NCBI GenBank assembly: GCA_946800325.1
Contig: OX326960.1
Location: forward strand, 21,939,150 to 22,003,149
DNA: 64,000 bases
Reading direction: 5' to 3'
From: Luzula sylvatica
Lineage: Eukaryota; Streptophyta; Magnoliopsida; Poales; Juncaceae
In this document: piece after piece, positions 1 through 64,000 of the stretch
Position numbering within the stretch: the stretch's first letter is position 1
How the letters are laid out: the number at the start of each line of letters is the position of its first letter
Translations under genes and position numbers: made by a program
The notes under the pieces: generated by a model
What the model was told of the DNA's origin: nothing
What the model saw: the letters and a program-made list of their open reading frames with translations, nothing else
The model's database searches: none

Positions 1-2630
1 ACGAGAAGCGCATCTCAAAACTCCATAAGGATGGACTTTTGGATTCATTTGAATTTGATTCATATGGACAATGCGAATCTTGTTTACTTGGCAAGATGAC
101 AAAAGCACCATTCTCAAAAGTTGGAGAAAGGTCCAAGGAACTATTGGAACTTATACATTATGATGTATGTGGTCCAATGAGTACCGAGGCAAGAGGAGGT
201 TATCGATACTTCATAACGTTTACGGATGATTTTAGTAGATATGGGTATATCTACTTAATGCGTAACAAATCTGAATCTTTTGAAAAGTTCAAAGAATTTC
301 AGAATGAGGTTCAAAATCAACTTGGCAAGACAATCAAAGCACTTCGATCAGATCGAGGAGGCGAGTATTTGAGCTATGAGTTTGAAGATCATCTCAAAGA
401 TTGTGGAATCGTTTCACAATTGACTCCACCTGGAACGCCTCAATGGAATGGCGTGTCCGAGAGGAGGAATCGGACCTTATTGAATATGGTTCGATCTATG
501 ATGAGTCAAACTAGTCTCCCAAAATCGTTTTGGGGATATGCCCTTGAGACAGCGGCTTTTTTGATAAACCGCTTACCTTCTAAATCGGTTCAAAAGACAC
601 CATATGAGATGTGGACCGGACAACCTCCGGTGTTATCTTTTATTAGAATTTGGGGATGTGATGTTTATGTTCGAAAAATGTTTTCGGATAAACTCGAACC
701 CAAATCTGAAAAATGTTTATTTGTAGGATATCCTAAGGAAACTAAAGGATATTATTTCTACAATCCCGAGGAAAACAAGGTTTTCGTAGCTCGAAGAGGT
801 ACCTTCTTGGAGGAGGATTTTATATCTCAACGAGCTAGTGGGAGTAAAATTGATCTCGAAGAGGTTCGAGATTCAGAAATAAACATTGAACCGATGGATG
901 TTGACCCGAATCCATCAATAGTTGAGGATGTCGAGCCAATAGCACAAGGTGCTCCTCGTAGGTCTAGTAGGACCCGGCTGGAACCAGTACGATATGGATT
1001 TATCGTGACTGATGAAGGCAACGTCGAACTCATAGATGATGAGCCGACAACCTACAAAGATGCTATGTTGAGCGAAGATTCCGACAAATGGCATGATGCC
1101 ATGAAGTCCGAGATCCAATCCATGTATGATAATCAAGTTTGGAACTTGATTGATCCACCACCCTTGGTTAAACCCGTCGGGTGTAAGTGGGTTTTCAAGA
1201 AGAAAACCGACATGGATGGGAATGTGCATACTTACAAAGCACGGTTGGTAGCGAAAGGTTTCAAGCAAATTCATGGTGTTGACTATGATGAAACGTTTTC
1301 GCCGGTAGCCATGCTTAAGTCTATAAGGATTATTCTTGCCATAGCCGCATATTATGACTATGAGATATGGCAAATGGATGTTAAAACCGCTTTCCTTAAC
1401 GGGAAATTATCGGAGGATGTGTACATGACACAACCCGAAGGTTTTATCGATCCAAAGAATCCTAATAGAGTATGCAAGCTTCAAAGGTCTATATATGGAC
1501 TGAAACAAGCTTCTCGGAGTTGGAATATTCGTTTTGATGAAGTCATAAGCGAGTATGATTTTATCAAGAACGAAGAAGAACCTTGTGTATATAAGAAGGT
1601 TAGTGGGAGCCGCGTAGTATTTCTTGTTCTTTATGTGGACGATATATTAATCATAGGAAACGACATTCCGATGTTATCGGATGTTAAGAAGTATTTGAAT
1701 ACTCGTTTCGCTATGAAAGATTTAGGAGAGGCCGCCTATATTTTAGGCGTGAGGATCTATAGAGATAGATCCAAGAGACTCCTCGGCCTAAGTCAGAGTA
1801 CGTACATCGACAAGGTGCTGAAAAGATTTTTCATGCAAAACTCTAAGAAAGGGTTTCTTCCCATGTCGAGTGGTATAAACTTTTCGAAAGCTCAATGTCC
1901 GACATCGAGCGAAGAGAAAAGTAACATGGATAAGGTTCCATACGCTTCGGCGGTTGGATCTATCATGTATGCCATGATCTGTACGAGACCTGACGTATCG
2001 TATGCATTGAGCGTCTTATCACGTTACCAATCGAATCCAGGTGATCCGCATTGGCAAGCCGTGAAAACTATCCTCAAGTACTTACGAAGAACTAAGGATC
2101 AGTTTTTAGTGTATGGTGGCAAGGATAATGGATTGGTTGTAACAGGTTACACTGATGCCAGTTTCCAAACATGTACCGATGATTTTCGATCACAAAGTGG
2201 GTACGTGTTTTGTTTGAATGGTGGCGCGGTTATATGGAAGAGTTCCAAACAACCGACAGTTGCTGACTCTACGACGGAAGCAGAATACATCGCGGCTTCA
2301 GAAGCCGCAAAGGAGGCGGTTTGGGTCAAGAAGTTCGTGACTGAACTTGGTGTCGTACCGAGCATCTCGGAACCCGTGGCTGTGTATTGTGACAACACTG
2401 GAGCAATAGCACAGGCCAAGGAACCGAGATCGCATCATCGCTCCAAACACATCTTGCGTAAATTTCACTTGATTCGTGAGATTTTACATAGGCAGGATGT
2501 TGTGATTTTGAAGATTGATACTGACGAGAATGTGGCAGATCCGTTTACGAAACCTCTTCCAATTGCGAAGCATGATCGTCATGCTAGAACTATAGGTTTG
2601 AGATACCTAGAGGAGGAAGTTGGTTTGTAG
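1..2630 (+). CDS. Copia Pol polyprotein, copy 1 (3' part: integrase, RT, RNase H)
   Basis: The frame is open from position 3 (GAG) and corresponds to residues 450-1324 of the complete copies at 12234-16208 and 19806-23780; the 5' part lies outside the window. It holds the second half of the integrase zinc finger (CESC), the integrase core with Asp in HYDVCGPM, Asp in SDRGG and Glu in VSERR (D,D35,E), reverse transcriptase with YVDD, and RNase H with TDAS, TTEAEY and DNTG, ending at TAG 2628-2630. The residue before the first catalytic Asp is Tyr, as in the copy at 12234; the other two copies have Ser. No stops or frameshifts are visible, so this copy could still encode active enzyme if its 5' part is intact. 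Confidence 0.95.
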   Translation, partial: EKRISKLHKDGLLDSFEFDSYGQCESCLLGKMTKAPFSKVGERSKELLELIHYDVCGPMSTEARGGYRYFITFTDDFSRYGYIYLMRNKSESFEKFKEFQNEVQNQLGKTIKALRSDRGGEYLSYEFEDHLKDCGIVSQLTPPGTPQWNGVSERRNRTLLNMVRSMMSQTSLPKSFWGYALETAAFLINRLPSKSVQKTPYEMWTGQPPVLSFIRIWGCDVYVRKMFSDKLEPKSEKCLFVGYPKETKGYYFYNPEENKVFVARRGTFLEEDFISQRASGSKIDLEEVRDSEINIEPMDVDPNPSIVEDVEPIAQGAPRRSSRTRLEPVRYGFIVTDEGNVELIDDEPTTYKDAMLSEDSDKWHDAMKSEIQSMYDNQVWNLIDPPPLVKPVGCKWVFKKKTDMDGNVHTYKARLVAKGFKQIHGVDYDETFSPVAMLKSIRIILAIAAYYDYEIWQMDVKTAFLNGKLSEDVYMTQPEGFIDPKNPNRVCKLQRSIYGLKQASRSWNIRFDEVISEYDFIKNEEEPCVYKKVSGSRVVFLVLYVDDILIIGNDIPMLSDVKKYLNTRFAMKDLGEAAYILGVRIYRDRSKRLLGLSQSTYIDKVLKRFFMQNSKKGFLPMSSGINFSKAQCPTSSEEKSNMDKVPYASAVGSIMYAMICTRPDVSYALSVLSRYQSNPGDPHWQAVKTILKYLRRTKDQFLVYGGKDNGLVVTGYTDASFQTCTDDFRSQSGYVFCLNGGAVIWKSSKQPTVADSTTEAEYIAASEAAKEAVWVKKFVTELGVVPSISEPVAVYCDNTGAIAQAKEPRSHHRSKHILRKFHLIREILHRQDVVILKIDTDENVADPFTKPLPIAKHDRHARTIGLRYLEEEVGL

Positions 2631-3744
2631 TTATCTAAAACAATAATTGTTATGATGAGTTATTTGTTGTAAACGATGTATCACCCAAGACTTTATGCTA
2701 TATTAATGCAATTTCAAAAATTTTATATTTCATTTGCATTTATCTCTTATATGAAAACTTGTGCGTGGTTGTGTAATATGATTACACGAACCTTGATTTA
2801 TAACTTGTGTGAGCGTCTACATGATACGTGATCATGCTAAGTAAAACCGTCACATTTCAAAAGTTATATTTCAAAAACGTCCCTAGTCATGATTAGGATA
2901 CTTATGTGATAAGTATATCTATTATAAGATAATAGACTAACATGTACACTAGCATATTCGCCGAGGTGATGATTATGTTTTGCTAATCATAGGACAAAGA
3001 GTTTGTCAAATCGGGAATATGGATATGCATTAGGCTATGCATATTGTGACTTGACCAAAAGTGCGATACCATGACATGGTTTAGTCATTGTAGATGGAAT
3101 CGTAACGAATGGGGTCTTAGTTCTTCACACTTGAGATGATCATGGATCATTTTTTCGTGCGTAACATAACGCTTAGATATAATCTTCCACCATATATGTA
3201 ACAGGATGGTCATGGGATTATGATCGAGTATTATCTGAAACACGGAATTTGATGTGAGTCATCAAGATAGAAATTGTTCCTTTCGAGAGAAAGAGATATC
3301 CCTTAGGCCTATCGATGAATTGATCAACGAAATCTCTGGCCAGAGTCAATGATATTAAATTGTTAATATCGATTGTGTTTGTTGATTCAATTCGGTATCG
3401 AGACAATAAGTTTAGTCAATCAAATTATAAGGATGACTATTACCGTTCCTTTTGATTGACGGATATCGTGAACAAGAGAACTAAACACCACCGTTCGAGA
3501 TGGGTATAAATGATCACAATCATTTTCGTTTTCAACGTGGGAAAGCTATGATGGATTTCTTCCTAGATCCCTCTCATGAGCCCGTAAACTTGGGCATAAG
3601 TTTGCTACCATTGCTTGATACGAACCTACGCGGTCACACATAGAGCTGTCTTATTTCGGGCTTAAATTTCAATCTCTGAGGTTATGTGTACATGAGATGT
3701 ACGCTAGTACTTTCTTTAGTTGGATCTTGAACTGAGTGGGAGAC
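2631..3744 (+). other. Copia 3' non-coding block, A type, with polypurine tract
   Basis: About 1.1 kb between the pol stop and the 3' LTR, repeated almost unchanged at 11122-12233 and 18694-19805 (inverted) and, up to about 30150, at 29649-30756. No convincing coding capacity: the short antisense frames are broken in the B version. It includes the palindrome CTCTGGCCAGAG near 3340. It ends in the polypurine tract GAGTGGGAGAC (3734-3744), which primes plus-strand DNA synthesis, directly before the TG of the LTR. A block this long is larger than a minimal copia 3' end needs. Confidence 0.85.
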
Positions 3745-3881
3745 TGAAGGAAATACAGTTACAGATCAACTAGTTGAATGTACAAATGAGTGTAGACAAA
3801 CATACGTGTTCGTCGGAACGATTGGATGCATAATAAGATTATGCAAATCTGGCAGAAATTACATGGTGCGTCATGACGCAC
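3745..3881 (+). repeat. 3' LTR fragment, subfamily A, fused to a leader array
   Basis: Starts TGAAGGAAATACAG right after the polypurine tract and matches the outer end of the A LTRs (inverse of 10985-11121) through the palindrome GTGCGTCATGACGCAC at 3866-3881. From there it continues as 5'-leader sequence instead of LTR. The rest of U3, all of R and U5, and the primer binding site are missing. Confidence 0.85.
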
Positions 3882-4290
3882 CAAGTTGTGCGTCATGACG
3901 AACTGTATTAACTAGTTCCGTCACGACGGACCATTTGGTCAGTCGTGACGGACATAACACGAATTAGCCCCTGGATTGGACAACAAAATTGTTTTGTATA
4001 GTCCGTCATGACGCACCTTCTGGCGTTATGACGGACAAGTGAAGTCCGTCGTGATGCACTGTTTTGTGTGTCATGACAGAAGTCAAAGTAAGTCCAAATC
4101 AGGAGAAATATTGGACATGGTCAGTCATGACGGACCAACTGTCAGTCATGACGGACAGTGTAAAATTTTTTTCTGAAAATTTTAATATGGGCATGGTCAG
4201 TCATGACGCACCATTCTGTGCATCATGACGGACTGTATACATGCGTCGTGACGGACCATGTGTCAGTCACGACGGACAGTGTAATTTTTC
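3866..4290 (+). repeat. Array of CGTCATGACG-type palindromes in a relic leader
   Basis: About a dozen units of the type (G)T(G/C)(C/A)GTCA(T/C)GACG(G/C)AC, spaced irregularly. Most are imperfect palindromes centred on CATG. Variants with CACG, CGTG or GATG at the centre look like C-to-T decay of methylated cytosines. It is the same kind of array as in the leaders at 16886-17493 and 24460-25067, in opposite orientation. Confidence 0.85.
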
Positions 4291-4461
4291 TGGAAAATTT
4301 TTATATTGGTTCTAATAATTAATAATTATGTTCATATAAGTCATTCGTCATGATTAAACCTATTTAATGATATAATTAGATTATGTCATAAAATCCCTAA
4401 GTAATATTTAAGTCATGAAATGCCTTCCATGTCCACAACCTCCGAGGTTGGTCATTACACT

Positions 4462-4494
4462 TTGCACGGTTTCAGGCCAAAGTCGGGCGTGCAA
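4462..4494 (+). other. Leader hairpin 1, conserved loop
   Basis: Stem TTGCACG / CGTGCAA around the loop GTTTCAGGCCAAAGTCGGG. The same hairpin occurs with stem TGCACG / CGTGCA in the leaders of the minus copies (16679-16709 and 24253-24283). Confidence 0.75.
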
Positions 4495-4526
4495 TGTTGT
4501 ATGTATCAACGTGAGAGGCAAGCGTT

Positions 4527-4580
4527 AATTGAGGACAAATGCGGGTTCAGGCCAAAGTCGGGCGCATTTGTAGTTCAATT
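4527..4580 (+). other. Leader hairpin 2, conserved loop with different stem
   Basis: Inner stem CAAATGCG / CGCATTTG and outer stem AATTGA / TCAATT around the loop GGTTCAGGCCAAAGTCGGG. The loop is nearly the same as in hairpin 1 but the stem sequence is unrelated. Equivalents on the minus strand are 16591-16645 and 24164-24219. A looser relative with core GGCCAAAGTC and stem CCCA / TGGG lies at 4760-4797. Confidence 0.75.
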
Positions 4581-4959
4581 GAGCGATATGTGAGCACGGT
4601 TGTGACTTAACCGTCCAAGCCAATCCGATTGGGGTTCGGGGCATAGTTAGGATGCACAAACGGAATTCTGATCATATATGATATGGTTCGATACCGAAAT
4701 TCTATAAAGGGTCAAGAGTCGCATTGGATGTGATTGGATTTATCCTACCTAAATAGTGAGATCCCATTTGTCGGCCAAAGTCACTTGTGGGAGGATCATG
4801 AAATATGGGTCTTGAAGTGTTATTGGATTTAGAATCCCGAATCAATATTAGGGTTATTGATTTGATAAAAGTAACATATTTCATATCATATAAGCATATA
4901 GAATAAGTACGCACGGTTAGTTGTCAATTTCGTAATTCATGTAGAATAATAATTTTAAG

Positions 4960-7900
4960 CAACACCAATATCATATCGATATGATCGATATTAGAGAAAG
5001 AAAAGTTTGTGAAACGGAACTACCTTGATTAACATCATATCCTAAGAATGGTTCTTAGGCAAGAGTGCAAGAGTTACGTGTTGGACACGAAATGTGTGGA
5101 ACCGATTCACATTCACGAGGCTTTAGAGAAAGCCGGAATTTGACAAACTTGAGAAGGAGTCAAATAATATTGTATGTCAGATGTTGACATGCATAGACGT
5201 GGATCTTCAAAGGAGTTTGAAGAATTATAATAAATAAGAGTCTAAGGGCGATTAAGACAAATGTTGTCTCAATCAAGGATATTTGGGCAAGTTGTTGTCC
5301 CAATATCAAAAGAAAGGTTAAATCCGAGGAGGGTTAATCTAAATGTTGATAGTAATAGCTTCTTTTGACATTATCATCTCGACTACGTGTATGAGATACA
5401 CATTACTAGAATCCAATGGATGGAATACTAGTTTCATTCGAATAAGATTCGCATGACAATTACAAGACTTGTTTAGTAATCAAGATGACAAAAGTGTCAT
5501 TCCAAAAGTTGGAAAAACGGTCAAAGACTTACCAAAAACCAAACATTTTGAATGTAGGTAAATAAGTAAGTTCTGAGGCGAGATGAGGCTACAAATATTT
5601 CATTATATTTACCAACGATTATTGTAGATATAAAGATATCTATTTAATGCGTTTGAAACATAATTTTGAATAGTTCAAAAACGTTTCGAAATGAAATACG
5701 AAGTCAACTAAGCAAGAAAATCAAAGTTTTTCGATAAGATCGAAGAGACGAGCATTTTTAAGCTATGAGTATGATAATCATCTAGAAAATTTATGAAAAA
5801 GTTTCATAGTTGTTTTCATTCGGAACATCAATGTAGATTAATGTGTCCGAGAGGAGGAATCAAACTTTGTTGGACATTTGTTTGATAGATGATAAATCAA
5901 AATCTAATATTTCAAATAAGATTTGAAAATTTACCCTTAAGACCAAGGTTAATCACATACCTTCTAAGTCGGTGCAAAAGACCCCATATATGATATGGAT
6001 AGGAAATAAATTAAATTGAGGATTAACGTGGTTTCAGGCCAAAGTCGGGCACGTATAGTTCAATGTTAATGAAAACTTCCGATGTTATCTTTTGTAAGAT
6101 TTGGAGATTTGAATTCGAAAACTGGTTTTGGATAAACTAAATCTCAAATCTTGATATGTTCATCCATTGAGTATTCTTAAAGAAACTAAAGGATACCATT
6201 TATTAAATCCCAATGAGAATTAGATTTTCATAGTTCGAAGAGATACCTTCTTAGAGGAGGACTTAATGTGCATAAGTTTGAAACTTAATGTCACTTATAT
6301 CTATGAGGGCTAGTGGGAGATGAATCGATCTCGAAAGGTTCGAGACTCGAATGGAATATTGAACCGATGAATATGATTGGAATTTCATCAAAAGTTGATG
6401 AATCCAAGTCAAGATCACAAAGCGATTTTATAGATCAATTTAGACACGTCACGAATCAATAAATTATGAATTTATCAAAGAATGTGACAAACGAATCGAA
6501 CTCATACATGCCGAGTCGATGGACTAAAATGATGCTATAAAGGATAAAATTTCATATGGCATGGTGCCATGGAATCCATGCATGTCATCAAGTTTAAAAC
6601 TTGATTTAAACATTCCTTAGGGTATGACCCATAGAATGTGAGTGAGTTTTCAAAGTGAAAACTAAAGTGGATTGGAATATGTATACTTACAAAGCAAGAA
6701 TGTTTATGAGATTTGCGAATTCATGATATGATCATGAAGAAACGGTTTCACAAATGATCACGCTTTATTCATTAGGATTATATTTGTCATTTCACATAGT
6801 ATGACTATGATTTTTGACAAATGGATGACAAGACCGTATTCTTTAATAGGAAATATTAAAGGATGTGTATGTGACACAACCTAATGGTTTTATCGATCAA
6901 AAGAATCCAAGAAAAGTATACAAATTTCAACGATCCATATGATGGATTGAAGAATAATTCATGGAATTGGAATTTTATTTTGATAAAATTATAATTAGTT
7001 ATAATATTATCAAGAACAAAAGAAAAGCTTTGTGTAGATATGAAGGTTAGTGGGAGCCACATACATTTCTTATATTAAAATATATGAACGATATATTATT
7101 CGTAGGAAACGATTGTCGAGACAACTTATGAGATAATCGTAAAAATCTATGAGATAGATTTAACATTCCTCGATCTGAATTGAAGTATGTACATCGACAA
7201 AATATTGATAATGGTTTTCAGTACATAAATCCAGTATCGGATTTTTCCCAAATGTCGAATGGCGAAATTTTTCTGAGGATCGATGTGCGACATCGAGTTA
7301 AAGAAAAGTAGGAAAATGGATAATCTATGTTTCGACAATAGAATATTCCAAATACGCCATGATATGTACTAATCTTTAAATATTGTTCATGTTAAGTATC
7401 GTAATTATCAATCGAATAATTTAATGTGGTTGTATAATGATTATACTTCACATATGCATAATAGTTATGCAACATTTAAAATCTGGTTTCGTATTGAAAT
7501 TAATAAATAATATCCTTTTAGAAAGGATTAAGACTATATTTCTCATATAAAATGGTGGGGAGGATGAATTGGTGATAAAAGTTATATCGATGGCATTTCT
7601 CCAAATATGCGACACATTTATGAAATGTGTACATATTTTGCTTAAATAAAATTGAAGTTGTATGAAAGAGTTTCACAACAACTAAAGATGAAAATTTTAT
7701 GATGGAATTAGATTTCAATACGGCTTACGAAGCCGAAATGGAAAAGTTATGGATCAAGGTGTTGATCATACTTGGTATTGTCCCAAGAAATAGGATTATT
7801 TGGTAATCTATTTCGATGGACGAAATAGCCCAAACCAAAAGAAATTGAAATAACATAACCACTCCAAACTTATATTCAATAGGTATTGGATACCTAACAA

Positions 7901-8010
7901 AAATTGACACTAACGGTAACGTAGCGGAACCGTTTACAAAAACTGCTTTCTTCTTAGTTAAGCATGAATGTCATGCAAAGACTATAGGTATAGAGATACC
8001 TAGAGGAGGA
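4960..8010 (+). pseudogene. Decayed copia gag-pol of a B-type element
   Basis: Fragments of the family polyprotein are recognisable in order, separated by stops, frameshifts and deletions. Near 5045-5100 is the gag segment matching RQECKSHVLDT. A large deletion removes the zinc knuckle and protease. Near 5460-5530 is the segment matching LLGKMTKAPFSKVG. Near 5850 is the SERRN part of the integrase Glu motif. Near 7070-7100 is a damaged LYVDDIL region, and near 7970-8010 the C-terminal segment. The span is about 3.05 kb against 3.97 kb in intact copies. A leader-type hairpin of about 50 bp interrupts pol at 6014-6065. It cannot encode a working protein, yet its flanking 3' non-coding block and LTR are well kept. 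Confidence 0.85.
6014..6065 (+). other. Leader-type hairpin inserted in the decayed pol
   Basis: Sits between the pol segments matching EMWTGQ and PPVLSF, where intact copies have no insert. Outer stem AATTGA / TTCAAT and inner stem ACGTG / CACGT enclose GTTTCAGGCCAAAGTCGGG. The loop and outer stem match leader hairpin 2 (4527-4580), but the inner stem differs on both sides in a compensating way. Confidence 0.7.
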
Positions 8011-9148
8011 ATATATTTGAGGTATAGTTATCTAATACCGATAGTCATCGCAGATTATAATCCTAGCAGAGATTATAGGTGTAAACGCTGCATCAAACAA
8101 TACTTACTCTATATTCGTGCATTTCAAAATTTTAAAATTTTAATTGCATTTATAACTTATATGAATACTTGTGCGAGGTTGTGTAATTTGATTACACGAA
8201 CCTTGAATTATGACTTGTGTGAGCGTCTACATAATACGTGATTATGTTAAGTAAAACCGTCACATTTCAAAAGTTATATTTCAAAAACGTCCCTAGTCAC
8301 AATTAGGATACTTATGTGATAAGTATATATATTATAAGATAATAGACTAACGTGTACACTAGCATATTCGCCGAGGTGATGATTATGTTTTGCTAATCAT
8401 AGGACAAAGAGTTTGTCAAATCGGGAATATGGATATGCATTAGGTTATGCATATTGTGACTTGACCAAAAGTGCGATACCATGACATGGTTTAGTCATTG
8501 TAGATGGAATCGTAACGAATGGGGTCTTAGTTCTTCACACTTGAGGTGATCATGGATCGTTTTCCGTGCGTAGCATGATGCTTAGGTATAGTCTTCCACT
8601 ATCTGTAACAGGATGGTCATGGGATTATAATCGGGTATTATCTGAAACACGAAATTTGATGTGAGTCATCAAGATAGAAATTGTTCCTTTCGAGAGAAAG
8701 AGATATCCCTTAGGCCTATCGATGAATTGATCAACGAAATCTCTGGCCAGAGTCAATGATATTAATGGTTAATATCGATTGTATTTGTTGATTCAATTCG
8801 GTATCGAAATTTAAGTATAGTCAATCAAAATATAAGGATGACTATTACCATGCCTTTTGATTGACGGATATCGCGAACAAGAGAACTAAACACCACCATT
8901 CGAGATGGGTATAAATGATCACAATCATTTTTCGTTTTCAACGTGGGAAATCTATGATGGATTTCTTCCTAGATCCCTCTCATGAGCTCGTAAACTTAGG
9001 AATAAGTTTACTACCATTGCTTGATACGAACCTACGCGGTCACACATAGAGCTGTCTTATTTCGGGCTTGATTTCAATCTCTAAGATAAGTGTACATGTG
9101 ATGTACATTGGTGCATTCTTTAGTTGGATCTTGAACTGAGTGGGAGAC
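8011..9148 (+). other. Copia 3' non-coding block, B type, with polypurine tract
   Basis: Aligns along its length with the A block at 2631-3744, roughly 90 percent identical by eye, with small indels around 8770-8815. It ends in the same polypurine tract GAGTGGGAGAC (9138-9148). It matches 30153-30756 even more closely. It is much better preserved than the pol relic just upstream. Confidence 0.85.
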
Positions 9149-10179
9149 TGAAGGAAATACAGTTATAGATCAACTAGTAGCTTGCACACATGAGGATAGA
9201 CGAACGTACGCATTCGTCGATACGATTGGATGCATAATAAGATTATGCAAATCTGACAGAAATAACATGGTCAGTCATGACGGACTGTTTGGTCAGTCAT
9301 GACGGACCAATAGGTTAATCTGTCAGATTACACAGAAATAACATGGTCAGTCATGACGGACAGATTGGTCAGTCATGACGGACCAAAGGGAATTTTGTGT
9401 ACCAATCCGTGAGTATGGTCAGTCATGACGCACAATATGGTGCGTCATGATGGACTGTATGGTCAGTCATGACGGACTGTATGGTCAGTCATGACGGACC
9501 AATAGTAAATGCTGTTTCTAGGAAACGTGACTGGTGCATCATGACGCACCATTCTGTGCGTCATGACGGACTGTGATCCAAATTCCAGATTAGCAGTTTT
9601 CTTTGTACTCATTAATTCCTCATTAATTATGGTGTTAATATAAGATCAATTGTTGATCTTCTCTCTCTCTGGAAATTCCAGATCTGAGAAGAGAAGTCTT
9701 GTGAGACAAGAAAAGAGAGAAAACTCCATTAGAGAGATTGAAGGTTTTAAGCAAGTTTACGGCGATTTTAGGGGAATCACGCGTAACCGAAAGACGAGGC
9801 TTAAGGTGGATACGGGTAGAGGGATTTCATCTGAAATCCTCTATTGTGATCAAGCTAGAGCAAGATGGATGACGAACTGGATGTGATCCGGTTGTATACG
9901 ACAAATTGGAGCTTCGAACAAGGTGTCGAATCGCGCGGGCGTGGGACGTGCGTGTTGCCGGAGTTGAAGCAAAGAGCAAAGCAACTACGCGAGGATCAAC
10001 CCTTCACCGTGATTAATTTCACGTGGTATGCTTCTCTATGAATTAAGAGTTAATTTCATAGGTTTAGTTGCATTTACATGATTCGTACTTTCGGGTCGTT
10101 GACGTGGTCCTCGGGATCGGGTCGGACCGGGCCTCTCAATCCGCTGCGCGGGGCTCGGTAGTGACGACGATACCCTACA
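9149..10179 (+). repeat. LTR, subfamily B, complete (1031 bp)
   Basis: Starts TGAAGGAAATACAG after the polypurine tract and ends in CCCTACA, so TG...CA ends are intact. U3 carries ten CGTCATGACG-type units (about 9270-9575), mostly as GGTCAGTCATGACGGACC. A TATA-like TTAATATAAG lies near 9635, followed by a CT-rich stretch that probably holds the transcription start. I count about five substitutions against the B LTR at 30757-31787. Here it is the 3' LTR of the decayed element. One base (G, 10180) separates it from an inverted LTR instead of a target-site duplication. Confidence 0.95.
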
Positions 10180-10180
10180 G

Positions 10181-11121
10181 TGTTGGGTATCGGCGTCACT
10201 ACCGAGCCCCGCGCAGCGGATTGTGAGGCCCGGTCCGACCCGATCCCGAGGACCACATCAACGACCCGAAAGTACGAATCATGAAATGCATCTAACCTAT
10301 GAAATTAACGCTTAATTCATAGAGAATCATACCGCGTGAAATTGATCACGGAGACAGGTTGACTCTATTAGCTGCTGCTTGCTTCGATCCCGGCGACACA
10401 CACGTCCCACGCCCGCGTGATTCGACACCTTGTTCGAAGCTCCTATTTGTCGTATACAACCGGAATTTATCCGATTCGTCTTCGACCTTGCTCGACTTAG
10501 CTCTCGTTAGATCACAGTCCAGAATCTCAGTTGAGATTCCTCTACTCGTATCCACCTCGAGCTCGCGTCTTTCGGTTGCGGCGAATTCCCCTAAAATTCC
10601 CGCAAGCTTGCTTAAATCTAATCTCTATTCTCCACTAACTTGTCTCACAAGTTCTCTCTATTCTCTACTAGAATTAGGTCTGGCAGCCAGAGAGAGAGAG
10701 GAAGAAGAATCCACAGTTCTTATATTAATCTGAGAGTTAATGGTGTATTAATGAGTATCAGAAACTGCTAATCCAGAATTCGGATCACTGTGCGTCATGA
10801 CGCACGATATGGTGCGTCATGACGCACAAGTCACATTTACTTGGATATAGCCGTTACACAGTGTACCGTCATGACGCACGATAACGTCCGTCATGACGCA
10901 CCACTCATGTGTACCGTCATGACGCAAGATAACTTGCGTCATGACGCACTACTCACAGATTGGCTTTCTCAGAATTACTCTATTGTGCGTCATGACGCAC
11001 CATGTAATTTCTGCCAGATTTGCATAATCTTATTATGCATCCAATCGTTCCGACGAACACGTATGTTTGTCTACACTCATTTGTACATTCAACTAGTTGA
11101 TCTGTAACTGTATTTCCTTCA
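10181..11121 (-). repeat. LTR, subfamily A, complete (941 bp), 3' LTR of copy 2
   Basis: On the minus strand it runs TGAAGG...CCCAACA. U3 holds seven CGTCATGACG palindromes (10790-11005), several perfect GTGCGTCATGACGCAC. A TATA-like motif lies at 10719-10728, followed on the minus strand by a CT-rich stretch. Compared with the LTR at 17741-18693, I see one substitution and a 12-bp indel (GCTCTTTGCTTC absent here), which points to a very recent insertion if the two are a pair. The polypurine tract is at 11122-11132. Confidence 0.95.
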
Positions 11122-12233
11122 GTCTCCCACTCAGTTCAAGATCCAACTAAAGAAAGTACTAGCGTACATCTCATGTACACATAACCTCATAGATTGAAAT
11201 TTAAGCCCGAAATAAGACAGCTCTATGTGTGACCGCGTAGGTTCGTATCAAGCAATGGTAGCAAACTTATGCCCAAGTTTACGGGCTCATGAGAGGGATC
11301 TAGGAAGAAATCCATCATAGCTTTCCCACGTTGAAAACGAAAATGATTGTGATCATTTATACCCATCTCGAACGGTGGTGTTTAGTTCTCTTGTTCACGA
11401 TATCCGTCAATCAAAAGGCACGGTAATAGTCATCCTTATAATTTGATTGACTAAACTTATTGTCTCGATACCGAATTGAATCAACAAACACAATCGATAT
11501 TAACAATTTAATATCATTGACTCTGGCCAGAGATTTCGTTGATCAATTCATCGATAGGCCTAAGGGATATCTCTTTCTCTCGAAAGGAACAATTTCTATC
11601 TTGATGACTCACATCAAATTCCGTGTTTCAGATAATACCCGATCATAATCCCATGACCATCCTGTTACATATGGTGGAAGATTATATCTAAGCGTTATGT
11701 TACGCACGAAAAAATGATCCATGATCATCTCAAGTGTGAAGAACTAAGACCCCATTCGTTACGATTCCATCTACAATGACTAAACCATGTCATGGTATCG
11801 CACTTTTGGTCAAGTCACAATATGCATAGCCTAATGCATATCCATATTCCCGATTTGACAAACTCTTTGTCCTATGATTAGCAAAACATAATCATCACCT
11901 CGGCGAATATGCTAGTGTACATGCTAGTCTATTATCTTATAATAGATATACTTATCACATAAGTATCCTAATCATGACTAGGGACGTTTTTGAAATATAA
12001 CTTTTGAAATGTGACGGTTTTACTTAGCATGATCACGTATCATGTAGACGCTCACACAAGTTATAAATCAAGGTTCGTGTAATCATATTACACAACCACG
12101 CACAAGTTTTCATATAAGAGATAAATGCAAATGAAATATAAAATTTTTGAAATTGCATTAATATAGCATAAAGTCTTGGGTGATACATCGTTTACAACAA
12201 ATAACTCATCATAACAATTATTGTTTTAGATAA
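11122..12233 (-). other. Copia 3' non-coding block of copy 2
   Basis: Inverted equivalent of 2631-3744, nearly identical. No gene is apparent. It begins (minus strand) after the pol stop and ends in the polypurine tract at 11132-11122. Confidence 0.85.
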
Positions 12234-15200
12234 CTACAAACCAACTTCCTCCTCTAGGTATCTCAAACCTATAGTTCTAGCATGACGATCATGCTTCGCA
12301 ATTGGAAGAGGTTTCGTAAACGGATCTGCCACATTCTCGTCAGTATCAATCTTCAAAATCACAACATCCTGCCTATGTAAAATCTCACGAATCAAGTGAA
12401 ATTTACGCAAGATGTGTTTGGAGCGATGATGCGATCTCGGTTCCTTGGCCTGTGCTATTGCTCCAGTGTTGTCACAATACACAGCCACGGGTTCCGAGAT
12501 GCTCGGTACGACACCAAGTTCAGTCACGAACTTCTTGACCCAAACCGCCTCCTTTGCGGCTTCTGAAGCCGCGATGTATTCTGCTTCCGTCGTAGAGTCA
12601 GCAACTGTCGGTTGTTTGGAACTCTTCCATATAACCGCGCCACCATTCAAACAAAACACGTACCCACTTTGTGATCGAAAATCATCGGTACATGTTTGGA
12701 AACTGGCATCAGTGTAACCTGTTACAACCAATCCATTATCCTTGCCACCATACACTAAAAACCGATCCTTAGTTCTTCGTAAGTACTTGAGGATAGTTTT
12801 CACGGCTTGCCAATGCGGATCACCTGGATTCGATTGGTAACGTGATAAGACGCTCAATGCATACGATACGTCAGGTCTCGTACAGATCATGGCATACATG
12901 ATAGATCCAACCGCCGAAGCGTATGGAACCTTATCCATGTTACTTTTCTCTTCGCTCGATGTCGGACATTGAGCTTTCGAAAAGTTTATACCACTCGACA
13001 TGGGAAGAAACCCTTTCTTAGAGTTTTGCATGAAAAATCTTTTCAGCACCTTGTCGATGTACGTACTCTGACTTAGGCCGAGGAGTCTCTTGGATCTATC
13101 TCTATAGATCCTCACGCCTAAAATATAGGCGGCCTCTCCTAAATCTTTCATAGCGAAACGAGTATTCAAATACTTCTTAACATCCGATAACATCGGAATG
13201 TCGTTTCCTATGATTAATATATCGTCCACATAAAGAACAAGAAATACTACGCGGCTCCCACTAACCTTCTTATATACACAAGGTTCTTCTTCGTTCTTGA
13301 TAAAATCATACTCGCTTATGACTTCATCAAAACGAATATTCCAACTCCGAGAAGCTTGTTTCAGTCCATATATAGACCTTTGAAGCTTGCATACTCTATT
13401 AGGATTCTTTGGATCGATAAAACCTTCGGGTTGTGTCATGTACACATCCTCCGATAATTTCCCGTTAAGGAAAGCGGTTTTAACATCCATTTGCCATATC
13501 TCATAGTCATAATATGCGGCTATGGCAAGAATAATCCTTATAGACTTAAGCATGGCTACCGGCGAAAACGTTTCATCATAGTCAACACCATGAATTTGCT
13601 TGAAACCTTTCGCTACCAACCGTGCTTTGTAAGTATGCACATTCCCATCCATGTCGGTTTTCTTCTTGAAAACCCACTTACACCCGACGGGTTTAACCAA
13701 GGGTGGTGGATCAATCAAGTTCCAAACTTGATTATCATACATGGATTGGATCTCGGACTTCATGGCATCATGCCATTTGTCGGAATCTTCGCTCAACATA
13801 GCATCTTTGTAGGTTGTCGGCTCATCATCTATGAGTTCGACGTTGCCTTCATCATTCACGATAAATCCATATCGTACTGGTTCCAGCCGGGTCCTACTAG
13901 ACCTACGAGGAGCACCTTGTGCTATTGGCTCGACATCCTCAACTATTGATGGATTCGGGTCAACATCCATCGGTTCAATGTTTATTTCTGAATCTCGAAC
14001 CTCTTCGAGATCAATTTTACTCCCACTAGCTCGTTGAGATATAAAATCCTCCTCCAAGAAGGTACCTCTTCGAGCTACGAAAACCTTGTTTTCCTCGGGA
14101 TTGTAGAAATAATATCCTTTAGTTTCCTTAGGATATCCTACAAATAAACATTTTTCAGATTTGGGTTCGAGTTTATCCGAAAACATTTTTCGAACATAAA
14201 CATCACATCCCCAAATTCTAATAAAAGATAACACCGGAGGTTGTCCGGTCCACATCTCATATGGTGTCTTTTGAACCGATTTAGAAGGTAAGCGGTTTAT
14301 CAAAAAAGCCGCTGTCTCAAGGGCATATCCCCAAAACGATTTTGGGAGACTAGTTTGACTCATCATAGATCGAACCATATTCAATAAGGTCCGATTCCTC
14401 CTCTCGGACACGCCATTCCATTGAGGCGTTCCAGGTGGAGTCAATTGTGAAACGATTCCACAATCTTTGAGATGATCTTCAAACTCATAGCTCAAATACT
14501 CGCCTCCTCGATCTGATCGAAGTGCTTTGATTGTCTTGCCAAGTTGATTTTGAACCTCAATCTGAAATTCTTTGAACTTTTCAAAAGATTCAGATTTGTT
14601 ACGCATTAAGTAGATATACCCATATCTACTAAAATCATCCGTAAACGTTATGAAGTATCGATAACCTCCTCTTGCCTCGGTACTCATTGGACCACATACA
14701 TCATAATGTATAAGTTCCAATAGTTCCTTGGACCTTTCTCCAACTTTTGAGAATGGTGCTTTTGTCATCTTGCCAAGTAAACAAGATTCGCATTGTCCAT
14801 ATGAATCAAATTCAAATGAATCCAAAAGTCCATCCTTATGGAGTTTTGAGATGCGCTTCTCGTTTATATGGCCAAGTCGACAATGCCAAAAGTAAGTTTT
14901 ACTATCAACTTTAGGTTTAATCCGATTCGTGTTTATATTATAGATTGATTTATCATTTGTGTAATTCATATCTAAAATGTAAAGACCATTTTCTAATAGA
15001 ACATTTCCATAGAATAAATTATCCTTACAAATAGAAAATTCATTATTCTTAATAATAAATTCATAACCATCATTAGCTAGTCTAGACACACTAATAATGT
15101 TCTTACACAAACTTGGAACAAAATAACAATTATTTAGTTCTAAAATAAATCCACTCGGTAAAGTAATAAAAATATCTCCGACGGCCAATGCAGCAACGCT

Positions 15201-16208
15201 TGCTCCATTCCCTACTCGAAAATCCACTTCACCGCGTGTTAACTTCCTTCTATTTTGAAGAACCTGCATATTTCGACAAATATGAGTTCCACAACCGGTA
15301 TCTAATACCCAATTGTCCAAAATTGAAATGTTAACATCTATAATAGTCATACCTGCGGTTCCGGCTTCCAAAGCCTTTCCCTTGCTTTTCTTCACCTCCT
15401 CGAGGTAAATCTTGCAATTTCTCTTCCAATGCCCAGTCTTTTTGCAATGGAAGCAGGTGACATCCTCAGATTTCTCCTTTCCTTTAGTCTTCGGTTTGGA
15501 CAACGACTTGCCCGCACCGCCCTTGGACTTTTGTTTCTTACGAATCCCACCTTGAATCATGAGGACATCCCTAGCAACTCTTGCTTTGGGTTCCCCCGAT
15601 GCCTTAAGCATCTCCGACTCAAAGTTCTTGAGCATCCCATGGAGCTCGGGAATCGTCTTGTTCATCGAATGCATATGATAGTTCGTTACGAAAGTTGAAA
15701 AAATCGGTGGCAATGCACATAAGATCAAATCTTGTTGCATTATTGGTGACACCTTTTCTCCCAATTTCTCGAGACGATCAATCAATGATTGTACCTTTAA
15801 CACGTGAGTGCTAACCGAAGATCCGTTAGGCATCTTACAGTTAACCAACTCCTTTAACGTATTGAACCTTTCAATGCGTTCTTGCTCTTGGAACATTTCC
15901 TTGAGCGTGGCGTTAATTTCGTATGCATCCGAATCCTCGAACTGCTTCTGCAAGTTCGCGTCCATACATGCCAACATGAGGCACGTCACGTCATTTGACT
16001 CCTTCTTAAGTTTGTCAAATGCCGCCTTTTCTTCGGGCGAAGCGTTCTCGTCGGGAGTAACCATCTTCGTGTCTAACACGTGACTTTTGCACTCTTGCCT
16101 AAGAACAATTCTTAGGTTACGGTGCCAGTCAAGATAGTTCTTGCCGACTAGCTTCTCCCTCTCCAATACCGATCTAATCGACATTGAGTTGGTGTTGCTT
16201 GATGTCAT
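12234..16208 (-). CDS. Copia Gag-Pol polyprotein, copy 2 (1324 aa, intact)
   Basis: One frame encodes the whole polyprotein. Gag covers about residues 10-240. The zinc knuckle CX2CX4HX4C is at 252-265. The aspartic protease motif DTG is at 303-305. The integrase zinc finger is H442, H447, C473, C476, and the integrase core is D503, D566, E602. Reverse transcriptase has YVDD at 993-996. RNase H has D1167, the TTEAEY motif near 1206-1211, and D1246. ADPFTKPLP near 1294 is the usual copia C-terminal motif. Differences from copy 3 that I can read are Y502 (Ser), I550 (Asn), N785 (Thr), R1149 (Gln) and A1250 (Glu). The start ATG (16208) has gag in frame directly after it. The order integrase before reverse transcriptase defines the copia superfamily. 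I did not assign a lineage. Confidence 0.97.
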   Translation of the reverse strand: MTSSNTNSMSIRSVLEREKLVGKNYLDWHRNLRIVLRQECKSHVLDTKMVTPDENASPEEKAAFDKLKKESNDVTCLMLACMDANLQKQFEDSDAYEINATLKEMFQEQERIERFNTLKELVNCKMPNGSSVSTHVLKVQSLIDRLEKLGEKVSPIMQQDLILCALPPIFSTFVTNYHMHSMNKTIPELHGMLKNFESEMLKASGEPKARVARDVLMIQGGIRKKQKSKGGAGKSLSKPKTKGKEKSEDVTCFHCKKTGHWKRNCKIYLEEVKKSKGKALEAGTAGMTIIDVNISILDNWVLDTGCGTHICRNMQVLQNRRKLTRGEVDFRVGNGASVAALAVGDIFITLPSGFILELNNCYFVPSLCKNIISVSRLANDGYEFIIKNNEFSICKDNLFYGNVLLENGLYILDMNYTNDKSIYNINTNRIKPKVDSKTYFWHCRLGHINEKRISKLHKDGLLDSFEFDSYGQCESCLLGKMTKAPFSKVGERSKELLELIHYDVCGPMSTEARGGYRYFITFTDDFSRYGYIYLMRNKSESFEKFKEFQIEVQNQLGKTIKALRSDRGGEYLSYEFEDHLKDCGIVSQLTPPGTPQWNGVSERRNRTLLNMVRSMMSQTSLPKSFWGYALETAAFLINRLPSKSVQKTPYEMWTGQPPVLSFIRIWGCDVYVRKMFSDKLEPKSEKCLFVGYPKETKGYYFYNPEENKVFVARRGTFLEEDFISQRASGSKIDLEEVRDSEINIEPMDVDPNPSIVEDVEPIAQGAPRRSSRTRLEPVRYGFIVNDEGNVELIDDEPTTYKDAMLSEDSDKWHDAMKSEIQSMYDNQVWNLIDPPPLVKPVGCKWVFKKKTDMDGNVHTYKARLVAKGFKQIHGVDYDETFSPVAMLKSIRIILAIAAYYDYEIWQMDVKTAFLNGKLSEDVYMTQPEGFIDPKNPNRVCKLQRSIYGLKQASRSWNIRFDEVISEYDFIKNEEEPCVYKKVSGSRVVFLVLYVDDILIIGNDIPMLSDVKKYLNTRFAMKDLGEAAYILGVRIYRDRSKRLLGLSQSTYIDKVLKRFFMQNSKKGFLPMSSGINFSKAQCPTSSEEKSNMDKVPYASAVGSIMYAMICTRPDVSYALSVLSRYQSNPGDPHWQAVKTILKYLRRTKDRFLVYGGKDNGLVVTGYTDASFQTCTDDFRSQSGYVFCLNGGAVIWKSSKQPTVADSTTEAEYIAASEAAKEAVWVKKFVTELGVVPSISEPVAVYCDNTGAIAQAKEPRSHHRSKHILRKFHLIREILHRQDVVILKIDTDENVADPFTKPLPIAKHDRHARTIGLRYLEEEVGL

Positions 16209-17727
16209 GATTGCTACAACGAAAAATACTTTAAAATGAGATTGATACTGATATGTGCGAACTTATGCTATATGCTTATATGATGATATGAAATATGTTA
16301 CTTTTATCAAATCAATAACCCTAATATTGATTCGGGATTCTAAATCCAATAACACTTCAAGACCCATATTTCATGATCCTCCCACAAGTGACTTTGGCCG
16401 ACAAATGGGATCGCACTATTTAGGTAGGATAAATCCAATCGCATCCAATACGACTCTTGACCTTTTATAGGATTTCGGTATCGAACCATATCATATATGA
16501 TTCAAATTCCGTTTGTGCATCCTAACTATGCCCCGAACCCCAATCGGATTGGCTTGGACGGTTAAGTCACAACCATGATCACATATCGTTCAATTGAACT
16601 ACAAATGCGCCCGACTTTGGCCTGAACCCGCATTTCTCCCCAATTAACGCTTGCCTCTCACGTTGATACATACAACAATGCACGCCCGACTTTGGCCTGA
16701 AACCGTGCAAGGTGTGATGACCAACCTCGGAGGTTGTGAACATGGAAGGCATTTCATGACTTAAGTATTATGCAGGGATTTATGTGATATAATCTAATTA
16801 TATCAATAAGCAAGTATATCATGATGAATGAACATAATTAATAATGATTAGAACCACAATTAAATAAATCAAGAAAAATTACACTGTGCGTCACGACGCA
16901 ACATAACGTCCGTCATGACGCACCGTACTAAAATGGACTTCCATTGACTTCCGTCATGACGCAACATAACGTGCGTCACGACGGACTTCACAGGTCCGTC
17001 ATGACGCCAGACAGTGCGTCACGACGGACCATACAAAACAATTTTGTTGTCTATTCCAGAAACTATTTCAGGTTCCTCCGTCATGACGGTTGGTTACTAC
17101 CGTCACGACGGACCGTGTTCTTCCGTCATGATGCCAGACGGTGCGTCATGACGGACTGTACAAAACCATTTTGTCCAGATTTCCAGAAACTTTTTGAGGT
17201 TCTTCCGTCATGATGGTTGGTTATACCGTCACGACGGACTGTTCTGGTCCGTCATGACGCCAGAGGGTGCGTCATGACGCACTGAACAAAACCATTTTGT
17301 TCAGTTTGCCAGAAACTTTTTGGACTTCTACCGTCATGACGCACCAAACGGTCCATCATGATGGTACGCATTTACACAGTGCGTCATGACGCACAACTTT
17401 TGTGCGTCACGACGAACTGAGTAACGCCTCAGATCCAACTCTTGGATTTCCCGTGTGCGTCATGACGCACCATATCGTGCGTCATGACGCACCAGACCTG
17501 AAATTCAGTTTTATTTTGTAATTTTAACAGATTTTAATCGTTTCAAAAACGATTAATCATGAACAATTCATGATTACTTCTAGATTCTTTTGATCATCTC
17601 ATGATCAAATACTAGTAAGATTTCTATGGTCCTAATTTTACAACTACATGATTATGTCCTAAAATTCTACATGAAATTCCGAATAACACTTATTCGAAAT
17701 CGATTCGACGATCGAATCGTGACGATC
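16209..17727 (-). other. Copia 5' leader of copy 2
   Basis: A 1.5-kb untranslated leader lies between the primer binding site and the gag ATG. It holds the palindrome array (16886-17493), the two conserved-loop hairpins (16679-16709 and 16591-16645), and unique sequence matching the relic leader at 4291-4930. By position it should carry dimerisation and packaging signals, which is inference. Confidence 0.85.
16886..17493 (-). repeat. Leader palindrome array with 126-bp higher-order repeat
   Basis: About 20 units based on CGTCATGACG, such as GTGCGTCATGACGCAC, GTCCGTCATGACGCCAG and CCGTCACGACGGAC. A higher-order repeat of about 126 bp starts at 17033, 17160 and 17286. Each begins with ACAAAAC(A/C)ATTTTGT and the CCAGAAACT block and then carries four or more palindromes. 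Confidence 0.9.
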
Positions 17728-17739
17728 GCTCTGATACCA
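17728..17739 (-). promoter_or_regulatory. Primer binding site for initiator tRNA-Met
   Basis: On the minus strand the site reads TGGTATCAGAGC, complementary to the 3' end of plant initiator methionine tRNA. One base separates it from the LTR end. Confidence 0.9.
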
Positions 17740-17740
17740 C

Positions 17741-18693
17741 TGTTGGGTATCGGCGTCACTACCGAGCCCCGCGCAGCGGATTGTGAGGCCCGGTCCGACC
17801 CGATCCCGAGGACCACATCAACGACCCGAAAGTACGAATCATGAAATGCATCTAACCTATGAAATTAACGCTTAATTCATAGAGAATCATACCGCGTGAA
17901 ATTGATCACGGAGACAGGTTGACTCTATTAGCTGCTGCTTGCTTCGCTCTTTGCTTCGATCCCGGCGACACACACGTCCCACGCCCGCGTGATTCGACAC
18001 CTTGTTCGAAGCTCCTATTTGTCGTATACAACCGGAATTTATCCGATTCGTCTTCGACCTTGCTCGACTTAGCTCTCGTTAGATCACAGTCCAGAATCTC
18101 AGTTGAGATTCCTCTACTCGTATCCACCTCGAGCTCGCGTCTTTCGGTTGCGGCGAATTCCCCTAAAATTCCCGCAAGCTTGCTTAAATCTAATCTCTAT
18201 TCTCCACTAACTTGTCTCACAAGTTCTCTCTATTCTCTACTAGAATTAGGTCTGGCAGCCAGAGAGAGAGAGGAAGAAGAATCCACAGATCTTATATTAA
18301 TCTGAGAGTTAATGGTGTATTAATGAGTATCAGAAACTGCTAATCCAGAATTCGGATCACTGTGCGTCATGACGCACGATATGGTGCGTCATGACGCACA
18401 AGTCACATTTACTTGGATATAGCCGTTACACAGTGTACCGTCATGACGCACGATAACGTCCGTCATGACGCACCACTCATGTGTACCGTCATGACGCAAG
18501 ATAACTTGCGTCATGACGCACTACTCACAGATTGGCTTTCTCAGAATTACTCTATTGTGCGTCATGACGCACCATGTAATTTCTGCCAGATTTGCATAAT
18601 CTTATTATGCATCCAATCGTTCCGACGAACACGTATGTTTGTCTACACTCATTTGTACATTCAACTAGTTGATCTGTAACTGTATTTCCTTCA
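17741..18693 (-). repeat. LTR, subfamily A (953 bp), shared by copies 2 and 3
   Basis: It is followed (minus strand) by the primer binding site of copy 2 and preceded by the polypurine tract of copy 3 (18694-18704), so it is at once the 5' LTR of copy 2 and the 3' LTR of copy 3. It is 12 bp longer than the LTR at 10181 because of an extra GCTCTTTGCTTC in U5. U3 carries seven CGTCATGACG palindromes. Confidence 0.95.
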
Positions 18694-19805
18694 GTCTCCC
18701 ACTCAGTTCAAGATCCAACTAAAGAAAGTACTAGCGTACATCTCATGTACACATAACCTCAGAGATTGAAATTTAAGCCCGAAATAAGACAGCTCTATGT
18801 GTGACCGCGTAGGTTCGTATCAAGCAATGGTAGCAAACTTATGCCCAAGTTTACGGGCTCATGAGAGGGATCTAGGAAGAAATCCATCATAGCTTTCCCA
18901 CGTTGAAAACGAAAATGATTGTGATCATTTATACCCATCTCGAACGGTGGTGTTTAGTTCTCTTGTTCACGATATCCGTCAATCAAAAGGCACGGTAATA
19001 GTCATCCTTATAATTTGATTGACTAAACTTATTGTCTCGATACCGAATTGAATCAACAAACACAATCGATATTAACAATTTAATATCATTGACTCTGGCC
19101 AGAGATTTCGTTGATCAATTCATCGATAGGCCTAAGGGATATCTCTTTCTCTCGAAAGGAGCAATTTCTATCTTGATGACTCACATCAAATTCCGTGTTT
19201 CAGATAATACCCGATCATAATCCCATGACCATCCTGTTACATATGGTGGAAGATTATATCTAAGCGTTATGTTACGCACGAAAAAATGATCCATGATCAT
19301 CTCAAGTGTGAAGAACTAAGACCCCATTCGTTACGATTCCATCTACAATGACTAAACCATGTCATGGTATCGCACTTTTGGTCAAGTCACAATATGCATA
19401 GCCTAATGCATATCCATATTCCCGATTTGACAAACTCTTTGTCATATGATTAGCAAAACATAATCATCACCTCGGCGAATATGCTAGTGTACATGTTAGT
19501 CTATTATCTTATAATAGATATACTTATCACATAAGTATCCTAATCATGACTAGGGACGTTTTTGAAATATAACTTTTGAAATGTGACGGTTTTACTTAGC
19601 ATGATCACGTATCATGTAGACGCTCACACAAGTTATAAATCAAGGTTCGTGTAATCATATTACACAACCACGCACAAGTTTTCATATAAGAGATAAATGC
19701 AAATGAAATATAAATTTTTTGAAATTGCATTAATATAGCATAAAGTCTTGGGTGATACATCGTTTACAACAAATAACTCATCATAACAATTATTGTTTTA
19801 GATAA
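18694..19805 (-). other. Copia 3' non-coding block of copy 3
   Basis: Same block as 11122-12233 with a handful of substitutions. The polypurine tract is at 18694-18704. No gene is apparent. Confidence 0.85.
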
Positions 19806-22800
19806 CTACAAACCAACTTCCTCCTCTAGGTATCTCAAACCTATAGTTCTAGCATGACGATCATGCTTCGCAATTGGAAGAGGTTTCGTAAACGGATCTG
19901 CCACATTCTCGTCAGTATCAATCTTCAAAATCACAACATCCTGCCTATGTAAAATCTCACGAATCAAGTGAAATTTACGCAAGATGTGTTTGGAGCGATG
20001 ATGCGATCTCGGTTCCTTGGCCTGTGCTATTTCTCCAGTGTTGTCACAATACACAGCCACGGGTTCCGAGATGCTCGGTACGACACCAAGTTCAGTCACG
20101 AACTTCTTGACCCAAACCGCCTCCTTTGCGGCTTCTGAAGCCGCGATGTATTCTGCTTCCGTCGTAGAGTCAGCAACTGTCGGTTGTTTGGAACTCTTCC
20201 ATATAACCGCGCCACCATTCAAACAAAACACGTACCCACTTTGTGATCGAAAATCATCGGTACATGTTTGGAAACTGGCATCAGTGTAACCTGTTACAAC
20301 CAATCCATTATCCTTGCCACCATACACTAAAAACTGATCCTTAGTTCTTCGTAAGTACTTGAGGATAGTTTTCACGGCTTGCCAATGCGGATCACCTGGA
20401 TTCGATTGGTAACGTGATAAGACGCTCAATGCATACGATACGTCAGGTCTCGTACAGATCATGGCATACATGATAGATCCAACCGCCGAAGCGTATGGAA
20501 CCTTATCCATGTTACTTTTCTCTTCGCTCGATGTCGGACATTGAGCTTTCGAAAAGTTTATACCACTCGACATGGGAAGAAACCCTTTCTTAGAGTTTTG
20601 CATGAAAAATCTTTTCAGCACCTTGTCGATGTACGTACTCTGACTTAGGCCGAGGAGTCTCTTGGATCTATCTCTATAGATCCTCACGCCTAAAATATAG
20701 GCGGCCTCTCCTAAATCTTTCATAGCGAAACGAGTATTCAAATACTTCTTAACATCTGATAACATCGGAATGTCGTTTCCTATGATTAATATATCGTCCA
20801 CATAAAGAACAAGAAATACTACGCGGCTCCCACTAACCTTCTTATATACACAAGGTTCTTCTTCGTTCTTGATAAAATCATACTCGCTTATGACTTCATC
20901 AAAACGAATATTCCAACTCCGAGAAGCTTGTTTCAGTCCATATATAGACCTTTGAAGCTTGCATACTCTATTAGGATTCTTTGGATCGATAAAACCTTCG
21001 GGTTGTGTCATGTACACATCCTCCGATAATTTCCCGTTAAGGAAAGCGGTTTTAACATCCATTTGCCATATCTCATAGTCATAATATGCGGCTATGGCAA
21101 GAATAATCCTTATAGACTTAAGCATGGCTACCGGCGAAAACGTTTCATCATAGTCAACACCATGAATTTGCTTGAAACCTTTCGCTACCAACCGTGCTTT
21201 GTAAGTATGCACATTCCCATCCATGTCGGTTTTCTTCTTGAAAACCCACTTACACCCGACGGGTTTAACCAAGGGTGGTGGATCAATCAAGTTCCAAACT
21301 TGATTATCATACATGGATTGGATCTCGGACTTCATGGCATCATGCCATTTGTCGGAATCTTCGCTCAACATAGCATCTTTGTAGGTTGTCGGCTCATCAT
21401 CTATGAGTTCGACGTTGCCTTCATCAGTCACGATAAATCCATATCGTACTGGTTCCAGCCGGGTCCTACTAGACCTACGAGGAGCACCTTGTGCTATTGG
21501 CTCGACATCCTCAACTATTGATGGATTCGGGTCAACATCCATCGGTTCAATGTTTATTTCTGAATCTCGAACCTCTTCGAGATCAATTTTACTCCCACTA
21601 GCTCGTTGAGATATAAAATCCTCCTCCAAGAAGGTACCTCTTCGAGCTACGAAAACCTTGTTTTCCTCGGGATTGTAGAAATAATATCCTTTAGTTTCCT
21701 TAGGATATCCTACAAATAAACATTTTTCAGATTTGGGTTCGAGTTTATCCGAAAACATTTTTCGAACATAAACATCACATCCCCAAATTCTAATAAAAGA
21801 TAACACCGGAGGTTGTCCGGTCCACATCTCATATGGTGTCTTTTGAACCGATTTAGAAGGTAAGCGGTTTATCAAAAAAGCCGCTGTCTCAAGGGCATAT
21901 CCCCAAAACGATTTTGGGAGACTAGTTTGACTCATCATAGATCGAACCATATTCAATAAGGTCCGATTCCTCCTCTCGGACACGCCATTCCATTGAGGCG
22001 TTCCAGGTGGAGTCAATTGTGAAACGATTCCACAATCTTTGAGATGATCTTCAAACTCATAGCTCAAATACTCGCCTCCTCGATCTGATCGAAGTGCTTT
22101 GATTGTCTTGCCAAGTTGATTTTGAACCTCATTCTGAAATTCTTTGAACTTTTCAAAAGATTCAGATTTGTTACGCATTAAGTAGATATACCCATATCTA
22201 CTAAAATCATCCGTAAACGTTATGAAGTATCGATAACCTCCTCTTGCCTCGGTACTCATTGGACCACATACATCAGAATGTATAAGTTCCAATAGTTCCT
22301 TGGACCTTTCTCCAACTTTTGAGAATGGTGCTTTTGTCATCTTGCCAAGTAAACAAGATTCGCATTGTCCATATGAATCAAATTCAAATGAATCCAAAAG
22401 TCCATCCTTATGGAGTTTTGAGATGCGCTTCTCGTTTATATGGCCAAGTCGACAATGCCAAAAGTAAGTTTTACTATCAACTTTAGGTTTAATCCGATTC
22501 GTGTTTATATTATAGATTGATTTATCATTTGTGTAATTCATATCTAAAATGTAAAGACCATTTTCTAATAGAACATTTCCATAGAATAAATTATCCTTAC
22601 AAATAGAAAATTCATTATTCTTAATAATAAATTCATAACCATCATTAGCTAGTCTAGACACACTAATAATGTTCTTACACAAACTTGGAACAAAATAACA
22701 ATTATTTAGTTCTAAAATAAATCCACTCGGTAAAGTAATAAAAATATCTCCGACGGCCAATGCAGCAACGCTTGCTCCATTCCCTACTCGAAAATCCACT

Positions 22801-23780
22801 TCACCGCGTGTTAACTTCCTTCTATTTTGAAGAACCTGCATATTTCGACAAATATGAGTTCCACAACCGGTATCTAATACCCAATTGTCCAAAATTGAAA
22901 TGTTAACATCTATAATAGTCATACCTGCGGTTCCGGCTTCCAAAGCCTTTCCCTTGCTTTTCTTCACCTCCTCGAGGTAAATCTTGCAATTTCTCTTCCA
23001 ATGCCCAGTCTTTTTGCAATGGAAGCAGGTGACATCCTCAGATTTCTCCTTTCCTTTAGTCTTCGGTTTGGACAACGACTTGCCCGCACCGCCCTTGGAC
23101 TTTTGTTTCTTACGAATCCCACCTTGAATCATGAGGACATCCCTAGCAACTCTTGCTTTGGGTTCCCCCGATGCCTTAAGCATCTCCGACTCAAAGTTCT
23201 TGAGCATCCCATGGAGCTCGGGAATCGTCTTGTTCATCGAATGCATATGATAGTTCGTTACGAAAGTTGAAAAAATCGGTGGCAATGCACATAAGATCAA
23301 ATCTTGTTGCATTATTGGTGACACCTTTTCTCCCAATTTCTCGAGACGATCAATCAATGATTGTACCTTTAACACGTGAGTGCTAACCGAAGATCCGTTA
23401 GGCATCTTACAGTTAACCAACTCCTTTAACGTATTGAACCTTTCAATGCGTTCTTGCTCTTGGAACATTTCCTTGAGCGTGGCGTTAATTTCGTACGCAT
23501 CCGAATCCTCGAACTGCTTCTGCAAGTTCGCGTCCATACATGCCAACATGAGGCACGTCACGTCATTTGACTCCTTCTTAAGTTTGTCAAATGCCGCCTT
23601 TTCTTCGGGCGAAGCGTTCTCGTCGGGAGTAACCATCTTCGTGTCTAACACGTGACTTTTGCACTCTTGCCTAAGAACAATTCTTAGGTTACGGTGCCAG
23701 TCAAGATAGTTCTTGCCGACTAGCTTCTCCCTCTCCAATACCGATCTAATCGACATTGAGTTGGTGTTGCTTGATGTCAT
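19806..23780 (-). CDS. Copia Gag-Pol polyprotein, copy 3 (1324 aa, intact)
   Basis: Full-length and collinear with copy 2: zinc knuckle 252-265, protease DTG 303-305, integrase D503, D566, E602, reverse transcriptase YVDD 993-996, RNase H D1167 and D1246. It has Ser at 502, before the first integrase Asp, the usual copia arrangement (HSDVCGPM). A private change is Glu for Ala at 1250, four residues after the RNase H Asp (DNTGEI), which might affect RNase H. All motifs are intact. The copy shares S502 and several silent changes with copy 4 rather than with its tandem neighbour. Confidence 0.97.
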   Translation of the reverse strand: MTSSNTNSMSIRSVLEREKLVGKNYLDWHRNLRIVLRQECKSHVLDTKMVTPDENASPEEKAAFDKLKKESNDVTCLMLACMDANLQKQFEDSDAYEINATLKEMFQEQERIERFNTLKELVNCKMPNGSSVSTHVLKVQSLIDRLEKLGEKVSPIMQQDLILCALPPIFSTFVTNYHMHSMNKTIPELHGMLKNFESEMLKASGEPKARVARDVLMIQGGIRKKQKSKGGAGKSLSKPKTKGKEKSEDVTCFHCKKTGHWKRNCKIYLEEVKKSKGKALEAGTAGMTIIDVNISILDNWVLDTGCGTHICRNMQVLQNRRKLTRGEVDFRVGNGASVAALAVGDIFITLPSGFILELNNCYFVPSLCKNIISVSRLANDGYEFIIKNNEFSICKDNLFYGNVLLENGLYILDMNYTNDKSIYNINTNRIKPKVDSKTYFWHCRLGHINEKRISKLHKDGLLDSFEFDSYGQCESCLLGKMTKAPFSKVGERSKELLELIHSDVCGPMSTEARGGYRYFITFTDDFSRYGYIYLMRNKSESFEKFKEFQNEVQNQLGKTIKALRSDRGGEYLSYEFEDHLKDCGIVSQLTPPGTPQWNGVSERRNRTLLNMVRSMMSQTSLPKSFWGYALETAAFLINRLPSKSVQKTPYEMWTGQPPVLSFIRIWGCDVYVRKMFSDKLEPKSEKCLFVGYPKETKGYYFYNPEENKVFVARRGTFLEEDFISQRASGSKIDLEEVRDSEINIEPMDVDPNPSIVEDVEPIAQGAPRRSSRTRLEPVRYGFIVTDEGNVELIDDEPTTYKDAMLSEDSDKWHDAMKSEIQSMYDNQVWNLIDPPPLVKPVGCKWVFKKKTDMDGNVHTYKARLVAKGFKQIHGVDYDETFSPVAMLKSIRIILAIAAYYDYEIWQMDVKTAFLNGKLSEDVYMTQPEGFIDPKNPNRVCKLQRSIYGLKQASRSWNIRFDEVISEYDFIKNEEEPCVYKKVSGSRVVFLVLYVDDILIIGNDIPMLSDVKKYLNTRFAMKDLGEAAYILGVRIYRDRSKRLLGLSQSTYIDKVLKRFFMQNSKKGFLPMSSGINFSKAQCPTSSEEKSNMDKVPYASAVGSIMYAMICTRPDVSYALSVLSRYQSNPGDPHWQAVKTILKYLRRTKDQFLVYGGKDNGLVVTGYTDASFQTCTDDFRSQSGYVFCLNGGAVIWKSSKQPTVADSTTEAEYIAASEAAKEAVWVKKFVTELGVVPSISEPVAVYCDNTGEIAQAKEPRSHHRSKHILRKFHLIREILHRQDVVILKIDTDENVADPFTKPLPIAKHDRHARTIGLRYLEEEVGL

Positions 23781-25301
23781 GATTGCTACAACGAAAAATA
23801 TACTTTAAAATGAGATTGATACTGATATGTGCGAACTTATGCTATATGCTTATATGATGATATGAAATATGTTACTTTTATCAAATCAATAACCCTAATA
23901 TTGATTCGGGATTCTAAATCCAATAACACTTCAAGACCCATATTTCATGATCCTCCCACAAGTGACTTTGGCCGACAAATGGGATCGCACTATTTAGGTA
24001 GGATAAATCCAATCGCATCCAATACGACTCTTGACCTTTTATAGGATTTCGGTATCGAACCATATCATATATGATTCAAATTCCGTTTGTGCATCCTAAC
24101 TATGCCCCGAACCCCAATCGGATTGGCTTGGACGGTTAAGTCACAACCATGATCACATATCATTCAATTGAACTACAAATGCGCCCGACTTTGGCCTGAA
24201 CCCGCATTTGTCCCCAATTAACGCCTGCCTCTCACGTTGATACATACAACAATGCACGCCCGACTTTGGCCTGAAACCGTGCAAGGTGTGATGACCAACC
24301 TCGGAGGTTGTGAACATGGAAGGCATTTCATGACTTAAGTATTATGCAGGGATTTATGTGATATAATCTAATTATATCAATAAGCAAGTATATCATGATG
24401 AATGAACATAATTAATAATGATTAGAACCACAATTAAATAAATCAAGAAAAATTACACTGTGCGTCACGACGCAACATAACGTCCGTCATGACGCACCGT
24501 ACTAAAATGGACTTCCATTGACTTCCGTCATGACGCAACATAACGTGCGTCACGACGGACTTCACAGGTCCGTCATGACGCCAGACAGTGCGTCACGACG
24601 GACCATACAAAACAATTTTGTTGTCTATTCCAAAAACTATTTCAGGTTCCTCCGTCATGACGGTTGGTTACTACCGTCACGACGGACCGTGTTCTTCCGT
24701 CATGATGCCAGACGGTGCGTCATGACGGACTGTACAAAACCATTTTGTCCAGATTTCCAGAAACTTTTTGAGGTTCTTCCGTCATGATGGTTGGTTATAC
24801 CGTCACGACGGACTGTTCTGGTCCGTCATGACGCCAGAGGGTGCGTCATGACGCACTGAACAAAACCATTTTGTTCAGTTTGCCAGAAACTTTTTGGACT
24901 TCTACCGTCACGACGCACCAAACGGTCCGTCATGATGGTACGCATTTACACAGTGCGTCATGACGCACCACTTTTGTGCGTCACGACGGACTGAGTAACG
25001 CCTCAGATCCAACTCTTGGATTTCCCGTGTGCGTCATGACGCACCATATCGTGCGTCATGACGCACCAGACCTGAAATTCAGTTTTATTTTGTAATTTTA
25101 ACAGATTTTAATCGTTTCAAAAACGATTAATCATGAACAATTCATGATTACTTCTAGATTCTTTTGATCATCTCATGATCAAATACTAGTAAGATTTATA
25201 TGGTCCTAATTTTACAACTACATGATTATGTCCTAAAATTCTACATGAAATTCCGAATAACACTTATTCGAAATCGATTCGACGATCGAATCGTGACGAT
25301 C
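23781..25301 (-). other. Copia 5' leader of copy 3
   Basis: Same layout as 16209-17727, including the conserved-loop hairpins at 24164-24219 and 24253-24283. It differs from the copy 2 leader by few substitutions, some falling in the palindrome units. Confidence 0.85.
24460..25067 (-). repeat. Leader palindrome array of copy 3
   Basis: About 20 CGTCATGACG-type units in the same order as at 16886-17493. Unit differences are mostly C/T or G/A changes, for example CGTCACGACG here against CGTCATGACG at the unit near 17333. Confidence 0.9.
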
Positions 25302-25313
25302 ACTCTGATACCA
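25302..25313 (-). promoter_or_regulatory. Primer binding site of copy 3, one mismatch
   Basis: Reads TGGTATCAGAGT on the minus strand: the last base of the 12-base match differs from the other copies (TGGTATCAGAGC). The first 11 bases still match the initiator tRNA-Met end. Confidence 0.85.
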
Positions 25314-25314
25314 C

Positions 25315-25902
25315 TGTTGGGTATCGGCGTCACTACCGAGCCCCGCGCAGCGGATTGTGAGGCCCGGTCCGACCCGATCCCGAGGACCACATCAACGACC
25401 CGAAAGTACGAATCATGAAATGCATCTAACCTATGAAATTAACGCTTAATTCATAGAGAATCATACCGCGTGAAATTGATCACGGAGACAGGTTGACTCT
25501 ATTAGCTGCTGCTTGCTTCGCTCTTTGCTTCGATCCCGGCGACACACACGTCCCACGCCCGCGTGATTCGACACCTTGTTCGAAGCTCCTATTTGTGGTA
25601 TACAACCAGAATTTATCCGATTCGTCTTCGACCTTGCTCGACTTAGCTCTCGTTAGATCACAGTCCAGAATCTTAGTTGAGATTCCTCTACTCGTATCCA
25701 CCTCGAGCTCGCGTCTTTCGGTTGCGGCGAATTCCCCTAAAATTCCCGCAAGCTTGCTTAAATCTAATCTCTATTCTCCACTAACTTGTCTCACAAGTTC
25801 TCTCTATTCTCTACTAGAATTAGGTCTGGCAGCCAGAGAGTGAGAGGAAGAAGAATCCACAGATCTTATATTAATCTGAGAGTTAATGGTGTATTAATGA
25901 GT
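25315..25902 (-). repeat. LTR, subfamily A, truncated (588 bp)
   Basis: Holds U5, R and the TATA region, ending (plus strand) at ATTAATGAGT. The remaining roughly 365 bp, with all U3 palindromes, is replaced by inverted gag sequence. I count about four substitutions against the other A LTRs. Confidence 0.9.
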
Positions 25903-28900
25903 TCATGTTGGCATGTATGGACGCGAACTTGCAGAAGCAGTTCGAGGATTCGGATGCGTACGAAATTAACGCCACGCTCAAGGAAATGTTCCAAGAGCAA
26001 GAACGCATTGAAAGGTTCAATACGTTAAAGGAGTTGGTTAACTGTAAGATGCCTAACGGATCTTCGGTTAGCACTCACGTGTTAAAGGTACAATCATTGA
26101 TTGATCGTCTCGAGAAATTGGGAGAAAAGGTGTCACCAATAATGCAACAAGATTTGATCTTATGTGCATTGCCACCGATTTTTTCAACTTTCGTAACGAA
26201 CTATCATATGCATTCGATGAACAAGACGATTCCCGAGCTCCATGGGATGCTCAAGAACTTTGAGTCGGAGATGCTTAAGGCATCGGGGGAACCCAAAGCA
26301 AGAGTTGCTAGGGATGTCCTCATGATTCAAGGTGGGATTCGTAAGAAACAAAAGTCCAAGGGCGGTGCGGGCAAGTCGTTGTCCAAACCGAAGACTAAAG
26401 GAAAGGAGAAATCTGAGGATGTCACCTGCTTCCATTGCAAAAAGACTGGGCATTGGAAGAGAAATTGCAAGATTTACCTCGAGGAGGTGAAGAAAAGCAA
26501 GGGAAAGGCTTTGGAAGCCGGAACCGCAGGTATGACTATTATAGATGTTAACATTTCAATTTTGGACAATTGGGTATTAGATACCGGTTGTGGAACTCAT
26601 ATTTGTCGAAATATGCAGGTTCTTCAAAATAGAAGGAAGTTAACACGCGGTGAAGTGGATTTTCGAGTAGGGAATGGAGCAAGCGTTGCTGCATTGGCCG
26701 TCGGAGATATTTTTATTACTTTACCGAGTGGATTTATTTTAGAACTAAATAATTGTTATTTTGTTCCAAGTTTGTGTAAGAACATTATTAGTGTGTCTAG
26801 ACTAGCTAATGATGGTTATGAATTTATTATTAAGAATAATGAATTTTCTATTTGTAAGGATAATTTATTCTATGGAAATGTTCTATTAGAAAATGGTCTT
26901 TACATTTTAGATATGAATTACACAAATGATAAATCAATCTATAATATAAACACGAATCGGATTAAACCTAAAGTTGATAGTAAAACTTACTTTTGGCATT
27001 GTCGACTTGGCCATATAAACGAGAAGCGCATCTCAAAACTCCATAAGGATGGACTTTTGGATTCATTTGAATTTGATTCATATGGACAATGCGAATCTTG
27101 TTTACTTGGCAAGATGACAAAAGCACCATTCTCAAAAGTTGGAGAAAGGTCCAAGGAACTATTGGAACTTATACATTCTGATGTATGTGGTCCAATGAGT
27201 ACCGAGGCAAGAGGAGGTTATCGATACTTCATAACGTTTACGGATGATTTTAGTAGATATGGGTATATCTACTTAATGCGTAACAAATCTGAATCTTTTG
27301 AAAAGTTCAAAGAATTTCAGAATGAGGTTCAAAATCAACTTGGCAAGACAATCAAAGCACTTCGATCAGATCGAGGAGGCGAGTATTTGAGCTATGAGTT
27401 TGAAGATCATCTCAAAGATTGTGGAATCGTTTCACAATTGACTCCACCTGGAACGCCTCAATGGAATGGCGTGTCCGAGAGGAGGAATCGGACCTTATTG
27501 AATATGGTTCGATCTATGATGAGTCAAACTAGTCTCCCAAAATCGTTTTGGGGATATGCCCTTGAGACAGCGGCTTTTTTGATAAACCGCTTACCTTCTA
27601 AATCGGTTCAAAAGACACCATATGAGATGTGGACCGGACAACCTCCGGTGTTATCTTTTATTAGAATTTGGGGATGTGATGTTTATGTTCGAAAAATGTT
27701 TTCGGATAAACTCGAACCCAAATCTGAAAAATGTTTATTTGTAGGATATCCTAAGGAAACTAAAGGATATTATTTCTACAATCCCGAGGAAAACAAGGTT
27801 TTCGTAGCTCGAAGAGGTACCTTCTTGGAGGAGGATTTTATATCTCAACGAGCTAGTGGGAGTAAAATTGATCTCGAAGAGGTTCGAGATTCAGAAATAA
27901 ACATTGAACCGATGGATGTTGACCCGAATCCATCAATAGTTGAGGATGTCGAGCCAATAGCACAAGGTGCTCCTCGTAGGTCTAGTAGGACCCGGCTGGA
28001 ACCAGTACGATATGGATTTATCGTGACTGATGAAGGCAACGTCGAACTCATAGATGATGAGCCGACAACCTACAAAGATGCTATGTTGAGCGAAGATTCC
28101 GACAAATGGCATGATGCCATGAAGTCCGAGATCCAATCCATGTATGATAATCAAGTTTGGAACTTGATTGATCCACCACCCTTGGTTAAACCCGTCGGGT
28201 GTAAGTGGGTTTTCAAGAAGAAAACCGACATGGATGGGAATGTGCATACTTACAAAGCACGGTTGGTAGCGAAAGGTTTCAAGCAAATTCATGGTGTTGA
28301 CTATGATGAAACGTTTTCGCCGGTAGCCATGCTTAAGTCTATAAGGATTATTCTTGCCATAGCCGCATATTATGACTATGAGATATGGCAAATGGATGTT
28401 AAAACCGCTTTCCTTAACGGGAAATTATCGGAGGATGTGTACATGACACAACCCGAAGGTTTTATCGATCCAAAGAATCCTAATAGAGTATGCAAGCTTC
28501 AAAGGTCTATATATGGATTGAAACAAGCTTCTCGGAGTTGGAATATTCGTTTTGATGAAGTCATAAGCGAGTATGATTTTATCAAGAACGAAGAAGAACC
28601 TTGTGTATATAAGAAGGTTAGTGGGAGCCGCGTAGTATTTCTTGTTCTTTATGTGGACGATATATTAATCATAGGAAACGACATTCCGATGTTATCAGAT
28701 GTTAAGAAGTATTTGAATACTCGTTTCGCTATGAAAGATTTAGGAGAGGCCGCCTATATTTTAGGCGTGAGGATCTATAGAGATAGATCCAAGAGACTCC
28801 TCGGCCTAAGTCAGAGTACGTACATCGACAAGGTGCTGAAAAGATTTTTCATGCAAAACTCTAAGAAAGGGTTTCTTCCCATGTCGAGTGGTATAAACTT

Positions 28901-29648
28901 TTCGAAAGCTCAATGTCCGACATCGAGCGAAGAGAAAAGTAACATGGATAAGGTTCCATACGCTTCGGCGGTTGGATCTATCATGTATGCCATGATCTGT
29001 ACGAGACCTGACGTATCGTATGCATTGAGCGTCTTATCACGTTACCAATCGAATCCAGGTGATCCGCATTGGCAAGCCGTGAAAACTATCCTCAAGTACT
29101 TACGAAGAACTAAGGATCAGTTTTTAGTGTATGGTGGCAAGGATAATGGATTGGTTGTAACAGGTTACACTGATGCCAGTTTCCAAACATGTACCGATGA
29201 TTTTCGATCACAAAGTGGGTACGTGTCTTGTTTGAATGGTGGCGCGGTTATATGGAAGAGTTCCAAACAACCGACAGTTGCTGACTCTACGACGGAAGCA
29301 GAATACATCGCGGCTTCAGAAGCCGCAAAGGAGGCGGTTTGGGTCAAGAAGTTCGTGACTGAACTTGGTGTCGTACCGAGCATCTCGGAACCCGTGGCTA
29401 TGTATTGTGACAACACTGGAGCAATAGCACAGGCCAAGGAACCGAGATCGCATCATCGCTCCAAACACATCTTGCGTAAATTTCACTTGATTCGTGAGAT
29501 TTTACATAGGCAGGATGTTGTGATTTTGAAGATTGATACTGACGAGAATGTGGCAGATCCGTTTACGAAACCTCTTCCAATTGCGAAGCATGATCGTCAT
29601 GCTAGAACTATAGGTTTGAGATACCTAGAGGAGGAAGTTGGTTTGTAG
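25903..29648 (+). CDS. Copia Gag-Pol polyprotein, copy 4 (gag start missing)
   Basis: The frame corresponds to residues 78-1324 of the full copies. An ATG for residue M78 (25905) is the first in-frame start. The first 77 gag residues, the leader and the 5' LTR are absent because the sequence joins an inverted LTR at 25902/25903. All enzyme motifs are intact: DTG, integrase D,D35,E with HSDVCGPM, YVDD, RNase H. Private changes are F1185S and V1243M. No suitable promoter lies directly upstream; the inverted LTR points the other way. Confidence 0.95.
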
Positions 29649-30756
29649 TTATCTAAAACAATAATTGTTATGATGAGTTATTTGTTGTAAACGATGTATC
29701 ACCCAAGACTTTATGCTATATTAATGCAATTTCAAAAATTTTATATTTCATTTGCATTTATCTCTTATATGAAAACTTGTGCGTGGTTGTGTAATATGAT
29801 TACACGAACCTTGATTTATAACTTGTGTGAGCGTCTACATGATACGTGATCATGCTAAGTAAAACCGTCACATTTCAAAAGTTATATTTCAAAAACGTCC
29901 CTAGTCATGATTAGGATACTTATGTGATAAGTATATCTATTATAAGATAATAGACTAACATGTACACTAGCATATTCGCCGAGGTGATGATTATGTTTTG
30001 CTAATCATAGGACAAAGAGTTTGTCAAATCGGGAATATGGATATGCATTAGGCTATGCATATTGTGACTTGACCAAAAGTGCGATACCATGACATGGTTT
30101 AGTCATTGTAGATGGAATGGTAACGAATGGGGTCTTAGTTCTTCACACTTGAGGTGATCATGGATCGTTTTCCGTGCATAGCATGATGCTTAGATATAGT
30201 CTTCCACTATCTGTAACAGGATGGTCATGGGATTATAATCGGGTATTATCTGAAACACGAAATTTGATGTGAGTCATCAAGATAGAAATTGTTCCTTTCG
30301 AGAGAAAGAGATATCCCTTAGGCCTATCGATGAATTGATCAACGAAATCTCTGGCCAGAGTCAATGATATTAATGGTTAATATCGATTGTATTTGTTGAT
30401 TCAATTCGGTATCGAAATTTAAGTATAGTCAATCAAAATATAAGGATGACTATTACCATGCCTTTTGATTGACGGATATCGCGAACAAGAGAACTAAACA
30501 CCACCGTTCGAGATGGGTATAAATGATCACAATCATTTTTCGTTTTCAACGTGGGAAAGCTATGATGGATTTCTTCCTAGATCCCTCTCATGAGCTCGTA
30601 AACTTAGGAATAAGTTTACTACCATTGCTTGATACGAACCTACGCGGTCACACATAGAGCTGTCTTATTTCGGGCTTGATTTCAATCTCTAAGATAAGTG
30701 TACATGTGATGTACATTGGTGCATTCTTTAGTTGGATCTTGAACTGAGTGGGAGAC
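29649..30756 (+). other. Copia 3' non-coding block, A-to-B recombinant
   Basis: Up to about 30050 it follows the A version (GGCTATGCATATTG). From 30153 it follows the B version found at 8545 onward (GAGGTGATCATGGATCG). The switch therefore lies between about 30052 and 30152. The polypurine tract GAGTGGGAGAC is at 30746-30756. Confidence 0.85.
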
Positions 30757-31787
30757 TGAAGGAAATACAGTTATAGATCAACTAGTAGCTTGCACACATG
30801 AGGATAGACGAACGTACGCATTCGTCGATACGATTGGATGCATAATAAGATTATGCAAATCTGACAGAAATAACATGGTCAGTCATGACGGACTGTTTGG
30901 TCAGTCATGACGGACCAATAGGTTAATCTGTCAGATTACACAGAAATAACATGGTCAGTCATGACGGACAGATTGGTCAGTCATGACGGACCAAAGGGAA
31001 TTTTGTGTACCAATCCGTGAGTATGGTCAGTCATGACGCACAATATGGTGCGTCATGACGGACTGTATGGTCAGTCATGACGGACTGTATGGTCAGTCAT
31101 GACGGACCAATAGTAAATGCTGTTTCTAGGAAACGTGACTGGTGCATCATGACGCACCATTCTGTGCGTCATGACGGACTGTGATCCAAATTCCAGATTA
31201 GCAGTTTTCTTTGTACTCATTAATTCCTCATTAATTATGGTGTTAATATAAGATCAATTGTTGATCTTCTCTCTCTCTGGCAATTCCAGATCTGAGAAGA
31301 GAAGTCTTGTGAGACAAGAAAAGAGAGAAAACTCCATTAGAGAGATTGAAGGTTTTAAGCAAGTTTACGGCGATTTTAGGGGAATCGCGCGTAACCGAAA
31401 GACGAGGCTTAAGGTGGATACGGGTAGAGGGATTTCATCTGAAATCCTCTATTGTGATCAAGCTAGAGCAAGATGGATGACGAACTGGATGTGATCCGGT
31501 TGTATACGACAAATTGGAGCTTCGAACAAGGTGTCGAATCGCGCGGGCGTGGGACGTGCGTGTTGCCGGAGTTGAAGCAAAGAGCAAAGCAACTACGCGA
31601 GGATCAACCCTTCACCGTGATCAATTTCACGTGGTATGCTTCTCTATGAATTAAGAGTTAATTTCATAGGTTTAGTTGCATTTACATGATTCGTACTTTC
31701 GGGTCGTTGACGTGGTCCTCGGGATCGGGTCGGACCGGGCCTCTCAATCCGTTGCGCGGGGCTCGGTAGTGACGACGATACCCTACA
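30757..31787 (+). repeat. LTR, subfamily B, complete (1031 bp), shared
   Basis: Begins TGAAGGAAATACAG after the polypurine tract of copy 4 and ends CCCTACA one base before a primer binding site. It is thus the 3' LTR of copy 4 and the 5' LTR of the gag-only copy 5. It has the same length as the B LTR at 9149-10179, with about five substitutions. The U3 array holds ten units (about 30877-31180). TATA-like TTAATATAAG is at 31243-31252, with a CT-rich initiation region just after. Confidence 0.95.
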
Positions 31788-31788
31788 G

Positions 31789-31800
31789 TGGTATCAGAGC
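31789..31800 (+). promoter_or_regulatory. Primer binding site for initiator tRNA-Met, copy 5
   Basis: TGGTATCAGAGC, one base after the LTR end CCCTACA. Confidence 0.9.
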
Positions 31801-31884
31801 AATCAAGTGAAATTTCACAGAGCTTATATGACGAACACGTATGGTTACACAGTGTACCGTCACGATTCAACTAGTTGATCGGTA
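31801..31884 (+). other. Very short patchwork leader of copy 5
   Basis: Only 84 bp separate the primer binding site from the gag ATG, against about 1.5 kb in copies 2 and 3. From 31830 on it is built of three abutting pieces that match the antisense strand of the A LTR: 31830-31843 (like 11052-11065), 31844-31865 (like 10851-10872) and 31866-31885 (like 11088-11107). Their order differs from that in the LTR. The palindrome GTGAAATTTCAC lies at 31807-31818. No palindrome array or conserved-loop hairpin is present. Confidence 0.75.
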
Positions 31885-32802
31885 ATGTCGATTAGATCGG
31901 TATTGGAGAGGGAGAAGCTAGTCGGCAAGAACTATCTTGACTGGCACCGTAACCTAAGAATTGTTCTTAGGCAAGAGTGCAAAAGTCACGTGTTAGACAC
32001 GAAGATGGTTACTCCCGACGAGAACGCTTCGCCCGAAGAAAAGGCGGCATTTGACAAACTTAAGGAGGAGTCAAATGACGTGACGTGCCTCATGTTGGCA
32101 TGTATGGACGCGAACTTGCAGAAGCAGTTCGAGGATTCGGATGCGTACGAAATTAACGCCACGCTCAAGGAAATGTTCCAAGAGCAAGAACGCATTGAAA
32201 GGTTCAATACGTTAAAGGAGTTGGTTAACTGTAAGATGCCTAACGGATCTTCGGTTAGCACTCACGTGTTAAAGGTACAATCATTGATTGATCGTCTCGA
32301 GAAATTGGGAGAAAAGGTGTCACCAATAATGCAACAAGATTTGATCTTATGTGCATTGCCACCGATTTTTTCAACTTTCGTAACGAACTATCATATGCAT
32401 TCGATGAACAAGACGATTCCCGAGCTCCATGGGATGCTCAAGAACTTTGAGTCGGAGATGCTTAAGGCATCGGGGGAACCCAAAGCAAGAGTTGCTAGGG
32501 ATGTCCTCATGATTCAAGGTGGGATTCGTAAGAAACAAAAGTCCAAGGGCGGTGCGGGCAAGTCGTTGTCCAAACCGAAGACTAAAGGAAAGGAGAAATC
32601 TGAGGATGTCACCTGCTTCCATTGCAAAAAGACTGGGCATTGGAAGAGAAATTGCAAGATTTACCTCGAGGAGGTGAAGAAAAGCAAGGGAAAGGCTTTG
32701 GAAGCCGGAACCGCAGGTATGACTATTATAGATGTTAACATTTCAATAACATTGCTTGAGGTGCCACATAAACCAACATGGAGCCCCAAGCTGTCATGTT
32801 GA
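31885..32802 (+). pseudogene. Copia gag-only copy 5, cut before protease
   Basis: The frame starts at the ATG for residue M9 of the full polyprotein and covers Gag and the zinc knuckle (CFHCKKTGHWKRNC). Homology ends at 32745, just before the protease region; 18 unrelated codons follow to a TGA at 32800-32802. The product would be Gag with a foreign tail and no enzymes. One readable change is Glu for Lys at DKLKEES. It has an LTR promoter, a primer binding site and a short leader upstream, but no 3' LTR. It may be a deletion product, or a Gag-only gene if transcribed. Confidence 0.85.
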
Positions 32803-33660
32803 CTGTAACATTAAATTCAGTCAAGAAATAATAATAAAATTATTTGTAGATTAAAAGAAGTAGATGTAATCATCGAGAAGTAATCCCAACCTAACATAAT
32901 TGTAATTTTTTAATTATTCCATCCTTAAAGCTCCATTTTTAAAATCAAAACTAGTTTTCTTAAAAGTAACCCTCAGTTGTGAAAATTACAATTGAAAATG
33001 ATATTTTGTCATTCAACCAATCTCCAATTGAGTTCAGTTTAAAATAATGAATATGGATCCAATTGTCCATTTTGTCCTCGAAAGTAAATTCATATATGAA
33101 CCCACTAAATTAATTGACAGCATAATTAATCCACAAAGATTAATAAACCATAATGGACTAATTTCAATAATATTAACCCTAATTAAGAATGAACTTCTTT
33201 TTTAGGTACTTCATCAATCATCCAGTTTCTAGTCGAGAAGAGCTACCCTTAATCACTTCTTTTTTTTAATTTCAATTCAACCACCATTTTCTTTTCCTCT
33301 TCAGAAAAGAATAAAGTATAGACATTACTAAGATCGCAAAATCCATCCTGTTCGGTTGGTGGCAAACTGTAAGAGAAACATGTGGATTTCTAACGAAGAA
33401 CAGTGCTGGTCACAAACTTACAATGCACGCAGCATGGAGATGGAGATATGATTAATTAATTATTGGAACTTTATTTCATGCCCTCTCTTCGCAATATTAA
33501 TTTTGATCATTAATTATTGTGCATGAATGATCATGAACAGTTAATTAGTAAAGGGTACGTGGTGGCATTTTATGCTCCTATGATTAATTACATCAAGTGC
33601 CATCATAGCTCATCAAAAATCTCAAAGCCACAAGAAAATACAACATATATCTTCAAAAGA
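32746..33660. other. AT-rich host sequence, no gene seen
   Basis: First host DNA to the right of the retrotransposon composite. No LTR, target-site duplication or coding exon was recognised. Confidence 0.6.
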
Positions 33661-33990
33661 ATCAAAATGGTGACCGAATTTGCGCTTTACATCTCAGCTC
33701 TCAGCCCAAGTCGCAGAAATAACAGCCACACCTCGTATCACATTCGATCAGCGAGTCTCCCTTGCCCCCCCCCCCCCCCTACCCTTTCTCTCATCTCGAG
33801 GGACAAATCCGGGCTTGGACCGCCAACAAAGATATCTCGATGGCCACAATCGAATTTGGTTTAACCCACATTGAATTGCTTCAAACCTCTCTTGTAAAGT
33901 TTTTTGCACCTATCTCAGATTCAAGAAACCCTAATTCGATCATCTTTGACCGAAGGATTTCTCGATGATTTCCTTCTCTTGAACAAAAAT
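33661..33990 (+). other. Gene-like tract with poly-C, unresolved
   Basis: Less AT-rich than its surroundings, with a C15 run at 33765-33779 and stretches of a kind common in plant 5' UTRs (GAAACCCTAATTCGATC). Three short overlapping frames exist, none with a recognisable domain. It could be a transcribed leader, a gene fragment carried by a transposon, or chance. Confidence 0.25.
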
Positions 33991-35151
33991 TGTAGAGGAC
34001 CGTAGCGATCGGGTGCTTAGAAGTTTGTTAAAATTGAGAGATTTACTACTTAACATTAGTATAGTACGCTCTCTTTGTAAAGATTGAGGAAATTATGTAG
34101 ATTTTGTGTATAAATGAGGAAGCACATTTTGATACATATATTTTTGGATAATCTTTTTGCTTGAACAAAAATTATTTGTTTGTTTTTTTATTGGAATTCA
34201 TGATTTCTAAATAAGTTACAACATTGAAGAATGCAATTAAATATATCCATAATTTAGTAAATAACTCGTGCAAATTATATTATAAAAAATTTCATATTTA
34301 AAATAGTAAAATACTAATTAATCATAAAAAATAATTAAATTCAAATTCAACTTCTACAACCACAAACAAATACAATTATCACAAAAAGATACAATTATCA
34401 TACTACCGCAAAACAAGATTTGTTTAACACGAAACTAATACTAAACAAGACTAATACAATAAAATATTATGTAACAACCATAAATTAGCATAAATATAAC
34501 TTAATGAATTACACGATTTTCACACATGTGCTTCCTTATATATCTGTAATTGTGATACACTCTCGAGCTATACTAAACTACTTAACCCACTAGAAATTAT
34601 ATTGTTATGATGTACCAAACTATCTAACCCATTGCACATCATAATATGATAAATAACATTTTATTTTTATGTCATAAAAAATAACAACCATTTTGACATT
34701 ATATCATGAAAATAACAAAAAAAATGATCAAAATATCTGCATCATAGTACCGATATTATATCCTGTGATTAAATTTGCAAATCCAACAACCTAACAATAG
34801 CACCTTAATCATTAACAAACTAGTGAATGGATAAATTCGAACCTAATTTGGATAAATTCGATTTAAATAAAAAACTAACAATGTCCGAGCTACCTCTAAA
34901 AAAATATACTAATAATACTTCGAATTCAAACCTAATTTGGCCACAAAATTATCCATAAAACAATTGTAAACGAGGTAAAATATTATATTGCAAATTAACA
35001 TCAAAGTTTTAGGATAGTCAATATACCAAAAACAAAAGAAGAATGCTCAAAGAACTTAGCAAAGCAGATAACAACCAATTTATTCGGTCGAATTAAAATT
35101 CAGACAAAGCAAGCATTTCGAAATCAAATTAAAGTGTTATTAACGAAGAAC
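33991..35151. other. AT-rich intergenic sequence
   Basis: No gene, transposon ends or strong repeats recognised. The part near 35100 is probably the 3' UTR of the minus-strand gene that follows. Confidence 0.6.
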
Positions 35152-35752
35152 TTAATGTTCATCGTGTCCGTGTCCGTGTCCCTCCCATGGATGGCGCCAG
35201 CCCTGTAAATTACAAAAATTATAATTCCATATTCGAAAATTTCGAAAAGTAATGAAAATATATTTTGCTAAAATACAAAGAAAATTAGGTTACCAAAACA
35301 ACAGGACCATCTTGCTTCGCTCTGTAGAGAACCCAAAACCTGGATTACAATAATCTAATATTAGGATTTATTACATTCGACAAAATTAGCTCGAACATGA
35401 AAAATTGACTCTTATTTGCAAATATACATGACCTAATTGAACATAAAACTACTGGTTCACTGAGAAATTCGTAATTTGTGAACATAATCCGTATACTTAT
35501 GCAATTATAAGCGTAAATAGATTCAATTAGGAATGAATTACATGAGAGACTAAACCTAATTGATTAGAAAAGAAGTAGATCCACACGAACTTATCGATTG
35601 ATACGATAAACAACATAATAATTGCCTAATTTTTCAATAATTTCGAGAAATTACCACATGACGGCGCAGAGGCCTTTGCCAGTGACGGAGTGCCAGCGAG
35701 CTGGTTGCGGAAGAGTAAACCCCTTGTACGTCGTGCCCGGCCCTCCTGCCAT
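35152..35752 (-). CDS. Mitochondrial complex I subunit NDUFB2-like, 3 exons, 64 aa
   Basis: Exons on the minus strand are 35655-35752, 35294-35339 and 35152-35202 (98, 46 and 51 nt). All introns have GT-AG ends and the phases join to one 64-residue frame ending TAA. The protein has a Gly-rich start (MAGGPGTTYKG), RWHSVTGKGLCAVMW, a hydrophobic span over about residues 27-40, then LYRAKQDGPVV, GWRHPWEG and a His/Gly-rich tail (HGHGHDEH). This pattern is that of the small plant subunit related to NDUFB2 (AGGG) of NADH:ubiquinone oxidoreductase, an accessory protein with one membrane segment in the membrane arm in the inner mitochondrial membrane. The length fits plant homologues (about 65-70). 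No single open frame shows the gene; only splicing reveals it. Upstream (35921-36082) lie site II promoter motifs typical of such genes. Confidence 0.9.
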
Positions 35753-35920
35753 TGTTCTCTCTATCTCCTCCTTTGTCTCTCGATTGATCGCGATCTGCTT
35801 TCTTCAGCTGGAATGGAAGTGGTGACCGCAAGAAACAAGCGAGGTGTATTTGCACAGGAGGCCTTAACTTTTCTGCTTATTACTATTACATCTCTTTTGC
35901 CAATTATTACTATCTATAAT

Positions 35921-36082
35921 AAGTGGGCTTAATATTCAATGGGCTTTAAGTGATTTCAGTATAAACCCAATTAGAAGTGGGCTAAATATTCAATGGGCTT
36001 TAAGTGATTTCAGTATAAACCCAATTAGAAGTGGGCTAAATATTCAATGGGCTTTAAGTGATTTCAGTATGAACCCAATTTA
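35921..36082 (-). promoter_or_regulatory. 54-bp triplicated promoter block with site II motifs
   Basis: Three head-to-tail copies of a 54-bp unit (from 35921, 35975 and 36029), 170-330 bp upstream of the NDUFB2 start codon. Each unit holds two TGGGCT motifs (in AAGTGGGCT and CAATGGGCT), six in all. TGGGCC/T site II elements are known to be enriched in promoters of plant nuclear genes for mitochondrial respiratory proteins, where TCP-type factors bind. Only the third copy has drifted slightly. Confidence 0.8.
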
Positions 36083-36088
36083 GATTCG

Positions 36089-37470
36089 AGAAATTATTCT
36101 GCTCGGTTCCGATCCGTCAGGATTCACCCCAACACGATATGTGAAAGTTTTTCATTCTTACAAAAATATTTTTTTACTGTTTCCGCCATCTAACACACGC
36201 CACGCCGTTCCCTCATCCAAGTTTTTTACACATGTTAAATGTATGTTCTATCTTTTTACATGTATATTTTAAATGTATATTATACGTTTTAGATATATGT
36301 TATATATTTCTCAATGTTTTAAATTGCGATATTGCGGTCCATTGCGGTCGGGTCTTTTTTGCAGCGGATTGCGTTTGCGGACGCAATTGCGGCGCATTGA
36401 CCTTATTGCGGACAGTCGTTGCGATAATAAATTATGTAAAAAAAATAGTTTGTTTAAATATATTTTTCACAATATTTTTTATCACCATTAATATCGTAAA
36501 ATTTTCTTCATAATTTTCTTCTAAAAAGAATAAAAAAGTTGATTGTCCAGGAACCTTTTTAGTGTAAATAAAAGTTGATCATAAAATTTTCCTTAAAATG
36601 ACAATTATACGGGATCATTGGAATTGTATTTTGTTGAAGAATTTTTTGTCGACATCCTAAAAATATCAAAACACTGTAACTCAAATTTTAAATCGAAACA
36701 TCAATGAAATACAATGAAAATTACTAAATTCATATATTTATAGATGAAAATCACACATTTTAGAAGTTATATATGTTATGAGCATATTTTGTAAAATATT
36801 TTGATAATAAAACATGAAAACTAAGTATTAAATAATCACAAAATTTATGTTATAATATTTATATTAAATAATTCCCGATAAAATTACTTTAACGTATATT
36901 TTGTGTTTAATTCAGGGTAAAAGACAAAATTTCACAAATTCAAGCCCATCATTGTATTCCTCTCGTCGAGACGAGCGATTTCGATATAAGTTTCATGTAA
37001 TTTGGTGGAAGGATGAGAAAATTACAACGATTTGAATATTATCCGCAATATTTGACCCGATATGGCCGCAATATTACCGATATTTCGCCGCAATATCCGC
37101 AATTTCTCAAAAAACAAAATTTTCGCAATACTTCATTGCGATATAGCGATTCTAAATCTCAGCCCGCAATATCCGCAATATCGCCGCAATTTAAAACACT
37201 GATATTTTTACACGTATAATATATACGAGCAATTATTCTGCTCGGTTCCGATCCGTCAGGATTCACCCCAACACGATATGTGAAAGTTTTTCATTCTTAC
37301 AAAAATATTTTTTTACTGTTTCCGCCATCTAACACACGCCACGCCGTTCCCTCATCCAAGTTTTTTACACATGTTAAATGTATGTTGTATATTTTTACAT
37401 GTATATTTTAAATGTATATTATACGTTTTAGATATATGATATATTTTTACACGTATAATATATACGAGCA
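36089..37470. repeat. Tandem duplication of about 245 bp, first copy split by a hAT
   Basis: The unit starting ATTATTCTGCTCGGTTCC and ending ACACGTATAATATATACGAG occurs twice: first as 36091-36311 plus 37202-37227, interrupted by the element at 36312-37201, then intact as 37228-37470. The two copies differ by only a few bases. Confidence 0.85.
36312..37201. mobile_element. hAT-like non-autonomous element (890 bp)
   Basis: Terminal inverted repeats CAATGTTTTAAATTGCG and CGCAATTTAAAACACTG are flanked by an 8-bp target duplication with one mismatch (ATATTTCT at 36304-36311, ATATTTTT at 37202-37209). Subterminal regions are rich in ATTGCGG / CCGCAAT repeats (36323-36420 and 37025-37195), the usual transposase-binding arrangement in hAT elements. 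No transposase frame. The uninterrupted duplicate at 37228-37470 shows the empty site. Confidence 0.85.
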
Positions 37471-38432
37471 TTTCTGCATGTGATCATGTTTGGATTGGGA
37501 ATTCAGAAAATAACTCGAATTTTGAAAGTATTTCAAAAATAACCTGGAACGGGTTTTAAAAACCCGGTGGTATCGGATTTTAAAATCTCGGTCAATCAAA
37601 TTAATTAACAAACCAAAAATAGTCATTCTTTCTTTTCTGATAAAAATGATCGAGTTTATAAATCCCATTGGAATTTTCAATTTTCAATTGATATTTTTTC
37701 TCAAATTTTATCATATATAACATGCTCTATGTTCTAAGTTAATAACATGATAACTAACACATTTTAGCTATTAATTTAATACGTAATTAACATTAGTTCG
37801 AATTCATAAATTTGAATCAGTATTAATAAATTTTTAATGATATGTTCTAATTATCACGTTAATTAAATGCAATAGTACAAATATGGAGAATACGACGGTA
37901 CATTTTGGAGTTTCATAAAATTTTATATCTTTTTTCACGCGTGAAAAGCAGAGCTCATATTAAAAAAAAAATTACTTTACTCCAAAATATACCCGCCGTA
38001 TTCTCCATATTTGTACTATTGCACTTAATTAACGTGATAATTAGAACATATCATTAAAAATGTATTAACATTTATTCCAATTTGTGAATTGGAACTAATG
38101 TTAATCATGTATTAAATTAATAGCTAACATGTGTCAGTTATCATGTTAATTAAATATATTAACTTAGAACATAGAGGATGTTATGGTAAAAATTTGGGGA
38201 AAAATATCAATTTTTCAATTGAAAATTCCAACGGGATTTATAAATCCGGTCCTTTTATCAGAAAAGAAAGAATGATTAAATTTGGTTTGTTAATTAATTT
38301 GATTGATCGAGATTTCGAAACCCGGTACCACCGGATTTTTAAAACCCGTCCCAGGTTATTTTTGGAATATTTTCAAAATTCGGGTTATTTTTCAAATTCT
38401 CAATCCAAACAAGGTCACATGCAAAAATGCTC
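37466..38432. mobile_element. Foldback element, two arms of about 480 bp
   Basis: The left arm from GAGCATTTCTGCATG and the right arm ending CATGCAAAAATGCTC are inverted copies almost to the centre, where TTTTCACGCGTGAAAA (37932-37947) lies. Arms agree roughly 85-90 percent by eye. ATAATATATA occurs at both outer edges (one base off on the left), a possible 10-bp target duplication in AT-rich DNA. No protein. A transcript through it would fold into a long double-stranded RNA. Confidence 0.85.
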
Positions 38433-39576
38433 ATAATATATATTTATGTGTTACATATTTTTAGATGTATCTTATTTTTTTTATATACGATATATTTTGT
38501 AAGTACAGTACATGGTATATATTTTAGCATGTATAATATATTTTTTATTTTTTATATTTTTGTTAGATGATGATATATATATGTTATCATTTTGTACATG
38601 TATGATATGCTATCTTTTTTTTAACATTTTAGATATATTGTATATTTGTAGATGTATGTGTGATGCATATTTTTGTTAAATACAATAATGTTGTTTATTT
38701 TTATATGTGTGATATGTTTTTATGTATGTATGCTACATTTTATAACATGTATCTTATATTTTTTTTACATGTTTATTATTTTGTATATGTTTTGGATTAG
38801 GTTTATACATTTTGTATAACATTTATATTTTTGCGGACGTGTACACGAAAGACGGCCGAAGTGGCAAAAAAAAATAATAAGCTGCCATGTGTGGACCCAT
38901 ATTTATTGTCTTGGAGTTCACAACGTGCGTTAACCGGCCCTTATATTATTAATCCGCAAAATTTTCCAAAAATATGGAAATGAAAAGAATAAGCCAATTT
39001 TTCAGACACCACTGCATATTAGTAGAGTTAACAAAATATAACCCGGACCATGAAAACGACATGACTCGTCGCAATGGCCGGAAGAAAAAAATCTAGTTGA
39101 TCAAAATTAGATCTATTTATCCAAATTATAAATTGGCCAAATATCGCCGAACCCGAATGATCAGAAAATGAAATGTCCATAACTTGATTGCCCCGAAAGC
39201 TAAACTTCGCGAATACCTAACCCGAAATTGTTATAATTTTTGAACTGTCTCAAAATGAAGGTACTAAGAAGATACAGGATTGTATTGTTGAGCAAGGACT
39301 TTAAACATGTTGTAATTATAAATTGTGAATCGTAGATGTTAGTGTGTCAAGTCAAGTAATGCATGTTTGTCGTGCCATTTTTGTTGCTACTCAAATTTTC
39401 AACTATTAACCATGAGAAAGATAATGGCTGCCTGATTTGCCATGTTAGATGCAAATACGCTATTTCCATTGCAAGTTAATGCAAATTTAAATTTAGAAGG
39501 CTATATATATTACAAATGGGCTCAAATCTAAATTTGAAAGAACAATTATATTACAAATCGACCCAAATATAAATTA
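38433..39576. other. AT-rich sequence with degenerate TATATTTTTACATGTAT repeats
   Basis: 38440-38830 is made of irregular repeats around ATGTAT and TATATTTTT, also present at 36230-36310 and 37375-37470. The rest has no recognised feature. Confidence 0.55.
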
Positions 39577-40859
39577 AAGGAAAAATTGTGTTGCTAGACA
39601 CATTTAGTTCCATCATAACTAAAATAGACATCCTAATTTTGTATTAATAAAAATAACACTCTCAACATTTGAATATATATAGCCTTCTAAATTTTTATGT
39701 TGAGAGATGTCAAAAAGTATAAATAACACTCTCAACACATTCAACACATGAAATGTTGAGAGATGTCAAAAAGTATTTTTATGTGATATATGACCCCATA
39801 TTACCCCAATAAATGTATCACAAAAATATATAATTGAAGAAAAATCAAATATTAAAATAAATCATATATTTTATTATTAAATCTTAGAAAAAGTATTTTT
39901 TTTCATAAAAAATAAAATGTGTGCCTACTGAAAAATGTTTTATATTTTATAAATCGATATATATCTAATAGTATTATATTTCGCAAATAAAAATCATATT
40001 TTTAAAGAATTATTTTGTACACGAGAAAATTACTTTTAATAATTTTATTTAGGCGTGTCCATTAGGGTTCTTAAAATATTTGCGATTTAGGATACATAAT
40101 TTCGAGAAATTAATTAATAATATGATCATGAAATTATTTTATGCGATTTAATAATGTTACTAATATTTTAAAATATTTATGATTTCCTATGAATTGGTCA
40201 CGAGCCTCGCGTTAAATATCATTACTAATTCGTAGAAAACAACAACTATCTTAAAATATAATTTATATTTTCCAATATAATACAAATTGATAAAAATATT
40301 ACAAACTACTTTAAAATAATATTAATATTTTCAGAATATTTGACTATAATATACAAAAAACTTATAATATATTTTTTAAAATTAACACAATGAAGATATA
40401 ATTCATAATTATAATTAAATGTGATGATTTCTTGTACAAAATATTTTTGAAAAATATGATCATTATTTGTCAAATAAAATAATTTTAGATATTTTTAATA
40501 GTCACATATTAATTTTTTGAAAAAATATGATAGTCTAAGATTTAACAATTAAATATTTTATTTTGATATTAATTTTTTTTTCCAACAATATAAAATTTAG
40601 GTACATATAATGGTGCAATATGAAATATTTATTTTGTTTTTAGCAGGCACACAAGTTTTTATTTTTAAAAAAATACTTTTTCTCAGTTTTAATAATAATA
40701 ATTTGTGGATACATATATTGGTGTAATATGGGGTCACTCATCACATAACAATATCTTTTGACATTAAAATGTCGAGAGTATCATTTTTCTCAATCCAAAA
40801 CTAATGTGTCTATTTTGGTGATTACAAAACTTAAGGTGTCTAGCAACACAATTTTCCCT
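39577..40859. mobile_element. Long-TIR non-autonomous DNA transposon (about 1.28 kb)
   Basis: The ends read AAGGAAAAATTGTGTTGCTAG and, inverted, AGGGAAAATTGTGTTGCTAG. Inverted similarity continues inward for over 200 bp (ACACTCTCAACAT against its complement near 40770, the GGGGTCA block near 39790 and 40730). The interior is very AT-rich without coding frames. AAATTA occurs next to both ends, but a clean target duplication could not be fixed. Long inverted ends suggest a Mutator-like element. Confidence 0.65.
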
Positions 40860-41099
40860 AAATTAAATAAATAGCCTATCACACTTCGGTCTAATCTAAA
40901 TATAAAACAAAGCCTCCATTATAAGATAGCTCAACCATTAACTTAAAATCCTATTCTACAATGTGGCCCAAATTCTTCTTCTGTTCAATATATTTCATGT
41001 TACAAAAATCAGTTTGTTATAAATACGAACGTATTATAGTTAATATAATGCTACCCGCCTACCCCTTTCACAAGATATTGACACGTGTAAGGGGATAGT
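40860..41099. other. Spacer, nothing recognised
   Basis: AT-rich, no frames, repeats or transposon ends seen. Confidence 0.5.
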
Positions 41100-41723
41100 T
41101 TTTCAATTTAGCCCTATTATTTTCCAATTTTGATCTTTTTTTTTTGTAATTTTTATTTGACCTTATTTTTTCTCCTTTTTCGATTTTGGTCCTTTTTGTA
41201 TATCTATTTTTTTTCTTATTTGCTCATTTCGCACGGGTGTGTATGAAATTTTGTAAGCTCAAATTTATGCGAGTTTTCATAGAAATTTGTCATGTGACAG
41301 TTATATTCATAGAAATTTTGTGAGTTTTTTTTTACCTCATTTTTTCTAGTCCTTTTTTTTTTCCAATTTTTTTTATTTGCTCATTTCGCACGGGTATGTA
41401 TGAAATTTTGTTTAATGAACCCTTATTAATGCATCTATTGACATCAAATATATTTCCGAATATGACATGATTATATTAATCGAGTTTAAAAAAACTCGCA
41501 AAAATGTTATTTAAACAAATTATATTAGAAAATAATATCCGTGATAGACTAATTTCATGAACCTAATTATGATTTATTGACATCATGATATTTCCAAATA
41601 TGTCATGATAAAATTAATTTAGTTGAAACGCACGCGCGATAATTCTATTTAAATAAATTATATAAAAAACATGTTAAAAAAATAGGTATGTTGTCCCACG
41701 CAATTGCGCGGGGATAGAACTAG
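41100..41723 (+). mobile_element. Helitron-like element, 3' end clear, 5' end not found
   Basis: It ends with an imperfect hairpin (CCCACGCAATTGCGCGGGG) followed by GATAGAACTAG and then T, the Helitron pattern of hairpin plus CTAG in an A/T target. The last 320 bp match 52365-52627 (GAAAATAATATCCGTGATAG, CGCACGCGCG). The 5' TC end was not located; the start given is approximate. Confidence 0.6.
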
Positions 41724-42000
41724 TTAATTATAATTTAATACGTTACATGTATAATTATGTCCGAGTATGTATGAATGTGTAGGATTGGATAATTTTGAAA
41801 ATATATAATCATGAAAAAATACAAATTAGAATACTCATTTATAGGCATTAATTGGATAAAATGGTATTATGTTCTATATATATAAACATATATTATGTTG
41901 ATAGTTGTACAAACAATTTGAGTATAATAATATAAAATTATCTCGTCATATTTTTTGTGTTATTTACCTTCCATTTACAATATAGTTAACCATTTTTTTG

Positions 42001-42181
42001 CAACAATGATATGCACCTAGAAATTTTTTCTAGATTTGCACCTAGAAGTACACGTGGCGATTAAATTTGGAACTTTCAGAATGTACTTTCCTTTTAATTA
42101 TTTGAGGTGGATGCACTGTGATTTGCCACGTATACATCTAGATAAAATCTAGGTGCAAAATCTAGGTACATAACATTATTG
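42001..42181. mobile_element. Mutator-type MITE (181 bp) with perfect 9-bp TSD
   Basis: Inverted ends of about 55 bp: CAACAATGATATGCACCTAG on the left and, on the right, the complement CAATAATGTTATGTACCTAG; the inner parts reach CACGTGGC / GCCACGTA. It is flanked by ATTTTTTTG at 41992-42000 and 42182-42190, a perfect 9-bp direct repeat, the length typical of Mutator-like elements. Confidence 0.9.
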
Positions 42182-42469
42182 ATTTTTTTGTTCCTTCACC
42201 AGTCGACCGCGACTTGAATGATCGGGCAATCCAAACAACCCGCAACCCGAAACAATTCGAACGCGACCCTTCCTGCCCGACAGCGATGGTCACCTCTACA
42301 TAAGAGCATGCTATCAAATTATTCGAGCAAATACTAAATTATTCTGAAATGTCAACTAAAACACACAAGTTTCAACATGGTTTGATATTTTTCTTTTTTT
42401 TTGAATAAAAAGAGCACACTAATTTTGCGGACGTGAGTGCTTATAGACTATAGTGCATACAGGCATTGC

Positions 42470-42582
42470 TATGAAATCGTCCGCATGCACCTCCCCAAAT
42501 TGGCTGAAATCAAAGATTCATTCCAAGTGAATGTTTCAAAAGTTTTCCATTACAAAGACAGTACCCAATTGGAACCCTTTTA
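42470..42582 (+). pseudogene. Possible remnant of a Ty3/gypsy Pol C-terminus
   Basis: A 37-codon stretch reads YEIVRMHLPKLAEIKDSFQV and then NVSKVFHYKDSTQLEPF. It loosely resembles the conserved end of gypsy polyproteins (LHLP...A.IHDVFHVS.L..Y). No other gypsy domain is nearby. Confidence 0.3.
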
Positions 42583-43414
42583 GATATTAGGCGCATTCAT
42601 AGAATCAGACCCCCATACACTTGAGTCAACTTTATATTTCTCAAAAATATATTATACTCAATTAATTAACCCAAATCTCTATTTTTATTCAAACTTTATA
42701 ATAAAAAAATTGTGTTAAATTATCACCATCATTAACAAATATTGTCTATATTTTTTAAATTATAATTTCAGAAATTCATCGATATATTGTTTGAATTTCT
42801 CTTTATTTTGAGATTCGTATTTTCAATATAATTTTTGTCTAGCTTATGTAAATATAGTTGTATTTAAAAATATCTTATGATATTAAATGATATGGAACTA
42901 TATTTTTACCAAGTTAAATTTTGATATAAGTTTTTTTTATTGCTTTCTATTTAGTATTTGTATGTTTGGTATTACATGTATTATTGTCAATAACAATGAT
43001 ATAATATTTTATATCATGTTTTTTTCCGCAAATTATATTATATACTGGCCCTAATTTATGTATTCATATTTGGTAAAAATAATAATGATTCATATACTAG
43101 CGTAGCATAAAATATTCATAAAATATATAGATAGGGTTATCATTGATGAGTTATAAAAAGTTTGATAACATTGATATAATGAGATATAATTTTATTTTGA
43201 GATGTTGTTGTCGTCGTTACGTAAAACTAGCTATGTACTGAAATAAAATATAAATAACAATACTCGTAGCGTATCGCGAATATTATCCATGTTTTCAATT
43301 ATTTTCTCACGCCCACTCAACACTTCCATTTACTCATCGAGGACTGGGAGAATGTTGCACGAGTCCACATCAATATTTTAGATGGTTTTTTAGTGGTAGT
43401 CTATTCTAAGAAAA

Positions 43415-43665
43415 AAATTACTTTTCTCTTTCATTTCTCCCATATTTTTTTCGTACTAATTAATTTTATAATTAACAAAATGGATCAACAATTAATTCAT
43501 AGTTACTAAAAATTTAATATATAATTAAGGTCCCTTCCAATTATAGATTAATTATGAAATATTGCAAAATAATTAATTATGAATTAATCGTTAATTCACT
43601 ATGTTAATTATAGGATTAATTAGTGTGTGGAAAGTATGGGAGAAATGAGGAGGCAAAGTAGAAGG
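43415..43665. mobile_element. AT-rich MITE candidate
   Basis: Imperfect inverted ends CATTTCTCCCATA and, inverted, CATTTCTCCCATACTTTCC, followed inward by CTAATTAATTTTATAATTAAC-like sequence on both sides. It is absent from the duplicate unit near 44960 and resembles 52793-53040. Confidence 0.45.
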
Positions 43666-45054
43666 CCTCTGCAATTTAAAGACCAAAAGTGACATGATTT
43701 CTACTCTGAGAAGAATTTCTGGTTGCTCAATTAGGATAATCACAAGATCATTAACTATGGTTTAATGCCGATGTGTATTGATGATGCAAGGTCCATGTAT
43801 GATTTCCATCAAGAATTTAAATAAACATCAGCGTGACTTCATGATTCAATTTGGACAAATAGAAAATTCCGTGAAGAAACAAATAAAAGCGAGGTGAAAT
43901 ATTTTTTTCTCAAAAATATAAAGTTAATGACTTGTGACGAAATTTAAAGATCTTTTATCATAAAATACACGATTTAAGTACCTTGTTAATCTGTTTATCT
44001 TCTCCTTTTACATGAAAACAATTGACCCACTAAACTTGAAGGTTGATGAAAATATCATAATATTTTTTGTAAAAACACGTTTAATTAAAATTATCATATT
44101 TTACACGTTCGAACTTTAATTGGGATGGCCAAATTGGATTGGTTGATAATTAGATTATCTATTACTTTGCCGTTTTAGGTTTTTTCATTTGAAAACTTTA
44201 ACAAGTGAGTTTGGACGGAATACCAAAAGGTACGATAATAAATCACACTAATTATGATTTGAGGAGATGTATCATGATTAGAAAAAAATTATGGTATGGA
44301 GATATATCATCCTTTTGAAAAGAAAAAAAAATTTCCACGTCATATGTCATGTCATCAGGTTATTTGACAGTTGCATAATTGATTTAACTGTCAAGTCATC
44401 AGTTAATCGGTGGAAGAAAAACTTTAAATTAGGTGGAAAGTTAAAAAGGTTAAACGAACCAAAATAAAATTTAAGGATATGATCCTTGCAAAAAGTTGGA
44501 AAGATTAATATCAGATTTTTTTTTTCTTATTACTTCTGTATATGGTGCTGCATGATTTTTTATGAATAAAAATAAAAATAATACAATACTTGATATCATG
44601 TTTTTTTGGAAAATTATAGTGACCCTCAAATATATGTATAACAAGTCGTTTGATAGCATAAATAGAATAACAATGAAATATATAGATGCGTATATTTAGA
44701 TGAGTTAAAAATATGATAATTAGTGATATGTTGTGATAAAATATTATTTTGATATTATTTTATCACTATAATTGTAAATTGTATTAAAATGAAAAATATA
44801 ATTACTACTCAAATGTAGTGGAACTATTATCACAATTGTTAATTAGTGAAACTTTAGTTCATTTTTGGACGAGATTGCCGCACGAGTCCACATCAACATC
44901 AACATCCCCATTTAGACACTTTTTAGGGGTATAATTTCTAATAGCATTAATACTCAGTAACCTTGTATTTATGTTTTTAAATGGCAACATGAAATTAGAG
45001 TGGAATAATGAAAAAATAGTGAAAAAAAATAATTTTATTCCGCTGAATGATGAT

Positions 45055-45329
45055 GTTCGGCAATCATGGAATAACAAGGAATAGAGAAATAAATATGTTA
45101 ATCCTTCTTGTTCTTGTCGAACAAGATGAGAAGAACAATGAATAAATAGACATATTAGTGGAATTGGGCTCTTTCAGGTAAAACATGGAATTGGACTATT
45201 CCATGAATTAAACATTTTTTGTGACAAAAATACCCTTACCTATTCCTCTTCCTGCTGACGTGGATTAAATGGTAATATATGTTTTTATTTCTTCTCCCTC
45301 CCCATTTGTTTACGTGGATTAAATAATAA

Positions 45330-45410
<81 letters not shown>

Positions 45411-45747
45411 TTTTTCTCTTGTATTAAATGATAATATATTTTTTATATCTTTTCCCTCCAACGAATAGTTCAAATGACACAATAGTTTGAGCCGTTATTT
45501 TTTTTATTATGATGGTACTTGTTTTAATTAATTAAAATAATTCATCTTCATTTTATTATCATGGTACTTGTTTTAAGCTTCTTAACTTGTTAAATTATGA
45601 ACAAGGATAGTTTGGTTATTAGTTATTATTTATATCTTTTAAACCAATAATTTTATTCCATTAACATCACCGAACACTATTGGAATAAAGTTGAATAGAC
45701 ACTATTTTCTACTTCGCTATTTTTCTATTCCTTGTGTTGCCGAACAA
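45055..45747. mobile_element. TIR element candidate around an AT microsatellite
   Basis: Left end GTTCGGCAATCATGGAATAA and right end TATTCCTTGTGTTGCCGAAC are inverted over about 25 bp with a gap. A related GCCGAAC end lies near 45990. It contains an AT repeat at 45334-45406. No transposase seen. Confidence 0.45.
45334..45406. repeat. (TA)n microsatellite
   Basis: Uninterrupted AT dinucleotides, about 36 units. Confidence 0.98.
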
Positions 45748-46202
45748 GCCCAATAAGATTGGAAGAAAATGAAATATAATGGTTTAACTCTATTCCATGG
45801 AGGAGATGGAAGAGTGGAAGAAGATGGAATAGAAAAAAATTTCTCTTCCTCTCTATCATTCTTCCCAATAAAAAATATTAATTTAATTTTTACTTCCACT
45901 CTTTCACTATTTAATCTCCCGAACACCTTTAGAATAAAATAGAATTAGCTTTCTTCCACTCTTCCACTCTTCTGCTATTCCATGTATTGCCGAACGGGTA
46001 CATAATGAAATCAAATTGAAATTTAGTGAATGGTAGAGGTAGTCCGATTCGTGATACGTTAATAATATAGTATGTGTCAATGAGCTCATAATCTATTTGG
46101 TTGAGTAAGACACAAAAAAACATATGTTATGAGAGATTGTGAGTTCAATCTTCATTGACATCAATGGATGAATGACATATAAGACTTCTCCATTTATTAT
46201 CA

Positions 46203-46203
46203 A

Positions 46204-46235
<32 letters not shown>

Positions 46236-46236
46236 C
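46203..46236. repeat. (AAT)n microsatellite
   Basis: About ten trinucleotide units, running into CAACAACA. Confidence 0.9.
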
Positions 46237-47497
46237 AACACAGTACGTGATACGTTAGTGTATAATTTGAAACGAACGTTTTTCAAACCGGTCAAATTAA
46301 ACGGAATACGCTATTAATTCTCCAAATTTGGCTATTTGTCTATAGTTAGATGTTTTGTATTTGTTTATAGTTGAATTGTTTTACATAATACAAATAAAAT
46401 AAATCGGTATATAATAGTATATCAGTATACACTTTTTGATTCATAAATAATCGAAAAATATAATTATTTTATTAAAAAAATGTTTATTTCATTTAAATAA
46501 CATAAATTTATAAATTATTATTGATATATATATTTTTTGATGAAAATGAGGGGGGCTTTCACATCCCCCACCCATCTTAAATTATTATTGATATTTTTCT
46601 CGTCTTAATTCTAATTCGAAATTTATTGTAAAAATACGTATTATGCGACCAATACATGTATAATAAGATATCTTTTACAACAAAATATAAAATATGCAAA
46701 TTATCAATTAGGTTGGGTACGAGAATAACAATACCTATATTATTCTTAATAAGTAATTATTCGTGAATTATTTTTGTATTATTCGCGATAGACATTAGTG
46801 ATATAATATTCAATTTAAAGACCAAAAGTGACATGATTTTCAATTTCAGAAGAATTTTTTGCTGGTCAATTTAGATAATCACAATATCATTAACAATGTT
46901 TTAATGCTGATGTGTATTGAATTGATGATGTAAGATCCATGTATTATTTCCATCGATAATTAATTAAACATCTGTGTGACTTCATGGTTCTATTCGGACA
47001 AAAAGAAAATTCCGTGAAGAAACAATTAAAAGCAAGGTGAAATATTTTTTTCTCAAAAATATAAAGTTAATGACTTGTGGCGAAATTTAAAGATCTTTTA
47101 TCACAAAAGAAAAGACATGATTTTAAGTACAATACTTTACCTTGTTAATGTGTTTGTCTTCTCCTTTTTCCTTTTTTTCATAAAAATCATTGACCCACTA
47201 AACTTGGAACATGTTTATCTCCGAGCTTAAATCACTTTTTAAAAGTATAATTTTTTCAAAATTATTTGCCGAAAGATATGCCCCTATGTTTAGGTGGACT
47301 GATTAAAAGTTCAAACCGTGATCAATTTGTTTTGAAATTTGATTTTTGGATATGAAACTAGTAAACTATACACAAAGATAAGACTTTCTTTTTCCAAACT
47401 CATGCATGGCTTGTATATAATCATATTTATATACAAGCATGCCATTTTTTCCTATTTAACACTTTGATCAAGAGAAAAAAGTAAATGAGAACAAAAA

Positions 47498-49048
47498 TCA
47501 TCTCCATTTTTCTCTATTGGAATAACTAGGACAACAACTCTCTTGAGCAATATCTTTAATTTGAATTTTGGTATCGTATAATTGCCCAATTTTCCAATCC
47601 ATCGGGAGAATTTCATCTTCGGTCCATACCCATTTACCATCATAACCTCCCGTCACCACGAGACGAAATTTTAGCGGGCCATGTGGCGCCCTATGAGTGG
47701 TCCAAATCGGCCCCTTCTTTTGCGACATGTATCGCCATACCGACGAACCGACCTATATAAAAAAAATAATTAGATAAAAATACTTACAATATGGTTATAA
47801 ACTATATAGTATATTATAAAATTCAATTGATTATGAACTACTTGCAATATGGTTATAACTAATTAACTATAAAGTATATTAAAAAGTCAAATTGATTATA
47901 TTATTGTTTGGCAATAATATTAGGCACCACCCATAATTTACCCCGCACTTTACCCGCATTGACTGATTAGGAAACTCAATTCATTAATTACATTCCTAAT
48001 TAATATAAGCGGGGTAGATTGCGGGTTTAATTAGCGTGGTGTATAGTATATTTCATTGTTTGGAATGTATAATTGAAGCTTATGAGAATCTAATTAATGA
48101 ACTCATAAATGCGATAACTTCCATGTAGTGTTTCGAACTGAAAATGGCATGAATCATGATTCCATCTATTTGTATATTTTGGAAATTAAAATTGACACGT
48201 TGCCTAATGTAGACTTATTTGATACAAGCACGTAAGAAAAACTAAGAAAATAATTTAAACTTACTTGGGCGATTTCGACCGCCACGATATCGGTTTGTCC
48301 GCCTTGATACAGAAATTTGATCGTTAAATGATTTGGATTTTGGCTAATTTCTTCTATTCTTATCGAAAGGTTTTTCTTGTATTCACACGGTACTCTGTTT
48401 CAAATAAAAAAATAATGTTACTAACGAAGGACAATCCAAAAATAATAATTAAGTTAATAGTTCTTAATTACTATTCGAACTAACCTTCTAAATTGAACGT
48501 GTATTTTTCCGAGTTTAATCAAATCGAGGCCCCCCTCGTCATTGGCCAAAGCCACGAAAGCTTTTTTACTTAGAATAAAGCTAGTCCCGTTATTGTTATT
48601 TCTTTTCGTATCGGTAACTATCACTTTTACCCCTTCTTTCTTGCATAGCTTTTCGTCCTCACATCTCACCTAGGCATTTCATCGAACAGGTTAGCTACAC
48701 AAACTTGACAATCCAAATTGAATTTTTTTACTTTGAAAAACTTGAATTGAAGTTAATTACCTCGAAACAAGCTCCGCAACCGTCTCCTTCCCGGAAGAGA
48801 TTCGAGCTTCCGGCAGCAATATAACCTCCGTTTAGTTCCGTAGCCATGGACCCATATCCACAAGCACCCACTATTACAAATTGGAAGTATTTAGATTCTG
48901 TAAACATGAACAATTCATAGAAATTAATAAATTTACCATTTAGAAGGGCGGAAGAAGAGAAGAACGAAGCTTTTGCTTGTTGGGCACACCAATCACAAGC
49001 CGAAGCAGAGCGAGAAAGAAAGGCAAGAACTAAGAAGAGACTTATCAT
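47498..49048 (-). CDS. Expansin-like A (EXLA), 5 exons, 263 aa
   Basis: Exons on the minus strand are 48937-49048, 48761-48870, 48485-48669, 48265-48394 and 47498-47752, all with GT-AG introns and consistent phase; the stop is TGA at 47498-47500. Residues 1-17 form a signal peptide before CDWC, so the product is secreted to the cell wall. Residues about 38-136 form the double-psi beta-barrel domain (GACGYGSMATELNGG, EGDGCGACFEVRC, VTDT). Residues about 148-245 form the C-terminal beta-sandwich (KFLYQGGQTDIVAVE, GSSVWRYM, LVVTGGYDGKWVW, DIAQESC). Where alpha- and beta-expansins have His-Phe-Asp, this protein has Ser104-Phe-Ile, as known for expansin-like proteins; wall-loosening activity is unproven for that group. 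The length is normal for EXLA. Intron 1 is only 66 bp and in frame. The 512-bp intron 4 holds an imperfect local duplication (47780-47900). Confidence 0.93.
47925..48055. repeat. Small inverted repeat in EXLA intron 4, MITE-like
   Basis: CACCACCCATAATTTACCCCGC near 47932 and GCGGGGTAGATTGCGGGTTT near 48009 (before GCGTGGTGTA) are imperfect inverted copies. Possibly a degraded miniature transposon inside the intron. Confidence 0.4.
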
Positions 49049-49300
49049 GATTACAGAGATAAAGATGGTACCAATTTTTGAGGTTTTTTGTGGGTATGGA
49101 AAGAAAGAGAAGCTTAGAGGAGAGAAAGAAGTGGGTTTGCAGTATGATGTGATGATGATAAGTACTGAGCAAGCTTCGAGCCTAAAAAAGAGGACAAGAG
49201 AGGGGAGAGAGAGAGAGAGAGAAGAGAAAGAGACGTGGTGAGATCGAACTTAATTCAAACAAAACAAGGATAACTGTGTTTTTAGCATTAAAAAAATCGA
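49049..49300 (-). promoter_or_regulatory. EXLA upstream region, GA-rich
   Basis: The sequence before the EXLA start carries a purine-rich run with (GA)n near 49205-49222, which reads as CT-rich on the gene's strand, a common feature of plant core promoters and 5' UTRs. No clear TATA box was fixed. Confidence 0.4.
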
Positions 49301-49749
49301 ATGGCTATGAAATTGATGGGAGCCATAATCCATCTCCAACATATATCATAAGATAATAATAATTATATAATTTTAAGACCAAATAATAATAAGCCAAATT
49401 AACATAATTAGATAAAACATGACATTATACCTATAAATCATAACTGTATTACATGGTAATGGTAAGTCAAAATGCTCATAATTGTGTACCTATACATCAA
49501 TATTTAGCAAAATATGAGAAAAAATATATAAAATGTTTTGTATTGGAGATTTAGGAGACCTAATTAATAACTGTGAGAGCCTTTCGGATAGAGACAGCAA
49601 GGTTGAAATTGTTGCATAAATGGGTTGGTGGTCCTCACGTATTAAATAAGAAAAATTAACAATTAAATGAAGAATTAAATTTTTGTAAATGAGTTAAAAT
49701 TGAAATATTATAAGATTAAGTAAAAAAAAATAAGATGAAAAAAGAAAAG

Positions 49750-49780
<31 letters not shown>

Positions 49781-50402
49781 GCCTACCACTTATACACGGG
49801 CGTATAGTGTCGCGAGAAAAGACGAAAAGAGATAAATCTGAAGTACAACCTATTCAAGACAAATGAATTTGATAATCTCCATTCAGAGGACAAATGGAGA
49901 CCCTTTTTTTACTTGTTTATGTAAATGTTTTTGTTTAAATTGAAACTTAATAACAAAAATAAATATGAATATGTATTTATCATATTAGTGTTAGATTTAT
50001 GGTGACAATATTGTGAAAATTTATTATATTCCGTATTTATAGATATTTAAATGTGTTCTTTTATTTATCTATTAGTTTAGTTAAAACTTAAAAGATAAAA
50101 TGATCAAGAAAATTAGACCAGCATTTTATTCTTTTACAATCTTAAACAAACATTATCAAAGTGTTTTCCAGAATTTAGTGTACTGAACATGAAATCAAAT
50201 TATATTTAATAATAATAGATAATTTATATAAATATAGTTTGCTTTTTTTTTTTTTTTTTCTTCTCTCATTTTCTCTAAAATAATATTGCACAAGTCTATA
50301 GCGAGTCTTAGTTGTCAAAGTTGAGAACAAGTCCACCATTTTAAAATAATATTATATTGATTTTCTAATTTGAATATAATTTTCTTAAAGGGAGAAAAGG
50401 AA
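49301..50402. other. AT-rich intergenic, (GA)n at 49750-49777
   Basis: Contains an uninterrupted GA repeat and a poly-T run near 50244-50260. No gene recognised. Confidence 0.6.
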
Positions 50403-51175
50403 AAGGTTTAAAAACCTTAACTAATTTTAATATTTCTAAAAATAAATTGAATTTCTTACTCTCCTATTTTATTGAAGTTAAAATTGGGTTTAAAACTTAG
50501 GATAGTGATATTGACAGGAAAAATAAATACTAGATACAGGAAATTTCATTTAAATTTGGCATGAAATTAAAGAAAATTAACATTTCAAGTTTAAATTTCC
50601 TGTTCTCAGTAATATTATTTTCTGTTAATATCATTACCCTAAAACTTATTCTTTTAACTACAAAACCCTCGCATTTTCATACTTGATTATATTAAAGTTC
50701 ACTTGCCTCTTTTAAATAGTTTTAAAATAGAAATTGTTTTCACCATCCATTAATTACCATTTAGACATCGTCCATCAATTTCTACTTTTTTATGTCTATT
50801 ATACATTTATATTTGTTTGATATACCTTTTGATATTGAAATTATATATTATTTAAACATATTAGATGTTCATTATTTATATGACAATAAACATTATTATA
50901 TGTATATAATACATTTTATTTTTATATATGTATTGTATGTATGTTTATTATATAAGCCTAGACAAATTAAATCAAATTTATTTACATAATAATTTTTGAA
51001 AAGATCACAACTACATAAATTTAAAAACCACAAACAACTGATGAAATATTTCTAGTATATTAGTAATAGCTAAAACTTTCACAATTCCAAACATAATAAA
51101 AACACATCTAACTTTTTATTTCGTCATTGTGGACTAACTTTTGGTATATTACATATTGGAGTAATGGTACTCCAT

Positions 51176-51360
51176 TTTTTTTTATCTAAATTCAAATTAT
51201 GAATTGACATATATGAATCAATGATCGGAGTCTAGACCACGAATCATGGCCATTATAAGTTTCTATTTTTTTTATATTGATATCGCCGGAACTCGAACCC
51301 ATAACCTCGGCAACATGTGATTTTATTGTGTCGAACACTCAACCACTAGGCTATATGACA
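51176..51360 (-). mobile_element. tRNA-derived SINE-like unit
   Basis: On the minus strand the head has an A box (TAGCCTAGTGG) and, about 55 bp on, a B box (GGTTCGAGTTCC), the internal RNA polymerase III promoter of tRNA genes. About 110 bp of unrelated body and an A-rich tail (GATAAAAAAAAA) follow. It does not fold as a complete tRNA. Target duplication not certain (AAATG on both sides). Confidence 0.6.
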
Positions 51361-51922
51361 TTTGGTTTATCATTCAATAATTGACTGTCACATAACAATT
51401 CAACATGCAATCAAAGAAAAATACAAGGTTTATATCATCAGCCTTGCACATTATTTAAAATATCCTTTATTCTCACATATTATATAAAATTGACCGATCG
51501 AGTGAATTCAAATGAACAATTTAGTAAAGGAAAAATTGTAAAAAAATCCTAACTTGTTTTAATATTTCTAAAAATGAATTGAATTTCTTACTCATCTAGA
51601 ACATTAAACTTAACAAAATCGGATTTCAAAGTAATTCTAAACTAAATTACCCTCGCATTTCTATATTTGATTATATTAAACCTCCCTTACGTTTTTAAAT
51701 ATTTTTAAAATAAAAATTATCTTCACCGTCCATTAATTATCATCTAAACATCTCCCATCAACTTCTATTATTTTATATTTATTATACATTTATATGTGCT
51801 CCTTAGACTTTTTGATATTTAAATTACACACTATGTGAACATATTGAATATTCATTATTCATATTAAATGGACAATAAGCATTATTATGTGTACATGATA
51901 TATTTTTATTTTTGTTATTATA

Positions 51923-52627
51923 TCTTATGTATAAAGTAGAGAGAATTGCAAGAATTATGTGCCTCCACGTCACCAGGGGTATTTGTGTAAAAAAAAAAAA
52001 TTTTAATTTACATTTTGGCCCTTTTTAGTTTAAAAAATTACATTTTGGTCTTTTTTATTTACATTTTGGTCCTCTTTTATTTACATTTCGGTCCTTTTTT
52101 ACATTTTTGAATTTACGTTTTGGTCCTTTTTATTTATATTTTGGTCATTTTTAGTTTTAGTTTATATTTTGATCCTTTTTATTAACATTTAGGTCCTTTT
52201 TTATTTAAATTTCGGTCCTTTTTTACATTTTAATTTACATTTTAGTCCTTTTTAGTTTTAATTTATATTTTGGTCCTTTTTTACATTTTGATTCTTTTTC
52301 CTTATTTTATATTTTGGTCCTTTTTTACATTTGGTCTTTTTTTCCTATTTTACATACATATTAAAATTTGCGAATATGTCCTGATTATATTAATCGATTT
52401 TAGAAGCACCTGAACAAATGCTATTTATACAAATTATATTAGAAAATAATATCCGTGATAGACTAATTTCATGAACCTTATGCATCTATTGACATCATGA
52501 TATTTGCAAATATGTCATGATTAGATTAATTTAGTTCAAACGCATGCGCGTTAATTCGCACACGCGCTAATTCTATTTAAATAATTATATAAAAAAATCC
52601 CGCGCAATTGCGCGGGGATAAAGCTAG
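51923..52627 (+). mobile_element. Non-autonomous Helitron (705 bp)
   Basis: Begins TC (TCTTATGTATAAAGTAGAGA), preceded by A. Ends in the perfect hairpin CCCGCGCAATTGCGCGGG (52599-52616), 11 bases before CTAG, followed by T. This is the rolling-circle transposon pattern with insertion between A and T and no target duplication. The interior is a run of diverged TTTTGGTCCTTTTTA repeats on one strand. No RepHel frame. Confidence 0.9.
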
Positions 52628-52735
52628 TATTTTTTAAGAATATGACAAAAATGTGGGAATTATATAGCATATTAGTGTAATAGCCAAATCTTATACAATT
52701 CTAAACATGAAAAAACACATCAATAATTATGATTG

Positions 52736-53726
52736 GTATAACTTAAGTCCAATCATTTTATGCCGACTATTACGTAATGAGGCCATATACAGTACCCCAA
52801 ATTTCCCCACAACCCCCTCTATATTTCTAATTGATTATTAATTATTAGAATAATTAACAAAATGACATTATATTAATAGTTAATTAATATATAATTAAAA
52901 TATATATACATTAATAATTCTTAATTAATATCAATTAATTGTTAATTGAATGTATTTTTATTAATGACCATTTTAATTAATCACTAATTAATTATTAATT
53001 GGTGATACAGAGGATGTGATGGGAAAATGAGGGGGTATGGTATAATTATCCTTTATTATCTTGACTAAGTTTTGCTTTAACATTTTTACAAGTATGGTCC
53101 AAATAAAATATAAATGGAGAGGAGAGGGGAGTTGAGAAGTGTAGAGCTCTAAAGGCTAAAACCTAACTCTTGGATTTGGTGTCTTTCTAAGCTCACGGCT
53201 AATCTTTAGGGTGGCCACTCTAAGTTACCATCTGGCCATGTGCCTTTTAACTCAAATGAAGGACATTCATTAATCTTTCATTTATAACTCGTTTGTTTGT
53301 TTACCGTCATGGATTCATTCATGATTCATGAATGAATGAATGCCCTATACTTTAGGGCAACGTAATGCTCCCAAAAGTCGAATCTCGATCCCCCATAGTC
53401 TACTCTACACTACACAACGAGTTCTTAATTCATGCTTTCTTTGACTACCATTAGGAGTGTCCATGGACCACGTCACCACATAATATACCAATGGCCGTAT
53501 TTTGTACCTTATTTGGATTCGAATAAAAATATCCGGAGAGTTATATGATAAGATTTTTTTTTTATGATTTTTTAAAAAAAAAATTATTTTGGATATTTAT
53601 CGGTTAATGAATATTTAATGATAAGATTCTGATGTATTTTTTTTATCAAATTAAAAGTCAAATTAAACGTCAAATTAAAGGTATAAATAGTACATATTAC
53701 GATAGTTAAACGTCAAATTGAAGGTA
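52736..53726. other. AT-rich intergenic with a MITE candidate at 52793-53040
   Basis: 52793-53040 has imperfect inverted ends (CCCCAAATTTCCCC... and ...GGGAAAATGAGGGGGT) with TAATTAAT-rich inner sequence, like 43415-43665. The part near 53140-53460 is less AT-rich but shows no domain. 53530-53725 holds two diverged copies of a GATAAGATTTTTTTTTATGAT block. Confidence 0.4.
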
Positions 53727-53962
53727 GGGGAGTTTTATGATAGATATATTTTTTTTTATCATGGACCGATTTAAAAAAAAAAAAAATTTGAATATTTGTT
53801 AAATAATGATTTTTTTTGTAAGATTCTAGTGTATATTTATAATTTAATGCTATCCAAAACATAAATTTTGTATAATTAATTAATAAATAGCTAAAATTCT
53901 TAAAATATTTTTTTGAAAAATAGTCCATGATAAAAAAAAATAGATCTATCATAAAACTTCCC
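53727..53962. mobile_element. MITE candidate (about 236 bp)
   Basis: Inverted ends of about 45 bp: GGGGAGTTTTATGATAGATA on the left and, inverted, GGGAAGTTTTATGATAGATC on the right, continuing through TTTTTTATCATGGAC. The interior is AT-rich. Target duplication not resolved. Confidence 0.55.
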
Positions 53963-54008
53963 AGTACAAAGTTATGTATAAGATGAATATATTGGATAAA
54001 AGTAACGA

Positions 54009-54091
<83 letters not shown>
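54009..54091. repeat. Compound (TG)n(TA)n(CA)n microsatellite
   Basis: TG about 11 times, then TA about 27 times, then CA four times, so the tract is its own inverted complement. Confidence 0.95.
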
Positions 54092-57000
54092 TAAAATATT
54101 CACATATGAGATGATCATGTGTTTATTGATTATGAATATCCATATGCCGAGTATGAAATATAAATTTGTATTGGAGATTATGTTGGTTCGAATTCTATTT
54201 CATTCTACTAACAATCTATCTCAAAGTTAATTAACAAGAATTAGATTCAAGGCGGTGAAAGTTCACACGAGATCAAATGACGTCATGCAATACAAAATAA
54301 AACTTGTCGAGACATATAAAGATGTAGGAAGAATGCAATACACAGAATATATATAACTTATAATTTTGTATTATATATTATAAATGATAATTTTTATACA
54401 ATATATGTTTCGATTAAGAATAAATTATGTTAATATAAAATATTAACAAAATATGGCATTTGTATTTGTCGTAAAAAAATAAGATTCATAAATTGAGATT
54501 GTTTATCCGAATTACACGAACATTGATGTCTTTAAATATTATTCCGTCTTTTCATCCGAATTGACGAAAATTGGAAATGATCCAAGAAATATTACGATGT
54601 CATTATTTGTGACATGTTCATGAATCTTGTTCGAGGCCCAAATCGTATAATATTGTATGTATAAAATAATATATTGAGACGATGCGACATATTAAATAAC
54701 ATTCATATTGATTGATTACACATATATACATACATACACATCACTAAAATTGGTCACATGTTAACGGTATGTATTTAACTGAGCTTAATTGGTTGAAGAT
54801 TACAATATATTAATATTAAGTTATTTACAATATCAGATTAGATAGCCTTAACCTGCTTGTAAGGGCTCCTAATAGGCAATTAAACGATAATGACAATGTC
54901 TTAATCCTGTAAGTTATAAACAATTAATTTCGAATTATAATATTTCTGCTCAAACAATAGCCACATACGTGTGCTATTTCATATTTATATTTTTGGGATT
55001 TTCTGGAAGGAGGTTCTTGTGAATTATATGAGACAAAGATTCTTTGAAATCCAAAAGTGCAAACAGTTTGCCGCATGATGCCAATCTGCACGAGTCATTC
55101 TTTCTTTCTTTTTTTCCATAGCCACCTAACCTTTTTATTTGAAATTACAGGGGATAATAATATACTAATCAAAATTAGCACTTTGTGCTTACCAAGTTTT
55201 CCATTCTTGGTCCTAATGACAAAGCTTCTTTTTTCATGCTCATGTACTAAACACTTATTTTATTGCAATGTGTGTAAAAATATTTATATTTTCTACACAA
55301 TCGACCAAATATTTATCAAAATTTATTGAAATAAATACGAAAAAAAATACATATTTTAGTTAATTACATGGTAATTATGGAAAATGGAGAAAACTATCAA
55401 TTCATGAATTTATCCATCTTCTCTATTTGCTTTGGGTCTAATTGTTCTAATAGATTTGCTAATCAAAATGTCGAGGTCTAGAGAGCCGAGCTGCTAGTTC
55501 CAATTTTTCGAGCCGACCCCTAATTGTAATTTCGAGCTCGAACCATACTTATGAACCGAGTTGAACCAAACTCGATGAATTACGATCAATCGAACTCGGC
55601 TCTAGCTGACCGCCCCGATTTACCTTTTGCTAATTGTATGAATATTATAAGCGATGATATGCATTTCCTTACAATCTACTGAAATGTTAGATGTGTTGGG
55701 ATGTCGCATGTGGATTGAATGTTACTAGCGAATTATCATTTTTTTGTTTGGACTATTTTATATGGGAATTATATGGGATGCGAAAGAATTAAATGTTCAT
55801 CGTTTCACACATAATTAATGAATTTAATGTTTTTATTCAGTTTGTTTATCATCACTCATAATTAATTAAATTTAAATTTAAAAATTTGAAAAAATAATTA
55901 TAGGACTCGATTCATTGACCTTTTTAACATGTCTTAACGAATATATATAATCCGTTTATATTGTTGAACACATGTTAAATCCATCATTGCACATGTCATC
56001 AAGGATTTTAATATTTACAATAACATTGTTTATCACCATCAATATTCAATTAACTTTAACGTTGTAAGTTTGAAAAATAAATTATTTGTAGTTGAATTAA
56101 TCCATCGTTTAACACATGTTAAAATGATGCACACATAATTAAAAAAAAAATTAACAAATGAGGAATACAATTAATTTGTATGTGATAAAACATTTTTAGT
56201 ATTCTAGGTTTACTAATTTATTATTTGTCCAGTATTAAATTAATTTTTGAATTAAATTCTATTAATTAAATTAGGACAAATATAATTTTTGTTATATTAT
56301 TTACTGCATTGTTCACTAAGGTTTGCTATTGATCTATTTTGGTTGTGATGTTATAATCACAAATTGCGATCATGTGTACTACAATATTATTTTACTGCAT
56401 GCACAAATTGAGTCATGTGTACTAAAATATTATTTTACTGCATGCTTATAAAATCATTACAAAATAATGAGTGATGATTTGGTAATAATAAAATCAATAA
56501 TAACAGATCATCATGATAACCACCATTCCTATTAATGTTAATATGTTATTATCATGTCCATGTAATTATTGTCATTAATTTTTTAGTCTATTGATGGAAC
56601 ATCATCAGAATTCTTCTCCTTCACACCAAGGATCTGTTTGCTTGTTTTTTTCTCAATGGCAGTATGGCCGTTTGGGGCCTTGGGCGTATGGCCAACAATA
56701 TACTACAAAATTACATCTATTATTAAATATTGTCTCAATAACTAATTCAATGTGGGACCAAATATCAGTGAAACAATCAGCAAAGTTTTAGTAAAATATA
56801 TTAATTGATTTAACAATTTGAAATTGCATGCCATAAAAGCAGAATGAGGAGTCGATGGTAGGTGGTTGATAGGAGAATTGGAATTGGATTTTGATGATGG
56901 AAGAGTTAGTTATTCATGCAAATCTATCACGGATGGATGGATGGATGGATGGATGGATGAATGTGGAGGAGAGTTTTGGCCGGTCGATTAATAAAAGATT

Positions 57001-57648
57001 TTGACAACCACTTTCGGTTTGTTCAACCAATCGTATATTTAATTGAAACATAAATCTCTTGTCATGTTTCCATGGCTATCTATTTCCTATTTATTGATGA
57101 TATATATCAAGTTAGTTGCACTTGTAAACTTTTGTGTAATCTTTTATCTTTATATGATCAATCAAAAGAATTGATCTTGACATGTCGGAAGTTGAGCTCG
57201 ACCTTACTATATAAAAAAAATTTCTAGATCAATCCTGAATGACCAAAATTCGAGTAGAGTACTTGAAAACAGATATTATATATATAGATAGAGGATGTAA
57301 TTATAAAAAAATTAATTGATAAAAAACACAAATCATAATTATTTATTAGAGTTCGGACATGCTTGGGTGACCGTATTAGAAATTACATGAAGAAAGTCAA
57401 CCATCCACAAATCGAGTTTTTGAAATTTCAGTTCATGTTTTAATGTTTGGATTCGCGAAACTAAAATTATTAGATTTATAGTTTTTATGTTTTGCTTGAT
57501 GTAATCGAATTATGTAATTTGAAGATATATATGCACTAAAATTTTCAAATAAATTTCACCGCTGATTAATGGACTAATTTTTAATTTAACCAAGAAACTA
57601 ATAATCATCCAAAAATAATATCATAAATAAATTATACAATCACATTAC

Positions 57649-57650
<2 letters not shown>
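54092..57650. other. Long AT-rich stretch without a recognised gene
   Basis: Short open frames lack domains or plausible splice structures. A (GATG)n repeat lies at 56931-56959. 55475-55620 has alternating GAGCC / GCTCGAAC motifs in both orientations that look like the degenerate subterminal region of a DNA transposon, but no ends were found. Confidence 0.5.
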
Positions 57651-57694
<44 letters not shown>

Positions 57695-57702
57695 ACACAC
57701 AC
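57651..57702. repeat. C30 tract followed by (AC)11
   Basis: A run of 30 C (57651-57680) followed directly by an AC repeat to 57702. Confidence 0.95.
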
Positions 57703-58014
57703 AAAAAAATATGACTCTTACGTATACATATGCAAATGATCTTTTATTAAGCTTTGCTAAATGATCTTAGTTAATTTCAAATTGATCAAAATCAATTCTA
57801 ATGAAAACTCGACTAACCTTAATTAATCAAAAACAACCGAAATTAACACAATAATCCCCACCAGCATTCAAACAACATCAAAATATATAGCAGACATGAC
57901 CACGAAATTTGAAACAACATATTTTTTGTGAAAAACATGGAATCTGAAAAAAAAAAAAAGTTATACCTTTACGTAAACACGAGAGGAGCGCCAAAGGGCA
58001 AGTCGGATGCCAGG

Positions 58015-58027
58015 CAGGGGCGGATCC

Positions 58028-58061
<34 letters not shown>

Positions 58062-58292
58062 ACATGAAATTGAAAACGAAAATATTAGTTAGGAAGAAGG
58101 TGATTTCGTTCGTTTCAAAATTAATAATTATAATAAATTTGTTTGTATTTCACAAAGACTACATTACACTGTAATGGTAAAACATGTGTTTAGAAAGTGT
58201 GAGGTCGTGAGTTCGAACCCCTCAAGATACATATTTTGAATTTTTTTTTCTAATCCGGCCCCCCCTATATTTCGATCCTGGATCCGCCCCTA
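58015..58292. mobile_element. hAT-like MITE (278 bp) with C32 tract and tRNA-like boxes
   Basis: Ends CAGGGGCGGATCCGG and, inverted, TAGGGGCGGATCCAGG, flanked by ATGCCAGG (58007-58014) and ATGTCGGG (58293-58300), an 8-bp target duplication with two mismatches. C32 lies at 58030-58061. Within 58165-58225 are A-box-like (TGGTAAAACATG) and B-box-like (GAGTTCGAACCCC) sequences 45 bp apart, as in tRNA-derived SINEs. Confidence 0.7.
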
Positions 58293-58455
58293 ATGTCGGG
58301 CGTCTCTTTTTGCTATTGTTTATATCAAGCGGCAGAGAGACGGTGAAAACTTGAAAAAAAATTATATCGGACGACAAAAAGACGAGCGGAGATGCCAATA
58401 AGAAGATGGAGACAATTTTCATTATCTTCAGCAAGAAATCTTGATCACTAAATTT

Positions 58456-58458
<3 letters not shown>

Positions 58459-58530
<72 letters not shown>
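58459..58530. repeat. (TA)n microsatellite
   Basis: About 36 AT units directly left of the MITE at 58531. Confidence 0.97.
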
Positions 58531-58835
<305 letters not shown>

Positions 58836-59055
58836 AAAAAAAATTCAAATATCAAAATATACTATTGAAATTAGCAAAATATATTTTTGTATGTAGCAAA
58901 ATATATTGTTCAAAATATATTATTTTATTCTTAATTTTAGCCAAGTTAACCTGTTGGATTCAACAGTATATTTTGTTCATTTAAGTAGTATATTTCGCTA
59001 CTTTCATTAGTATATTTTGCCTGCGTGGATTTTTTTTTTGGATTCTCCTTTGCAA

Positions 59056-59058
<3 letters not shown>

Positions 59059-59132
<74 letters not shown>
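59059..59132. repeat. (TA)n microsatellite
   Basis: About 37 units, abutting the MITE at 59133. Confidence 0.97.
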
Positions 59133-59135
<3 letters not shown>

Positions 59136-59676
59136 GCTAGGCTCAATGGCCAACACCCTTGTATGGCCAACGCCGGCCAACGGAGCTAATTTCTCTAAAT
59201 CTAAATATCAAAATCAAATTTCAACCGTATGGATATGTTCTTTATCACTTATAAATGTTGTAGATTTAATTTCATAGAAAATAAATTTTTTTTATCATAT
59301 TCATCATAACACATAAAATAATTGACGGTCGAAATTTTTTATGACATGATTTATCATAAAATAGCTTGCAAAATTCAAAATTTTTTCGGATGGATTCAAT
59401 TTAATTTAAATAGATTGGATTAGGATCAAATTTCATGATATTTCAAATTTTCCTTCATGGGAATCGAAAAATTGAACAAAATAAACGGTTGTGAAAATAT
59501 GTTGTTGTTTTTGTTAGATCAAATTATGAAAATCACACGAAATTTATTCTACAACGTATCTATATGATATTGATCATATCTATATGGGTGGATTTTGATT
59601 TTCGATTATCGATTTAGAGAAATTAACTCCGTTGGCCGGCGTTGGCCATACAAGAATGTTGGTCATTGAGCCTAGT

Positions 59677-59680
<4 letters not shown>
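59133..59680. mobile_element. MITE (about 548 bp) with GGCCAACGCCGGCCAACG ends
   Basis: Left end TGGGCTAGGCTCAATGGCCA and, inverted, right end AGGACTAGGCTCAATGACCA; inverted similarity runs at least 90 bp inward (GGCCGGCGTTGGCCAT). It is flanked by AT repeat on both sides, consistent with TA duplication. Confidence 0.8.
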
Positions 59681-59714
<34 letters not shown>

Positions 59715-59718
<4 letters not shown>

Positions 59719-60175
59719 TAGGTTCAATGACCAACACCCTTGTTTGGCCAATTCGGCCAACAACGTTTATTTCTCATAATATATACATGAAAATAAAAAT
59801 CCAACCGCATAGATGTGATCTACATCATTTGAGAATGTTATAGATTTAATTTCATGAAAAATAAATATTTTTATCATCTCCATCATGATACGTAAAGATA
59901 TTGACGGATGACAATATTTACGACATGATTCATCATGAAATCAATTTTAAAATTCGAATTTTTTTTCATTGGATTTAATTTAAATTATATAGATAGACTT
60001 TCGATTAATTTTTACAATGTTTCGACTTTTCTTTCATCAAAATCCAAAAAAATACCGAAATAGACGGTTGTGAAAATAGCTTATCGATTTTGTTAGATAG
60101 AAAAATACAAACGAAACAAAATTTGTTCTACAACATATCTAAATGATATAGATTACATCTATACGGTTAACATTA
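59715..60175. mobile_element. Second, truncated copy of the 59133 MITE family
   Basis: Begins TGGCTAGGTTCAATGACCAA and follows the first copy in order (CCAACACCCTTGT, TAGATTTAATTTCATG, TTCTACAACATATCTA) but lacks the right inverted end. Roughly 75-80 percent alike. Separated from the first copy only by AT repeat (59678-59714). Confidence 0.7.
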
Positions 60176-60805
60176 AGATCTGTGTTTGATTGGGTTGGAT
60201 AATTAAATGCACACACTAACAAAGTCCGTTTGTTTTAATTACTTGTTTCCCTTGTCTCTCGTTTACAAACCAGCGTATCCTGTACCCATCTTCTTCTCAA
60301 GAGTGTTCCCACGAGACACAACTCTTCCTCTCCTACTCGAATCACTTCAAAATCTCTCTAGTCGTAGGTTCTTGATATCTTAGTGGAGTTTTTCTTTCTT
60401 GCGAATGATGATTATACCTTTCCAACCTACCCTTAAATCCAGGCTTAATTATCTAAAATTAGGTTGCCCTTAATTCCACGCATCTGAAAACAGGTTAGTA
60501 TTCACTGGAGTCTCTATCATTGTCTATTATACTTTCCATCATTTCATGTGAGTAATTCTGACATGGATTATTAGGGAGAGAGAGCACAATAAATGCAGTA
60601 AATTTACATGAATGTGAAAACAGAATATATAGTGAGGGCCTAACAAAAAATGTATGATAAAATTTACATGAATGAATGAAGGATTATGATAAAATAGCAA
60701 AGGAATTACGTATTTGAAAATGCAGAGCTCATTAAGAAATGGCCAACATAGCATCAAGATATGTGTTCGATTCAAACTTTTGTTTGTGTTGAATTGTATT
60801 ATGTA
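60176..60805. other. Intergenic; possible UTR-like tract near 60240-60400
   Basis: 60240-60400 is rich in CT and TCTCTC with few A runs, as in plant 5' leaders, but no start codon with a coding exon could be tied to it. Confidence 0.3.
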
Positions 60806-62200
60806 CTAGGAAAATACTCGCGCTTCGCTGCGAGTTTAATAATTTTATTGTTTCCAATCAGCAAATTGTCAATATTAAATAAAATGAATTTATTGCGAAC
60901 ACCAAGTCAAAATAAATTTGTACATATACAAAAACTACGATGCAGTAAAATATAATAATTTATCTCATATGAATTTCTTTACATGAGATTGTATTTACTA
61001 TGAAAAATATAATAAAAGAAGATATGTTTATAATTTATCGCAACTTCTCGAAGGATAATTTTATTTTACAATTTCCTTTTTTTTTTAATTACTTCAATTT
61101 CAACTCTTCGAGGGCCACCTCCGAATTTTCAAATAACCAAACTTTCCGGCACCATGGGAGAAGACTCCTCGAAAATATTCAGAAGATATCCCATTGTTGG
61201 ATCTGCAATAACAATAATACTTCAAAAATATTAATCATCATTTCACACCCTACATGAATTAAGAATTGAAACGAAGGTTTAGCGAGAAATGACCCGGAGA
61301 ATTTCTCTTCTTCTGATGCAATTTCGACCAATCTCACAAACAGATCCTCCTGGCCCACCACCTGTTATTTTTGCACATACCTGTTTGACTCGTTTGGGCT
61401 CTCAACGCCTAAGAAATGACACACCACATAAACTCTGACCAATGACTGAACTGAAATTGTTTTTCATCGTATTAAAGACAACCCTAATCCATTGATTGCC
61501 GCAACTGGTTTTGCAAAATAAAATACTGCCAGACTACTTTTTGTAGCCTACATAAAAACACGAAAAATCATGAATTAGTTAATTTTAATTATAGTTACAT
61601 ACTTTTAATAAAATTGTAAATATAGATATTTACCTCTAAGCATATACGTGTACCTCTTGTCTTCCGATGAATCCTTGTTGCTTGAGATTATAAAAATTTA
61701 CTGCATAAATAACAACCACCCTAATTCATTTTAAATAGCTCGTATAATGCCTCTATTTCATTTACACTAACTGCATAAATAACAAATTTATATGTTTCAA
61801 TTATAGTATAGGTTTTCCATATACAACCCTGCAAAAAATTTCTCTGCATATATACCCTTGAATTTTAGCTATAAGACCCTCAAATAAACTTACAAGATTG
61901 AAGATCAAAATGAAAGAGGATTCATAAGTAGTGAAGGCTCATTTTGGAAAAAAAATGCAAGGGCATTTGACCAAAAATGATAAAAGATGAGAAATATTGC
62001 TTACACGAAGTTTTGTCAGCCGAGATTTGAGGATCTCTGAGACCCTTACGAGGAATGGAGATGTCCAGTTAATAAAACTTGAGAAGAGGAACGGCAAGTT
62101 GTTTGATTCCTTCTATGCAATCCACCATTCTTTTTCTTTATTTGTAATATTTAATCTAAAACATCAAAAAGATCTGCTTATATAGTACAACAATAAGCAG
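60806..62200 (-). mobile_element. Helitron-like element on minus strand, 3' end only
   Basis: On the minus strand the sequence ends with a hairpin-forming CTCGCAGCGAAGCGCGAG (60834-60817), then TATTTTCCTAG and T, the Helitron 3' pattern. The 5' TC end was not fixed; the right border given is a guess. Inside, 61080-61560 is less AT-rich. On the minus strand it has a 60-residue frame (61179-61361) with no known domain, perhaps captured exon sequence. Confidence 0.45.
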
Positions 62201-62235
62201 TTTGAAGCCGAATTCTCAAATAAATCAGGTAAGAA

Positions 62236-62953
62236 TAGAGGTGGCAAACAGGCGGTTTCGGGCGGTTTCGGGCGGTTTCGGGCTGAACCCAACATGTTTC
62301 GGACTAATTTTTGGGTTTGGATCTCATCGGGTTAAGTCAATTCGGATCAAGGTGGGTTCGGATCGGATCATATTTGGTCGGATTAATTTCGGGTTGAAAA
62401 TTATAGTCGGGTCGGGTTTTCAAATTCGGGGTGAATGGAGGACGCGGTTTGTTCCGGATTCGGATTCTTTCGGAATTCGGGTTAGTCAAATTCGGATTAT
62501 GTCGGATTTTTTTTAATGATTCTGTAAATCAATTTTGTCAAAATATTGGATATAAAATTAAACTATTATCTAAATTCAGGTCTCTGTTTTTTATTTGAAA
62601 GCACCGGTGTCATCTCACTCTCGAAAAATGTAATAAATATAATATTACAGAGATTAGTTAATAGATTGAATTAAAAAAAATGATAACACCGGGTCAATTT
62701 GGGTTCGGACTATTTGAGTTCGGACTTGTCATAATCGGGTTTATCGGGTTTCGGACAACTCGGATTCGGGTCGAGTTGGGTCGGAATAATAATTATAATA
62801 TGTCACACCGGGTCAATTTTGGGTCGGACTTCTCGGGTTCGGGTCGGACGGGTTCGGTCGTTTGAATTTTCTAAATTTTTCGAGTCACGGGCGAGTCGGA
62901 CCTCGGGCGAGTCGGGTGGTTTTTTCGGATTCGGGCCGGATTTGCCACCTCTA
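62236..62953. mobile_element. Non-autonomous hAT element (718 bp) with perfect TSD
   Basis: Perfect 13-bp inverted ends TAGAGGTGGCAAA / TTTGCCACCTCTA are flanked by the perfect 8-bp duplication GGTAAGAA (62228-62235 and 62954-62961). Both subterminal regions are dense in TTCGGG / GGGTCGG motifs (62250-62510 and 62690-62940), the usual transposase-binding repeats of hAT elements. No transposase; the short frames across it are made of these repeats. Confidence 0.95.
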
Positions 62954-62961
62954 GGTAAGAA

Positions 62962-64000
62962 TCATCGGCGAAATCATTTTTGTTTTATAATTTAAAACCA
63001 ATTACCAACTATATATAATTCGAATTCAATCAAATAGAAAAATTTATATAAATTCAACCTAAATTGCAGATTGCATTTCAAAAAATCCACGACAAGCTCA
63101 AATCAAATGATTTTCCCAACTGGTAAAACACTGCAATCAGCAATTGAGAGCAGGAAAAGTTACTGCAAGAAGAAACGTCGAACATAAATGAGAAAAAAAC
63201 GAAAAATTAGAGAAACAATACCACTCATCGTCGGAGATCTAGGTTGTATTCTCGCCGCATCTAGGATTTCTGTGGTTTTAGAGCGGAGAAGGGAGGTTTC
63301 CTGCGACCGAAAAGAGATAAAAAGAGATGTGAAAGGACCCGCGGGAACTATCCCTTTTAGGAATCGGAACAAAAGAGCGGAGAAGGATTCAACAAAAGAG
63401 CGGAGAAAGGGAAATTACCGATTGCAAGAAACCTAGAGAGGATTCATAGAGAGGAGATTGCAAGAATTTGAGGGGCCAACTCTGTTCAACCGCACCGTGA
63501 TAACAGGAAAAACATCACCTCCACTGCTCCGCGCATCGGGTCGCGCAAGATGGAGAGACGTGTTCGTGAGAGAGAGAAAAACAGAGAAAAAAGAAAAAGT
63601 AATGGGGGTGTGTGTTTATTTTTAAACATGACGGAGTAAGTAAGGAGTGTGACTGGTGACTGTAAAGTAAGGGGTGTGACTGGGTTGACTTGAGTTTGAG
63701 ATGCGTTTTTGTTTAGGCAGAGATTATATTCAATGCATAAGTAATTAAAACTAATATGATGATGTGTCACTCTGAGAATTAAAAAAAATACTTGTAAAAT
63801 ATATTAGTTGAATTAATTGTGTTGAGTTGAATTAAGTTAATGAATTGAAATTTGGTACGGATTGAAATTTTAAATAAAATCACTTCAAATAATTTGATAG
63901 GAATCGGAAAAGTACAATTATAAACTCAGTGCCCATCAGCCCATGCTCATTTGTGCACCTTCAATTCTAGAGCCTTTGTGACCAAATACTCCAATATTCG
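62962..64000. other. Possible 5' end of a minus-strand gene, unresolved
   Basis: 63160-63620 is less AT-rich than its surroundings. On the minus strand it reads like a leader followed by ATGAGTGGTATTG at about 63223, where GTATTG could be a splice donor. No downstream exon or domain could be joined to it. The remainder to 64000 shows nothing recognisable. Confidence 0.3.

Follow-up and report, generated by a model that had tools for sequence, protein, structure and literature searches.

A covarying RNA hairpin block in the leader of Copia retrotransposons of Luzula sylvatica

Retroviral packaging relies on several hairpins with one loop motif, which lie between the PBS and gag and are read by nucleocapsid. 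As far as we are aware, these hairpins differ from the leader block described here in both loop sequence and structure.

Three retrotransposon systems are close to this block. Ty1 is likewise an LTR element with hairpins in its 5' RNA, and the Ty1 study describes kissing hairpins with complementary apices, on which both dimerisation and packaging depend; the assays used a mini-element together with a helper (PMC5454406). According to the same study, the Ty1 domain is a pseudoknot that lies within the first 326 nt, PBS included, and the sequence of its core is nearly invariant (PMC5454406), whereas the Luzula block lies about 1 kb past the PBS and has three hairpins with one apex and stems that covary. 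For Ty3, PAL6, a short GC-rich palindrome at a hairpin apex near the 5' end, is the proposed start of dimerisation (PMC11381356); PAL6 is a single 6-nt palindrome, whereas here a 4-nt GGCC is found on three hairpins. In barley, BARE1 and BARE2 also form a plant Copia pair with a Gag-less partner: BARE2 cannot make Gag, is packaged by BARE1, and is said to keep the dimerisation and packaging signals (PMC3735527). The main text of that paper does not contain the words hairpin, stem-loop, or kissing. The defective partner in Luzula differs from BARE2 in having a decayed gag-pol and an additional hairpin. By position and logic, the Luzula block appears to resemble the Ty1, Ty3, and BARE systems, with a different structure. 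In the open-access literature (titles and starts of abstracts), we found no report of a covariation-supported leader structure in a plant retrotransposon, which is weak evidence of absence, and the string GGCCAAAGTCGGG was not found in the open-access literature searched.

Hairpins and host elements in the window

The window is the whole 64,000-nt stretch of DNA analysed (GCA_946800325.1, contig OX326960.1, positions 21,939,150 to 22,003,149 of the forward strand). An earlier note had described two leader hairpins, H1 and H2, with a common core, TTCAGGCCAAAGTCGGG, on unrelated stems. Both are present where it placed them (cores at 4471-4487 and 4546-4562), and the stems are indeed unrelated: TTGCACG/CGTGCAA in H1 and CAAATGCG/CGCATTTG in H2. 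The looser relative, H3, is also present at 4760-4797, with its core at 4773. A further hairpin, H4, beyond those described earlier, sits in an insert within the decayed pol of the relic, and its stem has 9 bp in other copies. The features are as follows.

4440..4517, plus strand: H1, long hairpin; outer stem; inner stem TTGCACG/CGTGCAA within 4462-4494; apical core 4471-4487
4522..4584, plus strand: H2, hairpin; outer stem TTAATTGA/TCAATTGA-like; inner stem ACAAATGCG/CGCATTTGT; core 4546-4562
4589..4754, plus strand: middle part of the structured leader block, from H2 to H3; 51 predicted pairs
4760..4797, plus strand: H3, third hairpin; same apical GGCCAAAGTC (4773-4782); no TTCA/GGG internal loop
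4890..9307, plus strand: decayed gag-pol and 3' part of the relic, which bears H1-H4; contains stops; 28-58% amino-acid identity over matched pieces, with the RT piece of the adjoining copy (99.6%) set aside
6015..6064, plus strand: H4, fourth hairpin; core 6033-6049; stem ACGTG/CACGT; outer ATTGA/TCAAT
16564..16733, minus strand: H1 and H2 of copy 2; H3 core 16390-16399
19806..23804, minus strand: gag-pol open frame of copy 3, stop to stop; gag ATG at 23780
24138..24307, minus strand: H1 and H2 of copy 3; H3 core 23964-23973
25303..25313, minus strand: PBS of copy 3, TGGTATCAGAG; start of the leader of about 1.5 kb

The relic (copy 1) is a plus-strand element that begins at about 4242 and is a decayed relative of copies 2 and 3. 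The latter are minus-strand Copia elements with open gag-pol frames and a leader of about 1.5 kb. Three successive pieces of copy 3 match Pfam domains (PF14223 and PF00098; then PF13976 and PF00665; then PF07727), and the element belongs to the Copia superfamily by its Copia-type gag with a CCHC knuckle and its integrase before reverse transcriptase. The relatives of its gag piece bear the Copia gag domain and, where named, are mostly from plants. The PBS, which we take to be of the initiator-Met-tRNA type, is at 25313 in copy 3 and 17739 in copy 2, directly after the LTR end TACCCAACAG; 11 of the 16 regions fetched contain such a site with no more than one mismatch.

Several other arrangements were observed in the window. 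Between 10171 and 32747, two minus-strand copies are arranged in tandem with common LTRs (period 7560/7574), LTR ends meet head to head at 10171-10189, and an inverted gag-pol copy begins at 25903, adjoining a cut LTR; this layout reflects either a rearrangement (e.g., autointegration) or an assembly artefact. At 31779-31900, an LTR end and a PBS are followed after only about 100 nt by the start of gag, without the long leader or hairpins. Repeats of GTCATGACGGAC-like units, with copies about 127 nt apart and 81% alike, occur in the leaders between the PBS and the hairpin block (16950-17339 and 3942-4160). A 173-aa open frame at 48728-49249 (minus strand) presumably resembles the start of an expansin-like protein, and no Pfam family was detected in it at E 0.001.

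In the window, GGCCAAAGTC occurs exactly 10 times and, with at most one mismatch, 20 times, against 1.7 expected and a maximum of 5 in 100 shuffles. In copies 2 and 3, the GGCC cores are at 16688, 16613, and 16390 and at 24262, 24187, and 23964, respectively (minus strand). The relatives reported in these two copies are therefore present, but their recurrence does not stand as independent evidence, because copies 2 and 3 are 99.5% identical and their leader is 96% identical to that of copy 1 over 499 nt. An alignment of the copies in the window contained single changes only, some of which break a pair, and no compensatory change. Thus, the window alone shows no covariation between copies, and the only evidence there is the difference between the stems.

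Folded singly, the hairpins have moderate stability only (z of -1.5 to -2.6), and the 361-nt stretch has no extra stability compared with shuffles (z -0.76); the support for the structure is covariation, not folding energy. A covariance model built from six hairpins in the window found seven places at 58-65 bits, six of which were its own members, and the loose H3 cores reached only 9.9 bits. Rfam gave 0 matches in the window at the gathering score, and a relaxed scan of 3900-6400 gave 6 matches, all under that score. The GGCCAGAGTC and GGCCTAAGTC places were also considered as a shared hairpin, and those folded showed none in common.

Covariation and strand of the leader block

The genome from which the window comes, of 445 Mb in 37 contigs, contains 814 exact copies of the 17-nt core and 0 of its reversed control. 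Among the matches listed, many cores lie in pairs at a spacing of 75 nt, and in several cases another core follows about 1.35-1.5 kb downstream. A second pattern (25 nt, stem GTG/CAC, apex CAWA) was found at 1,096 places, a few of which also hold the first core; in 40 stretches of this set, those with two hairpins keep a spacing near 75 nt. These two counts define at least two large subfamilies: the apex is CAAA in A and CAUA in B. Only 2 places in the genome matched a pattern that requires a purine at stem column 11, so no large stem family combines such a purine with that core. Relatives were searched for in one plant genome, and all loci except the window itself came from the first 48 Mb of contig C1. 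In the viral_contigs and genome_contigs sets, every match to the core was of phage or bacterial origin: viral_contigs gave two phage contigs that have one sequence in common, and genome_contigs gave 34 bacterial stretches. A gag-pol search of viral_contigs found nothing.

Alignment A2 comprised 32 rows, 31 of them distinct, from 46 units, with 14 near-identical units excluded. Its loci were fetched by the core alone, and its stems were therefore unselected. Two loci fetched in this way, L013 and L068, have ACTCACGTG/CACGTGAGT as the inner stem of H2 instead of ACAAATGCG/CGCATTTGT, with the same outer flanks, and their H1 is also altered. The RNAalifold structure of A2 (32 sequences) has 48 pairs, 13 of which show double changes, and 97.8% of cells are paired in the fixed structure (31 distinct rows). 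These double changes affected 13 pairs and 36 cells, compared with 4.6 and 6.2 in shuffles (0/500), and at most 6 pairs and 7 cells when the partner was slid.

Because shuffles ignore relatedness, we used a tree null, in which substitutions were placed on a FastTree tree and those of each branch were randomly relocated; the tested structures were predicted from the same sequences, and the null begins from the same ancestral pairs. In A2, there were 6.2 pair-keeping double changes against 0.94 expected (0/500 as high) and 29.4 pair-breaking single changes against 51.8 expected (0/500 as low). With subfamily B included (alignment A3; 51 of 60 rows, gappy rows excluded), the corresponding values were 7.4 against 0.95 (0/1000) and 35.8 against 60.6 (0/1000); the pattern used to fetch the 29 B rows of A3 requires pairing at three stem positions of one hairpin or more, which biases A3 towards pairing at those positions. 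Compared with shuffles, A3 was unexceptional in the number of pairs with double changes (11 vs. 8.8; 31/500) and of further pair types (75/500), and the cells with double changes numbered 240 against 101 (0/500). In 43 blocks chosen for having H3, double changes exceeded the null in H1 (4.2 vs. 0.5), H2 (4.8 vs. 0.4; 1/300), and the middle part (6.2 vs. 0.8); H3 itself had 0 double changes and 8.0 pair-breaking changes against 16.7 (2/300 as low). H4 was not more conserved than its flanks in 14 elements (p 0.49).

An all-pairs G-test (R-scape-like, with APC and the tree null) of the 46 units, a weak test in a clonal sample, gave no significant pair, and the lowest E, about 10.7, belonged to a non-predicted pair. 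Covariation among genome-wide copies, the check proposed in the earlier note, was thus significant for pair-keeping double changes on the tree and null in the all-pairs test. The latter result would suit an origin by chance and clonal amplification, in which a single two-hairpin founder spread with no selection, as would the near-identity of most sampled copies (median identity 0.93). This origin is extremely improbable, given that stems were replaced with pairing kept and that the tree null never reached the observed values (0/500 and 0/1000). Furthermore, at least five contiguous positions pair in 51 of 59 plant contexts, which are mutually related rather than an independent sample, but in only 2 of 36 chance 17-mers from bacteria and phages.

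The direction of the single changes bears on the strand. RNA tolerates G-U pairs, and the mirror change gives A-C. As means over ancestral reconstructions of 51 rows, changes from Watson-Crick pairs to G-U numbered 37.8 and those to A-C 8.5 (tested as 38 vs. 8, p 9e-6); in the unbiased A2, the values were 29.6 and 7.5 (tested as 30 vs. 7, p 2e-4). This asymmetry stems from a shortage of A-C, for which 24.3 changes were expected under the null (0/1000 as low), while G-U was slightly above the null, at 37.8 against 29.7 (28/1000 as high), and at 29.6 against 24.9 in A2 (58/500 as high). In H1 alone, G-U was not raised (9.8 vs. 13.0), and the A-C shortage was weak in the middle part (18.1 vs. 24.2).

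The inverted repeats might instead be a feature of the DNA, copied by template switching or recognised as DNA, with no function in RNA. Palindrome correction during DNA copying can keep inverted repeats symmetric, which speaks for such a feature. However, a DNA structure would treat G-U and A-C alike, and in 15 of the 16 regions fetched a piece of gag, integrase, or RT runs in the direction of the hairpins (same-direction matches only), so we regard this explanation as very improbable. The particular case that would have overturned the earlier reading, a duplicated DNA inverted repeat without RNA conservation, likewise fails to explain the asymmetry, which indicates selection on the sense RNA. 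We conclude that the block folds in the sense RNA and that selection keeps the pairing while the stem sequence drifts. The orthologous genome-wide copies, the tree null, and the A-C shortage all uphold the earlier view that changing stems beneath a fixed loop are a sign of selection on RNA structure. It is nearly certain that the leader block is an RNA structure, and H1, H2, the middle part, and H3 constitute one structured block of about 360 nt.

Leader setting, apex, and possible function

The block lies between the PBS and gag of Copia elements with an open frame. In two of these, L110 and L111, the PBS is 1039 and 1046 nt from H1, the gag ATG is about 490 nt from H1, and the frame is open to the end of the fetched stretch. 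In contrast, L108, L109, L118, L120, and the window relic have many stops and no own frame > 150 aa. Four of these five decayed elements have H1 and H2, and in L120 the fetched stretch contains the H4 core only. Compared with L110, L118 is 91% identical in H1-H2, 95% in the middle part, and 98% in H3, but 67% and 83% in two upstream leader stretches. The corresponding values for the window relic are 97%, 94%, and 100%, with 62% and 82% upstream (partly owing to its rearranged 5' part) and 62-80% in its coding remnant. In L108 and L109, nearly the whole leader matches that of L110 (98-100% for most of its length), and the block could have been retained there through recent exchange. Identity is also 85-98% from 114 to 490 nt after H1 and 85-88% from H3 to gag in L108, L109, L118, and the window relic; conservation is therefore not of the hairpins alone. 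In addition, dead copies keep sequence by descent, which counts against selective retention. L108 and L109 are mostly 94-100% alike and lie 12 Mb apart, and H4 is carried by 14 elements. These observations suggest that the decayed, H4-bearing lineage has multiplied. In such a lineage there is nothing to translate, and a cis element that it keeps is therefore more likely to serve packaging, dimerisation, or reverse transcription than translation; retention without a usable frame would thus favour a replication-type function in cis.

The apical core is nearly fixed while the stems drift. When L110 (subfamily A) is compared with L161 (subfamily B), identity is 63-64% in the H1 arms, which nevertheless pair, and 95% in the H1 core; the values for H2 are 81-82% and 89%, and the leader upstream of the block is 51% identical (shuffled control, 42%). 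A predicted apical-stem pair is G-U in 58 of 60 rows in H1 and 59 of 60 in H2, as expected of a recognised element rather than a plain helix. Of the 43 blocks with H3, 38 have the apex CAAA in every hairpin, 2 have CAUA in every hairpin, and 3 are mixed. Self-pairing of the GGCC apex is conceivable, although some copies have a broken form (GGGC, CGGC, GACC, TGCC). In H2 of L082, AGCT takes the place of GGCC, so that both halves of the four-base palindrome are altered.

Features expected of a packaging signal were found: the block lies between the PBS and gag, has a conserved RNA structure, and is kept in Gag-less elements. We consider that the block is probably a cis-acting packaging and dimerisation domain read by Gag and common to the non-autonomous partner, a role suggested by its position, its structure, and its retention in the decayed lineage. 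The block would mark the genomic RNA for packaging and dimerisation, and the repeated apex (GGCC-A-A/U-A-GUC) would serve as a multi-copy recognition site for the nucleocapsid part of Gag, with GGCC perhaps acting as a self-complementary contact between two genomic RNAs. The non-autonomous lineage, which has no usable genes, would be mobilised in trans by keeping the block and a further hairpin.

Alternatively, the block may control translation and have no packaging role, letting ribosomes pass about 40 upstream AUGs on the way to gag by an IRES or a shunt. The gag ATG is preceded by 40 upstream ATGs in L110 and 39 in L161, and the block is close upstream of gag; however, it is kept in a stop-riddled lineage without a gag-pol to translate. 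In both subfamilies, moreover, the gag ATG directly follows a T-rich TTGTAG, which suggests splicing as another route round the upstream ATGs. Control of translation is thus rather unlikely. The TTGTAG precedes the gag ATG at 3136 in L110 (minus strand) and at 1858 in L161, and the leader may be spliced out of the gag mRNA, judging from this sequence. The acceptor-like TTGTAG, donor-like sites upstream of the PBS, and the same apex on three hairpins would also fit a nuclear RNA element bound by a host factor at the repeated apex, with a role in export, stability, or control of leader-intron splicing. The donor-like sites, which were scored against an approximate consensus, differ in position between A and B, though; we judge such an element improbable, to about the same degree as translation control.

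Under the packaging and dimerisation reading, one tentative and rather doubtful extension is that the apex is a packaging code. Gag would read one motif on three hairpins, CAAA would have changed to CAUA in concert at the subfamily split, and A and B RNAs would be sorted to different particles. Parasites would then have to carry the current version of their host, and one lineage would have added a hairpin to compete better.

The motif is compact and repeated, and its many natural variants within a single genome amount to a collection of compensatory mutants that is already at hand. With a defective lineage that has retained this motif, the question of what Gag recognises in plants becomes directly testable.
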